A DNA stretch of 64,000 bases from the NCBI GenBank assembly GCA_038961845.1, contig CP152408.1:558001-622000 (forward strand). The letters are read 5' to 3'. Positions 1 through 64,000 of the stretch are shown piece after piece (position 1 is the stretch's first letter; the number at the start of each line of letters is the position of its first letter). Below the pieces are notes generated by a model, which saw only the letters and a program-made list of their open reading frames with translations, had not been told where the DNA came from and made no database searches. The stretch comes from Xylophilus sp. GW821-FHT01B05. GTDB lineage: Bacteria > Pseudomonadota > Gammaproteobacteria > Burkholderiales > Burkholderiaceae_C. The position numbers and the translations under genes are program-made.

Positions 1-245
1 AAAGCCTGCAGCCGAGCTTTGTCGGCCTGCGCTCGGCGGTGTCGATGGCGCTGGTGATCGTCATCGTGGCCGAGATGTTCATTGGCTCGGAGAACGGCCT
101 GGGCCACGCCATCATCGATGCGCAGCAGGTGCTCAACGTCAAGACCATGTACGCGGCCATCCTGGCGGCGGGTGCGCTGGGCTATGTGCTCAACATCCTC
201 TTTCTGGTGCTGGAGCGCCGCATCATTCACTGGAGCGGAAGATGA
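1..245 (+). CDS. ABC transporter permease (TauC/SsuC type), C-terminal part
   Basis: The reading frame is open from the window edge to the TGA at 243-245, so only the last ~80 residues are present. They contain two hydrophobic stretches (around ALVIVIVAEMFIG and AILAAGALGYVLNILFLVL) and end in a short basic tail (ERRIIHWSGR). This is the usual end of permeases in the nitrate/sulfonate/taurine ABC family, whose last helix is followed by an ERR-type tail. The stop overlaps the ATG of the next gene (ATGA), which encodes the ATPase, so the two are co-translated. The inner-membrane location and import direction follow from the family. The substrate cannot be read from the sequence, but the amidohydrolase genes downstream suggest a nitrogen compound. 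Confidence 0.85.
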   Translation, partial: SLQPSFVGLRSAVSMALVIVIVAEMFIGSENGLGHAIIDAQQVLNVKTMYAAILAAGALGYVLNILFLVLERRIIHWSGR

Positions 246-1063
246 ACGCCGTACTCAACGCCCCGGTCTTCGCCGACGTGCCCGCACCGGCTTTTCGCCC
301 CGGCCCGGCCGGCACCCACATCACCATTCGCGGGCTGACCAAGTACTTTGCCGGCTGGCCGCTGTACGAGAACTTCGACCTCGACATTCCCAAGGGCAAG
401 ATCGTCTCGGTGTTCGGCCCCAACGGCTGCGGCAAGAGCACGCTGATCAACATGATCGCCGGGCTCATCCCCATCGACAGCGGCCAGATCCTGTTCGACG
501 GCAAGGAGCGCAAGGACACCAAGATCGGCTACGTGTTCCAGAACTACCGCGAGGCCATGTTCCCGTGGATGCGCACCATCGACAACATCGCCTACCCGCT
601 CAAGCTGGAGGGCCGCAGCAAGGCCGAGGTCGACCGGCGCATGGAAGAACTCGTCGCCTCCTTCGACGTCAAGTTCGACCTGCGGCGCTACCCCTACGAG
701 CTGTCGGGCGGGCAGCAGCAGACCGCTTCCATCATGCGGGCGCTGGCGCCGAACCCGGAGGTGTTGTTTCTGGACGAGCCTTTCTCCGCGCTCGACTTCG
801 AGATGACCCTCTTCATCCGCGAGAAGCTGCAAGAGGTGTTCATGCAGACCGGCACCACCATGCTGCTGGTGTCGCACGACCTGGAAGAAGCGGTCTACCT
901 GGCCGACCAGGTGCTGCTGCTGACCAAGCGGCCGACCAAGGTGGCCGAGATCCTCGACTACGCCGACGCGCGCCCGCGCACCACAGACACGCTGTCGCAG
1001 CCCAGCTTCATCGCCGCCAAGAAGCTGAGCCTGGAGATCTTCCAGCGCGAGGTGCGGCGATGA
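242..1063 (+). CDS. ABC transporter ATP-binding protein (NitT/TauT type)
   Basis: A 273-residue ATPase that energises import through the permease encoded just upstream. Walker A is GPNGCGKST (59-67), Walker B is LFLDEP (175-180) and the switch histidine is in SHDLEE (H212). The signature reads LSGGQQQTAS (154-163); most relatives have QQQRVA, so the usual Arg-Val pair is replaced by Thr-Ala. About 28 residues precede the first nucleotide-binding strand. The start overlaps the permease stop by 4 bp and the stop overlaps the next start by 4 bp, giving a tightly coupled operon. Substrate is inferred only from the neighbouring AtzG/AtzE/AtzH-like genes (a ureide, barbiturate or similar amide). 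A separate periplasmic binding protein gene would be expected upstream of the window. Confidence 0.92.
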   Translation: MNAVLNAPVFADVPAPAFRPGPAGTHITIRGLTKYFAGWPLYENFDLDIPKGKIVSVFGPNGCGKSTLINMIAGLIPIDSGQILFDGKERKDTKIGYVFQNYREAMFPWMRTIDNIAYPLKLEGRSKAEVDRRMEELVASFDVKFDLRRYPYELSGGQQQTASIMRALAPNPEVLFLDEPFSALDFEMTLFIREKLQEVFMQTGTTMLLVSHDLEEAVYLADQVLLLTKRPTKVAEILDYADARPRTTDTLSQPSFIAAKKLSLEIFQREVRR

Positions 1064-1275
1064 GTGCACCCGATCTGCTGCCCTACGTAAATGCCAGCGC
1101 CGCGCTGCTCGGGCTGCCGCTGGACCAGGCCCACGCGCAGCGCGTGGCCGCGCACCTGGCGCGCACCGCGGCCATGGCCCAACTGCTGGAGGCCGCGCCG
1201 CTCGCGCCCGATGACGAGCCGGCAGAGATTTATTGCCCTGCAGCCTTCTGGCCCTTGTCGGATAAGGGGGTGTAG
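1060..1275 (+). CDS. AtzG-like small subunit (DUF4089)
   Basis: A 71-residue protein whose ATG overlaps the ATPase stop. The core (LLPYVNASAALLGLPLD, then a helix containing VAAHLARTAAMAQLLEAAPL) matches the DUF4089/AtzG/HpxX family. AtzG is known to pack against the amidase AtzE and is needed for its folding or activity in the cyanuric acid pathway; HpxX is the counterpart in oxalurate use. Immediate linkage to an AtzE-like gene three bases downstream supports the call. The last ~20 residues and the spacer to the next gene fall in a short repeat-like stretch (CCCTT...AAGGG hairpin, then TAGCTATG), so the C-terminus may be repeat-derived. Absent from simple ORF calls because it is short. Confidence 0.8.
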   Translation: MSAPDLLPYVNASAALLGLPLDQAHAQRVAAHLARTAAMAQLLEAAPLAPDDEPAEIYCPAAFWPLSDKGV

Positions 1276-1277
1276 CT

Positions 1278-2675
1278 ATGGAAAAAATAGCGTCCGACAG
1301 CGCCGCCATGCTTGCCGCCGTGGCGCGGGGGGACTGCAGCGCACGCGCCTGGCTGGAGCAGTGCATTGCCCGCATCGAGGCCACCGACGGCCAAGTCAAC
1401 GCCTTCACCGGCCGCACTCTTGAGCGCGCCCGGCGCGAGGCCGACGCCATCGATGCGCGCCGCGCCCGTGGCGAGGCACTGCCGCCGCTGGCCGGCCTGC
1501 CCTATGCGGTGAAGAACCTGTTCGACGTGCAGGGCGAGGTCACGCTGGCCGGCTCCAAGGTGAACCGCAGCCACGCGTCTGCGATGGCAGACGCCGTGCT
1601 GGTCCAGCGCCTGCGCGAGGCCGGCGCGGTGCTGGTCGGCACGCTCAACATGGACGAATACGCCTACGGCTTCACCACCGAGAACACGCACTACGGCCCC
1701 ACGCGCAATCCGCACGACCTCACGCGCATCGCCGGCGGCTCCAGCGGCGGCTCGGGCGCGGCGGTGGCGGCGCAGCAGGTGCCGGTGGCGCTGGGCTCGG
1801 ACACCAATGGCTCGATCCGCGTGCCGGCATCCTTGTGCGGCGTCTGGGGGCTCAAGCCCACCTTTGGCCGGCTGTCGCGGCGCGGCAGCTATCCCTTTGT
1901 GCACAGCATCGACCACCTGGGGCCGTTTGCTGATTCGGCGCAGATGCTGGCGCAGGTCTACGACGTATTGCAGTACCCCGACGCGCAAGACCCAGGCTGC
2001 CACGCGCTGGCCGTGCAACCGGTGGTGCCCACGCTGGAGCAGGGCGTGCAGGGCCTGCGCATAGGCGTGCTCGGCGGCTACTTCCATGAGCACGCCACGG
2101 CGCCCGCGCGCGCGGCGGTGCAGGCCGCAGCCGCCGCGCTGGGCGCCAGCGCCACGGTCGAGTGGCCCGATGCCGCGCTGGCCCGCGCCGCCGCCTTCAT
2201 CATCACCGCGGGCGAGGGCGGAAGCCTGCACCTGGACCACCTGCGCACCCAGGCCGACGACTACGAGCCGTTGTCGGTAGACCGCTTCATCGCCGGCGCG
2301 CTGCAGCCTGCGCATTGGGTCACGCGCGCACAGCGTTTTCGCCGCGCCTACCGCGACCGCGTCAACGCGCTGTTTGCCGACTGGGACCTGCTGCTGGCGC
2401 CGGCCACGCCGGTCAGCGCCACGCCCATAGGCACCGAATGGCTGGACATCAACGGCACGACGCAGCCCTGCCGCGCGGCCATGGGCCTGCTGACCCAGCC
2501 GGTCTCCTTTGCCGGCTGCCCGGTGGTCGCCGCGCCGCTCTGGCCTGCCGGCCCGCAAGGCTTGCCGCTGGGCGTGCAGTTGATCGCCGCCCCGTGGCGC
2601 GAAGACCTGGCCCTGCGCGCTGCGCACGTGCTGGAACAGGCCGGCATCGCCCGTGTCCGCTCCCCTTCTTTCTGA
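1278..2675 (+). CDS. AtzE-family amidohydrolase
   Basis: A 465-residue amidase-signature enzyme. The Ser-cisSer-Lys triad is visible: Lys79 in AVKNLF, Ser155 in AGGSSGGSG and the nucleophile Ser179 in SDTNGSIR. AtzE hydrolyses 1-carboxybiuret in s-triazine degradation, and related HpxY-type proteins act in oxalurate/purine nitrogen use; the GatA-like fold alone does not separate these. Assignment to the AtzE group rests on the DUF4089 partner immediately upstream and the HpxZ/AtzH-like gene downstream, not on the amidase motifs, because a true gatA occurs elsewhere in this window (19307-20803). The start ATG sits 3 bp after the AtzG stop, inside the repeat-like segment noted there. Cytoplasmic; substrate inferred. 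Confidence 0.85.
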
Positions 2676-2685
2676 AAATATGCCC

Positions 2686-3060
2686 ATGGATATCAACCTG
2701 CCCGAGGTGCTGGCCGAAGTCAGCGCCCAGTTCGCCCGCTATGAAAAAGCCTTGACCGGCAACGATGTGGCCGTGCTGGACGAACTGTTCTGGCGCAGCC
2801 CGCACACGCTGCGCTACGGCGCCACCGAGAACCTCTACGGCTATGACGAGATCCAGGCCTTCCGCGCCGGCCGCCCGGCGCAGGGCCTGGAGCGCGAGGT
2901 GCTGCGCACGGCCATCACCAGCTACGGCCGCGACTTCGCCACGGCCAACATCGAGTTCCGCCGCGCCGGCAGCGCGCGCACCGGCCGCCAAAGCCAGACC
3001 TGGCTGCGCACGCCCGAGGGCTGGCGCGTGGTCGCCGCCCACGTCAGCCTGTTGGCCTGA
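2686..3060 (+). CDS. HpxZ/AtzH-like protein (DUF3225, SnoaL fold)
   Basis: A 124-residue protein starting [12 protein letters not shown] and ending [12 protein letters not shown], characteristic of the DUF3225 branch of the NTF2/SnoaL-like fold. Conserved features include [25 protein letters not shown] and the C-terminal [15 protein letters not shown]. In Pseudomonas, AtzH completes removal of carboxyl groups after AtzE; in Klebsiella, HpxZ belongs to the oxalurate cluster. The gene follows the amidase after 10 bp. An in-frame ATG six bases upstream (2680) could also serve. The function is taken from the family and neighbours; the exact reaction is not deducible here. Confidence 0.82.
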
Positions 3061-3074
3061 TTACCATCGCCCCT

Positions 3075-3833
3075 GTGCCGAAACCCACTACGCCCACTGC
3101 CACCTTGCCCGCCGAGCCCGCGCGGCGCTCCCGCGCGGAAGACGTCCATGCGCTGCTCAAGCGCGACATGGCCGAGTTCCGCCTGGTGCCGGGCGACCGC
3201 TTCACCGAGGGCGAGATCAGCGAGCGCCTGGGCGTGTCGCGCACGCCGGTGCGCCAGGCGCTGTTCCGCCTGCAGCAAGAGGGCTTTGTCGAGGTGCTGT
3301 TTCGCAGCGGCTGGCGCGTGCTGCCGATCGACTTCCAGCAGTTCGAGCAGCTCTATGACCTGCGCATGGTGCTGGAGACCGAGGCCGTGCGCCGCCTGTG
3401 CTCTGGTGCGCTGCGCATGGAACGCACCCAGTTCGACGCGCTGGCCGGCATCTGGCTGGTGGCGCCCGAGGCACGCAGCAGCGACATGGTGCAGGTCGGC
3501 CGCTGGGACGAGGAATTCCACTGCGCCCTGGTCGCCGCCACCGGCAACGCCGAGATGGCCCGGGTGCACAGCGACGTGACCGACCGCATCCGCATCATCC
3601 GGCGCCTGGATTTCACCTGGGCCGCGCGCATAGAGGCCACCTACGAAGAGCACGGCCAGATCCTGCGCGCCGTGCAGGCCCAGCGCGGCGAAGAGGCGGC
3701 CCGCCTGCTCAGCGCCCACATAGGCGCCAGCCAGGCCGAGGTGCGCAAGATCACGCTGCACCAGATCTACATGGCGCGGAATGCGGGGCGGGAAGCCGCG
3801 GATTTACCGGCGCTCAGCCCTACGAGCGTGTGA
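3075..3833 (+). CDS. GntR-family regulator (FCD domain)
   Basis: A 252-residue FadR-subfamily regulator. The winged helix-turn-helix spans residues ~20-90 (GDRFTEGEISERLGVSRTPV), followed by an all-helical FCD effector domain with the metal-binding pattern residues in FHCAL and EHGQIL. It starts with GTG 14 bp after the HpxZ-like gene and probably controls the upstream importer and amidohydrolase genes; co-localised GntR/FCD regulators often sense a pathway acid or ureide. The final ~20 residues (after IYMARNAGREAAD) run into the 3' end of the opposing ccdB gene, overlapping it by 14 bp. This tail may therefore be foreign read-through created when the accessory DNA arrived. Confidence 0.85.
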   Translation: MPKPTTPTATLPAEPARRSRAEDVHALLKRDMAEFRLVPGDRFTEGEISERLGVSRTPVRQALFRLQQEGFVEVLFRSGWRVLPIDFQQFEQLYDLRMVLETEAVRRLCSGALRMERTQFDALAGIWLVAPEARSSDMVQVGRWDEEFHCALVAATGNAEMARVHSDVTDRIRIIRRLDFTWAARIEATYEEHGQILRAVQAQRGEEAARLLSAHIGASQAEVRKITLHQIYMARNAGREAADLPALSPTSV

Positions 3834-4143
3834 GCAGTTCGTCCAGGCCATCGGCAATGGCCTGCCCCTGCTCTGCCAGCGATCCCACAAGCTCGCCCAA
3901 TTGATCCAGAGCCACCGAGACCATGTCCAGTGGATGCAGGACCACCTGCACACCGTCGATGGCAAATACGGGGTTCATCCTGGAGCCTGCGATGGAAGAG
4001 TTGCGAGGAAGCAAGTCCAGACGCATCAGCGGGACGACCATTCGTCTGCGGTAGCGGTCGAATTGTTGGGACTGGACAAGCACGACGAAGGGAATGGAAT
4101 CGCGCAGGGGCCCTTTGTTGCGATGGACGTCGAACTGCGCCAT
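3820..4143 (-). CDS. ccdB: CcdB-family toxin
   Basis: A 107-residue protein matching CcdB along its length: MAQFDVHRNKG at the N-terminus, VLVQSQQFDRYRRRMVVPL corresponding to the VDVQSD...RMVIPL strand of the F-plasmid toxin, NPVFAIDG, then LVGSLAEQGQAIADGLDELL at the C-terminal helix that contacts gyrase. CcdB poisons DNA gyrase by trapping the cleavage complex. It ends with three residues other than the canonical Trp-Gly-Ile tail (TRS), so toxicity is uncertain. It is preceded on the same strand by a truncated ccdA, whose last codon abuts the ccdB start. The gene lies tail to tail with the GntR gene and marks the edge of the accessory region. Confidence 0.85.
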   Translation of the reverse strand: MAQFDVHRNKGPLRDSIPFVVLVQSQQFDRYRRRMVVPLMRLDLLPRNSSIAGSRMNPVFAIDGVQVVLHPLDMVSVALDQLGELVGSLAEQGQAIADGLDELLTRS

Positions 4144-4286
4144 TACAAAGTGGAGTGTTCGTCTGCGAACGAACCGATGGACGCGTGCACGGCGTTCCAG
4201 TCAGCGGCACAGGCGTCCGCTGCTTGCTGGCGATGACGCTGCGCGCTTTGCTGCGCGGCGACAAACTCGGTCAGAAGCGACTCCAT
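4143..4286 (-). pseudogene. ccdA: CcdA antitoxin, C-terminal part (5' truncated)
   Basis: From the first ATG only 47 residues remain: MESLLTEFVAAQQ, a helical QQ/RH-rich stretch, then DWNAVHASIGSFADEHSTL. The last part is the CcdB-binding tail typical of chromosomal CcdA proteins. The N-terminal ribbon-helix-helix DNA-binding domain (about 30-40 residues) is missing; upstream in frame the sequence becomes unrelated (residues equivalent to RETRFHASSPL) and then meets the stop of an xth remnant at 4328. A GTG-initiated version up to 4331 is possible but would not restore the DNA-binding domain. It may still neutralise CcdB, as the toxin-binding tail is intact, but autoregulation of the operon should be lost. 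Confidence 0.7.
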
Positions 4287-4327
4287 GAGGGGCGACGAGG
4301 CGTGAAATCTTGTTTCCCGGGCACAGA

Positions 4328-4450
4328 TCACAGCGTGAAGTCGTACTCCACCGTCACCGGTGCGTGATCAGAGAACTTCACGTCCTTGTAGATGTGCTCG
4401 CTGCGCGCCAGCGCGGCGGTGGCTGGCGTTGCCAGGTGGTAGTCAATACG
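4328..4450 (-). pseudogene. xth 3'-end remnant A
   Basis: Read on the minus strand, this encodes the last ~42 codons of exodeoxyribonuclease III, including DYHLATPATAALARS, YKDVKFSDHAPVT and the terminal YDFTL before TGA. The catalytic Asp-His of the KFSDHAP motif is present but the rest of the gene is absent: homology stops near GTAGTCAAT, after which a short stretch shared with remnant B follows (ACAAAA...ATGGATCGGG, to about 4474). The intact xth gene lies at 15586-16401 with a clearly diverged C-terminus. Remnant A and remnant B (7797-7916) are direct repeats of each other and bound the first cargo module. Confidence 0.88.
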
Positions 4451-4756
4451 ACAAAAAACCTACACATGGATCGGGGCGCCGCTGGCGCGTCAAGACGACG
4501 GCGACCGGCCAATTGCGCGCGGGCGACGCTTGGCCCTGAACGACTGCTTCAGAATGATCTCGGTCAGTCATAAGAACCTATTCAAAGACAGCTTTGCGAT
4601 TCTTGCGGAAGGTCGAATTGCTTCGAAGCGCAAGTCGGAACAGACCGACTTGCGCGGTTCGGCGGCAACGGAATGCGAGTTAAGGCGATTCGCTATGGCT
4701 TGGGGATAGGTTCGCTTTCCGCCGAATGCTCTCGACCTTGAGCATCTTCGTGGAGC
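4451..4756. other. Intergenic segment at the left edge of module A
   Basis: About 300 bp with no convincing gene. The first ~25 bp continue the similarity to the sequence next to remnant B. The rest is low-complexity, mixed-composition DNA with decayed-looking fragments such as CTGAACGACTGCTTCAG, which resembles CGAACGACCGCTTCAGG near 7990. No transposase or integrase fragment was recognised on either strand, and no clear terminator for the TetR gene is seen. Confidence 0.5.
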
Positions 4757-5398
4757 CTACGTGCCAAACGCCGCCATGAAGACCCGTACGGCCTCGCGCA
4801 GAAGGGACTTATTCTCACGAGAGTCCGGCATCTCGAGCTTCAGCAGTCCACGCATGTGTCCTGAGCCCATGAACATCGACAGGAACAGGTCCGCTGCTTG
4901 GCGCGGATGGCGTACTTTCAGCGTGCCCGCCGCGTGGGCGAGCCGCAGGTAGTCCGCTAGCTCGTTGGTCACACGCTCCGGGCCCTCCTTGTAGAGCCCA
5001 CGGCACACATCTGGTTGTGCACCTGCGACGCCGTAGACGGAGCGCAATGCGCCCAAGGCGTCCTCCCCACGCGACAGTGCGAGAAACCGCGCGCCGACCG
5101 CGAGGAGGACCTGCTCAGGCTGATCCGGATCCAGCGCCCCCGCCTCCGAGACTCCCGCCATCACCGCCACCGTCTTGTCGCGCACGACGGCATGAAACAA
5201 CCCTTCCTTGGAGCCGAAGTGGCTGTACACGGTCATCTTGGATACACCGGCGTCCGCTGCGATGGCATCCACGCTGGCACGCTCTAGGCCATGCTCGTTG
5301 AAGTGCTTTTGCGCGGCTTCCAGGATGCGCCTGCCGCGCTCGGGATCGCGCGGTCGCCCGCGCTGTGGCTTGGGATCGATAACGGGCAGGCTGTTCAT
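4757..5398 (-). CDS. TetR-family regulator
   Basis: A 213-residue regulator. The N-terminal helix-turn-helix covers residues ~22-66, with RILEAAQKHFNEHG, ASVDAIAADAGVSKMTVYSH and FGSKEGLF being the classic TetR pattern. The C-terminal helical domain (DALGALRSV..., RQAADLFLSMFMG) resembles the AefR-like C-terminal domain. The ATG at 5398 is chosen because it begins just before the RGRPRDPERG segment, although the frame is open further upstream. It is divergent from the methyltransferase gene; the intervening ~110 bp carry a candidate operator, so it probably represses itself and the methyltransferase/flavoprotein pair. Confidence 0.88.
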   Translation of the reverse strand: MNSLPVIDPKPQRGRPRDPERGRRILEAAQKHFNEHGLERASVDAIAADAGVSKMTVYSHFGSKEGLFHAVVRDKTVAVMAGVSEAGALDPDQPEQVLLAVGARFLALSRGEDALGALRSVYGVAGAQPDVCRGLYKEGPERVTNELADYLRLAHAAGTLKVRHPRQAADLFLSMFMGSGHMRGLLKLEMPDSRENKSLLREAVRVFMAAFGT

Positions 5399-5415
5399 GG
5401 ATGCTTTTAATGTAC

Positions 5416-5460
5416 TTGACAGTTTAATATATCTAATGCACATTAGTGGACTTGTAAGTA
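5416..5460. promoter_or_regulatory. Divergent promoter/operator region, TetR-methyltransferase
   Basis: This AT-rich stretch is unlike its surroundings. It contains TTGACA (5416-5421) reading toward the methyltransferase, AATATA (5425-5430) which reads as TATATT toward tetR, and an inverted repeat CTAATG-CA-CATTAG (5433-5446). The inverted repeat sits where a TetR dimer would block both promoters. The -10 for the plus-strand promoter is weak, so exact promoter positions are tentative. Confidence 0.5.
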
Positions 5461-5511
5461 CAGCAAATGAAATCCGCCTTGGCAGAAGCTGATCAACACA
5501 AGGAAACCACG

Positions 5512-6402
5512 ATGGCACCGCAAAACGCCCGTCAGATTGCCGACTGGAATGGACCCAGTGGGGAGCGTTGGATCGTCAATCAGGCTCGGCTCGATGCCAT
5601 GTTGGCGGTGTTTGGCAAGGCCGCGATCGAAGCCGCCGCGCCCGTGGTGGGCGAGCGCGTGCTGGATGTCGGCTGCGGCGCAGGCACGTCGAGTTTTGCG
5701 CTGGCCACCCTCGTTGGCGCGGGAGGGCGGGTGCTGGGTGTGGACGTCTCCGCCCCGCTGATCGCACGAGCGCGCGCGCTGGCGCCACCGGATGCAACAG
5801 CCCAATTTCAGGTGGCCGATGCCAGCAGCGCTGAGCTGCCCGATGGCGCGTTCGACCTCCTGTTCTCGCGTTTTGGGGTGATGTTTTTCGACGATCCGAC
5901 AGGGGCGTTCGCTCGTCTGCGCCGGGCGCTCAGGCCCGGTGGCCGGGTCGCTTTCGTTTGCTGGCGCAGCGCGGCCGAGAACGGGTGGGCGCGCCTTCCA
6001 ATGGAGGCGATCGAGGGCCTCGTCCCCTCGGCCGTCCCGCCCGTCGCCGAAGCACCCGGCCCGTTTTCCTTCGGCGATCAAGGACGGGTGGCGCGCATTC
6101 TGACGACGGCCGGGTTCGCCGAGATTGCGCTGGCGCCCTTGGACGCTTCCATCCCTTTCGGCCAAGGCGAGACGCGGGACGCGGCGATTGACGATGGGGT
6201 GCAGTTAGCGATCGACGCAGGCCCCTTGGCGCGCGTGCTCGCGGAACAGCCCAACGACGTCCGTGCCCGGGCTACGGCCGCTGTCCGCACCGCCTTTGCA
6301 GCCCTTCCCGTTGGACGGTCCGTGATGACCGACGGCGCGGCGTGGGTCGTCACGGCGCGCAACCCCCTCCATCCGTCACAAGGAGACCATCCCCATGGAT
6401 GA
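5512..6402 (+). CDS. SAM-dependent class I methyltransferase
   Basis: A 296-residue protein. The SAM-binding motif I is VLDVGCGAGTS (50-60), followed by the acidic strand-2 end GVDVSAP, motif FQVADASSAELP and the post-motif LRPGGRVAFVCW. The N-terminus NARQIADWNGPSGERW is typical of UbiE/COQ5-like small-molecule methyltransferases. The ATG at 5512 is preceded by AAGGAA; an ATG at 5467 is in frame but lacks a good ribosome site. The gene faces away from tetR and its stop overlaps a decayed copy of the start of the next gene. Acceptor (O, N, C or S) cannot be read from sequence; pairing with a CPYC flavoprotein makes a thiol acceptor attractive. Confidence 0.85.
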   Translation: MAPQNARQIADWNGPSGERWIVNQARLDAMLAVFGKAAIEAAAPVVGERVLDVGCGAGTSSFALATLVGAGGRVLGVDVSAPLIARARALAPPDATAQFQVADASSAELPDGAFDLLFSRFGVMFFDDPTGAFARLRRALRPGGRVAFVCWRSAAENGWARLPMEAIEGLVPSAVPPVAEAPGPFSFGDQGRVARILTTAGFAEIALAPLDASIPFGQGETRDAAIDDGVQLAIDAGPLARVLAEQPNDVRARATAAVRTAFAALPVGRSVMTDGAAWVVTARNPLHPSQGDHPHG

Positions 6403-6463
6403 CGTCCTCATCATCTGCTGCAGCTTTGCCGGCCTGGTCGCCGCCGGCGGCTTCGAGCCGTAG
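6395..6463 (+). pseudogene. Degenerate duplicate of the start of the downstream flavoprotein gene
   Basis: A 22-codon frame beginning MDDVLIICCSFAGLVAA and ending at TAG. It parallels MNDVIIIGGSFAGLAAA at 6591, with both glycines of the FAD-binding GxxF turn changed to Cys. The similarity ends after about 17 codons. It overlaps the end of the methyltransferase gene. It looks like a remnant of a tandem duplication or of an earlier copy of the same gene deleted by recombination. Confidence 0.65.
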
Positions 6464-6590
6464 GGAGACTTCTGTGCAACGACGATCCCTGCTGTCGCTG
6501 GCCGCGCTCTCCACCATCGGCCTAGCTCACGCACAACCAACCGCCAAGCCCTTCCCCTCGCCAGTCTTTCACAACCCGGAGCCCATCACC

Positions 6591-7484
6591 ATGAACGACG
6601 TCATCATCATCGGCGGCAGCTTTGCCGGCCTCGCCGCCGCCCTGCAACTCGGCCGTGCCCGCCGCACCGTCACCGTGCTCGATACCGGCCGGCCGCGCAA
6701 CCGCTTTGCCGGCCACTCGCATGGCTTGCTCGGCCACGATCACAAGCCACCGCTGGACATCCTGGCCGAGGCGCGGCAGCAGCTGGCGCGCTATCCAACG
6801 ATCAGGCTGGTCAATGCCCGGGCCGAGAGCGTCTCCGGCGCCATCGACGATTTCTGCGTCGTCACTGACGATCACGAAAGCCTCGGGGCGCGCCGCGTGA
6901 TCCTGAGCTACGGCGTTGCCGACCAGATGCCTGAGGTTCCAGGCTTTGCCGAAAGCTGGGGCACGTCCATCGTGCCCTGCCCCTATTGCGACGGCTTTGA
7001 AGTCGCCGACCGGCATTGGGGCCTCGTCTGGTCCGGCCCGCAATCGCACAATCAGGCCAAGCTGTTCCGCGATTGGACCGACAAGTTGACTGTCTTCGCC
7101 GATGGTCACGACATCCCGCCCGATATCCAGGCCGATCTGGCGCGCCGCAACATACCTGTCATCGATGGCCGGATCGTCGAGATCGCCCATCACAAGGGCC
7201 ATATCTCCACAGTCAATCTCGATACCGGCCGCAAGGTCGCGGTCGACGTCCTGTTCGCCCAGCCGCGCAACAAGCCGTCCGCAACCCTGCATGAAGCGCT
7301 GGGCCTCGCCACAATGGACACGCCTACCGGCATCGTCCTCAAGGTCGACGAGCGCCGCGTCACCAGCATGCCCGGCATCTACGCCGCCGGTGACCTCACG
7401 ACGCCTTTCCTGCCATCGGTCACCCAAGCATCCTCACAGGGTGCGATGGCGGGCATCTTCGCCCAACAGTCAATGCTGGTTTGA
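6591..7484 (+). CDS. CPYC flavoprotein, thioredoxin reductase-like (possible dithiol oxidase)
   Basis: A 297-residue FAD protein with the GGSFAG dinucleotide turn (8-13), a redox-active CPYC pair (130-133) and a C-terminal FAD motif in YAAGDLTTPF. At the second nucleotide-binding site, thioredoxin reductases have a Gly-rich GGGxSA turn and an HRRxxxR motif; here the region reads LVWSGPQSHNQAKLF and neither is evident. The same combination (CPYC, degenerate NADPH site, length near 300) describes dithiol oxidases such as HlmI, GliT and DepH, which form or protect disulfides in holomycin, gliotoxin and romidepsin producers. The frame is open upstream to a GTG at 6474 with a signal-peptide-like start (RRSLLSLAALSTIGLAHAQ); the ATG at 6591 fits the family start best. 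Confidence 0.82.
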   Translation: MNDVIIIGGSFAGLAAALQLGRARRTVTVLDTGRPRNRFAGHSHGLLGHDHKPPLDILAEARQQLARYPTIRLVNARAESVSGAIDDFCVVTDDHESLGARRVILSYGVADQMPEVPGFAESWGTSIVPCPYCDGFEVADRHWGLVWSGPQSHNQAKLFRDWTDKLTVFADGHDIPPDIQADLARRNIPVIDGRIVEIAHHKGHISTVNLDTGRKVAVDVLFAQPRNKPSATLHEALGLATMDTPTGIVLKVDERRVTSMPGIYAAGDLTTPFLPSVTQASSQGAMAGIFAQQSMLV

Positions 7485-7796
7485 AAGACACGACCTCAAT
7501 AACCAACGCAATGCTCATGAACCACCGCGCAGCCTCTTCCATTGCTGCACGGTGGTCAACCGCTGAGTCGTATTGCACGGTTCCCCCGACCGCCCGCCGA
7601 CCGCGAAACCTTTCTTTGCAGCGCTCCGTTGTGATGGGCAGCATCTGGCGATCGCTGCAGTGGAGAACGACCGACCCTGGCAGAAAGCGGTCTTGAAAGT
7701 CGAGTCCTCGAATGAGGGCAATAGCTGCAAAGCGGACCTTCAATCTTAGGCACCGGAAGACTCATTGAGCCCAAAGCGGACCTGACCCACGTCTGA
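7485..7796. other. Intergenic segment between module A and xth remnant B
   Basis: About 310 bp without a supported gene. It includes several copies of an AAAGCGGACC-like word (near 7733 and 7775) and GAACGACCGACC (near 7665). Similar words recur at 7969-8025 and just after the flavodoxin gene (15500-15545), so they may be shared debris from the ends of the inserted modules. No transposase or integrase fragment was recognised. Confidence 0.45.
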
Positions 7797-7916
7797 TCAA
7801 AGGTCGAAGTCGTAGTCGATGGTCACCGGCGCGTGATCAGAGAACTTCACATCCTTGTAGATGTGCTCGCTGCGCGCCAGCGCGGCGGTAGCTGGCGTTG
7901 CCAGGTGGTAGTCAAT
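7797..7916 (-). pseudogene. xth 3'-end remnant B
   Basis: Minus-strand coding remnant of exodeoxyribonuclease III: DYHLATPATAALARS, YKDVKFSDHAPVT and the terminal YDFDL before TGA. It differs from remnant A at only a few bases over the ~90 bp from 4358 to 4448, but its last few codons and the TGATCAAAGGT(C/A)GAAGTCGTA start are shared with the intact gene at 15586 instead. Homology ends at the same place as in remnant A (GTAGTCAAT), followed by the shared ATGGATCGGG stretch. It separates module A from module B. Confidence 0.88.
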
Positions 7917-8027
7917 CGCACAAAACACCCGCAAATGGATCGGGTGTCAGGCAACTGTGGTCAGCAGAAGCGGACGTTCAATGCTGGGAGGCGAACGACC
8001 GCTTCAGGCTGGGAGCGGACCTCGTCC

Positions 8028-8996
8028 TCACACCTTCTTGGCTGAGCGTTTGGGCGCTGGATTGCTGCGCAAGTCCTTTGGTCCAAGGACGTACTCGCAG
8101 GTCTTGCCCAGCCGCTGAAGCGCCAGGTCGATGAACGCTCGCGCCCGCGCCGGTTGCGACGATCTGCTGCCGTAGTAGACGAAGTAGCTGGCGTAGTTGG
8201 GCATGTGCTCGACCAGGACCGGCACCAACTGCCCCGAACGGATGTAAGGCGCCGCCGTCACGCCGGCGAGTTGCCCCAGCACACGTCCGGCAAGAACGGC
8301 CTGAAGCTCGAACAGCTCGTCGTTGCTGCAGATGGCCGGCACCACGGGCTGGTCCGCCGGCTCGTCGTCAATCCTCACGCGCCAGGGCAAAACTTTCCCG
8401 GTGCTCGGGTGTCGGTAGGCACTACATTGGTGTGCAGCTAGGTCCCCCAGCGTCAGCGGCACACCGTGTCGCTGGAAGTACGAAGGCGCACCGCAGATGG
8501 GCAACTGCACCGGAAACAGTCGGCGTGCGATGACGCCCTCGTGGGGCGACGGGCCGAGACGGAATCCGACATCCACCCGGTCCTCGACCCAGTTCCCGAT
8601 GCGGTCATCCAGCAGCACGTCGGGCTGGATGCCTGGATGCAGGTCGCAGAACTCCTCGACGAGCCTCCACAGGATCGGCTGGAACGTCGTGCGCGGACCA
8701 GTGATGCGCAGCGGCCCGGCGAATTCGTCCTTCGCCGATTTCGCCGTCTGAAGCGCCCGCTGCATGCCCAGTAGCGACGGGTGGACGTCCTCGAACAGCC
8801 GCTGGCCGGCATCGGTCAGCGACATCACCCGGGTCGTGCGATGGAACAGACGGGCATCCAGATGGGCTTCAAGCTGGGCCAGGGCCTTGCTTGCTGCCTG
8901 CGGACTGATGCCAAGCGCCAGTGCCGCCTTGCGCAGGCTCCCCAGCTCTGCGGCCTTGATGAAGGTCGTGATGGAGCGTAGCTCGTTGATGGCCAT
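8028..8996 (-). CDS. LysR-family regulator of module B
   Basis: A 322-residue LTTR. The N-terminal winged helix (residues ~1-60) includes ELRSITTFIKAAELGSLRKA and ISPQAASKALAQLEAHL; the substrate-binding domain follows with the CrgA/DmlR-type pattern (DVGFRLGPSPHEGVIARRL). The ATG at 8996 is preceded by AAGGAGAG. It is divergent from the aldo/keto reductase gene across ~125 bp and is probably the activator or repressor of the downstream operon. The C-terminal tail is lysine/arginine-rich (PKRSAKKV) and ends very close to xth remnant B, consistent with it marking the edge of the module. Confidence 0.9.
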   Translation of the reverse strand: MAINELRSITTFIKAAELGSLRKAALALGISPQAASKALAQLEAHLDARLFHRTTRVMSLTDAGQRLFEDVHPSLLGMQRALQTAKSAKDEFAGPLRITGPRTTFQPILWRLVEEFCDLHPGIQPDVLLDDRIGNWVEDRVDVGFRLGPSPHEGVIARRLFPVQLPICGAPSYFQRHGVPLTLGDLAAHQCSAYRHPSTGKVLPWRVRIDDEPADQPVVPAICSNDELFELQAVLAGRVLGQLAGVTAAPYIRSGQLVPVLVEHMPNYASYFVYYGSRSSQPARARAFIDLALQRLGKTCEYVLGPKDLRSNPAPKRSAKKV

Positions 8997-9973
<977 letters not shown>

Positions 9974-9981
9974 ACGACACC

Positions 9982-11409
9982 ATGAGCATCGCCGTACCGA
10001 GCCCGTCGCCGCGCAACGCGGCTGCGATCCTGGCCATCATCGTGGCCAGCTACCTGATGATCGTGGTGGACATCTCCATCGTCATCACCGGCCTGCCGCG
10101 CATCCAGAGCAGCCTGGGCTTTTCCGCCGCGCAGCTCTCCTGGGTCACCAACGCCTACACCCTGAGCTTCGGCGGCTTGCTGCTACTGGGCGCGCGGGCC
10201 GGGGACATCCTTGGCCGCAAGCGCATGCTCATCCTCGGGCTGGCGGTGTTCACGCTGGCCTCGGTGGTGATCGGGTTCGCGCCGTCCGTGAACTGGCTGC
10301 TGGCGTCACGCGCCATCCAGGGCGCCGGCGCCGCGGTGCTGGCGCCGTCGACGCTGGCCTTGCTCTCCACCCACTTCGCCGAAGGTCCGGAGCGCACCCG
10401 TGCGCTGTCCCTCTATGCGGCCGCGGCAGGCGTGGGTGCGACCTTGGGCCTGGTGTTGGGCGGCTTCTTCGCCGACCTGGTCTCCTGGCGGGCCGGGTTC
10501 TTCATCAACCTGCCCATCGGCCTGCTGCTCATCGCCGCCGCGCGCCGGCACATCGACGAAACGCCACGACACCCGGGCCGCTTCGACATCGGCGGCGCCA
10601 TCACCTCCACCCTGGGGATGACGGCGCTGGTCTACGGACTGGTGCGAGCGGCCGACGCCGGTTGGGGCGACCGGCTCGCCCTGGCCGCGCTGGTCAGTGG
10701 GGTGGCCCTGATCGGCGTCTTCGTCGTGATCGAGCGCAGCGTCAGCCAACCCATATTGCCCTTGCGCCTGCTGGCCAACCGGGAACGGACCGCGGCCAAT
10801 CTGGCGCGCATGCTCTTCCTGGGCGGCGCGGTCGGCTTCTGGTTCTTCTCCACGCAGTTCCTGCAGGGGGTGCTTCACCTGCGTCCGATCCAGGCCGGAC
10901 TGGCCTTCCTGCCGGTCACGCTGCCCAACTTCGCTTCGGCGATGGCGGTGCCCAGGCTGGCCCGCCGGTTCGGGAACGAGGCGCTGCTGACAGCCGGACT
11001 CCTGCTTGGTGTGGTCGGTCTGGCCTGGCTCGGCCAAGCCGGTGTCGACTCCACATACTGGACCGGTGTTGCCCTGCCGATGATTCTCATCGGCCTCGGA
11101 CAGGGCTTGCTCCTGGCCCCGCTCACCGCCGCCGGCGTGGCCGGGGTCGCCCAGAAGGATGCGGGCGCGGCCTCGGGGCTGGTCAACGTGGCGCATCAAC
11201 TCGGTAGCGCCTTGGGCCTCGGTCTCCTGGTGCTGGTGTTCGCGAATGCCGCGCCCGAAACGACCCATGACGCCGCAGGTCTCGCACTTCGAATCTCAGC
11301 CGTCATGGACGTGGCCGCAGTGCTGGTAGGCCTGGCGCTGATCGCCGTCCTGTTCTTCATCGTCGTGCCGCGCCATCGGCGGGCTCGACGTCTGGAGGTC
11401 CTCTCATGA
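9982..11409 (+). CDS. MFS exporter, DHA2 (EmrB/QacA) type
   Basis: A 475-residue membrane protein with about 14 hydrophobic segments. Motif A appears as GARAGDILGRKRM between helices 2 and 3, and motif C-like glycines occur in GVGATLGLVLGGFF, marking a drug:H+ antiporter. An SYLMIVVDISIVITGLP first helix is typical of the DHA2 group. The ATG at 9982 lies 8 bp after the reductase stop; a 13-residue upstream extension is open but lies inside the reductase gene. The stop overlaps the next ATG by 4 bp. In context it probably exports the compound, or a product, handled by the neighbouring enzymes. Confidence 0.9.
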   Translation: MSIAVPSPSPRNAAAILAIIVASYLMIVVDISIVITGLPRIQSSLGFSAAQLSWVTNAYTLSFGGLLLLGARAGDILGRKRMLILGLAVFTLASVVIGFAPSVNWLLASRAIQGAGAAVLAPSTLALLSTHFAEGPERTRALSLYAAAAGVGATLGLVLGGFFADLVSWRAGFFINLPIGLLLIAAARRHIDETPRHPGRFDIGGAITSTLGMTALVYGLVRAADAGWGDRLALAALVSGVALIGVFVVIERSVSQPILPLRLLANRERTAANLARMLFLGGAVGFWFFSTQFLQGVLHLRPIQAGLAFLPVTLPNFASAMAVPRLARRFGNEALLTAGLLLGVVGLAWLGQAGVDSTYWTGVALPMILIGLGQGLLLAPLTAAGVAGVAQKDAGAASGLVNVAHQLGSALGLGLLVLVFANAAPETTHDAAGLALRISAVMDVAAVLVGLALIAVLFFIVVPRHRRARRLEVLS

Positions 11410-12602
11410 AATCACTCCTTCTCGTCGCGCTCGGCGGCGCGGCGGCGGCCAGCGCGGCGCCGCTTCCCGAGGCCGAGGCCGTCCGAGGCGTCGTCGAGGT
11501 CCGATCCGCCGCCTCGCAGCGCGTCATGGCCAGCCCCGCCGAGAACTTCACCGGTACCGTGCGCGTCAGCTCTCCCTTCCAGGCGGTGTCTCCGGGCACG
11601 GCGGGAGGTGCCACGGTGACGTTCTCCGCTGCTGCCCGGACGGCGTGGCACACCCACCCGCTGGGTCAGACGCTGATCGTGGTGGAAGGGCTGGGGCTGG
11701 TGCAGCAGCAAGGGCAGCCCGCGCACGTCATCCGACCCGGCGACATCGTGACCATCCCTCCCCACGTGCGTCATTGGCATGGTGCGGGTCCTTCCGGTCC
11801 CATGGTCCATCTGGCCATCGCGGAAAAGGAGAATGGCTCCGCGGTGACCTGGCAGGACAAGGTCACCGAGCAGGACTATCGCGCCGCGTTGGCCGGGGCG
11901 GGACTGTCTGTCTCGGACGTTCCGCAGGCAACGAGCGCCAAGGCCGCTCCGCCTCGCTCCGAGACCTTGACCGCCAAGCAGCGCGCCATCGTCCTGACCG
12001 GTGCCTTCATGGCCACCAGCGACATGCCGCGTCTCAATGCCGCGTTGAACCAGGGCCTCGGTGACGGGCTCACGATCAGCGAGGCCAAGGAAGTCCTGGT
12101 GCAGCTCTACGCCTACGCGGGCTTCCCCAGAAGCCTGAACGCGCTGGGCGAGCTTCTGAAGGTGGTGGACCTTCGCAAGCAGCAAGGCATGCAGGACGTC
12201 CTGGGGCGCGAGCCCAGTCGTCCAGTCGCCACCGGCGATGCACTGGTGGCCGCGGGCCAGACGAACCAGACCGAGATTTCAGGTGGGCCCGTCCAGGGGC
12301 CGGTCTTCGAGTTTGCACCCGTCATCAACCAGTTCCTGCAGTCCCATCTGTTCGGCGACATCTTCGAGCGCGACAACCTCGACTGGCAGAGCCGCGAGCT
12401 GGCCACGGTGGGCGCGCTGGCCGCCACACCTGGTGCGCAGGCTCAGCTCCGGTCGCACATGCGCGCCAGCCTGCGCGTCGGCCTGACCGCACAGCAGTTG
12501 AAGCAGCTCGTTCGCGCGCTCGCTGAACACGTCGGTCCGCAAGAGGCCGCCAGGGCCAATGAAGCACTCGAGCAGGCCATCAGCGCCGCAATGAAAGGTT
12601 GA
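11406..12602 (+). CDS. Exported cupin-carboxymuconolactone decarboxylase-like fusion protein
   Basis: A 398-residue protein. A short signal peptide (MKSLLLVALGGAAAASAAP) is followed by a cupin (about 50-140) with metal ligands in WHTHPLGQ and PHVRHWHGA. Two helical carboxymuconolactone decarboxylase-like domains follow (about 185-265 and 300-395), each with the pattern of the AhpD/CMD fold (LYAYAGFPRSLNAL; ELATVGALAATPG). Neither has the CxxC pair of AhpD, so peroxide reduction via that site is unlikely. The start overlaps the MFS stop (ATGA), implying translational coupling. The fusion suggests a metal-dependent ring or enol chemistry in the periplasm, but no substrate can be assigned. Confidence 0.83.
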   Translation: MKSLLLVALGGAAAASAAPLPEAEAVRGVVEVRSAASQRVMASPAENFTGTVRVSSPFQAVSPGTAGGATVTFSAAARTAWHTHPLGQTLIVVEGLGLVQQQGQPAHVIRPGDIVTIPPHVRHWHGAGPSGPMVHLAIAEKENGSAVTWQDKVTEQDYRAALAGAGLSVSDVPQATSAKAAPPRSETLTAKQRAIVLTGAFMATSDMPRLNAALNQGLGDGLTISEAKEVLVQLYAYAGFPRSLNALGELLKVVDLRKQQGMQDVLGREPSRPVATGDALVAAGQTNQTEISGGPVQGPVFEFAPVINQFLQSHLFGDIFERDNLDWQSRELATVGALAATPGAQAQLRSHMRASLRVGLTAQQLKQLVRALAEHVGPQEAARANEALEQAISAAMKG

Positions 12603-12605
12603 TTC

Positions 12606-13682
12606 ATGAACGTCCCTCGATACCTGTGCGTCGGAACCCTGGCGATGGCGGCGCTGCTGGGCGGCTGTGCCTCGCAGCCAGGCGGCGGCACGGTGCCCCT
12701 GGTCATCCAGAGTCAGGGCAGCTTCACCGTGGGTGGCACCGTGAAGACGACGCCTGGCAGCTACGACAACAACAAGCCGACGTCGGCGGGCCAGAGCTTC
12801 CACGGCGACCACCTCTACGCCTTCTATCAGGTGCCGCAGCACCCGAAACCGCTGCCCATCGTCATGCTGCACGGAGCATTCCAGTCGGCCCGCAGCTGGG
12901 AGACGACGGCGGACGGTCGTGAAGGTTTCCAGACCATCTTCCTGCGCCGCGGCTTCCCGGTGTACCTCGTCGACCAGCCTCGCCGCGGGCGAGCGGGCAA
13001 CAGCACCATCGCGACAACGACGGAGCCAACGCCGAACGACCAGCTTTTCTTCGACCAGTTCCGGCTCGGCAAGTGGCCCGGCTACTTCAGCAATGTCCAG
13101 TTCGCCCGCGATCCCGAGACGCTGAACCAGTTCCTGCGCTCGGTCACGCCCAACACCGGGCCCTACGACGCGGGTGTCATCTCCGAGGCCATGGCCGCGC
13201 TCTTCGCGAAGGTGGGACCGGCAATCCTGTTCACGCACTCGCAGGGCGGCGGTCCGGGCTGGCTGACGGCCATCAGGAGCCCGAACGTGAAGGCGGTCGT
13301 CGCCTTCGAGCCGGGCAGCGGATTCATCTTCCCGGAGGGCGAGTTGCCGCCCGCCATGCCCAGCACCGCGGGCACGCTTGCGCCCGAAGCCGTGTCCGCC
13401 GCAGACTTCCAGAAGCTCACCCGCATTCCCATCGTGATCTTCTACGGCGACAACTTCCCGACCGAGCCGACGACGGAGCGCGGCCAGGACAACTGGCGCG
13501 TGCGGCTGGCCATGGCTCGTCTCTGGGTGGAGGCCGTGAACCGGCATGGCGGTGACGCCCGGCTGGTGCATCTCCCCGACATCGGCGTGCGCGGCAACAC
13601 GCATTTCCTCATGTCCGACCTGAACAACGTGCAGATCGCCGACCTGGTGACCGCCTTTTTGGTCCAGAAGAAGCTGGACTGA
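12606..13682 (+). CDS. Alpha/beta hydrolase, lipoprotein
   Basis: A 358-residue protein with a lipoprotein signal: hydrophobic core, then the lipobox LGGC at residues ~18-21, so it should be membrane-anchored on the periplasmic side. The hydrolase core has an oxyanion turn MLHGAFQSARSWE, the arginine-rich VDQPRRGRAGNS loop, and a nucleophile elbow reading THSQGGG with Ser as likely nucleophile. The acid and histidine are plausible in FYGDNFP and GVRGNTHFLMSD. It starts 3 bp after the preceding gene. Probably an esterase or lactonase; substrate unknown. Confidence 0.85.
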   Translation: MNVPRYLCVGTLAMAALLGGCASQPGGGTVPLVIQSQGSFTVGGTVKTTPGSYDNNKPTSAGQSFHGDHLYAFYQVPQHPKPLPIVMLHGAFQSARSWETTADGREGFQTIFLRRGFPVYLVDQPRRGRAGNSTIATTTEPTPNDQLFFDQFRLGKWPGYFSNVQFARDPETLNQFLRSVTPNTGPYDAGVISEAMAALFAKVGPAILFTHSQGGGPGWLTAIRSPNVKAVVAFEPGSGFIFPEGELPPAMPSTAGTLAPEAVSAADFQKLTRIPIVIFYGDNFPTEPTTERGQDNWRVRLAMARLWVEAVNRHGGDARLVHLPDIGVRGNTHFLMSDLNNVQIADLVTAFLVQKKLD

Positions 13683-13722
13683 CCTCCGACATCGACATCG
13701 ACCGACAGCGAGCGACACCCCA

Positions 13723-14823
13723 ATGACCCATGACGCCATCGACATGAAGCGCCGCGAGTTCCTCGGCACTTCCGCTCTCGCCATTTCCGCAGCCACCCTT
13801 GGAGTTTCAGCGATGACCGTGCCCACCCCCGCCGCAGCCGCCGATTACCGGAACAACCCGTTCACCCTGGTGTACGGAGATGCCATCACCGCCAACGCGC
13901 CCGGCAAAGTCCACATCCACTCGATGACCTACAAGCTCAACGGCCTGGACATCGTCGCCAACGTCTACACGCCGGCGAATTTCGACCCGGCCAAGAAGTA
14001 TGCCGCGGTCGTCGTCGCGCACCCCAACGGCGGCGTGAAGGAACAGACGGCCGGCCTGTACGCGCAGCGGCTGGCGGAACGCGGCTACGTCGCCATCGCG
14101 GCCGATGCGGCCTACCAAGGCGGGAGCGGTGGCTTGCCTCGCTCGGTGGACACGCCGACGAACCGCATCGAGGACATCCACGGCATGGCGGACTTCATCA
14201 CCCGCTGGGCCGGGGTGGATGCCGCGCGACTCGGCCTGCTCGGCATCTGCGGGGGCGGGGGCTATTCGCTCGCTGCAGCGAAGACCGACAAGCGCTTCAA
14301 GGCGGTGGCGACACTCAGCATGTTCAACTCCGGCCGCGTCCGTCGCAACGGCTTCGCTGACTCTCAGCTGGCCACGATCCAGCAGCGCATGAAGCAGGCC
14401 TCGGACGCGCGCGCTCAGCAGGTGGCCGGCGGCAAGATTCTCTACTCGGGCGATGCCGACATGACGGACGCGCAGATCGCCGCGCTGCCGTTCGAGATGT
14501 ACCGGCAAGGCTACGAGTATTACTGGCGCACGCATGCGCATCCGGGCTCGACCTTCAAGTACACCACCAGCAGCTTGCTGGACCTGATGCGCTGGGACGC
14601 CACGGACCAGCTCGAGTTGATCGAACAACCGCTGCTCATGATCGCCGGCAGCAAGGCGGACAGCCTGTACATGACCGAGGCGGCGTTCCTCAAGGCGACG
14701 GGCGCGAAGGGCAAGGAGCTGTTCCTCATCGAAGGCGCCACGCACATCGAGACCTACTGGGTCCCGAAGTACGTCGACGCGGTTGTGGCCAAGTTGACGC
14801 CGTTCTACGCGAAGAACGTCTGA
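13723..14823 (+). CDS. Alpha/beta hydrolase (dienelactone hydrolase-like) with Tat signal
   Basis: A 366-residue protein with a twin-arginine leader (MKRREFLGTSALAISAATLG) from residue 8, pointing to folded export. The ATG at 13723 adds seven residues; the ATG at 13744, directly before KRREF, may be the true start. The fold is a peptidase_S9/DLH-type hydrolase; the nucleophile elbow is GICGGGGYS, so cysteine occupies the nucleophile position as in dienelactone hydrolases. The acid is likely in AGSKADSL and the base in EGATHIETYW. It is the third exported enzyme in a row in this operon. Confidence 0.85.
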   Translation: MTHDAIDMKRREFLGTSALAISAATLGVSAMTVPTPAAAADYRNNPFTLVYGDAITANAPGKVHIHSMTYKLNGLDIVANVYTPANFDPAKKYAAVVVAHPNGGVKEQTAGLYAQRLAERGYVAIAADAAYQGGSGGLPRSVDTPTNRIEDIHGMADFITRWAGVDAARLGLLGICGGGGYSLAAAKTDKRFKAVATLSMFNSGRVRRNGFADSQLATIQQRMKQASDARAQQVAGGKILYSGDADMTDAQIAALPFEMYRQGYEYYWRTHAHPGSTFKYTTSSLLDLMRWDATDQLELIEQPLLMIAGSKADSLYMTEAAFLKATGAKGKELFLIEGATHIETYWVPKYVDAVVAKLTPFYAKNV

Positions 14824-14897
14824 TCCTTCGGGTCGGCATTCGGTGACCGGGCCAACCAAGCACGGGCCGGTCCAGGGGCTGCATCAAGGAGCATCAG

Positions 14898-15491
14898 ATG
14901 AAAGACAGTGCAGACTCGGTTCGTCGCGTCTTGATGGCGGCCATGACCACCCTCCCGTTGACCGCGAGCGCGGCGGCGACGGAACGGCGGGACGGTAGGC
15001 GCTCAGGAAGAACGTCGTCGCTGGTCGTCTACTTCTCGAGGTCTGGCAACACCCGTGTCGTTGCGGGGCTGCTTCAGCGGTCGCTCGGAGCCGACCTCTT
15101 CGAGATGCAGCCCGAGGTCCCTTATCCCGAGGACTACCTGGCCACTGTCGAAGAGGCTCGCCAGGAGCGCGACAACGGTCGCGCGAGGGCATTGGCGCGC
15201 TCGGTTCCCGACATTGCAAGGTACGACACGATCTACCTCGGCTTTCCCATCTGGGGCGAGACCGCGCCACCGGTGATCCGTGGATTCCTGTCGAGCCACG
15301 ACCTGTCAGGCAAGGACCTGATCCCGTTCATCACGCATGGCGGCTACGGCCTTGGAAACAGCTTGACCCTGCTCGCGCAGGGCGCCTCTCGGGCGCGGTT
15401 GCAGCCGGCGTTCTCCACGGAGGCGGATCAGGAGCGCCGGACGATGAATCAGGTCAACGACTGGCTGAAGTCGGCTCGAAGAAAGGGCTAG
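14898..15491 (+). CDS. Flavodoxin-family protein with export signal
   Basis: A 197-residue protein. Residues ~46-190 form a flavodoxin: the phosphate-binding loop VVYFSRSGNTR, GFPIWGETAPP for the first isoalloxazine loop, and FITHGGYGLGNS for the second. About 45 residues precede it and look like a signal sequence with twin arginines (SVRRVLMAAMTTLPLTASAAA). FMN proteins are normally cytoplasmic, so a Tat-type leader implies export of the folded holoprotein. The start ATG follows AAGGAGC. It is the last gene of module B; the next 95 bp are AGCGGAC-rich debris leading to the xth stop. Confidence 0.85.
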   Translation: MKDSADSVRRVLMAAMTTLPLTASAAATERRDGRRSGRTSSLVVYFSRSGNTRVVAGLLQRSLGADLFEMQPEVPYPEDYLATVEEARQERDNGRARALARSVPDIARYDTIYLGFPIWGETAPPVIRGFLSSHDLSGKDLIPFITHGGYGLGNSLTLLAQGASRARLQPAFSTEADQERRTMNQVNDWLKSARRKG

Positions 15492-15585
15492 AGCGCCGTC
15501 GGTGTCCGCTTTCGCGGCACAGCGGACGGTGAACGAAGCTTTTACAAACCGCCGCTTTACGCCTAAAGCTGACCGAGCCTATTGA

Positions 15586-16401
15586 TCAAAGGTAGAAGTC
15601 GTACTCGATGGTAAGAGGTGCGTGGTCGCTGAACTTGATGTCCTTGTAGACGGCAGCGATACGGGCGGTTGCTGCAACGGAAGGAGTCGCCAACTGATAG
15701 TCCAGTCGCCAGCCCACGTTCTTGGCATAGGCCTGGCCGCGGTTGCTCCACCAGGTGTAGGCGGTGTCGGTGGCGTCGGGCTGGAGCTGACGGTAAACGT
15801 CCACCAGGCCGCCCTCTGCGTCCGTCAGGTGCAACACTTTTGTCATCCAGGCGCGTTCTTCGGGCAGGAAACCGCTGTTTTTCTGGTTGCTCTTCCAGTT
15901 TTTCAGATCGATCTGCTGGTGCGCGATGTTGATGTCGCCGCACAAAATGAACTCGCGCTCGGCCTTGAGCCGCATCAGATGCGGGTGAAAGCCCGCCAGG
16001 AAGCGGAACTTGGCCGCCTGCCGCTCCTCGCCCGAGGAGCCGCTGGGGAAGTAGCAGCTAATCAGCGAGAACTTGCGCTGCGGCGTGTCAAAGCGCACCT
16101 CGACATAGCGGCCTTCGGCGTCGAACTCCTCCGAGCCGTAGCCGATCAGCACCTCGCTGGGCTCGTGCTTGGTATAGACGCCGACGCCCGAATAGCCCTT
16201 CTTCTGTGCGAAGTGGAAGTGCCCCTGCAGGCCGGCCAACTGCTCGAATCTGCCCTGCACGTCGGCCGCCTGGGCCTTGATCTCTTGCACGCAAATACAA
16301 TCCGGCTGCCATGCCGCGATCCATTCTTCTACGCCCTTGCTGGCGGCGGAACGGATGCCGTTGAGGTTCAGGCTGGTCAATTTGAACAAGGATTTCCCCA
16401 T
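15586..16401 (-). CDS. xth: Exodeoxyribonuclease III
   Basis: A 271-residue Xth/ExoA-family AP endonuclease and 3'-5' exonuclease in base excision repair. The metal and catalytic residues are visible: Asn in SLNLNGIRSA, Glu in CVQEIKAQ, Asp-Asn in LCGDINIAHQ, and Asp-His in KFSDHAPLT. The C-terminus (DYQLATPSVAATARIAA..., ending DFYL) differs from that of the two remnants at 4328 and 7797, as expected if the end of the gene was supplied by inserted DNA. The ATG at 16401 overlaps the pyrE ATG by 2 bp on the opposite strand; a TTG at 16389 (followed by FKLTSLNLNG) preceded by GGGGA would match the family start better. Confidence 0.93.
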   Translation of the reverse strand: MGKSLFKLTSLNLNGIRSAASKGVEEWIAAWQPDCICVQEIKAQAADVQGRFEQLAGLQGHFHFAQKKGYSGVGVYTKHEPSEVLIGYGSEEFDAEGRYVEVRFDTPQRKFSLISCYFPSGSSGEERQAAKFRFLAGFHPHLMRLKAEREFILCGDINIAHQQIDLKNWKSNQKNSGFLPEERAWMTKVLHLTDAEGGLVDVYRQLQPDATDTAYTWWSNRGQAYAKNVGWRLDYQLATPSVAATARIAAVYKDIKFSDHAPLTIEYDFYL

Positions 16402-17104
16402 GCTGGTTGAAGGCGTCCGGGCGGGTCAGCAGGTGGCGTCAGGCGCTGCGCAGGCCCAGGATTTTGTGAAGTTTTGCGTTGAAGCCGGCGTGCTGCGCTT
16501 TGGCGAATTCAAGACCAAGGCGGGCCGCATGAGCCCGTATTTCTTCAATGCAGGCCTGTTCGACGACGGCGCCAAGCTCGGCCGGCTGGCGGAATTCTAT
16601 GCACAGGCGCTGATCGACGGCGGCGTCGAGTTCGACATGATCTTCGGGCCGGCCTACAAGGGCATTCCGTTGGCCGCCGCCGTAGCGGTGGAACTGGCGC
16701 GGCGCGGCCGCAACGTGCCCTTTGCCTACAACCGCAAGGAGGCCAAGGACCATGGCGAGGGCGGCACCCTGGTCGGCGCCAAGCTGGCCGGCCGGGTGCT
16801 GATCGTGGACGACGTGATGTCCGCCGGCACTGCCGCGCGCGAGTCCATCGCCATCATCCAGGCCGCCGGCGCCACCCCGCATGGCATCGCCCTGGCGCTG
16901 GACCGGCAGGAGAAAGCCACCGAGAACGGCCAGGACGTGGAACACAGCGCGGTGCAGTACATGCGCGGCCGTTTGGGCCTGCAGGTCTGCACCATCGCAA
17001 AGCTGGCAGATTTATTGCTGTATCTGGACGTAACTGGCGGCGAATCGGCTGCCCACCATGCCCGCGTGCTGGCCTATCGGCAACGCTACGGGGTCAACGA
17101 CTAG
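16400..17104 (+). CDS. pyrE: Orotate phosphoribosyltransferase
   Basis: A 234-residue enzyme converting orotate and PRPP to OMP in UMP synthesis. The family markers are FGEFKTKAGRMSPYFFNAG near the N-terminus, the flexible-loop lysines in YNRKEAKDHGEGG, and the PRPP-binding motif VLIVDDVMSAGTA. The ATG at 16400 is divergent from and overlaps the xth start, an arrangement that leaves each promoter inside the other gene. Cytoplasmic, usually a dimer. Confidence 0.95.
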   Translation: MLVEGVRAGQQVASGAAQAQDFVKFCVEAGVLRFGEFKTKAGRMSPYFFNAGLFDDGAKLGRLAEFYAQALIDGGVEFDMIFGPAYKGIPLAAAVAVELARRGRNVPFAYNRKEAKDHGEGGTLVGAKLAGRVLIVDDVMSAGTAARESIAIIQAAGATPHGIALALDRQEKATENGQDVEHSAVQYMRGRLGLQVCTIAKLADLLLYLDVTGGESAAHHARVLAYRQRYGVND

Positions 17105-17117
17105 ACAAGGGGCTCCT

Positions 17118-17792
17118 GTGGATGCTGGCTACCGTGGATGCAGAACAATGGTCCTCGGCAGCCTCCTGGTAGCCGCCGCGGCGGCGCTGCAGGCCCAGCC
17201 GGCCGCGCCTGCTGGCGGCATCTATACCTGCGTCGACGCCCAGGGCCGGCGGCTGACATCAGACCGCCCGATCCGCGAATGCCTGGACCGCGAGCAGCGT
17301 GAGCTCAATGCTTCCGGCACCACGCGCCGTACCTTGCTGCCGCCGCCCACCGCCAGTGAGCTGGCGGCCAAGGCCGAGCGCGATCGCCGCGACGCCGAGG
17401 CGCTGGCGCGCCAACAAGAGAAGGAGCGCGGCGAACGCGTGCTGCTGATGCGCTATCCGCAGCAGTCCGCGCACGACGCCGAGCGCGCCGCCGCCCTGCA
17501 GCGGGTGGACGAGAGCGCGGCCCTGGTGCGACTGCGCATCGCCCAGCTCGACCAGCAGCATCTGGAGGTCAAGGCCGCCATGGCGCGCTTCGACAACGAC
17601 CGGGCGCGCATGCCGCCCGGCCTGCTGCGCGAGCAACTGGACATCGTGCAGGCGCTGCGCACCCAGCAGAACGCTGTCGCGGATATGGAGCAGGATCGGC
17701 GCCGCATCCAGCAACGCTTCGACAACGAACTGCTGCGGCTGCGCCCGCTGTGGGCGCAATTGCCGGACGCCAGCGCCAGCGCATCGCGCTGA
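17118..17792 (+). CDS. Exported DUF4124-like coiled-coil protein
   Basis: About 225 residues. A signal peptide (MVLGSLLVAAAAALQAQ) is followed by GIYTCVDAQGRRLTSDRPI, the DUF4124 pattern of a Tyr-Cys-Val-Asp strand with a later Cys (RECLDR), common in Burkholderiales periplasmic proteins. The rest is charged and helical (ASELAAKAERDRRDAEALARQ) with predicted coiled coil to the end. The GTG at 17118 is preceded by AAGGGGC; an internal ATG at 17148 would start directly at the signal peptide. Function unknown. It follows pyrE by 13 bp and is probably transcribed with it. Confidence 0.75.
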   Translation: MDAGYRGCRTMVLGSLLVAAAAALQAQPAAPAGGIYTCVDAQGRRLTSDRPIRECLDREQRELNASGTTRRTLLPPPTASELAAKAERDRRDAEALARQQEKERGERVLLMRYPQQSAHDAERAAALQRVDESAALVRLRIAQLDQQHLEVKAAMARFDNDRARMPPGLLREQLDIVQALRTQQNAVADMEQDRRRIQQRFDNELLRLRPLWAQLPDASASASR

Positions 17793-17810
17793 CGGGCTGG
17801 CGGCTCATGG

Positions 17811-19304
17811 CTACTGCTGCAGCTTCTTGCGCAGCAGCTCGTTGACCTGCGTCGGGTTGGCCTTGCCCTTGCTGGCCTTCATGGCCTGGCCGACCAGGGC
17901 GTTGAAGGCCTTGTCCTTGCCGGCGCGGAACTCTTCGACGTTCTTCGGGTTGGCCGCGATCACCTCGTCCAGGATGGCTTCAAGCGCGCCGCTGTCGTTT
18001 TCCTGGCGCAGACCCTTGGCCTCGATCACTGCGTCCACGTCCGCGCCTTCACCGTTCCAGAGTGCCTCGAACACCTGGCGCGCAGCGTTGTTGGAGATGG
18101 TGCCGTCGCCGATGCGGACGATCAGCGCGCCCAGTTGCGCTGCCGCGACCGGCGCCTGCGCGATGTCGGTGCCGCCCGTGTTCAGCCGGCGCGACAGCTC
18201 GCCCATGATCCAGTTGCTGGCCAGTTTGGGCGCAGCGCCGGCCTGCACGGCCGCCTCGAAGTAGGCGGCCGTGGCCTTGCTCTGTGTGAGCTGGGCCGCG
18301 TCGTATTCGGGCAGGCCGTGCTGGGCCACAAAGCGCGCGGCCATGGCGCGCGGCAGCTCGGCCATTTCGCTGCGTACCCGTTCCACCCACTCGGGCGCGA
18401 TCACCAGCGGCGGCAGGTCCGGGTCAGGGAAATAGCGGTAGTCGGCCGCGTCTTCCTTGGTGCGCATGGCGCGCGTCTCGCCGGTGTCGGGGTCGAACAG
18501 CACGGTGGCCTGCTGGATCTCGCGGCCGTCCTCGATCTCTTCGATCTGCCAGCGGATCTCGAAGTCGATCGCCTGCTGCATGAACTTGAAGCTGTTCAGG
18601 TTCTTGATCTCGCGCCGCGTGCCCAGCGGCTGGCCCGGCTTGCGCACCGACACGTTGGCGTCGCAGCGGAAAGAGCCCTCTTGCATGTTGCCGTCGCAAA
18701 TGCCGATCCAGGTGACGATCTTGTGCAGTTCGCGGGCGTAAGCCACCGCTTCTCCGGACGAGCGGATGTCGGGCTCGGTCACGATCTCCAGCAGCGGCGT
18801 GCCGGCGCGGTTCAGATCGATGCCGCTCTGGCCAATGAAGTTCTCGTGCAGCGATTTGCCGGCGTCTTCTTCCAGGTGGGCGCGCACCAGGCGCACGGTC
18901 TTCTTCTCGTCCCCCAGGAAGAACTCGACGCTGCCGCCTTGCACCACCGGGATCTCGAACTGGCTGATCTGATAGCCCTTGGGCAGGTCCGGGTAGAAGT
19001 AGTTCTTGCGCGCAAAGACGCTGCGCGGCGCGATGTGCGAGCCCAGCGCCAGGCCCAGCTCGATGGCGCGCTCGACCGCGCCCTTGTTCATCACCGGCAG
19101 CGTGCCCGGCAGCGCCAGGTCCACCGGCGCGGCCTGGGTGTTGGGCGCAGCACCAAAGGCGGTGGGCGCGCGGCTGAAGATCTTGGAGACGGTCGAGAGC
19201 TGGGCGTGCGTTTCGAAGCCGATCACGACTTCATAACCCTGCACCAGCGGCCCGGTGGGGCGGCCTTCCTGTTGTGCGGCAAAGGAATTCATGGATTCGC
19301 TCAT
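17811..19304 (-). CDS. gatB: Asp/Glu-tRNA amidotransferase subunit B
   Basis: A 497-residue GatB, which binds and presents misacylated Glu-tRNA(Gln)/Asp-tRNA(Asn). Markers include [37 protein letters not shown] [11 protein letters not shown], and [12 protein letters not shown]. The C-terminal YqeY/GatB tail ends [11 protein letters not shown]. Start ATG 19304 is preceded by GGAGGG at good spacing and lies 2 bp after the gatA stop, so gatCAB is one operon. Confidence 0.96.
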
Positions 19305-19306
19305 CC

Positions 19307-20803
19307 TTAAATGCCCTCCGGCGCGCGGAGGTGGAAGTCGGTCGCTTGCTGCAACTGGTGTGCAGCGTTCAGCAGCTTGCCTTCGGCAAAGTAGTTGCCG
19401 ATCAGCTGCAGGCCCACCGGCATGCCGCCTTCGCCAAAGCCGGCCGGCACGCTCATGCCGGGCAGGCCGGCGAGCGAGGCGGGCAGGGTGAAGATGTCGG
19501 CCAGGTAGTCGGCCAGCGGGTCGTTGCCGTGCTCGCCGATCTTCCACGCGACCGTGGGCGCCACCGGGCCGGCGATCAGGTCGCATTGCTTGAACGCGTT
19601 CTGAAAGTCGTCGGCGATCATGCGGCGGATTTTTTGCGCCTGCAGGTAGTAGGCGTCGTAGTAGCCGTGCGACAGCACATAGGTGCCGATCATGATGCGG
19701 CGCTTGACCTCGTCGCCAAAGCCTTCGGCACGGGTCTTCTTGTACATGTCGAGCAGGTCGGTGTACTTGTCTGCGCGGTGGCCAAACTTCACGCCATCAA
19801 AGCGGCTCAGGTTGGACGAGGCCTCGGCCGGCGCAATGATGTAGTAGACGGGGATCGACAGCTCGGTGCGCGGCAGGCTGATCGGTACCAGCTTGGCGCC
19901 GAGCTTCTCGTATTCCTTCAGTGCGCCATCGACCGCTGCGCGCACGTCGGCCGACAGGCCTTCGCCAAAGAACTCGGCTGGGATGCCAATGCGCAGGCCG
20001 TCCAGCTTGTCGTTCAGGCCGCGCGTGAAGTCTTCTGCGGGCAGATCGAGCGAAGTCGAATCGCGGTCCGGGTCCGGGCCGCAGATGGTCGACAGCAGCA
20101 GCGCACAGTCTTCGGCCGTGCGTGCCATCGGGCCGGCCTGGTCCAGGCTGGAGGCAAAGGCCACCATGCCGTAGCGCGAGGCGCGGCCGTAGGTTGGCTT
20201 GATGCCGGTAATGCCGCAGAAGGCCGCCGGCTGGCGGATCGAGCCGCCGGTGTCGGTGCCGGTGGCCGCCGGCGCCAGGCGCGCGGCCACGGCTGCGGCG
20301 CTGCCGCCGGAGGAGCCGCCGGGCACGCGCGTCGTGTCCCAGGGGTTGCGCACCGGCAGCACGGCGCTGCCGCCTTCGGCCGGCACCGCCACGTTCTCGT
20401 TGGCCGAGCCCATGGCGAATTCGTCGCAGCTCAGCTTGCCGAGCGTAACCACGCCCTGGTCGGCCAGATTCTTGACGACTGTGCTATCAAAAGGGGAGCG
20501 ATAGCCGGCCAGCATGCGCGAGCCCGCGGTGGTCGGGAAGTCGCGGGTGACGAAGATGTCCTTGTGCGCCAGCGGCACGCCTTCCAGGCGGCCGGCGGTA
20601 CCGGCGGCGATGCGCGCGTCGGCGGCGCGGGCCTGGGCCAGTGTGGCATTGGTATCCAGCGCCACATAGGCGCCCAGCGCGGCATGCGTCTGGGCGCGGT
20701 CCAGGAAGTGCTGGGCCGTTTCCACGGCGGAAACCTCGCGGGCGGCGAGGCGGGCGGCTAGCTGGGCAACGGTATGGTCGTGCAGGGGGAGGTTCTGGGT
20801 CAT
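19307..20803 (-). CDS. gatA: Asp/Glu-tRNA amidotransferase subunit A
   Basis: About 498 residues. Amidase-signature catalytic residues are present: Lys in PLAHKDIF, cis-Ser in [11 protein letters not shown] and nucleophile Ser in [12 protein letters not shown]. It releases ammonia from glutamine for GatB. The Cys-free C-terminal region ([19 protein letters not shown]) matches GatA rather than AtzE-type enzymes. A GTG at 20818, overlapping the gatC stop, is an alternative start that adds MSSPA. Confidence 0.96.
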
Positions 20804-20814
20804 TGCGGGGCTGC

Positions 20815-21114
20815 TCACTCGATCACGCGCGGGACCAGATACAGGCCGCTTTCGACGGCCGGGGCGCTTTTCTGGCTGTCTTCCCGCGAGGGGAAATGGC
20901 CGACCGCGTCTTCGCGCAGGCGCAGCGCTACCTCCTGTATCGCGGCCACGGGGTGGGCCAGCGGTTCGATGCCGGTGGTGTCCACCGCGCGCATCTGCTC
21001 GACCACGTCGAAAAAGCCGTTGAGTTGGGTGAGCATGCGCTCGCCTTCTTCGGGGCGAAGCTCCAGCCGGGCCAGATTGGCGATCCGGCCGATGTCCTGG
21101 GAGGTGAGGGCCAT
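20815..21114 (-). CDS. gatC: Asp/Glu-tRNA amidotransferase subunit C
   Basis: A 99-residue GatC, the strap subunit stabilising GatA-GatB. The N-terminus [17 protein letters not shown] and the later GIEPLAHP and [13 protein letters not shown] are diagnostic. First gene of the minus-strand gatCAB operon, divergent from mreB. The ATG at 21114 is chosen over longer in-frame starts because it matches the family N-terminus. Confidence 0.94.
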
Positions 21115-22407
<1,293 letters not shown>

Positions 22408-22443
22408 ACCTCGGCGCCCTGCGGGGGCCGCTGTGACGATCCG

Positions 22444-22477
22444 AGCCGGCTGGCCTATGATGCAGCCGGCTTTTTTC
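22444..22477 (+). terminator. Terminator-like hairpin between mreB and mreC
   Basis: AGCCGGCT at 22444-22451 and again at 22464-22471 pair with each other (the word is its own reverse complement), followed by TTTTTT. It could end a share of mreB transcripts so that MreB is made in excess over MreC/MreD. Confidence 0.75.
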
Positions 22478-22521
22478 CACCCTGACGCCGCTCCCGTTCG
22501 TCCCTTCGCCCGACTCTCCCC

Positions 22522-23553
22522 ATGCCCCTGGGAACCCTGGACCGCACCGCGCCCCCTTTCTTCAAGCAGGGGCCGTCGGCGCTGTCCACGCTGATCTTCT
22601 TTGGTGCGCTGGCGCTGTTCCTGATGGTGGCTGACGCCCGCCTGGGGCTGACGCCGCCGCTGCGCTCGGCCATCTCGGTGGTGCTGTATCCGCTGGAGCA
22701 ACTGGCGCTGCAGCCGGTGCAGTGGGTGCGCAACACCGGGGCCTATTTCCAGACCATGCGCGCGGCGCAAGAGCTGGAAGACTCCGCGCGCCGGCAGATG
22801 CTGCAGCAGTCGCAGCGGGCCAACCAGGTCGAGGAACTGCTGCTGGAAAACCAGCGCCTGCGCGACCTGCTGGGCTTGCGCGGCCGGCTCCAGGCACCCG
22901 AGCAGACGGCCGAGGTTCTGTATGACGCGCCCGATCCCTATACCCGCCGCGTCATCATCGACCGCGGCACGCTGCAGGCCGTGGCGCCGGGCTCGCCGGT
23001 GATAGACGAATTCGGGGTGCTGGGGCAGATCACGCGGGTGCACCCGTTCCTGGCCGAGGTCACGCTGCTGGTCGAGCGCGACTACGCCATTCCCGTGCTC
23101 AACACCCGCACCGGCGCGCGCAGCGTGGCCTACGGCAACCCGTTGTCCGGCCCGGGCGGCGGCTTGGAGCTGCGCTTCATGCCCGGCAATGCCGACGTGC
23201 AGGAGGGCGACCTGCTCACCACCAGCGGCGTGGACGGCGTCTACCCTGCCGGCCTGCCGGTGGCGCGCGTGGACCGGGTCGAGCGCCGCTCGGATTCCGC
23301 CTTTGCCCGCATCCACTGCGAGCCGCTGGCGCGCATGGAGGGCGCGCGCCATGTGATGGTGCTGCAGCCGCTGTCGGCGCAACTGCCGCCGCGCCCGCCT
23401 GCGGGAACGGCGGCGGACGCGACGCCGCAGCAGCGGCGCAAGCCGGAGCCACCGCCCGCAGCGGCAAAGCCCGGCGCCACGGCGGCGCCGGCCCGTCGTA
23501 CACCGGCGGCGCCCGCAACAACACCTGCTGCACCGGCCGGGAGGCAGCCATGA
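22522..23553 (+). CDS. mreC: Rod shape-determining protein MreC
   Basis: A 343-residue bitopic protein: a single N-terminal membrane segment (STLIFFGALALFLMVAD), a coiled coil (LLLENQRLRDLLGL) and the periplasmic beta-domain pair with VTRVHPF-like ITRVHPFLAEV and VAYGNPLSGPG. The tail beyond residue ~290 is Pro/Ala-rich. It links MreB to penicillin-binding proteins. Its stop overlaps the mreD start. Confidence 0.95.
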   Translation: MPLGTLDRTAPPFFKQGPSALSTLIFFGALALFLMVADARLGLTPPLRSAISVVLYPLEQLALQPVQWVRNTGAYFQTMRAAQELEDSARRQMLQQSQRANQVEELLLENQRLRDLLGLRGRLQAPEQTAEVLYDAPDPYTRRVIIDRGTLQAVAPGSPVIDEFGVLGQITRVHPFLAEVTLLVERDYAIPVLNTRTGARSVAYGNPLSGPGGGLELRFMPGNADVQEGDLLTTSGVDGVYPAGLPVARVDRVERRSDSAFARIHCEPLARMEGARHVMVLQPLSAQLPPRPPAGTAADATPQQRRKPEPPPAAAKPGATAAPARRTPAAPATTPAAPAGRQP

Positions 23554-24071
23554 TCATGCGCAAGGGCCAACAGCAACTGCTGCTGCCGGCCAACCCTCTT
23601 TTCATCTGGGCCAGCCTGGGCGCGGCGCTGCTGCTGGATCTGCTGCCGATCGGCCGCGCCATCTGGGCCCCTGACCCACTGCTGCTGCTGCTGGTGTTCT
23701 GGAGCGTGCACCAGCCTGCTCGTGTGGGCATGGGCGCGGCCTTTGTGCTGGGGCTGTGCATGGACGTGCACCAGGCCTCACTGCTGGGCCAGCATGCGCT
23801 GGGCTATACCGTGCTGGTCTACCTGGGCTTTCGGTTGCAGCGCCGGCTGCTGTGGCTGGGTGTGCCGGCCCAGACCGTGCTGCTGCTGCCGGTGTTCCTC
23901 AGCGCGCAGGTGATTGAGCTGCTGGTGCGGCTGATCGCCGGCGGTGTCTTCCCGGGCTGGGGCTTTGTCATTGCGCCCGTGCTGGAGGCATTGCTGTGGC
24001 CGCTGGCCAGTGTGGTCTTGCTCGCGCCGCAGCGCCGCGCTCCCGATCCAGACGAAAATCGTCCACTCTGA
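23550..24071 (+). CDS. mreD: Rod shape-determining protein MreD
   Basis: A 173-residue inner-membrane protein with five to six hydrophobic segments (for example FIWASLGAALLLDLLP and PLLLLLVFWSVHQP). The family pattern FVLGLCMDVHQASLLGQHAL is clear. ATGA overlap with mreC. It belongs to the elongasome with MreB, MreC and PBP2. Confidence 0.94.
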   Translation: MIMRKGQQQLLLPANPLFIWASLGAALLLDLLPIGRAIWAPDPLLLLLVFWSVHQPARVGMGAAFVLGLCMDVHQASLLGQHALGYTVLVYLGFRLQRRLLWLGVPAQTVLLLPVFLSAQVIELLVRLIAGGVFPGWGFVIAPVLEALLWPLASVVLLAPQRRAPDPDENRPL

Positions 24072-24083
24072 TCGGCGGCTGCC

Positions 24084-26024
24084 ATGACTGAACTGCGCAA
24101 TGTCGAGGCCGAGCTGGCGCGTTTCCGGCGCCGGCTGTTGGTGATCGCCCTGGTGGTGCTGGGCGCGTTCGGTCTGATCGTCGGGCGGCTGGTGTATTTG
24201 CAGATCGTGCGCTACGACGACCTGGCCGCGCAGGCCGAGAGCAACCGCACGGCGGTCGTGCCCATCGTGCCCAACCGCGGGTTGATCCTGGACCGCAACG
24301 GCCTGGTGCTGGCCACCAACTATTCGGCCTATACGCTGGAGATCACGCCCTCGCGTAGCGGGCCGGTGGACGAGGTGATCGACGCGCTGTCGGAGCTGGT
24401 CGAGATCACGCCGCGCGACCGCCGCCGCTTCAAGAAGCTGATGGAGGAGTCGCGCAGCTTCGAGTCGCTGCCGGTACGCACCCGCCTCACCGACGAAGAG
24501 GTGGCGCGCTTCGCCGTGCAGCGCTACCGCTTTCCGGGCGTGGAGATCAAGGCGCGGCTGTTCCGCAGCTACCCGTTCGGCGATATCGCCAGCCACGTGA
24601 TCGGCTATATCGGCCGCATCAACCAGCGCGAGAAGGAGCGCATCGAGGACTCCGACGACGCGCCCAACTACCGTGGCACCGACGTCATCGGCAAGCTGGG
24701 CGTGGAGCAGAGCTTCGAGCGTGAGCTGCATGGCGCCACCGGCGTCGAGCAGATGGAGACCTCCGCCGGCGGCCGTGCCGTGCGCACCCTGGCCACCCAT
24801 CCGGCCACGCCCGGCAAGACCGTGGTGCTGTCGGTCGACGTCAAGCTGCAGAAGATGGTGGAGGACCTGTTTGGCGACCGGCGTGGCGCCCTGGTGGCGA
24901 TAGACCCGCGCACCGGTGAGGTGCTGGCCTTCGTCAGCAAGCCGACCTTCGACCCGAACCTGTTCGTTGACGGCATCGACCAGGAAAACTGGGCCGCGCT
25001 GAACGAATCCATCGACAAGCCGCTGCTCAACCGCGCCCTGCGCGGCACCTACCCGCCGGGCTCCACCTACAAGCCCTTCATGGCGCTGGGCGCGCTGCAG
25101 ACCGGCAAGCGCGGCCCCAGCGTGGTCATCAACGACCCGGGCTTCTACATGTTCGCGGGCCACCGCTTCGGCAGCCCCGAGGGCTACCTGGGCAACCTCG
25201 ACATGCAGCGGGCGATCCAGCTCTCGTCCAACGTCTACTTCTACACCCTGGCCAACGAGATGGGTGTGGACCTGATCCACGACTTCATGAAGCCGCTGGG
25301 CTTTGGCCAGATCACAGGCATCGACATCAACGGCGAGGTGCGCGGCGTGCTGCCCAGCACCGAGTGGAAGCGCAATGCCTACAAGCGCCCCGAGCAACGC
25401 CGCTGGTATGCGGGCGAGACCATCTCGCTGGGCATTGGCCAGGGCTACAACAGCTTCACCATGCTGCAGCTGGCGCAGGCGGCGTCGGTCGTGGCCGACG
25501 GCGGCATCAAGCGCCGGCCGCACCTGGTGCTGGCCACCAAGGACCCGTTGAGCGGCGAGCAGTTGCCGGTGCCGCAGCCGCCTGCGGTGGACCTGGGCTT
25601 CAAGCCGGCCAATGTGGCGGTGGTGCGCGGCGGCCTGGTCAGCGTGGTCACCAGCGGTACTGCGCGCGGCGTTTTTGCCGGCGCGCCCTACCTCGCCGCC
25701 GGCAAGACCGGCACCGCGCAGGCGGTGACGCAGGCGCAGAACACCAAGTACAACGCGCGCGCACTCGAAGAGCACCAGCGCGACCATGCGCTGTTCATGG
25801 GGTTCGCGCCGGCCGACGCGCCCAGGATCGCCGTGGCCGTCATCGTCGAGAACGCCGGCTGGGGCGCCGGTGCCGCAGCACCCATTGCGCGCCGCGTGCT
25901 CGACTACTGGCTGGCCGGCCTGTACCCAAGCGAGGAAGACATGGCTGCCGTGCGCATCGGCAAGGCCACCGCCCCAATAGGCAAGCCGCGCCGCGTGGAA
26001 GATGTGGAGCTAGTCGCGCCCTGA
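24084..26024 (+). CDS. mrdA: Penicillin-binding protein 2 (elongation transpeptidase)
   Basis: A 646-residue class B PBP. One N-terminal transmembrane helix (~19-40), a dimerisation domain starting NRTAVVPIVPNRGLILDRNG, then the transpeptidase domain with SxxK STYK (327-330), SSN in QLSSNVYFY and KTGTAQ near residue 549. It crosslinks peptidoglycan during side-wall growth. Follows mreD by 12 bp. rodA, its usual partner, is not found directly downstream; the gap to amt instead holds a repeat. Confidence 0.96.
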   Translation: MTELRNVEAELARFRRRLLVIALVVLGAFGLIVGRLVYLQIVRYDDLAAQAESNRTAVVPIVPNRGLILDRNGLVLATNYSAYTLEITPSRSGPVDEVIDALSELVEITPRDRRRFKKLMEESRSFESLPVRTRLTDEEVARFAVQRYRFPGVEIKARLFRSYPFGDIASHVIGYIGRINQREKERIEDSDDAPNYRGTDVIGKLGVEQSFERELHGATGVEQMETSAGGRAVRTLATHPATPGKTVVLSVDVKLQKMVEDLFGDRRGALVAIDPRTGEVLAFVSKPTFDPNLFVDGIDQENWAALNESIDKPLLNRALRGTYPPGSTYKPFMALGALQTGKRGPSVVINDPGFYMFAGHRFGSPEGYLGNLDMQRAIQLSSNVYFYTLANEMGVDLIHDFMKPLGFGQITGIDINGEVRGVLPSTEWKRNAYKRPEQRRWYAGETISLGIGQGYNSFTMLQLAQAASVVADGGIKRRPHLVLATKDPLSGEQLPVPQPPAVDLGFKPANVAVVRGGLVSVVTSGTARGVFAGAPYLAAGKTGTAQAVTQAQNTKYNARALEEHQRDHALFMGFAPADAPRIAVAVIVENAGWGAGAAAPIARRVLDYWLAGLYPSEEDMAAVRIGKATAPIGKPRRVEDVELVAP

Positions 26025-26048
26025 CCCTCGCCACGGCCGCATCGAACA

Positions 26049-26162
26049 AGAGGCCGCGGAGCAGGCCAAGCGCAGACATCCGCGGAACCGGCTTTGCCGG
26101 GCCGCTGGATGTGCCCCCTTGAGGGGGAAGGCGAAGACACGAAGTGCGTAGCCTGGGGGTGT
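26049..26162 (+). repeat. ~110-bp interspersed repeat, copy 1
   Basis: Starts GGCCGCGGAGCAGGCCAAG, contains the stem ACATCCGCGG...CCGCTGGATGT and CCCCCTTGAGGGGG, and ends GCGTAGCCTGGGGGTG. The same unit recurs at 28109-28221 (inverted), 41016-41130 and 58395-58511. This copy lies between mrdA and amt. Confidence 0.9.
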
Positions 26163-26180
26163 GCCTTACTACTTCAGGCC

Positions 26181-26207
26181 AAAAAAAAGCGCCGACTAGC
26201 GGCGCTT
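26181..26207 (-). terminator. Terminator-like hairpin oriented to the minus strand
   Basis: AAGCGCCG-ACTAG-CGGCGCTT is a perfect 8-bp stem. Its A-run (26181-26188) lies on the left, so a U-tract would follow the hairpin only for minus-strand transcripts; yet no minus-strand gene is seen to the right. It may stop antisense transcription into mrdA or be repeat debris. Confidence 0.5.
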
Positions 26208-26439
26208 GGGATAGGTGATCTGCATCTCGTGTCTGGATGCTTGGGATCGGTGTTCTGATTCTGCTTAGCTGTGTCTCCTCGGCCCCCGCCCAGACTGGCC
26301 TGGGGCCTGTCTGCGAGTACCCGTGACTTTAGGCCTTTGCACTGTTTCGGAGCATAGGGTGTTACCCGTGTGTTTTACCTTCGGAAACAGTTGGCACGGG
26401 TCGTGCTGTCACAAAGCATCCAACAAAACGAGGCCGCTG
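26208..26439. other. Leader region of the amt gene
   Basis: About 230 bp with no supported gene. It includes the word GTACCCGTGACTTTAGG and CTTTGCACTGTTTCGGAGCATAGGGTG; GCAC-N7/8-GTGC type sites expected for NtrC or TGGCAC-N5-TTGC for sigma-54 were searched for by eye. A TTGGCACGGGTCGTGCTG (about 26391-26408) resembles a sigma-54 element loosely, which would fit an ammonium transporter. Confidence 0.3.
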
Positions 26440-27789
26440 ATGCGCAATATCACTGGGCAACGGGCATGGATGCGGGCTTTCATGGGCTCGTTTCTGGGTT
26501 TGAGTGGGCTTGCTGCGGCCTGGGCGGCGGATGCACCCCCCGCCGTGGTGCGCCCCTCTCTGGTGCCTATCGACAGCCTGGCGCCGGCCGACACGGCCTG
26601 GATGATGACGGCCACCGCCTTGGTGCTGCTGATGACGCTGCCGGGCATTGCGCTGTTCTATGCCGGCATGGTGCGGCGCAAGAACGTGCTCAACACCATG
26701 GCCTGCGTGATCGGCGTGGCCTCGCTCATCACGCTGCTGTGGTTCTCTGTGGGCTACTCGTGGGCCTTCACGCCGGGCAACGCCTTCATCGGCGGCAACG
26801 AGCGGCTCTGGTTCTCTGGCCTGGAGGTGCTGCCGGGCGCGGGCCAGGTGGCGGTGAGCCACATCGCGCCGCATGTGCCCGAGGCCGTGTACGCCATGTT
26901 CCAGCTGACCTTCGCCATCATCACGCCGGCGCTGGTGGTGGGCGCCTTCGTCGAGCGCATGCGCTTCTCGGCCGTGCTGTGGTTTGCCGCCCTGTGGTCG
27001 GTGCTGGTCTATGTGCCGCTGGCGCACTGGGTCTGGGAGCCGGGCGGCTGGCTGGCGCAACTGGGCGCGCTGGATTTCGCTGGCGGCACGGTGGTGCACA
27101 TCAACGCCGGCGCGGCCGGGCTGGTCTGCGCCTGGATGCTGGGGCCGCGCAGCGGCTACGGCCGTGAGCCGTTCGAGCCCTTCAACCTGGGCCTGACCAT
27201 GACCGGCACGGGACTGCTGTGGGTCGGCTGGTTTGGCTTCAACGCGGGCTCGGCGCTGGCGGCCGATGGCCGCGCCGGGCTGGCGCTGGTGGTGACGCAC
27301 ATCGCGGCCTCGGCCGGGGCCATCGCCTGGATGGTGGGCGAATGGGTGATGCGCCGGCGGCCTTCGCTGCTGGGGCTGTGCTCGGGTGCGGTGGCCGGGC
27401 TGGTGGCGATCACGCCGGCATCGGGCTTTGTCACGCCGCGCGCGGCGCTGGTGATCGGCCTGGTGGCCGGGCTGGCCTGCTATTGGGGCGCGACCGGGCT
27501 CAAGCGCCTGCTGCACGCGGACGATTCGCTGGACGTGTTCGGCGTGCACGGCATTGGCGGCATCGTTGGCTGCCTGCTGACGGGCGTGTTCGCCAACCCG
27601 GGCATTGGCGGCAGCGCCGGCAGTGTCGCGGTGCAGGCGATCAGCGCGGCGGTGGCGCTGGCCTATAGTGCGGTGGGCACGGCGGTGGTGCTGACCATCG
27701 TGCGCATCCTGGTGGGGCTGCGGGTGAACGAGGGCGCCGAGCAGCAGGGCCTGGACGTGGCGCAGCACCGGGAGCGCATCCCCTCCTGA
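26440..27789 (+). CDS. amt: Ammonium transporter (Amt family)
   Basis: A 449-residue channel with a cleavable signal (MRAFMGSFLGLSGLAAAWA) followed by about 11 membrane segments. Family motifs: FYAGMVRRKNVLNTM, GGTVVHINAGAAGLV carrying the first pore histidine, GWFGFNAGSALAADG, and DVFGVHGIGGIVG with the second histidine. Amt proteins are usually paired with a PII gene (glnK); none follows here, only a small unknown. ATG 26440 is preceded by GAGG. Confidence 0.94.
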   Translation: MRNITGQRAWMRAFMGSFLGLSGLAAAWAADAPPAVVRPSLVPIDSLAPADTAWMMTATALVLLMTLPGIALFYAGMVRRKNVLNTMACVIGVASLITLLWFSVGYSWAFTPGNAFIGGNERLWFSGLEVLPGAGQVAVSHIAPHVPEAVYAMFQLTFAIITPALVVGAFVERMRFSAVLWFAALWSVLVYVPLAHWVWEPGGWLAQLGALDFAGGTVVHINAGAAGLVCAWMLGPRSGYGREPFEPFNLGLTMTGTGLLWVGWFGFNAGSALAADGRAGLALVVTHIAASAGAIAWMVGEWVMRRRPSLLGLCSGAVAGLVAITPASGFVTPRAALVIGLVAGLACYWGATGLKRLLHADDSLDVFGVHGIGGIVGCLLTGVFANPGIGGSAGSVAVQAISAAVALAYSAVGTAVVLTIVRILVGLRVNEGAEQQGLDVAQHRERIPS

Positions 27790-27806
27790 ACAGGAAGGAA
27801 TTCCAC

Positions 27807-28100
27807 ATGCTCGACAGCGAAAAACTGGCCATCGCCGCCCACCTGCACGTGCTGCTGCGGCGCATCACCGGCCGCGTGACCGACACCGAATGGATGGCCA
27901 GCAACAAGGAATACGCGGCGGCGATAGTGCACTTTGCGCAGGAGAAGGCCGACGAGGAAGAGCGCCCCGAGCTGGCAGAGTGGGCCTACAAGCTGGAGCG
28001 GGCCATGGGCCTGCTGCCGCCGGCGGCGCCACCTGCGGCAGCAGCGCCCGTGCCCGCGCCCGACGGACCAGACCCCCGCTACGTCGGGCGTCTACGCTAA
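27807..28100 (+). CDS. Small conserved-looking protein of unknown function
   Basis: A 97-residue soluble protein 17 bp after amt with an AGGAAGG ribosome site. Residues 1-72 look folded and mostly helical (AIAAHLHVLLRRITGR, KEYAAAIVHFAQEKADEEE, AEWAYKLERAMGL); the tail is Pro/Ala-rich. No motif was recognised and it is not a PII protein. Coupling to amt suggests a possible accessory role, which is inference only. Confidence 0.65.
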   Translation: MLDSEKLAIAAHLHVLLRRITGRVTDTEWMASNKEYAAAIVHFAQEKADEEERPELAEWAYKLERAMGLLPPAAPPAAAAPVPAPDGPDPRYVGRLR

Positions 28101-28108
28101 GCCTGGGA

Positions 28109-28221
28109 CACCCCCAGGCTACGCGCTTCGCGTCTTCGCCTTCCCCCTCCAGGGGGGCACATCCAGCGGCCCGGCGGAGCCGGTTCCGCGGATGTTTTGG
28201 CTTGGCCTGCTCCGCGGCCTT
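28109..28221 (-). repeat. ~110-bp interspersed repeat, copy 2 (inverted)
   Basis: The reverse complement of copy 1: CACCCCCAGGCTACGCGCTT-like start, CCCCCTCCAGGGGGG, ACATCCAGCGG...CCGCGGATGT stem and TGCTCCGCGGCC end. It fills the gap between the small unknown gene and the end of the GMC oxidoreductase gene. Confidence 0.9.
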
Positions 28222-28274
28222 CTGAGCCTTTGTGTTTTGTGCGTCCGCGTTCGTGGAGCAGCCCATGGGAAGGT

Positions 28275-29969
28275 TCAGGCCGCTTCCGCGATGATCCAGC
28301 GCGCAGCCTTCTCCGCAATCATCAGCGTCGGGCTGTTGGTGTTGCCGCTGGTGATGCTGGGCATGACGCCCGCGTCCACCACGCGCAGGCCGGCGATGGT
28401 GCCGCCACGGCCGTCGAGCACGCGCAGGCGCGCGTCGACCACGGCCTGCGGGTCGTCGGCGCGGCCCATGCGGGTGGTGCCGACCGGGTGGAAGATGGTG
28501 GTGGCGATGTCGCCGGCCAGGCGCGCCAGCTCTTCGTCGCTCTGGTACTGCGTGCCGGGCTTCCATTCTTCGGGCTGCCAGGGCGCGAGCGCGGGCTGGG
28601 CGACGATGCGGCGCGTCACGCGCAAGGAGTCTGCGGCAACCTGCCGGTCTTCGGCGGTGGACAGGTAGTTGGGCGCGATCGCCGGGGCGTCTTCGAAGCG
28701 CGGCGACTTCAGCTGCACCGTGCCGCGGCTGGTCGGGTTCAGGTTGCAGACGCTGGCGGTGAAGGCCGGGAAGCGGTGCAGCGGCTCGCCAAAGGCGTCC
28801 AGCGACAGCGGCTGCACGTGGTACTGCAGGTTGGGATGCGGCCGCGCCGCATCGCTGCGCGTGAAGGCGCCCAGTTGCGAGGGCGCCATGCTCATCGGGC
28901 CGCTGCGCTTCAAGGCGTATTCCAGCCCTATGCGTGCCTTGCCCCAGAGGTTGCCGGCCAGGGTGTTGAGCGTGGCGTGGGCGGTGCCCGTGCCCTGCAC
29001 CTTGTAGACCGAGCGGATCTGCAGGTGGTCCTGCAGGTTGGCGCCGACGCCGGCCAGCTCGGCCTGCACGGCGATGCCGTGCTGCTGCAGCAGCGCGCCC
29101 GGGCCTATGCCGGAGAGCTGCAGCAACTGCGGCGAGTTGATGCTGCCGGCGGCCAGCACCACTTCGCGCGTGGCGGTGGCGGTGACCATCTGCTGGCCGT
29201 TCCAGACCTGGGCGCCGCTGCAGCGCAGGCTGCCGTCGGGCTGGCGCTCGATCTGCAGGCGGCTGACCTGGGCGCCGGTCCACATCTCGAAGTTGGACCG
29301 GCCGTAGCAGACGGGGCGCAAAAAGGCTTTGGCGGTGTTCCAGCGCCAGCCGCTCTTCTGGTTGACCTCGAAGTAGCCCACGCCCTCGTTGTCGCCGCGG
29401 TTGAAGTCTTCGCTGGCCGGGATGCCGGCCTGCTGCGCGGCCTGCGCAAAGGCGTCGAGGATGTCCCAGCGCAGACGCTGCTTCTCTACCCGCCATTCAT
29501 GGCCGCTGCCGCGGTAGCCGTCGCTGGCGGCCATGCCGGCGGCGCCGTGTAGCGCGTCGCCGCCCTTGTAGTGGTCTTCGTGGTGGCGGAAGGCCGGCAG
29601 CACCTGGTCCCAGCGCCAGCTGTCATCGCCGGTGACCTGCGCCCAGCCGTCGTAGTCGCGCGCCTGGCCGCGCATGTAGATCATGCCGTTGATGCTGCTG
29701 CAGCCGCCCAGCGTCTTGCCGCGCGGGTAGCGCAGCGTGCGGCCGTTCAGGCCGGCGTCGGGCTCGGTGTTGTAGAGCCAGTCGGTGCGCGGGTTGCCGA
29801 TGCAATACAGGTAGCCGACCGGGATGTGGATCCAGTGGTAGTCGTCCCGGCGGCCGGCCTCGATCAGCAGCACGCGGCGGCGCGCGTCGGCGCTGAGCCG
29901 GTTGGCCAGCAGCGCGCCGGCGGTGCCGCCGCCGATCACGATGTAGTCGAAGGCGAGTGTCTCGCTCAT
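28275..29969 (-). CDS. GMC-family FAD oxidoreductase (choline dehydrogenase-like)
   Basis: A 564-residue flavoenzyme. The FAD motif is YIVIGGGTAGALLANRLS at the N-terminus, the first GMC signature is RGKTLGGCSSINGMIYMRG, and the second is GSINSPQLLQLSGIGP. The active-site His pair is expected in FHPVGTTRMG and ITSGNTNSPTLMIAEK (His then Asn). It oxidises an alcohol to the aldehyde with a quinone or other acceptor. It lies 32 bp after an M20 peptidase gene on the same strand, so the two may be co-transcribed under the divergent LysR regulator. Confidence 0.9.
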   Translation of the reverse strand: MSETLAFDYIVIGGGTAGALLANRLSADARRRVLLIEAGRRDDYHWIHIPVGYLYCIGNPRTDWLYNTEPDAGLNGRTLRYPRGKTLGGCSSINGMIYMRGQARDYDGWAQVTGDDSWRWDQVLPAFRHHEDHYKGGDALHGAAGMAASDGYRGSGHEWRVEKQRLRWDILDAFAQAAQQAGIPASEDFNRGDNEGVGYFEVNQKSGWRWNTAKAFLRPVCYGRSNFEMWTGAQVSRLQIERQPDGSLRCSGAQVWNGQQMVTATATREVVLAAGSINSPQLLQLSGIGPGALLQQHGIAVQAELAGVGANLQDHLQIRSVYKVQGTGTAHATLNTLAGNLWGKARIGLEYALKRSGPMSMAPSQLGAFTRSDAARPHPNLQYHVQPLSLDAFGEPLHRFPAFTASVCNLNPTSRGTVQLKSPRFEDAPAIAPNYLSTAEDRQVAADSLRVTRRIVAQPALAPWQPEEWKPGTQYQSDEELARLAGDIATTIFHPVGTTRMGRADDPQAVVDARLRVLDGRGGTIAGLRVVDAGVMPSITSGNTNSPTLMIAEKAARWIIAEAA

Positions 29970-30001
29970 CTGTCTTGTCTCCTCTTGGTGTGGGTGCGAG
30001 G

Positions 30002-31291
30002 CTACTTCAGCTTGCCCTGCGACAGGTCCATGACCATGCGGGCCGACAGGTACAGGCGCGGCACGATGGTGCCGGTGTGCACGTATTCGGCGTCGTTGGA
30101 GTGCGCGCCAAAGCCGCTCAGGCCAAAGCCTTCGATCACGGCCGCCTTGGTTTTGAGCGCGGCAAAGGCGGCGTCGGTGCCGCCGCCGGTGGCGCTGTCA
30201 AACACCTTCAGCGGCAGGCCGATTTCTTCATAGATGGCGGTGCCGTGCGCGGCCAACTGGCGCGAGGCGGGCGTGGCCTCGAGCGGCGGGCGGCGCACCT
30301 CGAAGCGCAGCTGCACCTTGGATTCGGGCAGCAGCTTGTTCTGTATGCGCTGCTGCAGCGCGGCTTCGAGCTGCTCAAAATCTGCCACCTTGAGCGCACG
30401 CGCATCGGCCTGGGCCGTGGCCTGCGCCGGGATCACGTTGCGGTTGGTGCCGGCCTGGGCCACGGTCCAGTTGAGCTTCAGGCCCTTCTCGGGTTGCGAC
30501 AGGTCTTGCAGTTGCAGCAACTGGTGCGACAGCTCGTAGAGCGCGTTCACGCCCTTCTCGGGCGCCACGCCGGCGTGCGAGGCGCGGCCGTCTACCGTCA
30601 GGTAGGCCGCGCCAATGCCGCTGGTGGCCAGGCGCAGGCGGCCGTCCGGGCCGCCGCCTTCAAAAGAGAACACCGCGTCTTGCTCGCCGCCTAGGCGCGT
30701 GATGGTGCTGCGCGCGCCGGGCGAGCTGATTTCTTCGTCGCCGTTGATCAGCACGGTCAGCGTGCCGTAGTCCTTGAACTTGAGCTTTTGCAGCAGCGCG
30801 ATGGTGTGGATGATCAGCGCCACGCCTTGCTTGTCGTCGGCAATGCCCAGGCCGTAGGCGCGCTCGCCGTCCAGGCGAAACGGCTGGTCTTTGAGCATGC
30901 CGCGCAGGTAGACCGTGTCCATGTGGGCGATCAGCATGATCTTCTTGCTGCCCGTGCCCTTGAACACCGCATGCACCATGGCGCCGGGCTGCGGCGGCGT
31001 GTCGTCCATGCGGTAGATGTCGGTCGGCTGGATCAGCTCGACCTGGCCGCCCAATTGCGCCAGGCGGTCGCGGATCAGGGCTGCGATCTGCGCCAGGCCT
31101 TCGCTGTCCTTGCTGCCGGACTCGATGTTGACCAGGTCGCGCAGCGTGTCGAGCAAGGGGGCTTTTTCCTGCTCGGCCAAGCCGTGCACGGCGGCCACCG
31201 GCGCGGCGTGCAGCGTGCCGCCGGCAAAGGCCAGCGCGCAGGCGAGCAGGGCAGAGACCAGCGTGGTCCGGGAGGAAGAGGGGTGCGACAT
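30002..31291 (-). CDS. M20-family metallopeptidase (glutamate carboxypeptidase type), exported
   Basis: A 429-residue enzyme with a Sec signal (LVSALLACALAFAGGTLHA). Zinc-site motifs are visible: LIAHMDTVY (His, Asp), GLGIADDKQG (Asp), INGDEEISSPG (Glu-Glu), and FGAHSNDAEYV (His). The insert dimerisation domain contains GRASHAGVAPEKGVNA. Family members release C-terminal glutamate from folate-type or peptide substrates. ATG 31291 is chosen because it begins at the signal peptide; longer frames exist. Confidence 0.9.
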   Translation of the reverse strand: MSHPSSSRTTLVSALLACALAFAGGTLHAAPVAAVHGLAEQEKAPLLDTLRDLVNIESGSKDSEGLAQIAALIRDRLAQLGGQVELIQPTDIYRMDDTPPQPGAMVHAVFKGTGSKKIMLIAHMDTVYLRGMLKDQPFRLDGERAYGLGIADDKQGVALIIHTIALLQKLKFKDYGTLTVLINGDEEISSPGARSTITRLGGEQDAVFSFEGGGPDGRLRLATSGIGAAYLTVDGRASHAGVAPEKGVNALYELSHQLLQLQDLSQPEKGLKLNWTVAQAGTNRNVIPAQATAQADARALKVADFEQLEAALQQRIQNKLLPESKVQLRFEVRRPPLEATPASRQLAAHGTAIYEEIGLPLKVFDSATGGGTDAAFAALKTKAAVIEGFGLSGFGAHSNDAEYVHTGTIVPRLYLSARMVMDLSQGKLK

Positions 31292-31452
31292 GACGAGCCT
31301 TGGCGGAGGAGGGAGTGAGCCATGGTAGTGCAGCACTCGCCTTTAATATTTGATTTATTTATGAATAAAAAATGGCTGAATAGGCCCAGTGTCCAGGAGC
31401 TGCCTGGGCATTGCCAATTGAATCGCCAAATCAATTCATAAATAATGCAAAT
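31292..31452. promoter_or_regulatory. Divergent control region with a 12-bp inverted repeat
   Basis: An AT-rich region between the M20 peptidase and lysR genes. TTATTTATGAAT (31355-31366) is exactly inverted as ATTCATAAATAA (31434-31445). The arms are ~80 bp centre to centre, suitable for two LysR tetramer half-sites with looping. Between them lies GCCCAG...CTGGGC (31384-31409), a short repeat-like hairpin. Confidence 0.55.
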
Positions 31453-32355
31453 ATGGCAACGCTCCCCTACGGCCCCGACCCGCAAAGCCTGCGCGCCTTT
31501 GTCGCCGTGGCGCGCGAGGGCAATGTCACGCGCGCCGCGCAGCAGCTGCACTTGTCGCAGCCGGCGGTCAGCCTGCAGTTGAAGGCGCTGGCCACGCGCA
31601 CCGGCCTGGTTCTGTTCAGCCGCACGCCGCAGGGCCTGGCGCTGACGGCCGACGGCGCGGCGCTGCTGCCGCAGGCCGAGCGCGCGCTGGCCGCGCTGAC
31701 CGACTTCGACCACAACGCCGGCCAACTGCGCGGCACGGCGCGCGGCAGCTTGCGCATAGGCACCATCCTGGACCCGGAATTCACCCGCCTGGGCGCCTTC
31801 CTGCGCGAGCTGCTCGAGGCCGCGCCGCAGATCGACACCGACCTGCGCCAGGCTATGAGCGGCGACCACCTGCCCGCGCTTGCCAGCGGCGCGCTGGATG
31901 GCGCCTTCTACCTCGGCGAGCTGCCCGCGCCGCCGCCGGCCGACATCCTGCTGCGCCCGCTGGTGCGCTTCACCTACCGCGTGCTGGCACCGGCCGGCTG
32001 GGGCCCGCAGGTGCTGGGCCGGCAGTGGAAGGCGCTGGCCGCATTGCCCTGGCTGGGCACGCCGCCAGAATCCGTGCACCACCGCCTGCTGGCCGGCGTG
32101 TTCGGCCCGCTGGGCGTGGAGCCGCGCCGCGTCGCCCGGGTCGATCAAGAGGCGTCCATGCTCGATCTGGTGCGATCCGGCGTGGGCCTATCGCTGGTGC
32201 GCGATGCCATCGCCATCCGCGAAAGCCAGGCGCGCGGGCTGGTGGTGGCAGACCGGGTGTCGCTGGCCTGCACGCTGGGCTTTGCCAGTTTGCGCACGCG
32301 GCAGGCCGAGCCGGCGCTGGCTGCAGCGTTGGCGGCGCTGCAGCGCGTGTGGTGA
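31453..32355 (+). CDS. LysR-family regulator
   Basis: A 300-residue LTTR with the helix-turn-helix in LRAFVAVAREGNVTRAAQQ and LSQPAVSLQLKALATR. The effector domain follows with GSLRIGTILDPEFTRLG. It is divergent from the M20 peptidase and GMC genes, which are its likely targets. ATG 31453 is chosen; the open frame extends to a TTG at 31411. Confidence 0.88.
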   Translation: MATLPYGPDPQSLRAFVAVAREGNVTRAAQQLHLSQPAVSLQLKALATRTGLVLFSRTPQGLALTADGAALLPQAERALAALTDFDHNAGQLRGTARGSLRIGTILDPEFTRLGAFLRELLEAAPQIDTDLRQAMSGDHLPALASGALDGAFYLGELPAPPPADILLRPLVRFTYRVLAPAGWGPQVLGRQWKALAALPWLGTPPESVHHRLLAGVFGPLGVEPRRVARVDQEASMLDLVRSGVGLSLVRDAIAIRESQARGLVVADRVSLACTLGFASLRTRQAEPALAAALAALQRVW

Positions 32356-32522
32356 GCCGGGTTCGCTCCAGGCTGCGTGCACCTGCTTACCCGCCCCGCG
32401 CTGCCTCTTCACACACCGTACCCACAATGCGCGCTGTTGGCTGACAATGTTCCCCCGCTGCCGCCACTAGCATCAGACGGCCTCTTCACCCACCGGCACG
32501 CACCAAGCCCCCAACACCACTG

Positions 32523-33650
32523 ATGGACGACGCCCAACCCCGCATCACCCCCGCCGACACCGACGGCGGCGCGCGCGGGTACGTGTTGCAGGGCCGCTGG
32601 ACGGCGGCGCAGTTGGCGGACCGGGCCACCTGGCGCGGCCTGTGGGCACAGTTGCAGGGCGCGCCCGCCGCCGGTGGCCGCTGGGACCTGCGCAGCGTGC
32701 AGCAGCTCGACCACATCGGCGCGCAACTGCTGTGGGACCACTGGCAGCAGCGCTGGCCCGATGCGGTCGATGCGTCCGACGGCCAGCGCGCCATGCTCGA
32801 GCGCGTGGCGCATTTCACCGTGCCAACGCCGCCCACGGTGTGCAAGAGCAGCGTCGCCGAAGGCATCGACTCGCTCGGCCGCAAGGTGCTGCTGGCGCTG
32901 GGCCACATGCGCTATGGCACGCGCATGCTGGGCCAGTTGCTGTTCGACACCCTGCGCCTGCTGCGCGCGCCCTGGCAGGGGCCGTGGCGCGACATCTCGG
33001 GCCACCTCTACAGCATGGGCGCCATGGCGCTGCCCATCACCGCGCTGGTGGGCTTCCTGATCGGCGTGGTGCTGGCCTATTTGATGAGCATGCAGCTCAA
33101 GCAGTTCGGCGCCGATTCCTTCATCGTCAACATCCTGGGCATTTCGCTGATCCGTGAACTCGGGCCGCTGCTGGCCGCCATCCTGGTGGCGGGGCGCTCG
33201 GGCTCGGCCATCACCGCGCAGATCGGCGTGATGCGCGTGACCGAAGAGCTGGACGCCATGCGCGTCATGGGCATCCCGCACGGCTTTCGGCTGGTCATGC
33301 CGCGCGCCATTGCGCTGGCCCTTGCCATGCCGCTGGTGGCCGTGTGGACCACGCTGGCATCGCTCGCCGGCGGCATGTTCGCCGCCGACCTGGCCATGGG
33401 CGTGACGCCGGCCTTCTTCCTCAATGCGCTGCCGCAGGCGGTGCTGCCCTCCAACCTGGCGGTGGCGCTGTTCAAGTCGCTGGTGTTCGGCGTGGTGATC
33501 GCGCTGGTGGGCTGCCACTTCGGCCTGCGCGTCAAGCCCAATACCGAGAGCCTGGGGCAGGGCACGACGACCTCGGTGGTTACCTCGATCACGGCGGTGA
33601 TCTTGATCGACGCCTTATTCGCCATCGTCTTTCGCAATGTAGGGATATAG
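32523..33650 (+). CDS. MlaE-family lipid ABC transporter permease with N-terminal STAS-like domain
   Basis: A 375-residue protein. Residues ~1-100 lack membrane segments and look like a STAS/MlaB-type domain (WDLRSVQQLDHIGAQLLWDH). The rest is MlaE: SMGAMALPITALVGFLIGVV, FGADSFIVNILGISLIRELG and the conserved VAGRSGSAITAQIG, then EELDAMRVMGI. In E. coli these functions are split between mlaE and mlaB. With the ATPase, MCE and lipoprotein genes downstream it forms a complete phospholipid transport operon. Confidence 0.92.
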   Translation: MDDAQPRITPADTDGGARGYVLQGRWTAAQLADRATWRGLWAQLQGAPAAGGRWDLRSVQQLDHIGAQLLWDHWQQRWPDAVDASDGQRAMLERVAHFTVPTPPTVCKSSVAEGIDSLGRKVLLALGHMRYGTRMLGQLLFDTLRLLRAPWQGPWRDISGHLYSMGAMALPITALVGFLIGVVLAYLMSMQLKQFGADSFIVNILGISLIRELGPLLAAILVAGRSGSAITAQIGVMRVTEELDAMRVMGIPHGFRLVMPRAIALALAMPLVAVWTTLASLAGGMFAADLAMGVTPAFFLNALPQAVLPSNLAVALFKSLVFGVVIALVGCHFGLRVKPNTESLGQGTTTSVVTSITAVILIDALFAIVFRNVGI

Positions 33651-33651
33651 C

Positions 33652-34488
33652 GTGACGCTGTGCGATACCGACACCCCCGCCGCACCGCGCGCCCCTGATG
33701 CGCCGGTGGTCGAGATCCGTGGCCTGTGGACCGCCTTTGGCAGCGGCCGCCAGCAGGTGGTGGTGCACCAGGACCTGGACCTGACGATCGAGCCCGGCGA
33801 GATCCTGAGCCTGGTCGGCGGCTCGGGCACCGGCAAGACGGTGCTGCTGCGCCAGATGCTGGGCCTGGAGGCGCCGGCGCGCGGCGAGGTCTCCGTGCTG
33901 GGCGAGCCGGCCGCGCGCATGGGCCGGCGCGGCGCGTCGAGCCGGGTCGGCATGCTGTTCCAGCAGGGCGCGCTGTTCTCGGCCTTCAACGTGCTGGAGA
34001 ACGTCGCCTTCCCGCTGCGCGAGCTGGGCACGCTGCCGCTGGCCATGGCGCGCGACGCGGCCATGGTCAAGCTGCAGATGGTCGGCCTGAAGCCGGCCGA
34101 CGCCATCAAGATGCCGGCCGATCTGTCGGGCGGCATGATCAAGCGCGTGGCCCTGGCGCGCGCGCTGGCCATGGACCCGCCGCTGCTGCTGCTGGACGAG
34201 CCCACCGCCGGCCTCGACCCCAGCAGCTCCGACGCCTTCTGCACGCTGCTGCAGGAGCTGCACCAGGAGCTGGGCCTGACCGTGGTCATGGTCACGCACG
34301 ACCTGGACACGCTGATTGCGCTCAGCACCCGCGTCGTGGTGCTGGCCGACAAGCGCATCGTCGCCAGCGGCACGCCGCAGCAGGTGGCGCTGGTCGACCA
34401 CCCGTTTATTCACGACTACTTCCTGGGCGAGCGTGGCCGGCGTGCCATGGCGCCAGCGCCACCCCTGGTCTGGCCGGCCGAGCCCTGA
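33652..34488 (+). CDS. MlaF-family ABC transporter ATP-binding protein
   Basis: A 278-residue ATPase. Walker A GGSGTGKTVLLRQ, signature LSGGMIKRVALARAL (MIKR is the MlaF hallmark), Walker B LLLLDEPTAGLD and switch His in VTHDLD. GTG start directly after the permease stop. Partners with the MlaE-like permease. Confidence 0.93.
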   Translation: MTLCDTDTPAAPRAPDAPVVEIRGLWTAFGSGRQQVVVHQDLDLTIEPGEILSLVGGSGTGKTVLLRQMLGLEAPARGEVSVLGEPAARMGRRGASSRVGMLFQQGALFSAFNVLENVAFPLRELGTLPLAMARDAAMVKLQMVGLKPADAIKMPADLSGGMIKRVALARALAMDPPLLLLDEPTAGLDPSSSDAFCTLLQELHQELGLTVVMVTHDLDTLIALSTRVVVLADKRIVASGTPQQVALVDHPFIHDYFLGERGRRAMAPAPPLVWPAEP

Positions 34489-34513
34489 AAGCTAGAGAGA
34501 AAGAGGTCCTTCC

Positions 34514-35491
34514 ATGGAAAACAAATCCCATGCCTTCGCCGCCGGCCTGTTCGTGCTGGTGGTCACCGGGCTGCTGGTGCTGCTGGCCTTCTGGCTCACG
34601 CGCGACAGCGGCAGCTACAAGACCTACGAACTCTCCACCAAGGACACCGTCACCGGCCTGCAACTGCAGGCGCCGGTGCGCTACAAGGGTGTGCCGGTGG
34701 GCAAGGTCACGCAAATAGGCTTCGACCGCGAGGCCGCCGGCAACGTGCTGGTGCGCATCGCGGTGGAAGACGGCACGCCGCTCACGCCCACCACCTTCGG
34801 CACCCTGGCCTACCAGGGCATCACCGGCCTGGCCTTCATCCTGCTGGACGACGACGGCCAGGCGCTGCCGGCCCCGCCAGCGGGCAGCGACGGCGTGCCG
34901 CGCCTGCCGGTCAAGCCCTCGCAACTGGGCAAGCTGACGGAGAGCGCGCCGGCCATCCTGGCGCAGGTCGAAGAAGCCGGTCGCCGGCTGAACACGCTGC
35001 TGTCGGACGAGAACCAGCAGCGCTTCTCCAGCACGCTCAGCGGCTTGTCGCTGGCCTCGAACAACATCGCGCGCCTGACCTCGCACCTGGACAGCACCCT
35101 GACCGACCGCGTCGACCCGGTGCTGGCCGGCATGCCGCGCGTCATGGGCGACGCCGGCGTCACGCTGCGCTCCTTGCAGGCTGCGGCGCAAAACGTCTCC
35201 AGCGCCGCGACAGAGATCGGCACCGCCGCCGGCCGCCTCAACGAGAAAGACGGCCCACTCGACCGCCTGGCGCAAGGCACCGGCGCGCTCAGCCACACCG
35301 TCGACCAATTCGGCGCCACCACGCTGCCGCGCCTGAACCGCGTCGGCGACGACGCCTCGCGCGCCGTGCGCCAACTGGGCCGCACCGTCACCAACATCAA
35401 CGACAACCCGCAGTCGCTGCTCTTTGGCAACGGCGCCGCCCGCCCCGGCCCGGGCGAACCCGGCTTTGCCGCCCCCGGAGGAACCCGATGA
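34514..35491 (+). CDS. MCE-domain (MlaD/PqiB-like) protein
   Basis: A 325-residue protein with one N-terminal helix (FAAGLFVLVVTGLLVLLAFW) and a single MCE domain (~40-120), including GLQLQAPVRYKGVPVGKV and GITGLAFILL. The long C-terminal part is helical and amphipathic (FSSTLSGLSLASNNIARL). It should form a hexameric ring on the inner membrane to conduct lipids. It overlaps the next gene by 4 bp. Confidence 0.92.
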   Translation: MENKSHAFAAGLFVLVVTGLLVLLAFWLTRDSGSYKTYELSTKDTVTGLQLQAPVRYKGVPVGKVTQIGFDREAAGNVLVRIAVEDGTPLTPTTFGTLAYQGITGLAFILLDDDGQALPAPPAGSDGVPRLPVKPSQLGKLTESAPAILAQVEEAGRRLNTLLSDENQQRFSSTLSGLSLASNNIARLTSHLDSTLTDRVDPVLAGMPRVMGDAGVTLRSLQAAAQNVSSAATEIGTAAGRLNEKDGPLDRLAQGTGALSHTVDQFGATTLPRLNRVGDDASRAVRQLGRTVTNINDNPQSLLFGNGAARPGPGEPGFAAPGGTR

Positions 35492-36186
35492 AAACGCCTG
35501 CTTCTTTTGCTATTGAATCGGTAGCTATTAACCGGGGCCATTCCTGGGCTTGGGGCCGATTTGGCTCTGTATTCCTGCTGGCCGCAGCGCTGGCCGGCTG
35601 CTCGGCCCTGCCGGACCGGCCCACGCGCCCGGTGCTCTACGACTTCGGCCCCGGCCAGGTCGCGCCGCAGCCGCAGACCCGCGAGGCCAACCTGCCGCCC
35701 CTGGCGCTGGCCGACATCGACACCAGCGGCCTGCTAGACAGCGCCGCCGTCATGTACCGCCTGGCCTACGCCGACGCCCAGCAGCTGCAGCCCTATGCAC
35801 TGGCGCGCTGGACCCTGCCGCCCTCGCAACTGGTCAGCCAGCGCCTGCGCCAGCGCCTGGGCGAGCGCCGCGCCGTGCTCGACGTGGACGACAGCGCTTC
35901 GCTCAAACGCGTCGACGGCAAGCTGCCCAACATCCTGCGCCTGCAACTGGAAGAGTTCAGCCAGATCTTCGACAGCCCCAGCCAGAGCAGCGGCGTGGTC
36001 CGCCTGCGCGCCACCCTGGTCGAGAACACCCCCGAGGGCGACCGCCTGATCGCCCAGCGCCTGGTGCTGGCGCGCCAGCCCGCGCCCACGGCCGATGCCG
36101 CTGGCGGCGCCAAGGCGCTGGTGGCGGCCACGGACGATGCGGCCCAGCAGATCAGCGACTGGCTGGCGCAAGCCGCCACGCCCTAG
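35488..36186 (+). CDS. ABC-type transport auxiliary lipoprotein (PqiC/DUF330-like)
   Basis: A 232-residue lipoprotein with lipobox LAGC at ~38-41. The body (VLYDFGPG..., YRLAYADAQQLQPYALARW, LRLQLEEFSQIFDSPSQS) is typical of the outer-membrane partner of MCE transporters. The signal region is long and its start (residues ~5-16) is encoded by TTTTGCTATTGAATCGGTAG / CTATTAACC, which resembles the short TAGCTAT repeats found between genes elsewhere here. Confidence 0.88.
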   Translation: MKTPASFAIESVAINRGHSWAWGRFGSVFLLAAALAGCSALPDRPTRPVLYDFGPGQVAPQPQTREANLPPLALADIDTSGLLDSAAVMYRLAYADAQQLQPYALARWTLPPSQLVSQRLRQRLGERRAVLDVDDSASLKRVDGKLPNILRLQLEEFSQIFDSPSQSSGVVRLRATLVENTPEGDRLIAQRLVLARQPAPTADAAGGAKALVAATDDAAQQISDWLAQAATP

Positions 36187-36204
36187 CCGGGCGCGCCGCC
36201 GGGC

Positions 36205-37782
36205 CTACGGCTTCATCGCGTGGTTGTAGACCCAGCCGAAGCTGGTGGACTTGTCTGCCACCAGCGGGCCGCGCGCGTAGAAGTAGGCGCTGCCAATGGC
36301 GGGCAGGCCATCCAGGTCCAGTACCGCCCAGCCGTCGTCGGCGATGTTGGGGTCCTGGTAGTACGGGTAAGGTGGCGGGTCAAACCTGCCGGAGAGTCGG
36401 GCCGCCGTTGTGAGGCTCGCATTGAGCGCCGACTGTGAGGTGAGCGCCATGGGCAACACGCTCGCGTTGCCGCACAGGGTGGTCAGTCGGAACTGGTTGG
36501 AGCCGGTGATCGTCGCGCCGGACTCTACATCGCTGGTGTATCCCTGGCGTTCCATGAAGACATAGCGTTTTGTCGCGCAGATGCGCTGCGCTTGGGACGT
36601 GAAGACGGCGGGCGTGAAGTACCGCGAATTCCCATGCGCACCTACGTTGAACACCGGCTGCAATGCGGTGGGCTCCATCGCCACGGCATAGCGCCGCGTG
36701 GGCATGGTGACGGTCCAGTCGGTGCGCGCGTCGATGCGCAGGTCGCGGACGAATTCGTTCACCAGGCGCGGCACGGAGAGGCCGGCAGACAGCGCCTCGA
36801 CATGGCGAAAGGGCGCGTCGGCATCGATGGCGGCCGTACCCAGATAGGGCGTGGACAGGTCCGGCAGGTCAAACTGCCTGGGCTGCACGCGCCGCGCTGC
36901 GCTGCGCAGCAGCGGATCGTTGGTGAGCTGGTCTACCTGCGTGGCGGTGTCATCGGTTTGCGGCGAAAACACCAGCCGGCCGCGGCCCGGCGTCCCTGCA
37001 GCGGTGACGGCGGTCAGCATCGTGGTCGGCGTCGACCAGGCCACCGAGGCACCGGCGACATTGATGATGATGGAGTTGACCAGCAGGCCGGTGCTGGGGG
37101 TGTCCAGGCCCATGCTGAGCGCCTCTTGCTCGGATGCCGGTTCGTTCAGCAGCGCGGCCAGTGCTGGGGCATCGGCCTTGGGGCATTTGTACTGCCCTGC
37201 CGCTCCGATGGCGACAGGGAGTGGCCTGTAGGAGCCTCCGTTCTGGGCTCTTGCGAACGGTATGTCGGCCGCCGTAATGATCTCGATATAGCCTTCGCGC
37301 GTCCACGCGGCCCGCTCGGTGGCACTCAAGGCGGTAGACACGCGGCTGGTACTGAAGGCGAGGTTTGTATCCCGTGGCAAGGTGCAGGACGTGTCTTCCG
37401 TCGTGATGCGCGACAGGCCGTCCGTGTCCTGCGAAATGCTGGCCGCCCAGGCATCGCCTGCCTGCAGCAGGATCGTGAGGTCCAGCAGGTTGTCCCCGTT
37501 GCTCGCGCCGCGGAAGCGCAGCTTGACCACCTTGCCGTTGTACGAGTCGGTGTTGGTGATGCTCAGCAAGGTGGAGTTGCCGTTCTGCGTGCTGAAGTAC
37601 GGAACGATGGCAATGTGCCCGGTGCCGCCGCCGCGGTTGATCTGGAAGGTCTGCGCATCGGTTACCGACAACGCGTTTGCGCCCCCGGTGCCTGCTATCG
37701 ATACGCCCGCTGTTGATGGCAGCGCGGCACCCATCGACAGGATGGCGGCCATGGCGGCGGAATACGGAATCGGGAACTGCAT
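36205..37782 (-). CDS. Secreted protein of unknown function
   Basis: A 525-residue protein with a signal peptide (MQFPIPYSAAMAAILSMGAA, cleavage near STAG). ATG 37782 is preceded by AGGAG at 7 bp, so longer in-frame starts are unlikely. The mature N-terminus includes AIVPYFSTQNGNSTLLSITN and VVKLRFRGASNGDNLLDLT, beta-rich segments resembling the start of some cell-surface proteins. Two Cys pairs are likely (SCTL/YKCP; ICAT/TLCG). No catalytic motif was recognised. Transcribed toward the MCE operon, ending 19 bp from it; no clear partner gene. Confidence 0.75.
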   Translation of the reverse strand: MQFPIPYSAAMAAILSMGAALPSTAGVSIAGTGGANALSVTDAQTFQINRGGGTGHIAIVPYFSTQNGNSTLLSITNTDSYNGKVVKLRFRGASNGDNLLDLTILLQAGDAWAASISQDTDGLSRITTEDTSCTLPRDTNLAFSTSRVSTALSATERAAWTREGYIEIITAADIPFARAQNGGSYRPLPVAIGAAGQYKCPKADAPALAALLNEPASEQEALSMGLDTPSTGLLVNSIIINVAGASVAWSTPTTMLTAVTAAGTPGRGRLVFSPQTDDTATQVDQLTNDPLLRSAARRVQPRQFDLPDLSTPYLGTAAIDADAPFRHVEALSAGLSVPRLVNEFVRDLRIDARTDWTVTMPTRRYAVAMEPTALQPVFNVGAHGNSRYFTPAVFTSQAQRICATKRYVFMERQGYTSDVESGATITGSNQFRLTTLCGNASVLPMALTSQSALNASLTTAARLSGRFDPPPYPYYQDPNIADDGWAVLDLDGLPAIGSAYFYARGPLVADKSTSFGWVYNHAMKP

Positions 37783-38058
37783 CGCATCACTCCTCATGTA
37801 GTTGGGGGAAGGCATGGCGGGCCTCGTGTACTCCCTATGCGGCCTCGCTGCCGCAATGACTATAGAGGACGCCAAAGAGGGCCTGCGCTCCCTGTGGTCA
37901 AAGCCTCGCTGGGCGGTGTTGGGCTGAGCCGCCGGCTTTCGCCCGTGGCGATGGGGCCCGCATCACCTCACGTCGGCAGGGTTGCGGCAGATGCGCTACA
38001 ACCCATGCTTCGTCCCGCTGCCGCACATACGCGCATCTCCACCCGAAGCAGACCCGCC

Positions 38059-38718
38059 TTGAGCCAAGACCTCCACGCCCGGCCGCAGGCCAGCCCGCCA
38101 GGGCCGCTGACGATCGACTACTTCTTCTCGCCGCAAAGCCCTTGGACCTACCTGGGCCACCAGCGCTTTGCCGCGCTGGCGCAGCAGCATGGGGCCCGGG
38201 TGCGGGTGCTGCCGGTGGATCTGGGCCAGGTGTTCCCGGTGTCGGGTGGCGTGCCGGTGGGCAAGCGCGCGCCACAGCGCCAGGTCTACCGCCTGCTTGA
38301 GCTGCGGCGCGTGGCTGAGTATTTGGCCTTGCCCATGCACCCGCAGCCCAAATACTTTCCCGTGGCCAGCGGCGACGCCGCGCGGCTTATCGTTGCCGCC
38401 GACCAGCGCGAGGGCACGCCCGCCGCCATGCGCCTGTGCGGTGCCGTCTTTGCCGCGGTCTGGGCCCAGCAGCGCAACATCGCCGACCCCAAGGTGCTGG
38501 CCGCGCTGCTCGACGAGGCCGGGCTGCCCGCCGCACTGCTGGAGCAGTCGCTGAGCCAGGCCGCGCACGAACGCTACGAGGCCAACACCGAAGAGGCGAT
38601 TGCCGCCGGCGTGTTTGGTGCCCCGAGCTATGTCGTGGGCGGCGAGATTTTCTGGGGCCAGGACCGCCTGGACTTTCTGCAACGCAAACTTCAACGCCAT
38701 TCATCACCAGGAGCATGA
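38059..38718 (+). CDS. DsbA-family oxidoreductase (2-hydroxychromene-2-carboxylate isomerase-like)
   Basis: About 219 residues of the DSBA-like thioredoxin fold. The N-terminal strand IDYFFSPQSPWTYLGHQRF has Ser-Pro-Trp where DsbA has CxxC, as in HCCA isomerases, which act with glutathione. The C-terminus has EAIAAGVFGAPSYVVGGEIFWGQDRL, the family cis-Pro and substrate motif. Start uncertain: TTG 38059 is used; ATG 38005 is in frame upstream. It overlaps the start of the dienelactone hydrolase gene. Confidence 0.8.
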   Translation: MSQDLHARPQASPPGPLTIDYFFSPQSPWTYLGHQRFAALAQQHGARVRVLPVDLGQVFPVSGGVPVGKRAPQRQVYRLLELRRVAEYLALPMHPQPKYFPVASGDAARLIVAADQREGTPAAMRLCGAVFAAVWAQQRNIADPKVLAALLDEAGLPAALLEQSLSQAAHERYEANTEEAIAAGVFGAPSYVVGGEIFWGQDRLDFLQRKLQRHSSPGA

Positions 38719-39410
38719 CCACCATGGGTTCTTCCACTGTCACCCTTACCGCCGCCGACGGCTTCCAGTTCCCCGCCTACGTGGCCGAGCCCGTGGGCAC
38801 GCCCAAGGGCGCCATCGTGGTGCTGCAAGAGATCTTCGGCGTCAACTCGCACATCCGCTCGGTCGCCGACGGCTATGCCGCCGAGGGCTACCTGGCCGTG
38901 GCGCCGGCCACCTTCACGCGCGTCAAGCCGGGCGTGGAGCTGGGCTACACCGGGCCTGACATGGGCGCCGGCATGGAGCTGAAGGCCGCCGTCGAGGCCC
39001 TGCCCGCGCCGGGCGTGCTGCAAGACGTACAGGCCGCCGTGCAGTACGCGGCCAAGGCCGGCAAGGTCGGCATCGTCGGCTACTGCTGGGGCGGCCTGCT
39101 GACCTGGCGCTCGGCCGAGCAGGTGCAAGGCCTGTCGGCCGCGGTCGCCTACTACGGCGGCGGCGCCACGACCGAGGCCGAGGCCGGCCGCACGCCCAAG
39201 GTGCCGGTGCTGGCGCACTTCGGCGACAAGGACCAGCACATCACGCTGCCCAGCGTGGAAGCCTTCATCAAGCGCCAGCCCGAGGTCGAAGTGCACATCT
39301 ACCCGGCCGACCACGGCTTCAACTGCGACCAGCGCGGCTCCTGGGACGCCCCCGCGGCCAAGCTGGCGCGCGAGCGCTCGCTGGCGTTCTTCGCCAAGCA
39401 CCTGGGCTAA
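38715..39410 (+). CDS. Dienelactone hydrolase family protein
   Basis: A 231-residue alpha/beta hydrolase. The elbow VGYCWGG has the Cys nucleophile of dienelactone hydrolase; QEIFGVNSHIR carries the Glu-Arg pair; acid and base are in HFGDKDQHI and YPADHGFNCD. ATG 38715 overlaps the preceding stop, while ATG 38724 has a better AGGAG spacing. Acts on cyclic esters or similar lactones in aromatic breakdown. Confidence 0.93.
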   Translation: MTTMGSSTVTLTAADGFQFPAYVAEPVGTPKGAIVVLQEIFGVNSHIRSVADGYAAEGYLAVAPATFTRVKPGVELGYTGPDMGAGMELKAAVEALPAPGVLQDVQAAVQYAAKAGKVGIVGYCWGGLLTWRSAEQVQGLSAAVAYYGGGATTEAEAGRTPKVPVLAHFGDKDQHITLPSVEAFIKRQPEVEVHIYPADHGFNCDQRGSWDAPAAKLARERSLAFFAKHLG

Positions 39411-40294
39411 GTGCCCTTCCAGTGTTCGTCTAGAAATGCCAGCAGCGCCTTGAACGCGGCGCTCTGGTGGCGGCGCTGGGCGTAGGCGATGTAGAGCCAG
39501 GTGTCGCGCGGCGAGGTGCCGCACAGCACCCGCTCCAGCGCGCCGCTGTCGATATGCGGCTGCAGCAGCAGCTTGGGCAGGCAGACCACGCCCAGCCCCT
39601 GCATCGCCAATGAAATCAGCGGGGCCGCGTCGGTGGCCTCCATGCGGCTCTTGAGGTCGATGCTCAGCGGCCGGCCGTCCACCTCGAAGCGCCAGTGCGG
39701 CTGCGGGCCGGGCTGGGCATAGACCAGCGCCGCGTGCTGGGCCAGTGCGTCGGGGTGCGTCGGGCGGCCGTGGCGGTCCCAGTAGGCGGGCGCGGCGCAG
39801 ACGGCGAAGTCGACCTGCCGCAGCTTCTTCACGATGACGTTGGCATCGGTGATCGGGCCCACGCGCAGCGCCAGGTCGATGCCGTCCTCGATCAGGTCGA
39901 CCTTGCGGTTGCTCAGCTGCATGTGGATGCTGACCAGCGGGTGCCGCTCCAGAAAGCGGCCGATCAGCTCGGGCAGCATGGTTGCGGCCAGCCCGTGCGG
40001 CGCGGCGATGCGGATGCGGCCGCTGGGCTCCAGCGCGCGCTGGCTCAGCTCGTTGTGGGTCAGGGTCATCATCTCGATCAGCGGCGTGCTGCGCTCCAGC
40101 AGCAGGCTGCCGGCATCGGTCAGGCTGACCATGCGGGTGGAGCGGTGCAACAGGCGCACCTGCAGCCGCGATTCGAGTTCTGCCACGTACTTGCTGACGT
40201 TGGCCTTGGACATGGCCAGCGGTGCCGCGGCGCGGGAGAAGCTGCCGCGCAGGGCCACTTCACGAAAAGTCCGGATCAAATCCAGGGAATCCAT
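39407..40294 (-). CDS. LysR-family regulator (DmlR/CrgA-like)
   Basis: A 295-residue LTTR: IRTFREVALRGSFSRAA and MSKANVSKYVAELESRL form the winged helix; the effector domain has DLALRVGPITDANVIVKKL. It converges with the dienelactone hydrolase gene, overlapping its end by 4 bp. Its target could be that gene and the DsbA-family gene, but the divergent promoter side faces the small exported protein at 40581 instead. Confidence 0.9.
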   Translation of the reverse strand: MDSLDLIRTFREVALRGSFSRAAAPLAMSKANVSKYVAELESRLQVRLLHRSTRMVSLTDAGSLLLERSTPLIEMMTLTHNELSQRALEPSGRIRIAAPHGLAATMLPELIGRFLERHPLVSIHMQLSNRKVDLIEDGIDLALRVGPITDANVIVKKLRQVDFAVCAAPAYWDRHGRPTHPDALAQHAALVYAQPGPQPHWRFEVDGRPLSIDLKSRMEATDAAPLISLAMQGLGVVCLPKLLLQPHIDSGALERVLCGTSPRDTWLYIAYAQRRHQSAAFKALLAFLDEHWKGT

Positions 40295-40580
40295 TGTTTC
40301 AGTTCCTGAAACCAGTCTCTGGCATTCCGGTTGCGCTCTACCTCTGTAGGAGCCGGCTTACAAGCTGTGTGTAAAGCGGGATTCCTGGGGGCGTGGCGGG
40401 TGATTGTTTCTATTTTCGAAATGCCGTGATTCCTCCGGCGGGCATTTAAGCACGAAACTTTGGTGTCATATGGAATTCACACTCCGGGCAATAGATGCAA
40501 ACCCTGGGCTTCTCGAAGTCCAAGAGCAGATGCCCGGGGCTGCTGTCAGAAGTTGCCACTACTACTAAGAAAGAATCATC
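40295..40580. other. Gap upstream of the small exported protein
   Basis: 286 bp without a supported gene. It holds the divergent upstream regions of lysR and the small exported protein. GTTTCAGTTCCTGAAACCAG (40297-40316) contains the dyad GTTTCAG-TTC-CTGAAAC right at the lysR start, a plausible autoregulatory site. Confidence 0.4.
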
Positions 40581-40916
40581 ATGAACGCATCCAAGCTCTT
40601 CGCTATCGCCGCTCTCGCCGTCACCGCCTCCGTGGGCGCCCAAGCCGCTTCCACCTCCATGGGTGAAGGCGACCAACAATCGTCGCGCGCACTGCAGATC
40701 CAGCCGCAAGTCGCACCCGCTGGCTACACCATCCTGGCCCGCGCCACGGGCGACGTGACGCCAGTGGCCGCCAACGGTGAAGGCGACCAGCGTTCGCAGT
40801 ACGCGGCCCAAGTGGAATCCTCCACCGTCAGCCGTGCCGCCGTGGCCGCTGAAGCCCGCCAAGCCGTGCGCATGGGCCAGATCGCCCACGGCGAGGCTGA
40901 CTACTCCGCCATGTAA
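40581..40916 (+). CDS. Small exported protein (DUF4148-like)
   Basis: A 111-residue protein with a clear signal peptide (MNASKLFAIAALAVTASVGA-QAA). The mature part contains two copies of a GEGDQ(Q/R)S motif (residues ~32-38 and ~66-72) and ends in charged helix (AAEARQAVRMGQIAHGEADYS), resembling the DUF4148 periplasmic family of Burkholderiales. AAGAAAG ribosome site and a strong terminator just downstream suggest a monocistronic, well-expressed gene. Confidence 0.75.
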   Translation: MNASKLFAIAALAVTASVGAQAASTSMGEGDQQSSRALQIQPQVAPAGYTILARATGDVTPVAANGEGDQRSQYAAQVESSTVSRAAVAAEARQAVRMGQIAHGEADYSAM

Positions 40917-40945
40917 GTTCTGGTCGGGCGCTGCCCACAAAGAGC

Positions 40946-40983
40946 AAAAGAGCCGGGGCCGTGAGGCCGCCGGCTCTTTTTTC
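40946..40983 (+). terminator. Intrinsic terminator after the small exported protein gene
   Basis: AAAAGAGCCGG pairs with CCGGCTCTTTT across GGCCGTGAGGCCG-like loop sequence, followed by a T-run ending at 40982. Confidence 0.9.
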
Positions 40984-41015
40984 ATTCGTCCACCGTCGCG
41001 CGAACTGAACGATTC

Positions 41016-41130
41016 AAAAGGCCGCGGAGCAGGCCATGCCAAGACATCCGCGGAACCGGCTCCGCCGGGCCGCTGGATGTGCCCCCTTGAGGGGGTTGGC
41101 GAAGACGCGAAGCGCGCAGCCTGGGGGTGG
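41016..41130 (+). repeat. ~110-bp interspersed repeat, copy 3
   Basis: Same unit and orientation as copy 1: AAGGCCGCGGAGCAGGCC start, ACATCCGCGG...CCGCTGGATGT stem, CCCCCTTGAGGGGG and GCGCAGCCTGGGGGTGG end. It abuts the 3' end of the CorA-like gene. Confidence 0.9.
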
Positions 41131-41131
41131 T

Positions 41132-42247
41132 TTATCTCTCTGATCGGAGATATCGCTTGCGCCAGAACAGGGCTACGAGTACGACGGAAATCACGCCCAT
41201 GCTGCCCATGGCCCACCAGAAGCCGTTCTGCTTGTGCACCAGCGGGATGAACTCGAAGTTCATGCCAAAGATGCCGGCGATCAGGTTCAGCGGCAGGAAC
41301 ACGGCGGTGAGCGTGGTGAGCACGCGCATGGTGTCGTTGGCGCGGTTGCTCTGCAGGCTGAAGTGCATCTGCACCGTGGTTTCGGCGCTTTGCTCCAGCC
41401 GCCGCACGTGGTGCACCACGCGCTCTATGTGCTCCAGCACGTCGCGGCTGCGCACCTGCAGCAGTTCGCGTTCGCGCTGCGCGGCGGGCGTGCCGGCTGC
41501 GGGCAAGGCTTCGAGCGTGTCGATCCAGTCCTGCACGGCGGCGCGCTGGTCTTCGCAGATCTCGTCCAACTGGTGCAGCGCCATGCGCGCCTGCAGCAGC
41601 GCCGTCCAGTTGGTGAAGCGGCTGCGCGGGTTGAGCAGCTCGGTCTGCCAGTGGTCGAGCTGGCGCGTCAGGTCGCGCCGCAGCTCCAGGTAGCCGTCGA
41701 CCATCAGGTTGACGACGCGCAGCATCAGGTCGGCCGGGCTGCTGGGCAGGCGGCTGCCGGTGGCGCGCGCCTCGGCGCCCGGGCCGGCCAGCAGGCGCAG
41801 GGCGTAGGCGTCGCGCACCGTGCAGTCTTCGGGGTGCACGGTCAGCAGCACCTGGTCGAACACGGCAAAGCCCACCGGCCGGGTGTCGATGCGGCGCAGC
41901 ACTGGCAGGCCGCCCCGGCGCAGCGGGATGGCGGGCGGGCCGGGCGGCGAGTCAGGGGCGGCCGCGCCGTTGTCGCGCGATTGCGTGGCCAGCCGGCGAA
42001 ACACCAGCAGGTCGTACTGCGAGGTGTAGTCGTAGTGCGAGGGCAGGTGTGGGTTCAGCAGGTCACTGATGTGCAGGTCCACCAGCGGCGTGCCGGCGGC
42101 GGCCTGCAGCGCGGCCTGGATCTGCGCCTGCTGCGCCGTGAACTCGCTGCGCGCGCATGAAATCCAGACAAAGCCGGCAGCCGGCGCTGCCTGCGGCAGT
42201 TCCCCGGTTTCCTGGACGCCGCTGGCCTGGATCTGGAAAATACGCAT
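41132..42247 (-). CDS. CorA-family divalent cation transporter
   Basis: A 371-residue CorA/ZntB-like protein. A large soluble N-terminal domain is followed by two C-terminal helices; the first ends in FGMNFEF (the GMN selectivity motif) and the second is GSMGVISVVLVALFWRK. Preceding the pore is the long helix with SNRANDTMRVLTTLTAVFLP. Mg, Co or Zn specificity is not determined by the motif. Start ATG 42247 chosen because the upstream frame lies in a short repeat. Confidence 0.92.
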   Translation of the reverse strand: MRIFQIQASGVQETGELPQAAPAAGFVWISCARSEFTAQQAQIQAALQAAAGTPLVDLHISDLLNPHLPSHYDYTSQYDLLVFRRLATQSRDNGAAAPDSPPGPPAIPLRRGGLPVLRRIDTRPVGFAVFDQVLLTVHPEDCTVRDAYALRLLAGPGAEARATGSRLPSSPADLMLRVVNLMVDGYLELRRDLTRQLDHWQTELLNPRSRFTNWTALLQARMALHQLDEICEDQRAAVQDWIDTLEALPAAGTPAAQRERELLQVRSRDVLEHIERVVHHVRRLEQSAETTVQMHFSLQSNRANDTMRVLTTLTAVFLPLNLIAGIFGMNFEFIPLVHKQNGFWWAMGSMGVISVVLVALFWRKRYLRSER

Positions 42248-42252
42248 GAATA

Positions 42253-43426
<1,174 letters not shown>

Positions 43427-43432
43427 CGCCCA

Positions 43433-43543
43433 TGGACGGTTTGCGCCGTCCCCCGCTTTTCCTCCCTGAGCGGGTGCCTTGATGTGTGACAGCAAAAAGG
43501 CTTCCTCCACCCGGCCCTCTCAGAGGGGCCGGGTTTTTTTTTG
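43433..43543 (+). ncRNA. Attenuator-like leader RNA upstream of hemJ
   Basis: Three overlapping pairings are visible: CCCGC (43452-43456) with GCGGG (43470-43474); CGGGTG (43471-43476) with CACCCG (43508-43513); and the terminator ACCCGGCC (43509-43516) with GGCCGGGT (43527-43534) followed by nine T. The second excludes both the first and the third, the logic of an attenuator. A short frame MCDSKKASS starts at 43482. It could equally be a stand-alone sRNA. No known riboswitch class was recognised. Confidence 0.5.
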
Positions 43544-43584
43544 CCGGCCCGGCCTGCTTGCGGGCCTGGTCCTACACTTGACCG

Positions 43585-44019
43585 ATGGCCATGCTCTGGA
43601 TCAAAGCCCTGCACATCGTTTTCGTCGCCAGCTGGTTTGCTGGCCTGTTCTACCTGCCCCGGATCTTCGTGAACCTGGCGCAGGTATCGCCTGGGTCGGT
43701 TGCAGAGCGCGACCGCCTGCTGCTGATGGCCAGAAAGCTGCTGCGCTTCACCGCCTTGCTGGCGGTGCCGGCCGTGCTGCTGGGCGGCTGGCTGTTCCTG
43801 GGCTATGGCATTGGCCGCGGCCCGGGCAACGGCTGGATGCACGCCAAGCTGTTCGTCGTGCTGCTGGCCATTGGCTACCACCACGCCTGCGCCCGCCTGC
43901 TGCACAAGTTCGAGGCCGGCCGCAGCCAGCGCAGCCATGTCTGGTTCCGCTGGTTCAATGAAGTGCCGGTGCTGCTGCTGCTGGCGGCCGTCGTGCTGGT
44001 GGTCGTCAAGCCGTTCTGA
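43585..44019 (+). CDS. hemJ: Protoporphyrinogen oxidase HemJ
   Basis: A 144-residue membrane protein with four hydrophobic segments. The start MLWIKALHIVFVASWFAGLF and YLPRIFVNL are the HemJ/UPF0093 hallmark, with the conserved His (H10) and Lys in MHAKLF. HemJ oxidises protoporphyrinogen IX late in haem synthesis in bacteria lacking HemG/HemY. Proximity to hemB supports the call. Confidence 0.92.
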   Translation: MAMLWIKALHIVFVASWFAGLFYLPRIFVNLAQVSPGSVAERDRLLLMARKLLRFTALLAVPAVLLGGWLFLGYGIGRGPGNGWMHAKLFVVLLAIGYHHACARLLHKFEAGRSQRSHVWFRWFNEVPVLLLLAAVVLVVVKPF

Positions 44020-44021
44020 TC

Positions 44022-45158
44022 ATGCGCCGGCCAAGCGGCGAGCCGCTCGGGATCAGCCCCAAAACCGTGGCCTGGCCGCTGGCGCTGGCCTATGCGGCGC
44101 TGATCGTCTACGCCAGCCTGTACCCGTTCTTTGACTGGCGCGACCAGGGCATCGTGCCCTGGGCCTTCCTGGCGGCGCCGCTGCCGCGCTGGTGGACCTG
44201 GTTCGACGTCGTCTCCAACGTGCTGGGCTATGCGCCGCTGGGTTTTCTGCTGGGGCTGGCGGCGCTGCGCTCGGGCCGTGGCGTGCGCGGCGTGCTGTGG
44301 GCGGTGCTGGCCTGCGGCCTGTTGTCGCTGGTGATGGAGACGCTGCAAAGCTACCTGCCCACGCGCGTGCCCTCCAATGTGGACCTGGCGCTCAACACCG
44401 CCGGTGCTGCGGCCGGCGCCTTCCTGGCCTGGCTGCTGGAGCCGCTGGGCGCCATCGCCCGCTGGGACCGCCTGCGCGAGCGCTGGTTCGTGCCCGACGC
44501 CCGCGGCGCGCTGGCCTTGCTGGCGCTGTGGCCGGTGGCACTGCTGTTCCCGGTGGCCGTGCCCTTCGGCCTGGGCCAGGTGCTGGAGCGCCTGGAAGAC
44601 GGCCTGGCCACGCTGCTGGACGGCACGCCCTTCCTCGAATGGCTGCCGATGCGCGACGTCGAGCTGCAGCCCCTGCTGCCCGGCGCCGAGCTGCTGTGCG
44701 TGGTGCTGGGCGCGCTCATCCCCTGCCTGCTGGGCTACTGCATCGTGCGCACCTTGCGCCAGCGCGCGGTGTTCGCGGTCTGCATCCTGGCACTGGGCGT
44801 GGCCGCGACCACGCTGTCGTCCGCCCTTACCTACGCGCCGGCCCATGCCTGGGTCTGGCTGACCTTCCCGGTGCAGGTCGGGCTGGCGGCCGCGCTGGTA
44901 CTGGCCGCGCTGGCCCTGCCGCTGCCGCGCCGCGGCTGCGCGGCGTTGGCCCTGCTGGCGCTGGCGGTGCACCTGAACCTGCTCAACGACGCACCCACCA
45001 GCGCCTACTTTGCGCAAACCCTGCAGACCTGGGAGCAGGGCCGCTTCATCCGTTTCCACGGCGTGGTGCAGTGGCTGGGCTGGATCTGGCCGTATGCGGT
45101 GCTGGCCTATGTGCTGGTGCGGGTATCGCGCCGTGATCGGGTACAGGCCCCTGCCTAG
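44022..45158 (+). CDS. VanZ-like membrane protein
   Basis: A 378-residue inner-membrane protein with about nine to ten hydrophobic segments. The N-terminal half has the VanZ pattern: YASLYPFFDWRD, WFDVVSNVLGYAPLGFLLG, LVMETLQSYLPTRVPSNVDL with Glu-Gln and Asn-Asp. The C-terminal half adds several helices not typical of VanZ. It starts 2 bp after hemJ. Function unknown in bacteria of this type. Confidence 0.82.
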   Translation: MRRPSGEPLGISPKTVAWPLALAYAALIVYASLYPFFDWRDQGIVPWAFLAAPLPRWWTWFDVVSNVLGYAPLGFLLGLAALRSGRGVRGVLWAVLACGLLSLVMETLQSYLPTRVPSNVDLALNTAGAAAGAFLAWLLEPLGAIARWDRLRERWFVPDARGALALLALWPVALLFPVAVPFGLGQVLERLEDGLATLLDGTPFLEWLPMRDVELQPLLPGAELLCVVLGALIPCLLGYCIVRTLRQRAVFAVCILALGVAATTLSSALTYAPAHAWVWLTFPVQVGLAAALVLAALALPLPRRGCAALALLALAVHLNLLNDAPTSAYFAQTLQTWEQGRFIRFHGVVQWLGWIWPYAVLAYVLVRVSRRDRVQAPA

Positions 45159-45168
45159 AATGGCGCGG

Positions 45169-45522
45169 ATGAGCACGCCCGCGCCTTCCTCTTCCGCCTC
45201 TTATTACGAACGCCACATCTTCTTCTGCTTGAACGAGCGCAAGAACGGCGAGGACAGCTGCGCGCTGCACGACGCCCAGCGCGGCTTCGACCACTGCAAG
45301 GCACGCGTCAAGGCGGCCGGCCTGGCCGGCCCGGGCAAGGTGCGCGTGAACAAGGCCGGTTGCCTGGACCGTTGCGCCGGCGGCCCGGTGGCCGTGGTCT
45401 ACCCCGAGGCGGTCTGGTACACCTTTGTGGACGAGTCCGACATCGACGAGATCGTCGACGCCCACCTGGGCCGCGGCGAAGTCGTCGAGCGCCTGCTGCT
45501 GCCGCCGCACGTGGGTCGCTGA
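45169..45522 (+). CDS. Thioredoxin-like 2Fe-2S ferredoxin
   Basis: A 117-residue protein (ATG 45169) with RHIFFCLNER, DSCALH, DHCKARVKAAGL and NKAGCLDRCAGGPVAVVYP, the Cys arrangement of the thioredoxin-like 2Fe-2S ferredoxins (as in NuoE and Azotobacter FeSII type). VDESDIDEIVDAHL follows. Redox carrier of unknown partner, 10 bp after the VanZ-like gene. Confidence 0.85.
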   Translation: MSTPAPSSSASYYERHIFFCLNERKNGEDSCALHDAQRGFDHCKARVKAAGLAGPGKVRVNKAGCLDRCAGGPVAVVYPEAVWYTFVDESDIDEIVDAHLGRGEVVERLLLPPHVGR

Positions 45523-45534
45523 CATTTTTTGAAT

Positions 45535-45592
45535 AAAAAGTGGCTTTAGCCCAGGTGCAGCCTGGGCTAATAGCTATGAAAAAAGTAGTAAT
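45535..45592. repeat. Short TAGCTAT repeat before the alpha/beta hydrolase
   Basis: AGCCCAGGTGCAGCCTGGGCT (hairpin) followed by AATAGCTATGAAAAAAGTAG. It supplies the leader of the hydrolase gene at 45596, which lacks any other obvious upstream signal. Confidence 0.65.
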
Positions 45593-45595
45593 CGC

Positions 45596-46228
45596 ATGAA
45601 TGCCCAAACCGAGTCCCTGCGCCTGACCGGCGCCGCCGGCGCCATCGAGGCGTTGCGCGACGCGCCCGCCGACGGCACGCCCTCGCGCGGCGTCGCCGTC
45701 ATCAGCCATCCGCACCCGCTGTTCGGCGGCACCATGGACAACAAGGTCGTGCAAACCCTGGCGCGCGCCTTCGTGCAATGCGGCTGGACGGTGGTGCGCT
45801 TCAACTTTCGTGGCGTCGGCGCCAGTGCCGGCACTTACGACGAAGGCCGTGGCGAGGCCGAAGACCTGCTGGCGGTGATCCAGCAGGTGGCGCCCGAAGG
45901 CCCGCTGGCGCTGGCCGGCTTCTCCTTTGGCTCCTTCGTCACCAGCCAGGCGCTGGCCACGCTCTGGCCCACCCGGCCGGCCGAGCAGGTCGTCTTCGTC
46001 GGCACCGCAGCCAGCCGCTTCAAGGTCGCCACGCTGCCGCCCGAAGCCCATGCGCGCACCCTGGTCGTGCACGGCGAACAGGACGACACCGTGCCCCTGG
46101 CCGCGGTGCTGGATTGGGCCCGGCCGCAAACACTTCCTGTCACAGTCGTCCCCGGAGGCGGCCATTTTTTCCACGGACAATTGCCGCTGCTCAAGGGCCT
46201 GGTGGTGCGCCACCTGCTGGTGCCGTGA
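45596..46228 (+). CDS. Alpha/beta hydrolase
   Basis: A 210-residue soluble hydrolase. HPHPLFGGTMDNKVV near the N-terminus, FRGVGASAGTYDEG, nucleophile elbow AGFSFGSF (Ser), acid in HGEQDDTVP and base in PGGGHFFHG. This YcjY/dienelactone-type subgroup is common in proteobacteria; substrate unknown. Confidence 0.88.
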   Translation: MNAQTESLRLTGAAGAIEALRDAPADGTPSRGVAVISHPHPLFGGTMDNKVVQTLARAFVQCGWTVVRFNFRGVGASAGTYDEGRGEAEDLLAVIQQVAPEGPLALAGFSFGSFVTSQALATLWPTRPAEQVVFVGTAASRFKVATLPPEAHARTLVVHGEQDDTVPLAAVLDWARPQTLPVTVVPGGGHFFHGQLPLLKGLVVRHLLVP

Positions 46229-46290
46229 GCGTGGCCTGCTCCGGCGTTTCTTCTCTTTCTTCCATCCTCATCCCCCGTATTCCGTCCTCC

Positions 46291-47466
46291 ATGACCCGCA
46301 TCCTGCCGGCGCTTCGCGCGCTCGTCTTCGCCGCGCTTGCCGCGCCTTTCCTCGCCGCGCTGCCGGCCGCCGCCCAGGTGCCGCAACCGCCGGAAATCGC
46401 CGCGCGCGCCTACCTGCTGTTTGACGTCACCTCGGGCCAGACCCTGGCGCAAAAAGACGCAGACATGCCGGTCGAGCCCGCCTCGCTCACCAAGCTGATG
46501 TCGGCCTACCTGGTGTTCGACGCGCTACGCGCCAAGAAGATCACGCTGCAGCAGACCATGCCGGTCAGCGTGCGCGCCTGGAAGATGCCCGGCTCGCGCA
46601 TGTTCATCGACCCCAAGATGCAGGTGCCGGTGGAAGACCTGATCAAGGGCATGATCGTGCAGTCCGGCAACGACGCCACCATGGCCCTGGCCGAAGCCGT
46701 CGGCGGCAGCGCCGAGCGCTTCGTGCAGATGATGAATGACCAGGCCAAGGTCCTGGGCATGAAGAACACCGGCTACAAGAACCCTGAAGGCCTGACCGAA
46801 CCCGGCCACACCACCACCGCGCGCGACCTCTCCATCCTGGCCACGCGGCTGATGCAGGACTTCCCGGAATACGTCGGCTACTACGCCATGAAGGACTACC
46901 GCTATCCCGGTACGCCCGCCAGCAACGGCCACAACCGCAACACGCTGCTCTACCGCGACCCCACCGTCGACGGCCTGAAGACCGGCCACACCCAAGCCGC
47001 CGGCTACTGCCTGGTCGCCACCGCCAAGCGCGACATCCCGGGCGTTGGCTCGCGCCGCCTGCTATCCATCGTGCTCGGCACCGCCAGCGACAGCGCGCGC
47101 GCCAATGAATCGCAGAAGCTGCTCAACTGGGGCTATACCGCTTTCGATGCGGTCAAGCTGTTCGACGCCAACCAGGCCGTGGTCACCCCCAGCGTCTGGA
47201 AGGGCTCCAGCAACCAGATCAAGCTCGGCCGGCCCAGCGCCATCGTCGTTGCCGTGCCTGCAGGCAGCGGCACCAAGATCAAGACCGAAGTCGCGCGCCC
47301 CGATCCGCTGGTGGCGCCCTTCGACAAGGGCCAGGCCGTCGGCACGCTCAAGGTGACGCTGGCCGACCAGCCCTTGCTCGACGTACCGCTGGTCGTGCTG
47401 GAGGCCGTGCCGCAGGCCGGCTTCTTCGGCCGCGCCTGGGATTCCATGCGCCTCTGGATCAAGTAA
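46291..47466 (+). CDS. dacC: D-alanyl-D-alanine carboxypeptidase (PBP5/6 type)
   Basis: A 391-residue low-molecular-weight PBP with a Sec signal. SxxK SLTK (65-68), SGN (125-127) and KTG (230-232) are in place; a C-terminal beta domain and the amphipathic anchor [14 protein letters not shown] follow. It trims peptidoglycan pentapeptides in the periplasm. ATG 46291 chosen from the signal peptide. The symbol follows common usage; dacA is equally possible. Confidence 0.93.
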
Positions 47467-47477
47467 ATCGCCGGCAT

Positions 47478-47507
47478 TTGCCCTCAATCGGGGGGCACTG
47501 CTATACT
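47478..47507 (+). promoter_or_regulatory. Promoter of the str operon
   Basis: TTGCCC (47478-47483), 18 bp, TATACT (47502-47507). A TTCGGA/TCCGAA hairpin follows in the leader (about 47517-47534) before the rpsL start at 47577. Confidence 0.6.
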
Positions 47508-47576
47508 CGCGGGCTTTTCGGAAAAACTTCCGAAGGGATTCACGTTTTCGTTTTCCAAACGTTTAGGGACGTTTTA

Positions 47577-47954
47577 ATGCCAACCATCAACCAGCTCGTG
47601 CGTCAGGGGCGCGAGGTCGAAAAGACCAAGTCCAAGAGCCCCGCGATGCAAAACTCGCCCCAGCGCCGTGGCGTATGCACCCGTGTGTACACCACGACGC
47701 CAAAGAAGCCAAACTCCGCTCTGCGGAAGGTCGCCAAGGTTCGCCTGACCAACGGCTTCGAAGTCATCTCCTACATCGGCGGTGAAGGCCACAACCTGCA
47801 GGAACACAGCGTCGTGCTGGTCCGCGGCGGCCGTGTGAAGGATCTTCCAGGCGTGCGCTACCACATCGTTCGTGGTTCGCTCGACTTGCAAGGCGTCAAG
47901 GATCGCAAGCAATCGCGCTCCAAGTACGGTGCCAAGAAGCCCAAGGCCAAGTAA
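47577..47954 (+). CDS. rpsL: 30S ribosomal protein S12
   Basis: A 125-residue S12. [16 protein letters not shown] contains the streptomycin-relevant Lys43, and [10 protein letters not shown] contains Lys88 region, both of the sensitive type. It forms part of the decoding centre. First gene of the rpsL-rpsG-fusA-tuf-rpsJ series. Confidence 0.98.
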
Positions 47955-48107
47955 GCCCTGCGCTTTTCGTCAGTCTAGAAGGTGCTGTTTCCCGCGTGGC
48001 GCGGAGATGCAGCGTAGTGACCCGATGTCCGGGTCGAGTAAGTGAGAGTCCTGCTGGCTCTCGCGGTGTCCGCCAGGGCGCCAACTGAAGCAAACAAGAG
48101 GTGAAAA
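47955..48107. other. rpsL-rpsG spacer
   Basis: 153 bp with two small hairpins, GACCCG/CGGGTC (48019-48035) and GAGAG/CTCTC (48044-48062), upstream of rpsG. In enterobacteria the rpsL-rpsG spacer is the site of S7 feedback control; whether this one works similarly cannot be told. Confidence 0.4.
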
Positions 48108-48581
48108 ATGCCACGTCGTCGCGAAGTCCCTAAACGTGAAATCCTGCCGGACCCTAAGTACGGCAATGTCGAACTGTCCAAGTTCATGAACGTCATCATG
48201 GAAGGCGGCAAGAAGGCCGTCGCCGAGCGCATCATCTATGGCGCGCTCGACCTGATCGAGAAGAAGAACCCGGACAAGGATCCCCTGGAAGCCTTCACCG
48301 TTGCCATCAACAACGTCAAGCCCATGGTGGAAGTGAAGTCCCGCCGCGTCGGTGGTGCCAACTACCAGGTCCCGGTGGAAGTGCGCCCCGTGCGCCGTCT
48401 GGCGCTGTCGATGCGCTGGATCAAGGAAGCCGCTCGCAAGCGTGGCGAAAAGTCCATGGCTCAACGCCTGGCCAACGAGCTGCTCGAAGCCACCGAAGGC
48501 CGTGGCGGCGCCATGAAGAAGCGTGACGAAGTGCACCGCATGGCCGAAGCGAACAAGGCCTTCAGCCACTTCCGCTTCTAA
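48108..48581 (+). CDS. rpsG: 30S ribosomal protein S7
   Basis: A 157-residue S7 ([47 protein letters not shown]), which nucleates assembly of the 30S head. Start preceded by AAGAGGTG. Confidence 0.98.
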
Positions 48582-48673
48582 GAACCCGTCCTTATTCAGT
48601 CCCCCAGGCTGCGTGAGCCCGACCTGCTGCGATATCGCGGCGGGCGGGCTCTCCGCCGTTCCAGGAGAAACAC

Positions 48674-50773
<2,100 letters not shown>

Positions 50774-50779
50774 AAACTG

Positions 50780-50812
50780 AGCCACCGGAGCTTGATGCTC
50801 TGGTGGCTTTCT
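50780..50812 (+). terminator. Hairpin between fusA and tuf
   Basis: AGCCACCGGAG (50780-50790) pairs with CTCTGGTGGCT (50798-50808; one G-T pair), followed by TTCTTCC, a weak U-tract. Partial termination is likely. Confidence 0.65.
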
Positions 50813-50917
50813 TCCTGTCTGCGATCCGGTGCCGCCCTGTTGTCCGTGCGGGGCGAACCAGCAATCGGGTGCAGACATTAAACCGTTACACGGACATTGC
50901 TCTTTGGAGTTGAAAAA

Positions 50918-52108
<1,191 letters not shown>

Positions 52109-52135
52109 TTTGCGCGAACACGAGGAAACACCATC

Positions 52136-52447
52136 ATGTCCAAGCAAAAGATCCGCATCCGCCTCAAGGCTTTCGATTACAAGCTGATCGACCAGTCCGC
52201 CGCTGAAATCGTTGACACCGCCAAGCGCACCGGCGCCATCGTCAAGGGCCCGGTGCCCCTGCCGACGCGCATGAAGCGTTTCGACATCCTGCGCTCGCCG
52301 CACGTCAACAAGACCAGCCGCGATCAGTTCGAAATCCGCACCCATCAGCGTCTGATGGACATCGTCGACCCAACCGACAAGACGGTTGACGCGCTGATGA
52401 AGCTCGACCTGCCGGCAGGCGTCGACGTGGAAATCAAGCTGCAGTAA
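52136..52447 (+). CDS. rpsJ: 30S ribosomal protein S10
   Basis: A 103-residue S10 ([38 protein letters not shown]), also the NusE elongation factor. It follows tuf by 27 bp and precedes a strong terminator, so it is the last gene of the str operon here rather than the first of the S10 operon. Confidence 0.98.
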
Positions 52448-52466
52448 CACGCAGCGCGCCCGTCTG

Positions 52467-52502
52467 AAGCCCATCCGGTGCCTGCGCCGGATGGGCTTTT
52501 TT
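52467..52502 (+). terminator. Intrinsic terminator after rpsJ
   Basis: AGCCCATCCGG (52468-52478) pairs exactly with CCGGATGGGCT (52487-52497), then TTTTTT. Confidence 0.92.
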
Positions 52503-52535
52503 CATGGGGCGTACTGGCATTGCCAGATCGGATGC

Positions 52536-52564
52536 TTGCGCTATTTTTTTAGGCGGGCTAGAAT
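52536..52564 (+). promoter_or_regulatory. Promoter of the rplC operon
   Basis: TTGCGC (52536-52541), 17 bp, TAGAAT (52559-52564). It gives a ~140-nt leader before rplC at 52710. Confidence 0.75.
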
Positions 52565-52709
52565 GCGCGGCTCTGCCCGATTTGCGTCTTGCGTAGGTCT
52601 GGCGGAATTTTTATCAACCTTCTTTCGCGCACGCGCAACTTCGATTTGGCGCGCGTGCAAACGCAGCGGCCAATTGCAGTCGTTGCGGCGAGAGTTTTGG
52701 AGAAAACAC

Positions 52710-53387
52710 ATGAGTCTGAGCAACTCCCTCGGGTTGCTGGGTCGCAAGGTGGGCATGATGCGTCTTTTCACCGATGACGGGGACGCAGTGCCTGTCACGG
52801 TGGTGGACGTGTCCAACAACCGCGTGACCCAGGTTAAAACCCAAGAGAACGATGGCTACGTCGCCCTTCAGGTGACGTTCGGCGCACGTAAGGCCTCGCG
52901 CGTGGTCAAGCCCCTGGCGGGCCACCTGGCCAAGGCTGGCGTGGAAGCCGGTGAAATCATCCGCGAATTCCGCGTGACCGCTGATGCAGCGGGCCAGTAC
53001 CAAGCCGGCGGCGTGGTCAAGGCCGAGTCGCTGTTCACGGTGGGCCAGAAGGTGGACGTGCAAGGCACGACCATCGGTAAGGGCTTCACCGGCACGATCA
53101 AGCGCCATCACTTCAAGTCGCAACGCGCGTCGCACGGTAACAGCCGTTCGCACAACGTTCCGGGCTCCATCTCGATGGCGCAGGATCCGGGTCGCGTGTT
53201 CCCTGGCAAGAAGATGTCGGGCCACCTGGGCGACGACCTCGTCACCACCCAGAACCTCGACGTGATCCGCGTGGACGAAGTCCGTCAGCTGCTGCTGATC
53301 AAGGGTGCCATTCCTGGCTCCAAGGGCGGTTTCGTGACCGTGCGTCCGGCCATCAAGGCCAAGCCAGCTGCTGAGGGAGCGAAGTGA
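52710..53387 (+). CDS. rplC: 50S ribosomal protein L3
   Basis: A 225-residue L3 ([53 protein letters not shown]). The Gln methylated by PrmB in E. coli lies in this last segment. Start preceded by GGAGAAAAC. Stop overlaps the rplD start region. Confidence 0.97.
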
Positions 53388-54007
53388 TGCAACTCGAACT
53401 CCTGAACGCACAAGGCCAGGCTGATTCCAAATTCGAAGCGCCGGAAACCGTGTTCGGTCGCGACTACAACGAAGATCTGGTGCACCAGATCGTCGTCGCG
53501 TTCCAGGCCAATGCGCGCCAGGGCACCCGTGCCCAGAAGGATCGCGAACAGGTCCACCATTCGACCAAGAAGCCTTTCAAGCAAAAGGGAACGGGCCGCG
53601 CCCGTGCCGGTATGACGTCCTCGCCTCTGTGGCGTGGGGGCGGCCGGATTTTCCCGAACATGCCTGACGAAAACTTCACGCAGAAGATCAACAAGAAGAT
53701 GTACCGCGCCGGCATGGCCTCCATCTTCTCGCAGCTGGCCCGCGAAGGCCGCCTGGCTGTGGTTGACTCGCTGACCGTGGATTCGCCCAAGACCAAGCAG
53801 CTCGCCGACAAGTTCAAGGCGATGAACCTGCAATCGGTGATGGTGATTGCCGAAGAAGTCGACGAAAACCTGTACCTTGCATCGCGCAATCTGGTGAACG
53901 TGCTGGTTGTTGAACCGCGCTACGCCGATCCGGTGTCGCTGGTGCACTACAAGAAAGTGCTCGTCACCAAGGGCGCGATCGACAAACTCAAGGAGATGTT
54001 CGCATGA
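53387..54007 (+). CDS. rplD: 50S ribosomal protein L4
   Basis: A 206-residue L4 ([42 protein letters not shown]). In enterobacteria L4 represses the S10 operon. ATG 53387 reuses the last base of the rplC stop; a GTG one codon upstream is also possible. Confidence 0.97.
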
Positions 54008-54324
54008 GCACCCCCATCGCGAAGTTTGATGAAGGTCGTTTGATGGCCGTGCTGCTCGCACCGATCGTGTCCGAAAAGGCCACGATGGTGGGTGAGAAGT
54101 CCAATGCCGTCACGTTCAAGGTGCTGCAGGACGCCACCAAGCCAGAGATCAAGGCTGCCGTTGAACTGATGTTCAAGGTCCAGGTCAAGGGCGTGTCCGT
54201 GCTCAACACCAAAGGCAAGACCAAGCGTTTTGGCAAGTCCATTGGCCGCCGCGACAACGTGCGCAAGGCCTACGTGACGCTGCAACCGGGTCAAGAGCTG
54301 AACCTGTCCGGGGAGGCCGCGTAA
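54004..54324 (+). CDS. rplW: 50S ribosomal protein L23
   Basis: A 106-residue L23 ([41 protein letters not shown]), exit-tunnel docking site for trigger factor and SRP. Overlaps the rplD stop by 4 bp. Confidence 0.97.
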
Positions 54325-54326
54325 TC

Positions 54327-55151
54327 ATGGCTGTCATCAAGATGAAACCGACCTCGCCTGGCCGCCGTGCCGTGGTGAAGGTCACGCGTGATCACCTGTA
54401 CAAGGGTGCTCCGCACGCAGCCCTGCTGGAACCTCAGTTCCAGAAGGCTGGCCGTAATAACAACGGTCACATCACCACCCGCCACAAGGGCGGTGGTCAC
54501 AAGCACCACTACCGCGTGGTCGATTTCGTCCGTAACAAGGACGGCATCCCAGCCAAGGTGGAGCGCATCGAATACGATCCGAACCGCACGGCCCACATCG
54601 CTCTGGTGGTGTATGCCGACGGCGAACGCCGCTACATCATCGCCCCGCGCGGTGTTGAAGCTGGCGCGACGCTGCTGTCCGGCTCGGAAGCCCCGATCCG
54701 CGTCGGCAACACGCTGCCGATCCGCAACATCCCGGTGGGTTCGACCATCCACGCGATCGAAATGCAACCCGGCAAGGGCGCGCAAATTGCTCGTTCGGCT
54801 GGCTCTTCGGCCACGCTGCTGGCGCGCGAAGGTACCTACGCTCAGGTTCGCCTGCGCTCGGGTGAAGTGCGCAAGATCCACATCGAGTGCCGCGCCACCA
54901 TTGGTGAAGTCGCCAACGAAGAACACAGCCTGCGCCAACTCGGCAAGGCCGGTGCCAAGCGCTGGCAGGGTATTCGCCCGACCGTTCGCGGTGTGGCAAT
55001 GAACCCGGTCGATCACCCCCATGGCGGTGGTGAAGGCAAGACCGGCGAAGGCCGTCACGCAGTCGATCCGTGGGGCAATCTGACCAAGGGTTACCGCACC
55101 CGCAACAACAAGCGCACGCAGGTCATGATCGTGTCGCGTCGCAAGAAGTAA
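54327..55151 (+). CDS. rplB: 50S ribosomal protein L2
   Basis: A 274-residue L2 ([29 protein letters not shown], and [18 protein letters not shown] with the conserved peptidyl-transferase-region His). Starts 2 bp after rplW. Confidence 0.98.
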
Positions 55152-55161
55152 GGGATAGCAA

Positions 55162-55437
55162 ATGACTCGCTCTCTCAAAAAGGGTCCGTTTGTTGACCAT
55201 CACCTTGTGGCCAAGGCCGACAAGGCGGTGACCACCAAGGACAAGAAGCCGATCAAGACCTGGTCGCGTCGCTCCATGGTTCTGCCCGAGTTCATCGGTC
55301 TGACCATCGCCGTGCACAACGGCAAGCAGCACGTGCCCGTCTACATCACCGACCAAATGGTCGGCCACAAGCTGGGCGAATTCGCCCTGACGCGCACGTT
55401 CAAGGGTCACCCCGCGGACAAGAAAGTCAAGAAGTAA
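55162..55437 (+). CDS. rpsS: 30S ribosomal protein S19
   Basis: A 91-residue S19 ([48 protein letters not shown]). Follows rplB by 10 bp in the S10 order. Confidence 0.98.
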
Positions 55438-55448
55438 GGAGCACCGAC

Positions 55449-55781
55449 ATGTCTGAAACACGTGCAGTCCTCCGCGGCGTCCGTCTCTCGGTCGACAAGG
55501 GTCGTCTGGTCGCTGACCTGATCCGCGGCAAGAAAGTGGACCAAGCCCTCAACATCCTGTCCTTCACGCAGAAGAAGGCAGCTGGGATCGTCAAGAAAGT
55601 GCTGGAGTCGGCTATTGCCAACGCCGAGCACAATGACGGTGCCGACATCGACGAACTGAAGGTCACGACCATCTACGTCGAGCAGGGAGCCACCCTCAAG
55701 CGCTTCACCGCGCGTGCCAAGGGCCGTGGCAACCGCATCAGCAAACCCACGTGCCATGTGTACGTGACGGTGGGCAACTAA
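55449..55781 (+). CDS. rplV: 50S ribosomal protein L22
   Basis: A 110-residue L22 ([46 protein letters not shown]). The beta-hairpin lining the exit tunnel near macrolide sites is included. Start after GGAGCACCGAC. Confidence 0.97.
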
Positions 55782-55798
55782 CAGAAGGTCTGGAAGAT

Positions 55799-56698
55799 AT
55801 GGGACAGAAAATCCACCCAACCGGCTTCCGTCTGTCGGTAAGCCGTAACTGGTCCAGCCGCTGGTATGCCAACAACCGTGACTTCGCCGGCATGCTGGCT
55901 GAAGACATCAAGGTGCGCGAGTTCCTGAAGGCCAAGCTGAAAAACGCCGCCGTCTCGCGCATCCTGATCGAGCGTCCTGCCAAGAACGCCCGCATCACCA
56001 TTTTCTCGGCACGTCCGGGCGTGGTGATCGGCAAGAAGGGTGAAGACATCGAGAACCTCAAGCGCGAGCTCGCAGCCCGCCTGAAGGTGCCGGTCGCCGT
56101 CAACATCGAAGAAGTGCGCAAGCCTGAAATCGATGCCAAGCTGATCGCCGACTCGATCACCCAGCAGCTCGAAAAGCGCATCATGTTCCGCCGCGCCATG
56201 AAGCGCGCCATGCAGAACGCGATGCGCCTGGGCGCTCAAGGTATCAAGATCATGTCGTCGGGCCGCCTGAACGGCATCGAAATCGCTCGTTGCGAGTGGT
56301 ACCGCGAAGGTCGCGTGCCGCTTCACACCCTGCGTGCCGACATCGACTACGGTACCTCTGAAGCCAAGACCACCTACGGCGTCATCGGCGTCAAGGTCTG
56401 GGTCTACAAGGGTGACACCCTGGGTCGTAACGACCTGCCCGCCGTGGTCGAGCCGCGTGACGACGAACGTCGCCCGCGTGGTCCGCGCCGTGATGGCCGC
56501 CCAGGTGGCGACCGTCCGGGTGCCGACCGCCGTGGTCCGCGTCGCGATGCCCGCCCAGTGGGTGGTGGCAACGTGGCGCCTGCCGATGGCAGCGACAAGC
56601 CCGCCGGTGCCGGTGGTGCCGCCGACCCCTCAGCCGTTAAGCGCGTCCGCAAGGTAGCCGCGCCCGCTGCAGCAGCGGACGGTGCCAAGACCGAGTAA
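55799..56698 (+). CDS. rpsC: 30S ribosomal protein S3 with a long basic C-terminal extension
   Basis: A 299-residue S3: [18 protein letters not shown] start, KH-domain [15 protein letters not shown], and the usual end near GRNDLPAV at about residue 218. The remaining ~75 residues form a disordered extension rich in Arg/Gly/Pro then Ala, such as [15 protein letters not shown]. Extensions of this sort are known in Burkholderiales. S3 lies at the mRNA entry channel and has helicase activity. Confidence 0.97.
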
Positions 56699-56722
56699 TC
56701 GGTCGTTTAAGGAAAAAACATC

Positions 56723-57139
56723 ATGCTGCAACCCGCTCGCCGCAAGTACCGCAAGGAGCAAAAGGGCCGCAACACCGGCGTCGCCACCCGGGGCAACTCG
56801 GTGGCGTTCGGTGACTTCGGTCTGAAGTGCACCGACCGCGGCCGTCTGACGGCCCGCCAGCTCGAAGCCGCACGTCGTGCGATTTCCCGTCACGTGAAGC
56901 GTGGCGGCCGCATCTGGATTCGTGTGTTCCCTGACAAGCCAATCTCTACCAAGCCCGCAGAAGTGCGGATGGGTAACGGCAAGGGCAACCCCGAGTACTA
57001 CGTGGCTGAAATCCAGCCCGGCAAGATCGTGTTCGAGATTGTCGGTGTGCCGGAAGAACTGGCCCGTGAAGCGTTCCGCCTGGCTGCTGCCAAGCTGCCG
57101 CTGCGCACCACGTTCGTCGCTCGCCAGCTTGGCACTTGA
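56723..57139 (+). CDS. rplP: 50S ribosomal protein L16
   Basis: A 138-residue L16 ([59 protein letters not shown]). Arg81 hydroxylated by RoxA in E. coli corresponds to this last region. Follows rpsC by 24 bp. Confidence 0.97.
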
Positions 57140-57153
57140 TCAGGAGAAATGAC

Positions 57154-57363
57154 ATGACCAAAGCTGCTGAACTGCGCCAAAAGGATGTTGCTGGTATCGA
57201 AGCCGAAATCAAGGCCCTGCAAAAGGCCCACTTCGGTCTGCGCATGCAGAAGGCCACGCAACAACTCAACAATACGTCGACGCTGCGCACCACGCGCCGC
57301 GACATCGCCCGCGCCAAGACCATCCTTGCCCAAAAGCAGGCCGAGTCCCAGGCTGCCAAGTAA
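57154..57363 (+). CDS. rpmC: 50S ribosomal protein L29
   Basis: A 69-residue L29 ([48 protein letters not shown]). ATG 57154 preceded by AGGAGAAATG. Confidence 0.95.
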
Positions 57364-57372
57364 GGAGTGACC

Positions 57373-57642
57373 ATGACGGAAGCTAAAAAATCCCTCAAGC
57401 GCACCTTGATTGGCAAGGTGGTTAGCGACAAGCGTGCCAAGACCGTGACCGTGCTGGTCGAGCGCCGTGTGAAGCACGAGCTCTACGGCAAGATCGTGGG
57501 CAAGTCGAGCAAGTACCACGCCCATGACGAAAATGGCGAGTACAAGCTGGGCGACACCATCGAGATCACGGAAAGCCGCCCGATCTCCCGCACCAAGAAC
57601 TGGGTTGCTACCCGCCTGGTTCAAAAGGCTGCGGTGGTCTGA
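57373..57642 (+). CDS. rpsQ: 30S ribosomal protein S17
   Basis: An 89-residue S17 ([44 protein letters not shown]). ATG 57373 with AAGGAGTG upstream. Last gene of the block; a terminator follows, so rplN and later genes are not in this transcript here. Confidence 0.97.
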
Positions 57643-57676
57643 AGCCGTTGATTCGGCTTCGGTCCCGTACCGTATG

Positions 57677-57713
57677 AAAACGGCCCTCCTTTTGGCGGGC
57701 CGTTTTTCTTTTT
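57677..57713 (+). terminator. Intrinsic terminator after rpsQ
   Basis: AAAACGGCCC (57677-57686) pairs with GGGCCGTTTTT (57697-57707), followed by a T-rich run. Confidence 0.9.
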
Positions 57714-57756
57714 GGGGCACCCTATCGGGCGCCCCGTAACCCGCAAGGAGAGACGC

Positions 57757-58266
57757 ATGATCAAGATTGGTGACAAGCTGCCAGCGGCAACGCTGATGGA
57801 ATATTCCGAGGTCGAAGGCAATGGCTGCAGCATCGGCCCGAACCCGGTGGACGTCCTGCAGGCCACGGCCGGCAAGACCATCGCGCTGTTTGCCGTGCCG
57901 GGCGCGTTCACGCCCACCTGCTCGGCCAAGCATGTGCCGGGCTACGTGGAAAATGCCGCCGCGCTCAAGGCAGCGGGCGTTGACGAGATCTGGTGCCTGT
58001 CGGTGAACGACGCTTTCGTGATGGGCGCCTGGGCGCGCGACCAGAAGACCGACGGCAAGGTGCGCATGCTGGGTGACGGCAGCGCCGCCTTTGCGCAGGC
58101 CACCGGCCTGACGCTGGACCTGATCGGCCGCGGCATGGGCTTGCGCAGCAATCGCTACTCGATGCTGGTGCAAGACGGTGTGGTCAAGACGCTCAACATC
58201 GAAGCACCCGGCAAGTTCGAAGTGAGCGATGCCGCCACGCTGCTGGCGCAGGCCAAGACGGCTTGA
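57757..58266 (+). CDS. Peroxiredoxin (Prx5/AhpE type)
   Basis: A 169-residue thiol peroxidase. The peroxidatic Cys is in PGAFTPTCSAKHVPGY; SVNDAFVMGAW and the C-terminal RSNRYSMLVQDGVV are Prx5 hallmarks. No clear resolving Cys nearby, so it probably uses an external thiol such as glutaredoxin or glutathione. ATG 57757 preceded by AAGGAGAG. It follows the ribosomal terminator. Confidence 0.92.
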   Translation: MIKIGDKLPAATLMEYSEVEGNGCSIGPNPVDVLQATAGKTIALFAVPGAFTPTCSAKHVPGYVENAAALKAAGVDEIWCLSVNDAFVMGAWARDQKTDGKVRMLGDGSAAFAQATGLTLDLIGRGMGLRSNRYSMLVQDGVVKTLNIEAPGKFEVSDAATLLAQAKTA

Positions 58267-58271
58267 GTTTG

Positions 58272-58345
58272 AAGTGATGCTAGCTATTTAATAGCTAAAA
58301 GCCGGCGCGAATAAAGGGATTCAGCCGCTTTTCTTCAAAAAAGGC
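58272..58345. repeat. Short TAGCTAT repeat downstream of the peroxiredoxin
   Basis: TAGCTATTTAATAGCTAAAAGCCGGCGCGAATAAAG-type unit followed by AGCCGCTTTTCTTCAAAAAAGGC. A related unit (ATATAGCTGTAAGCCGGCG, AATAAGCGAAACAGCC) lies at 59148-59222. Confidence 0.65.
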
Positions 58346-58394
58346 GCCCGCAAGGCGCCGTTTCCATTTCAGCACCCACACGGCGCACTGCGCG

Positions 58395-58511
58395 CGAAGC
58401 CAGCACAGCCCAATGCCAAAAACACCGCGGAACCGGCTCCGCCGGGCCGCAGGTGTTGCCCCCGGTAGGGGGTTGGCGCAGCGACACGCAGTGCGCGAAG
58501 CCTGGGGGTGG
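58395..58511 (+). repeat. ~110-bp interspersed repeat, copy 4 (diverged)
   Basis: Shares GCGGAACCGGCTCCGCCGGG and the GCCTGGGGGTG end with copies 1-3. Its stem is AACACCGCGG...CCGCAGGTGTT instead of ACATCCGCGG...CCGCTGGATGT, so both arms changed together. Confidence 0.85.
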
Positions 58512-58519
58512 GCTTAAAT

Positions 58520-59017
58520 TCAAATACTTGCCTTGAGGTAATGCGCGCCGCTCAAGGGGCTCAGGTAGTAGGGCGGGACCTCTTCGAAGCCCAGGTCGGC
58601 ATAGAGCGCGCGGGCGGCCTCCATCGCATCCAGCGTATCGAGCAGCACGCAGGCGTAGCCGCCGCGGCGCGCCAGGTCCATGGTGGCCTCGGCGAGCTGG
58701 CGGCCCAGGCCGAAGCCGCGGAAGGCGCGGCGCACGTAGAGGCGCTTCATCTCGCTGGCGTTGGGGTAGTCCGAGGTGTCCAGCGGCCGCAGGGCGCAGC
58801 AGCCCGCCAGCTCACCGTCGACCCAGGCCAGCAGCAGGCCGCCGCGCGGCTCGGCATAGTCGCCGGGCAGGTGGGCCAGTTCGTGTTCAAGGGTGGCCAT
58901 GTCCAGTTCGGCCTCAAGGCTCTGGACGTACTCGCGCAGGATCTCGCGGGTGGCAGCCCATTCGTCGGGCGTGGCGGGAGGGCGGAGCTGAATCTGCGGA
59001 CGGGGAGCGGAAGACAC
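58520..59017 (-). CDS. GNAT-family N-acetyltransferase
   Basis: About 165 residues from the GTG at 59017; a longer frame to 59107 exists but adds unconserved basic sequence. The acetyl-CoA pyrophosphate loop is VRRAFRGFGLGRQLAEA, preceded by EMKRLYV, and LDTLDAMEAARALYADLGF is the helix before the last strands. Acceptor unknown. Confidence 0.85.
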   Translation of the reverse strand: MSSAPRPQIQLRPPATPDEWAATREILREYVQSLEAELDMATLEHELAHLPGDYAEPRGGLLLAWVDGELAGCCALRPLDTSDYPNASEMKRLYVRRAFRGFGLGRQLAEATMDLARRGGYACVLLDTLDAMEAARALYADLGFEEVPPYYLSPLSGAHYLKASI

Positions 59018-59147
59018 GCGTGCGGCGGAGAAAGGTCGGCCGGCCAGTTTAACGCCCGTGCCGGGGCCGGTCTTTCGCCGTCGGTCGCCCGGGCGGCTAC
59101 CGGACATGCCCGGGGATTGTCACGCGTGCCAACTTCACTCGGGCGGT

Positions 59148-59222
59148 TGCTATCTAATATATAGCTGTAAGCCGGCGCCCAATAAGCGAAACAGCCTGTT
59201 TTCTTGCAAAAACAGGCTGTTG
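59148..59222. repeat. Repeat unit with a 13-bp hairpin
   Basis: AACAGCCTGTTTT (59190-59202) pairs exactly with AAAACAGGCTGTT (59209-59221) around a CTTGCA loop; the AGCCGGCGCCCAATAAGCG to its left matches the repeat at 58272. It lies between the 5' end of the GNAT gene and the 3' end of the TlpA-like gene and could end transcripts of the latter, although no long U-tract is present. Confidence 0.7.
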
Positions 59223-59239
59223 ACGACAAACCATGGGCC

Positions 59240-59737
59240 TCAGGCTTCGGCGAGCAGTTTTTCGATCAGTTGGTGCAGTTCGGCGAAGTCTGGCTGGCCG
59301 ACGTAGCGTTTGACGATTTCACCACGCTTGTTGACCACGTAGCTGGTCGGCGTGAGCTGCACGTCGCCCCAGGCCTTCGCCACGCTGCCGGTGTTGTCGA
59401 TCGCCACCTTGAACGGTAGTTTGCGCGTCTGCGCGTAGTTGACGACGTAGCTCGGCGGATCGTAGCTCATGGCCACGGCCAGGGTGTCGTAGCCGCGCGA
59501 CTGGTACTTGTCGTAGGTGGCAATCACCTGGGGCATCTCGGCCACGCAAGTGACGCAACTGGTGGCCCAGAAATTGACCAGCGTCACCTTGCCGCGCAGG
59601 TCTTGCGTGGTGTGCTGCGAGCCGTCGAGCAACACGAAGGTGGAGGTGGGGGCGGCCGAGGTCCCGCTGCTCCAGAAAGCGGCGGCGCCCAGGCCGAGTA
59701 CGGCGGCAGTCGCGGTGGCGTAGAGGATGCGTTTCAT
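59240..59737 (-). CDS. TlpA-like thioredoxin-fold protein, exported
   Basis: A 165-residue protein with a signal anchor (MKRILYATATAAVLGLGAAA) and a TlpA/ResA-type core: TLVNFWATSCVTCVAEMP, VAMSYDPPSYV, and cis-Pro in LTPTSYVVNKRGEI. The active site is CVTC, not CPPC or CEPC, so its redox potential is likely unusual. Periplasmic thiol-disulfide role in cytochrome c maturation or similar is plausible. ATG 59737 begins the signal sequence; longer frames exist. Confidence 0.88.
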   Translation of the reverse strand: MKRILYATATAAVLGLGAAAFWSSGTSAAPTSTFVLLDGSQHTTQDLRGKVTLVNFWATSCVTCVAEMPQVIATYDKYQSRGYDTLAVAMSYDPPSYVVNYAQTRKLPFKVAIDNTGSVAKAWGDVQLTPTSYVVNKRGEIVKRYVGQPDFAELHQLIEKLLAEA

Positions 59738-59898
59738 GGCGGGATGGTGGGGCGGCAGTCGGGGGCGCAGCCTGCGAAGTGTAGGCCGTTTGCCGTGTCG
59801 CTGCAGGGGAGTGGAGCCGTGCCGGCGCGCAAAGGTTCCTTGTAGCGTTGTGATACGTGGATGCGCCGGTGGCGGCCCGCGCTCCGATAATCGGCGGC

Positions 59899-60447
59899 AT
59901 GCGATTGCCCGTATGTGCTGCCCTGCTGACCTGCGCCGTTTCCCTGGCTGGCTGCACGCCTGATCTGAATTGGCGCGAGGTGCAATTGCCACCCACGCCG
60001 CTGCAGGCGCTGCTGCCCTGCAAACCGGACGATGGCGAGCGGCCGGTGATGCTGGCCGGCCAGGCTTTGCGCATGCACATGCTGGGCTGCGATGCTGCCG
60101 GCGCCACCTTCACCCTGGCCTGGGTCGAGCTGACCGAGCCGGAGCAACTGGGGGCCGTACTGGGGGCCTGGCAGGATGCGTCGTTGGCACGGATGGGCCT
60201 GCTGCCGGGGCCTGATGCGCCGGCTGGCCAGTCCTTTGCGCCGATAGGTGCCATCTCGCTGCCACAGTCGGTGCGGCTGGCGGCCACCGGGCGGCGTCCG
60301 GATGACCGGGGGGCCGTGACCGTGCAGGCCGCCTGGTTTGCCAGCACGCGCGGCGGCAGGGCCTACGCCTACCAGGCGGCCATGTACAGCTCGCGGGCCG
60401 AGTTGGCAACGGCAGAGAACTTCCTCGCCGGCCTGCGCGTGCCCTGA
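59899..60447 (+). CDS. Predicted lipoprotein of unknown function
   Basis: A 182-residue lipoprotein with lipobox SLAGC (Cys19). The mature part (QALLPCKPDDGERPVMLAG, MHMLGCDAAGATFTLAWVEL) keeps two further Cys and ends in AYAYQAAMYSSRAELATAENF. No motif recognised. ATG 59899 chosen at the signal peptide. It precedes the PTS genes by 18 bp and could be co-transcribed. Confidence 0.75.
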   Translation: MRLPVCAALLTCAVSLAGCTPDLNWREVQLPPTPLQALLPCKPDDGERPVMLAGQALRMHMLGCDAAGATFTLAWVELTEPEQLGAVLGAWQDASLARMGLLPGPDAPAGQSFAPIGAISLPQSVRLAATGRRPDDRGAVTVQAAWFASTRGGRAYAYQAAMYSSRAELATAENFLAGLRVP

Positions 60448-60465
60448 CGGCCGGCACATAATCGA

Positions 60466-60930
60466 ATGGTGCACCGCAACGCCACGCCCAACCGCATCTT
60501 CATCATCGCCCACGCGCCATTGGCCCACGCGTTGCGCCAGTGCGTGCTCCACGTGTTCCCGGACAGTGGCGAAGGCGTGATGGCGCTCGATGTACAGCCC
60601 AACGTCTCCCCCGAGGAGACGCTGGCCTCCGCACGCATCATCCTGCAGCAGCAGCGCAGTGGCGGGACGCTGGTGCTGACCGACGTGTTCGGCGCCACGC
60701 CCTGCAATGTCGCGCAGCGGCTGGTCGATGGCGTGCGCTCCAAGTTGGTCACCGGCGTCAACCTGCCGATGCTGCTGCGCACCGTCACCTACCGCCACGA
60801 GGCGCTTGACGCGCTGGTCGCGCGCGCGGTGGTCGGCGGCACGCAGGGCGTGATGCAGGTCGCCATTACCGCACCGCAGAACCAGGCCCGCCGCAAACAT
60901 GATCCAGACGAACATAACCATCAGCAATAG
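60466..60930 (+). CDS. PTS mannose-type EIIA domain protein
   Basis: A 154-residue EIIA(Man)-fold protein. The phosphorylatable His is in IFIIAHAPLAHALR; TDVFGATPCNVAQRL is the second family motif. Upstream of ptsH and ptsI and without EIIB/EIIC, it is probably a regulatory phosphorelay component, as in other Burkholderiales. It overlaps ptsH by 32 bp. Confidence 0.9.
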   Translation: MVHRNATPNRIFIIAHAPLAHALRQCVLHVFPDSGEGVMALDVQPNVSPEETLASARIILQQQRSGGTLVLTDVFGATPCNVAQRLVDGVRSKLVTGVNLPMLLRTVTYRHEALDALVARAVVGGTQGVMQVAITAPQNQARRKHDPDEHNHQQ

Positions 60931-61168
60931 GCTCGGGCTGCACGCCCGTGCATCGGCCAAGCTCACCAAGCTCGCCGGCAGCTTCCCGTGCGATGTATGG
61001 ATCGCGCGCGGCGACCGCAAGGTCAACGCCAAGAGCATCATGGGCGTGATGATGCTGGCCGCGGGCATCGGCACCGAGGTCCGCATCGAGACCGATGGTG
61101 CCTCCGAGCAGGCGGCGATGGAGGCGATCCTCGCGCTGATCCAGGACAAGTTCGGCGAAGGAGAGTGA
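60899..61168 (+). CDS. ptsH: Phosphocarrier protein HPr
   Basis: An 89-residue HPr. The active His15 is in NRLGLHARASAKL and the regulatory Ser is in KSIMGVMMLAAG. It receives phosphate from EI and passes it to the EIIA-like protein. Translation overlaps the end of the EIIA gene in another frame. Confidence 0.95.
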   Translation: MIQTNITISNRLGLHARASAKLTKLAGSFPCDVWIARGDRKVNAKSIMGVMMLAAGIGTEVRIETDGASEQAAMEAILALIQDKFGEGE

Positions 61169-61207
61169 CGTGACGCTGCTCCATCTGCAGGTTGAGCGGG
61201 AGGCGTC

Positions 61208-62974
61208 GTGACCTTTGCCGTGCATGGCCTGGCTGTTGCCCGTGGCATCGCCATCGGGCGCGCTGTGCTGGCAGCATCCAGCCGGATCGACGTTGCGCAC
61301 TATTTCGTCGATGCCGGCCGAGTGCTGTCCGAGATCGCGCGGGTGCGCTCGGCGCGCGATGCGGTGATCGAAGAGATCCAGCGGCTGCAGCAGACCGTGG
61401 CGCTGATGAGCGCCAAGGAAGCCCCACAGGAGCTCTCCGCCATCCTCGACGTGCACCTGATGCTGTTGCAGGACAAGGAGCTGGAAGAGGGCGTCAAGCA
61501 CTGGATCACCGACCGCCTCTACAACGCCGAATGGGCGCTGACCACGCAGCTGGAGGTGATCTCGCGCCAGTTCGACGAGATGGAAGACCCCTACCTGCGC
61601 GAGCGCAAGGCCGATCTGGAGCAGGTGGTCGAGCGCATCCTGCGCTACATGAAGGGCGTGGCCTCGCCGGTGGCGCCGCCGCCCGTGCGGCCGGCACCGC
61701 GCCAGCAAGACCTGCAATTGGGCGACACCGAGGACGTGCCGCTGGTGCTGGTGGCGCATGACCTGTCACCGGCCGACATGCTGCAGTTCAAGCAGAGCGT
61801 GTTCGCCGGCTTCGTGACCGACGTGGGCGGCAAGACCTCGCACACGGCCATCGTCGCGCGCAGCATGGATATACCCGCAGTGGTTGGTGCGCGCAGTGCC
61901 AGCCAGCTGGTGCGGCAGGACGATTGGGTGATCATCGACGGCGACGCCGGTGTGGTGATCGTCGACCCGTCGGCCATCATCCTCGCCGAGTACGGCTTCA
62001 AGCAGCGGCGCGGCGACCTGGAGCGCGAGCGCCTGGCGCGGCTGCGCCACACGCCGGCCATCACGCTCGACGGTGAGCGGGTGGAGCTGCTGGCCAACAT
62101 CGAGATGCCCGAGGACGCTGAGGCCGCCGTCAAGGCCGGCGCCGCGGGCGTGGGGCTGTTTCGTAGCGAATTCCTGTTCATGGGCCGGCAGGGCCACCTG
62201 CCTGACGAAGAAGAGCAGTACCAGGCCTATCGCAAGGCTGTGGAAGGCATGCAGGGCCTGCCGGTCACCATCCGCACCGTGGACATCGGCGCGGACAAGC
62301 CGCTGGACGATACGCGGCGCGATGCCTCCCACCTCAATCCTGCGCTGGGCCTGCGCGCTATCCGCTGGAGCCTGGCCGATCCGGCCATGTTCCGCACCCA
62401 GCTGCGCGCCATCCTGCGCGCCTCGGTGCACGGGCCGGTGCACATGATGATTCCCATGCTCGCGCATGGCAGCGAGATTCGCCACACGCTGGCCCTGATC
62501 GACCATGCGCGCGCTGAGCTCGACAACACCGGCATCGCCTACGGCAACCCGCAGATCGGCGCCATGATCGAGATCCCGGCGGCGGCGCTCACGCTTCCGC
62601 TGTTCCTGCGTTACTTCGACTTCCTGTCTATCGGCACCAATGACCTGATCCAGTACACGCTGGCGATCGACCGGGCCGATGAATCCGTGGCGCACCTGTA
62701 TGACCCCTTGCATCCGGCGGTGCTGCGCCTGGTGGCAGACACCATCACCGAATGCCGGCGCCGTGGCAAGGGCGTGAGCATCTGCGGCGAGATGGCGGGC
62801 GACATCAGCATGACGCGCTTGCTGCTGGGCCTGGGCCTGCGCAGCTTCTCCATGCACCCGGCGCAGATCCTGGCGGTCAAGCAAGAGGTGCTGCGCTCTG
62901 ACACCGGCCGTCTCGCGCCCTGGGCGCAGCGCGTGGTGCAGGCCGAGGACCCGGCGGCCGCCATGGCTGGCTGA
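61208..62974 (+). CDS. ptsI: PTS enzyme I
   Basis: A 588-residue phosphoenolpyruvate-protein phosphotransferase. Active His212 in GGKTSHTAIVAR, PEP-binding GVGLFRSEFLFMG and DFLSIGTNDLIQYTLAIDR, and Cys in VSICGEMAGD. It uses a GTG start 39 bp after ptsH. Confidence 0.96.
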   Translation: MTFAVHGLAVARGIAIGRAVLAASSRIDVAHYFVDAGRVLSEIARVRSARDAVIEEIQRLQQTVALMSAKEAPQELSAILDVHLMLLQDKELEEGVKHWITDRLYNAEWALTTQLEVISRQFDEMEDPYLRERKADLEQVVERILRYMKGVASPVAPPPVRPAPRQQDLQLGDTEDVPLVLVAHDLSPADMLQFKQSVFAGFVTDVGGKTSHTAIVARSMDIPAVVGARSASQLVRQDDWVIIDGDAGVVIVDPSAIILAEYGFKQRRGDLERERLARLRHTPAITLDGERVELLANIEMPEDAEAAVKAGAAGVGLFRSEFLFMGRQGHLPDEEEQYQAYRKAVEGMQGLPVTIRTVDIGADKPLDDTRRDASHLNPALGLRAIRWSLADPAMFRTQLRAILRASVHGPVHMMIPMLAHGSEIRHTLALIDHARAELDNTGIAYGNPQIGAMIEIPAAALTLPLFLRYFDFLSIGTNDLIQYTLAIDRADESVAHLYDPLHPAVLRLVADTITECRRRGKGVSICGEMAGDISMTRLLLGLGLRSFSMHPAQILAVKQEVLRSDTGRLAPWAQRVVQAEDPAAAMAG

Positions 62975-62987
62975 GTCTGAGTCTGGC

Positions 62988-64000
62988 TCAGTCGCCCAGC
63001 GGCCGCAGCAGCTCGGCCACGTCGTTCTCGGTAAACAAGGGCTCGCGCCGCGCCACGGCGCCGCTGTAGAGGCTCTCGGCCAGCGCGGCCTTGCGCGCCT
63101 GCAGCGCCAGGATGCGCTCTTCTATCGTGCCCTCGGCCACCAGCTTGTAGACGAAGACCTGGCTGCGCTGGCCGATGCGGTGGGCGCGGCCGGTGGCTTG
63201 GTCTTCTACCGCCGGGTTCCACCAGGGGTCGTAGTGGATGACGGTATCGGCCTGCGGCAGGTTCAGGCCGGTGCCGCCGGCCTTCAGGCTGATCAGGAAC
63301 AGTGGCACCTCGCCCGAGGTGAAGCGTGCGATGGCACGGTCGCGCTGCTGCGTCTGGCCGGTGAGCTTGGTCCAGGCGATGTTGCGGGTTTTCAGCTCGT
63401 CCTCGATCAGGCCCAGCATGGTGGTGAACTGCGAGAACAGCAGCACCCGCCGGCCCTCGGCCAGCATCTCGGGCAGCAGCTCCATCAGCAGTTCGAGCTT
63501 GGCGGACTGGCGCAGGCGTTGCGCCGCCGGCACCGAGGACACCAGACGTGGGTCGCAGCAGACTTGGCGCAGCTTGAGCAATGCATCCAGCACCTGGATC
63601 TGCGACTTCGCCAGCCCCTTGTCCTGCAGCGACTGGCGCACCGCTTTTTCGGTGGTCAGGCGAATGGTTTCGTAGAGGTCGGCCTGCGCACCCTCCAGCG
63701 TGATGCTGGTGATGTTCTCCACCTTGGCGGGCAGCTCGTCGGCGACCTCGCTCTTGTTCCGCCGCAGCATGAAGGGCGTGATGCGGCGGCGCAATTGGTC
63801 CATGCGCTCGGGGTCGGCGTGCTTCTCGATTGGCGTGCGAAACAGCTCCTTGAAGCGCGTCTGGCTACCCAGAAAGCCCGGCATCAGGAAGTGGAACAGG
63901 CTCCACAACTCGCCCAGGTGGTTCTCCAGCGGCGTGCCGGACAGGCACAGGCGGTGCCGGGCGTCGAGCTCGGCCACCACCTGCGCTGCATGGGTGCTGG
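62988..64000 (-). CDS. SNF2-type DEAD/DEAH helicase, C-terminal part
   Basis: The frame is open to the right edge, so only the last ~338 residues are present. Motif III is LSGTPLENHLGELWS; the second RecA domain has VLLFSQFTTMLG, LISLKAGGTGLNL and ATGRAHRIGQ (motifs V-VI). These proteins are bacterial HepA/RapA-like Swi2/Snf2 ATPases, usually over 900 residues. Converges with ptsI, 13 bp apart. Confidence 0.93.
   Translation of the reverse strand, partial: STHAAQVVAELDARHRLCLSGTPLENHLGELWSLFHFLMPGFLGSQTRFKELFRTPIEKHADPERMDQLRRRITPFMLRRNKSEVADELPAKVENITSITLEGAQADLYETIRLTTEKAVRQSLQDKGLAKSQIQVLDALLKLRQVCCDPRLVSSVPAAQRLRQSAKLELLMELLPEMLAEGRRVLLFSQFTTMLGLIEDELKTRNIAWTKLTGQTQQRDRAIARFTSGEVPLFLISLKAGGTGLNLPQADTVIHYDPWWNPAVEDQATGRAHRIGQRSQVFVYKLVAEGTIEERILALQARKAALAESLYSGAVARREPLFTENDVAELLRPLGD

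Follow-up and report, generated by a model that had tools for sequence, protein, structure and literature searches.

The exonuclease gene xth as a probable attachment site for large serine recombinase elements in Burkholderiales

The exonuclease III gene xth is very probably where a family of integrative elements with a large serine recombinase (LSR) attaches to the chromosome, and our window would carry two integrase-less derivatives of such elements in series. The window is the whole stretch of 64,000 nucleotides analysed from Xylophilus sp. GW821-FHT01B05 (contig CP152408.1, positions 558,001 to 622,000). Insertion at xth, as an earlier note on this DNA had suggested, appears to be site-specific. 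This reading is well supported, because the same TA dinucleotide and foreign half-site recur in several genera, the occupied loci are scattered, and LSR genes lie beside a truncated xth in four genomes. The features of the region are as follows; cargo was assigned with Pfam.

3075..3833 (+) GntR regulator, 73% identical to the GntR neighbour of xth in the same-genus genome G001 (L049)
3820..4143 (-) ccdB (PF01845), directly behind remnant A with ccdA
4143..4331 (-) ccdA, 5′-shortened (PF07362 slightly under cut-off, profile positions 24-68)
4328..4441 (-) displaced xth 3′ end A; stop codon 4328-4330, ends at TA 4440-4441; 90% identical to the xth 3′ end of G004
4442..4466 (-) P half-site of the outer element (putative attR-A), TGTGTAGGTTTTTTGTCGTATTGAC; outer border approximate, from aligned right ends
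4467..7796 (mixed strands) outer-module cargo region
4757..5398 (-) outer module: TetR
about 5512..6402 (+) outer module: SAM methyltransferase
about 6591..7484 (+) outer module: pyridine-nucleotide-disulphide reductase
7797..7910 (-) displaced xth 3′ end B; stop codon 7797-7799, ends at TA 7909-7910; 85% identical to the xth 3′ end of G004
7911..7936 (-) P half-site of the inner element (putative attR-B), ATTTGCGGGTGTTTTGTGCGATTGAC; outer border approximate, from 14 aligned right ends and the attP dyad in four relatives
7937..15585 (mixed strands) inner-module cargo region
8028..9059 (-) inner module: LysR (ORF)
9122..9973 (+) inner module: aldo/keto reductase
9943..11409 (+) inner module: MFS
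11406..12602 (+) inner module: cupin and CMD
12606..13682 (+) inner module: a/b hydrolase
13723..14823 (+) inner module: DLH-like
14898..15491 (+) inner module: flavodoxin
15586..16401 (-) intact, chimeric xth (PF03372), native up to TA 15698-15699
15586..15697 (-) foreign replacement 3′ end of xth; FSDHAP motif kept, common native target CTACCACCTGGC absent
15698..15699 (-) TA crossover point in intact xth; native-to-foreign change-point 0 bp from TA, interval -11 to +3 bp

Positions, stop codons and TA ends confirm the two minus-strand remnants of the xth C-terminus and the intact gene where the earlier note had placed them. The remnants are 88% identical to each other over 150 bp, and the intact end aligns with them at 60%, in agreement with the different C-terminus first noticed. 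A common cut-off of the remnants had also been claimed: the shared break holds, but the sequence then given for it, GTAGTCAAT, overshoots the true break by 6 bp, its closing GTCAAT being already the foreign half-site, outside xth. The same motif does lie beyond both breaks, as a P half-site follows TA at A and at B. The junction pattern GNTNTTTNGNNNNANNNNCTAYCAYCTGGC has exactly two matches in the window, namely the two remnants, against an expectation of 0 from 100 shuffles. Compared with xth of its nearest relative, G004, the intact gene is 93% identical in the last 300 bp before TA and 65% in its 3′ part. Two remnants at the same TA and a chimeric intact xth thus bear out a 3′ insertion with a replacement end, twice in series. 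The ccdAB pair behind remnant A (3820..4331), homologous to those at L060, L123 and L050, is host side, outside both modules. Among 16 proteins scanned from the region (15 ORFs and the intact xth), Pfam found neither integrase nor transposase, and the sole tRNA of the window lies at 32294, outside the 11-kb region, which matches the earlier account; no relaxase was found among the scanned window proteins either.

A pattern scan of GTDB species genomes gave 18 matches, 13 of them displaced xth ends, all in Burkholderiales. Eight are of type i, with an intact xth upstream in their contig and a fetched stretch that is free of an LSR; four are of type ii (with an LSR), and one (L077) is unplaced. 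The pattern demands CTAYCAYCTGGC, so target conservation among the remnants found with it is partly by construction. In the search of the family, the reversed pattern matched in 0 of 399 genomes; a looser search, allowing two mismatches in 13 genomes, returned one chance match and one reversed-control match.

The four type-ii genomes (a Curvibacter MAG, Acidovorax soli, Acidovorax sp. BS750m-G8 and Paracidovorax wautersii) all have an xth that breaks off at the TA seen in the window, with the LSR gene behind it. All four further contain a full-length foreign xth, xth′, adjoining the window's motif. For two of them, A. soli and Acidovorax sp. BS750m-G8, the contig with the truncated xth and the LSR is not the one with xth′ and its P half, so we infer that both parts belong to one element. 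The other three LSRs share 53-56% identity with that of Curvibacter. Two of the four were domain-scanned, those of Curvibacter (L388:11895-13517) and P. wautersii (L122), and contain PF00239, PF07508 and PF13408; those of L396 and L397 were recognised by tblastn only. A MobA/MobL gene, of the relaxase kind expected in integrative mobilizable elements (IMEs), is present in the P. wautersii element. Searched with the LSR, the order yielded matches at E≤1e-60 in 4 of 349 genomes, with identities of 36-39%, and a search of solved structures with the LSR gave no match. Among the 120 proteins listed for the LSR clade, 112 stand at 47% identity or above. The LSR itself came to light by tracing upstream from a second full-length xth.

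The outer half-sites of these elements form an inverted repeat centred on TA, resembling a serine-integrase attP. Their P and P′ halves agree at 15-18 of 21 inner positions in all four elements, two of which have halves from different contigs; the B halves of xth in the same elements agree at just 6-8 of 21. TA is the crossover dinucleotide in all four type-ii genomes, and the P half-site, which is not xth sequence, is common to 14 aligned right ends across several genera. A P half adjoins an xth end in 14 genomes, the target being xth in every one. Given this attP-like repeat around TA in relatives, the window motifs look like attR scars and the window modules like integrase-less derivatives. 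The junction had at first been read as a 7-bp tyrosine-type core, a reading dropped when neither the PF00589 matches listed for 15 genomes nor a profile built from 27 integrases showed a tyrosine recombinase at xth, and the LSR then came up there.

The complete genome of the window's strain (G000) yielded nothing similar to the LSR of the relatives at E≤0.01 (24 of 24 candidates scored) and nothing matching PF07508, for which 3 of 14 control genomes gave matches. The modules would therefore be derivatives and not autonomous LSR elements. As their genome retains no LSR, it is the relatives that point to the integrating agent.

Of the 10 type-i genes compared, five have their change-point no more than 4 bp from TA (the window's, L117, L118, L058 and L120). 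In these five, the drop in identity from N- to C-part is 20-33 points, which none of the 68 native pairs reaches (for L120, none of 771), the window's own gene being kept out of the native set. It lies elsewhere in L123 (-132), L121 (+57), L055 (+24, interval -6 to 30) and L056 (-260); L119 has no change-point at TA, its comparison having slipped out of register. Displaced ends resemble the native ends of relatives at 85-95% (window, L117, L058), and remnant B is still native-like (85%), though the foreign end of the outer element was expected there. On a tree of 131 xth N-parts, type-i genes stand beside natives in many places, and the four xth′ fall within a 16-row clade (support 100/97) containing no type-i gene.

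Chimeric genes could also result from homologous recombination between diverged xth genes, by transformation or within a genome, leaving partial copies and cargo with no recombinase involved; the earlier note had raised this alternative. It is favoured by the intact xth of type-i loci being chimeric, by the 64-68% amino-acid identity of xth′ to the window's xth, by the replacement end of L121, which is 97% identical to its remnant, and by the best change-points of L123 and L056, which lie away from TA. However, it leaves unexplained a non-xth half-site shared by 14 right ends of several genera, breakpoints of five genes at TA that are not spread along xth, and LSR genes at the same TA in four relatives; we consider it very unlikely.

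Occupied sites are rare: a P half is found at xth in 5 of 399 family genomes (G000, G390, G347, G075, G087). A second xth 3′ end was seen in 4 of 120 family loci, all four preselected from an earlier search showing them, and in 0 of the 100 others. This survey comprised 20 and 100 loci, 12 of the latter shorter than 12 kb. The 100 were hand-picked down a ranked list, skipping those already fetched, the known-occupied G075 and, without design, G296, G048, G115, G336, G323, G233, G020 and G213; the ranking search scored two candidates per genome, and the loci were taken from among the matches listed. A third copy at L055 (14653) looks degenerate and was not counted, and L056, without a P half, was omitted from the element tallies. 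The earlier note had suggested looking for an empty site with ccdAB directly behind xth. An empty site does exist in the same-genus G001, where the GntR gene begins about 23 bp behind the xth stop; the order xth-ccdAB occurs not there but at L060, from a different genus of the family, where about 190 bp separate the two. Differently filled sites, also anticipated, are present in relatives: cargo across loci includes R-M, SIR2-STAND, RhuM, ccdAB and metabolic genes.

Such a distribution bears on the idea that the family acquired one insertion in an ancestor and passed it down vertically, its cargo being exchanged afterwards through recombination in the flanks. Although the conserved P half-site and the constant orientation in the examined loci would suit it, occupancy in just five family genomes, the lack of a second 3′ end in the 100 further loci, the dispersal of occupied xth genes on the tree and displaced ends so like the native ends of relatives make it exceedingly unlikely.

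A DNA search of plasmids found nothing. Viral contigs gave one match, without xth; a further search of them gave none, and no LSR relative. A phage or plasmid origin was set aside: a search with a 39-residue xth end gave 2 phage and 10 plasmid records, none of which reached 60% identity; all come from other genera and are annotated as exonuclease III or carry no annotation.

Remnants A and B, being 88% identical, might stem from a tandem duplication in one lineage after a single insertion, but their P half-sites differ, the cargo families of the two modules differ, and both 3′ ends differ from one another and from the intact end, which renders this extremely improbable. That a tyrosine recombinase of Xer, IntI or phage type did the joining in trans has a negligible probability: the window's genome has 11 PF00589 places among the matches listed, but among those listed for 15 genomes none lies beside xth, the fetched xth stretches hold no Xer/IntI-like ORF (by a profile built from 27 integrases, which could miss phage integrases), and attP symmetry about a dinucleotide and the adjoining LSR genes point to a serine recombinase.

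Site-specific insertion of LSR elements at xth would proceed as follows. The recombinase is predicted to join the element's attP to xth at TA, within the codons for ...GWRLDY|HLATP..., and would thereby remove the last ~37 xth codons, including the FSDHAP motif. The common TA, the conserved P half-site, the LSR beside a truncated xth in four relatives, the attP-like dyad and the scattered distribution can be read from the genomes compared; the joining itself would presumably be performed by the LSR. In type ii, xth would be left truncated with the LSR gene right behind and the complete foreign xth′ near the other end. Each type-i unit would rebuild xth with foreign sequence from TA onwards and add its cargo, a P half-site and, beyond these, the former 3′ end that it has displaced. 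Its integrase may have been lost, and the form may have arisen by recombination at the site in xth′, discarding the LSR, the first cargo and the N-part of xth′, or by in-trans insertion of circles carrying a P half-site and an xth 3′ end. Neither route is standard, since canonical serine integrases recombine attP with attB only, as put in a passage of PMC3783163.

The foreign copies appear recoded at the site. Its arginine codon is AGA in all four xth′ (two of them near-identical) vs 0 of 116 native xth, and AGA serves at 2 of 64 other arginine codons of xth′. Of 13 replacement ends, 1 has C as the fifth base behind TA, vs 106 of 116 natives; Fisher tests on these site bases ignore kinship. 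Among the 399 family genomes, 2 have a site coded with AGA, one in the Curvibacter xth′ and the other in an xth′-like copy beside a shortened native xth. We tentatively propose, giving it slightly less than an even chance, a natural break-and-rescue element, whose integrase inactivates a conserved repair gene by inserting into it while the element brings a complete recoded copy that escapes this integrase; the substitute gene or end would lock the site, and cargo would accumulate without integrase. The recoding may thus protect xth′ from the element's own integrase.

An accessory region free of integrase can here be explained through an integrase present in relatives, and in Burkholderiales xth emerges as a probable recurrent target of LSRs, for which attB and attP halves have been paired. 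A recoded rescue gene raises the question of whether integrases cutting conserved genes exert selection for immune copies of their target, in the way of engineered rescue drives. The four LSRs, with their predicted sites, may be of use for genome engineering in this group.

Several known systems are comparable. SCC elements insert at rlmH/orfX, form composite islands and include recombinase-less pseudo-SCC. As in our family, their recombinases are of the serine type, they enter a conserved gene close to its 3′ end, and they form tandem composites and cargo units devoid of a recombinase. They differ in host phylum and target (rlmH, not xth), and the xth elements either displace ~110 bp of coding sequence and substitute their own or bring along an entire second gene. 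Genomic islands such as e14 at icd restore their split target gene: there too the element gives a substitute 3′ end and the displaced fragment marks the far end. CIMEs, cis-mobilizable elements left after deletion of integrative elements, likewise hold cargo between attachment sites without integrase; for the window modules the likeness is one of sequence layout. The integron attC motif is GTTRRRY, which the ends of the window elements do not resemble.

Islander, in a passage of PMC4383910, deals with tRNA and tmRNA targets of tyrosine integrases. TIGER/Islander software requires an integrase gene within the island (PMC12424338), so type-i units would escape it. Our literature searches brought up no paper in which xth is named as the target of a serine integrase, and 'exodeoxyribonuclease' has 0 occurrences in the main text of PMC10083194, a survey of LSR integrative elements that have a conserved target gene in the chromosome. 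The elements described there resemble ours in an LSR with resolvase, recombinase and zinc-ribbon domains, inverted attP halves, a dinucleotide crossover and a single target gene. Ours differ in that the target is xth, a complete recoded copy of it is aboard, and integrase-less derivatives outnumber the LSR-bearing elements.

The two displaced xth 3' ends that an earlier note had described on the minus strand of the window were recovered by alignment of the three xth ends and by a repeat search, as were their common cut-off and the non-xth motif that both share upstream of it. The relevant features are:

4328-4441, minus strand: remnant A, displaced xth 3' end
7797-7910, minus strand: remnant B, displaced xth 3' end
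15586-16401, minus strand: intact xth

The break is indeed common to both remnants, but not at the place first assigned to it: six bases, GTCAAT, belong to the foreign side and not to xth. It falls exactly at a dinucleotide TA (4440-4441 and 7909-7910), within the codons for DY/HLATP. The pattern of the junction motif has two matches in the window, against zero expected (100 shuffles). Since this motif is the half-site joined to displaced ends (P half) in the attP of relatives, the window junctions are read as attR. Remnants A and B share 90% and 85% identity with the native xth end in the nearest relative, A being the more native end, as the oldest junction would be. B is native-like as well, so the outer element may have carried in the end of a close relative, much as in L121, a locus of a relative whose replacement end is 97% like its own remnant, or the two may have come in together as a composite.

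A large serine recombinase (LSR) accompanies such junctions in four relatives. In a Curvibacter MAG, the displaced end is preceded upstream by a second, foreign xth gene (xth'); the native xth lies ~24 kb farther upstream, truncated at aa 237. Its junction reads CTGGACTA joined to GTCAATGCGACATAATACC, with TA at 11860-11861, and is followed by:

11895, 33 bp past the junction: LSR, 541-aa ORF with Resolvase, Recombinase and zinc-ribbon domains

Truncated xth is likewise followed by a related LSR (53-56% identity) in A. soli, Acidovorax sp. BS750m-G8 and P. wautersii. The attP assembled from the outer halves of each element, which in A. soli and Acidovorax sp. come from different contigs, is symmetric around TA at 15-18 of 21 inner positions, compared with 6-8 of 21 for attB. 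Among 399 family genomes, with three candidates scored per genome, a close LSR occurs only in G390; the other 21 matches show 28-49% identity, in several cases along just part of the protein. A protein search gave 451 matches, and 112 of the 120 listed are at least 47% identical, followed by a gap down to 41% or less. This LSR and PF07508 proteins are both absent from the window's own genome. That genome has a tyrosine recombinase with a stretched PF00589 match and no link to xth (G000:C1:2092383-2092985), which could be an integron-type integrase.

A search with remnant B DNA and a pattern search of the 399 family genomes found the same junction in other genera; the pattern occurs in four genomes (reversed control: none), and G087 has a more divergent version. 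An exact-pattern scan of GTDB species genomes returned 18 matches, five without xth alongside and 13 at displaced xth ends. Judged by record title, these 13 genomes are all Burkholderiales (Acidovorax, Paracidovorax, Polaromonas, Curvibacter, Ideonella and other Comamonadaceae/Burkholderiales). No such element was found in the phage and plasmid collections searched. To judge from this distribution, the window junction is not a local accident.

Two architectures emerge, with one stretch, L077, counted in neither. Type ii (four genomes) consists of truncated xth, LSR, cargo, complete xth', P half and displaced end, with 38 bp to ~1 kb between xth' and the P half. Type i (eight GTDB genomes, and the window twice) consists of intact xth, 0.66-13 kb of cargo, P half and displaced end; no LSR was found in the type-i stretches. 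In five xth genes (window, L117, L118, L058 and L120) native sequence gives way to foreign at TA, the change-points lying 0, 4, 0, 3 and -3 bp from TA, respectively, and the drop in identity exceeds that of any of 68 native pairs (771 pairs for L120). The same comparison gave no switch at TA in L123, L121, L055, L056 and L119. In these other loci, displaced ends look like the closest relative's native end (95% in L117, 83% in L118, 88% in L058), more weakly where relatives are distant (77% in L123, 69% in L055, 67% in L120). Homologous recombination between xth ends, the alternative raised in the earlier note, is disfavoured as the origin of the junctions because the breakpoints lie at TA.

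A tree of 131 xth N-parts places type-i genes beside native genes at many points. All four xth' belong to a clade of 16 rows (100/97) whose other 12 members are native genes; it contains no type-i gene, and the xth' are not one group inside it. G001, a genome of the same genus, has an empty site: a GntR gene follows xth by ~23 bp, and in the window that GntR lies beyond ccdAB. In L060, from another genus of the family, ccdAB comes ~190 bp after xth, the arrangement that the earlier note had predicted; in G001 GntR takes that place.

Replacement ends are recoded at the target. Of 116 native xth, 78 carry the native target CTACCACCTGGC, versus 1 of 13 replacement ends (p 4e-5), and 106 of the 116 have C as base 5 after TA, versus 1 of 13 (p 3e-10), where the 13 comprise nine type-i genes (L056 left out) and four xth', and the p values ignore relatedness. 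AGA encodes the arginine left of TA in all four xth' and in none of the 116 natives. GC3 is lower and CTG codons are fewer in xth' than in natives overall, which may be a partial cause of the leucine changes. Selection for a rescue copy that escapes recognition is plausible, because an element that combined attP with a functional attB would recombine with itself; shared ancestry of element-borne ends is another candidate. In G094 (L428 9611-10650), the native xth next to pyrE matches over only ~47 residues and is adjoined, in opposite orientation, by a complete xth'-type gene with an AGA-coded site, possibly a full replacement of xth by the element-borne copy.

The cargo is varied:

Window, outer module: TetR, methyltransferase, reductase
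Window, inner module: LysR, AKR, MFS, cupin-CMD, hydrolases, flavodoxin
L117: SIR2-nSTAND
L118: molybdopterin oxidoreductase, ECF sigma
L119: AAA-M41, DUF2779, WYL, GmrSD_N, PP2C
L120: RhuM
L121: N6-methylases with PLD
L123: ccdAB (ccdB 79% identity)
Curvibacter: type III R-M with Snf2-, UvrD- and GmrSD_N-type genes; Fic
P. wautersii: MobA/MobL, SMR, TetR

In the window, 64 bp of the reductase gene start (6578-6641) are duplicated just upstream of that gene (6382-6445; 86%). Behind remnant A, the toxin gene ccdB is whole and adjoins a shortened antitoxin gene, ccdA (4143-4331), with a profile match limited to positions 24-68. ccdAB recurs near xth 3' ends in L123 (Polaromonas sp. C04, 0.66-kb insert), L050 and L060, once as type-i cargo (L123); in L060 and L123, DNA homologous to the window ccdAB region begins farther from the xth stop. 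A similar protein (YHTSGAEGEFEPGS...) lies behind a displaced xth end or xth in L122 (P. wautersii, 12022-12753, xth on the plus strand) and L051 (162-806 bp behind xth).

The literature searches made, which included PMC12424338, PMC10083194 and PMC3783163, turned up no paper that names xth as an LSR target. Best supported is repeated LSR-mediated insertion at xth: the LSR would insert the element more than once and would afterwards be lost or absent. Type-i units could arise by deletion of the stretch from attL to the xth' site, or by insertion in trans of units carrying P and an xth 3' end; neither route is a canonical serine-integrase pairing as set out in PMC3783163. The recoding of xth' counts somewhat against the deletion route. 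SCC, CIME and e14/icd offer parallels.
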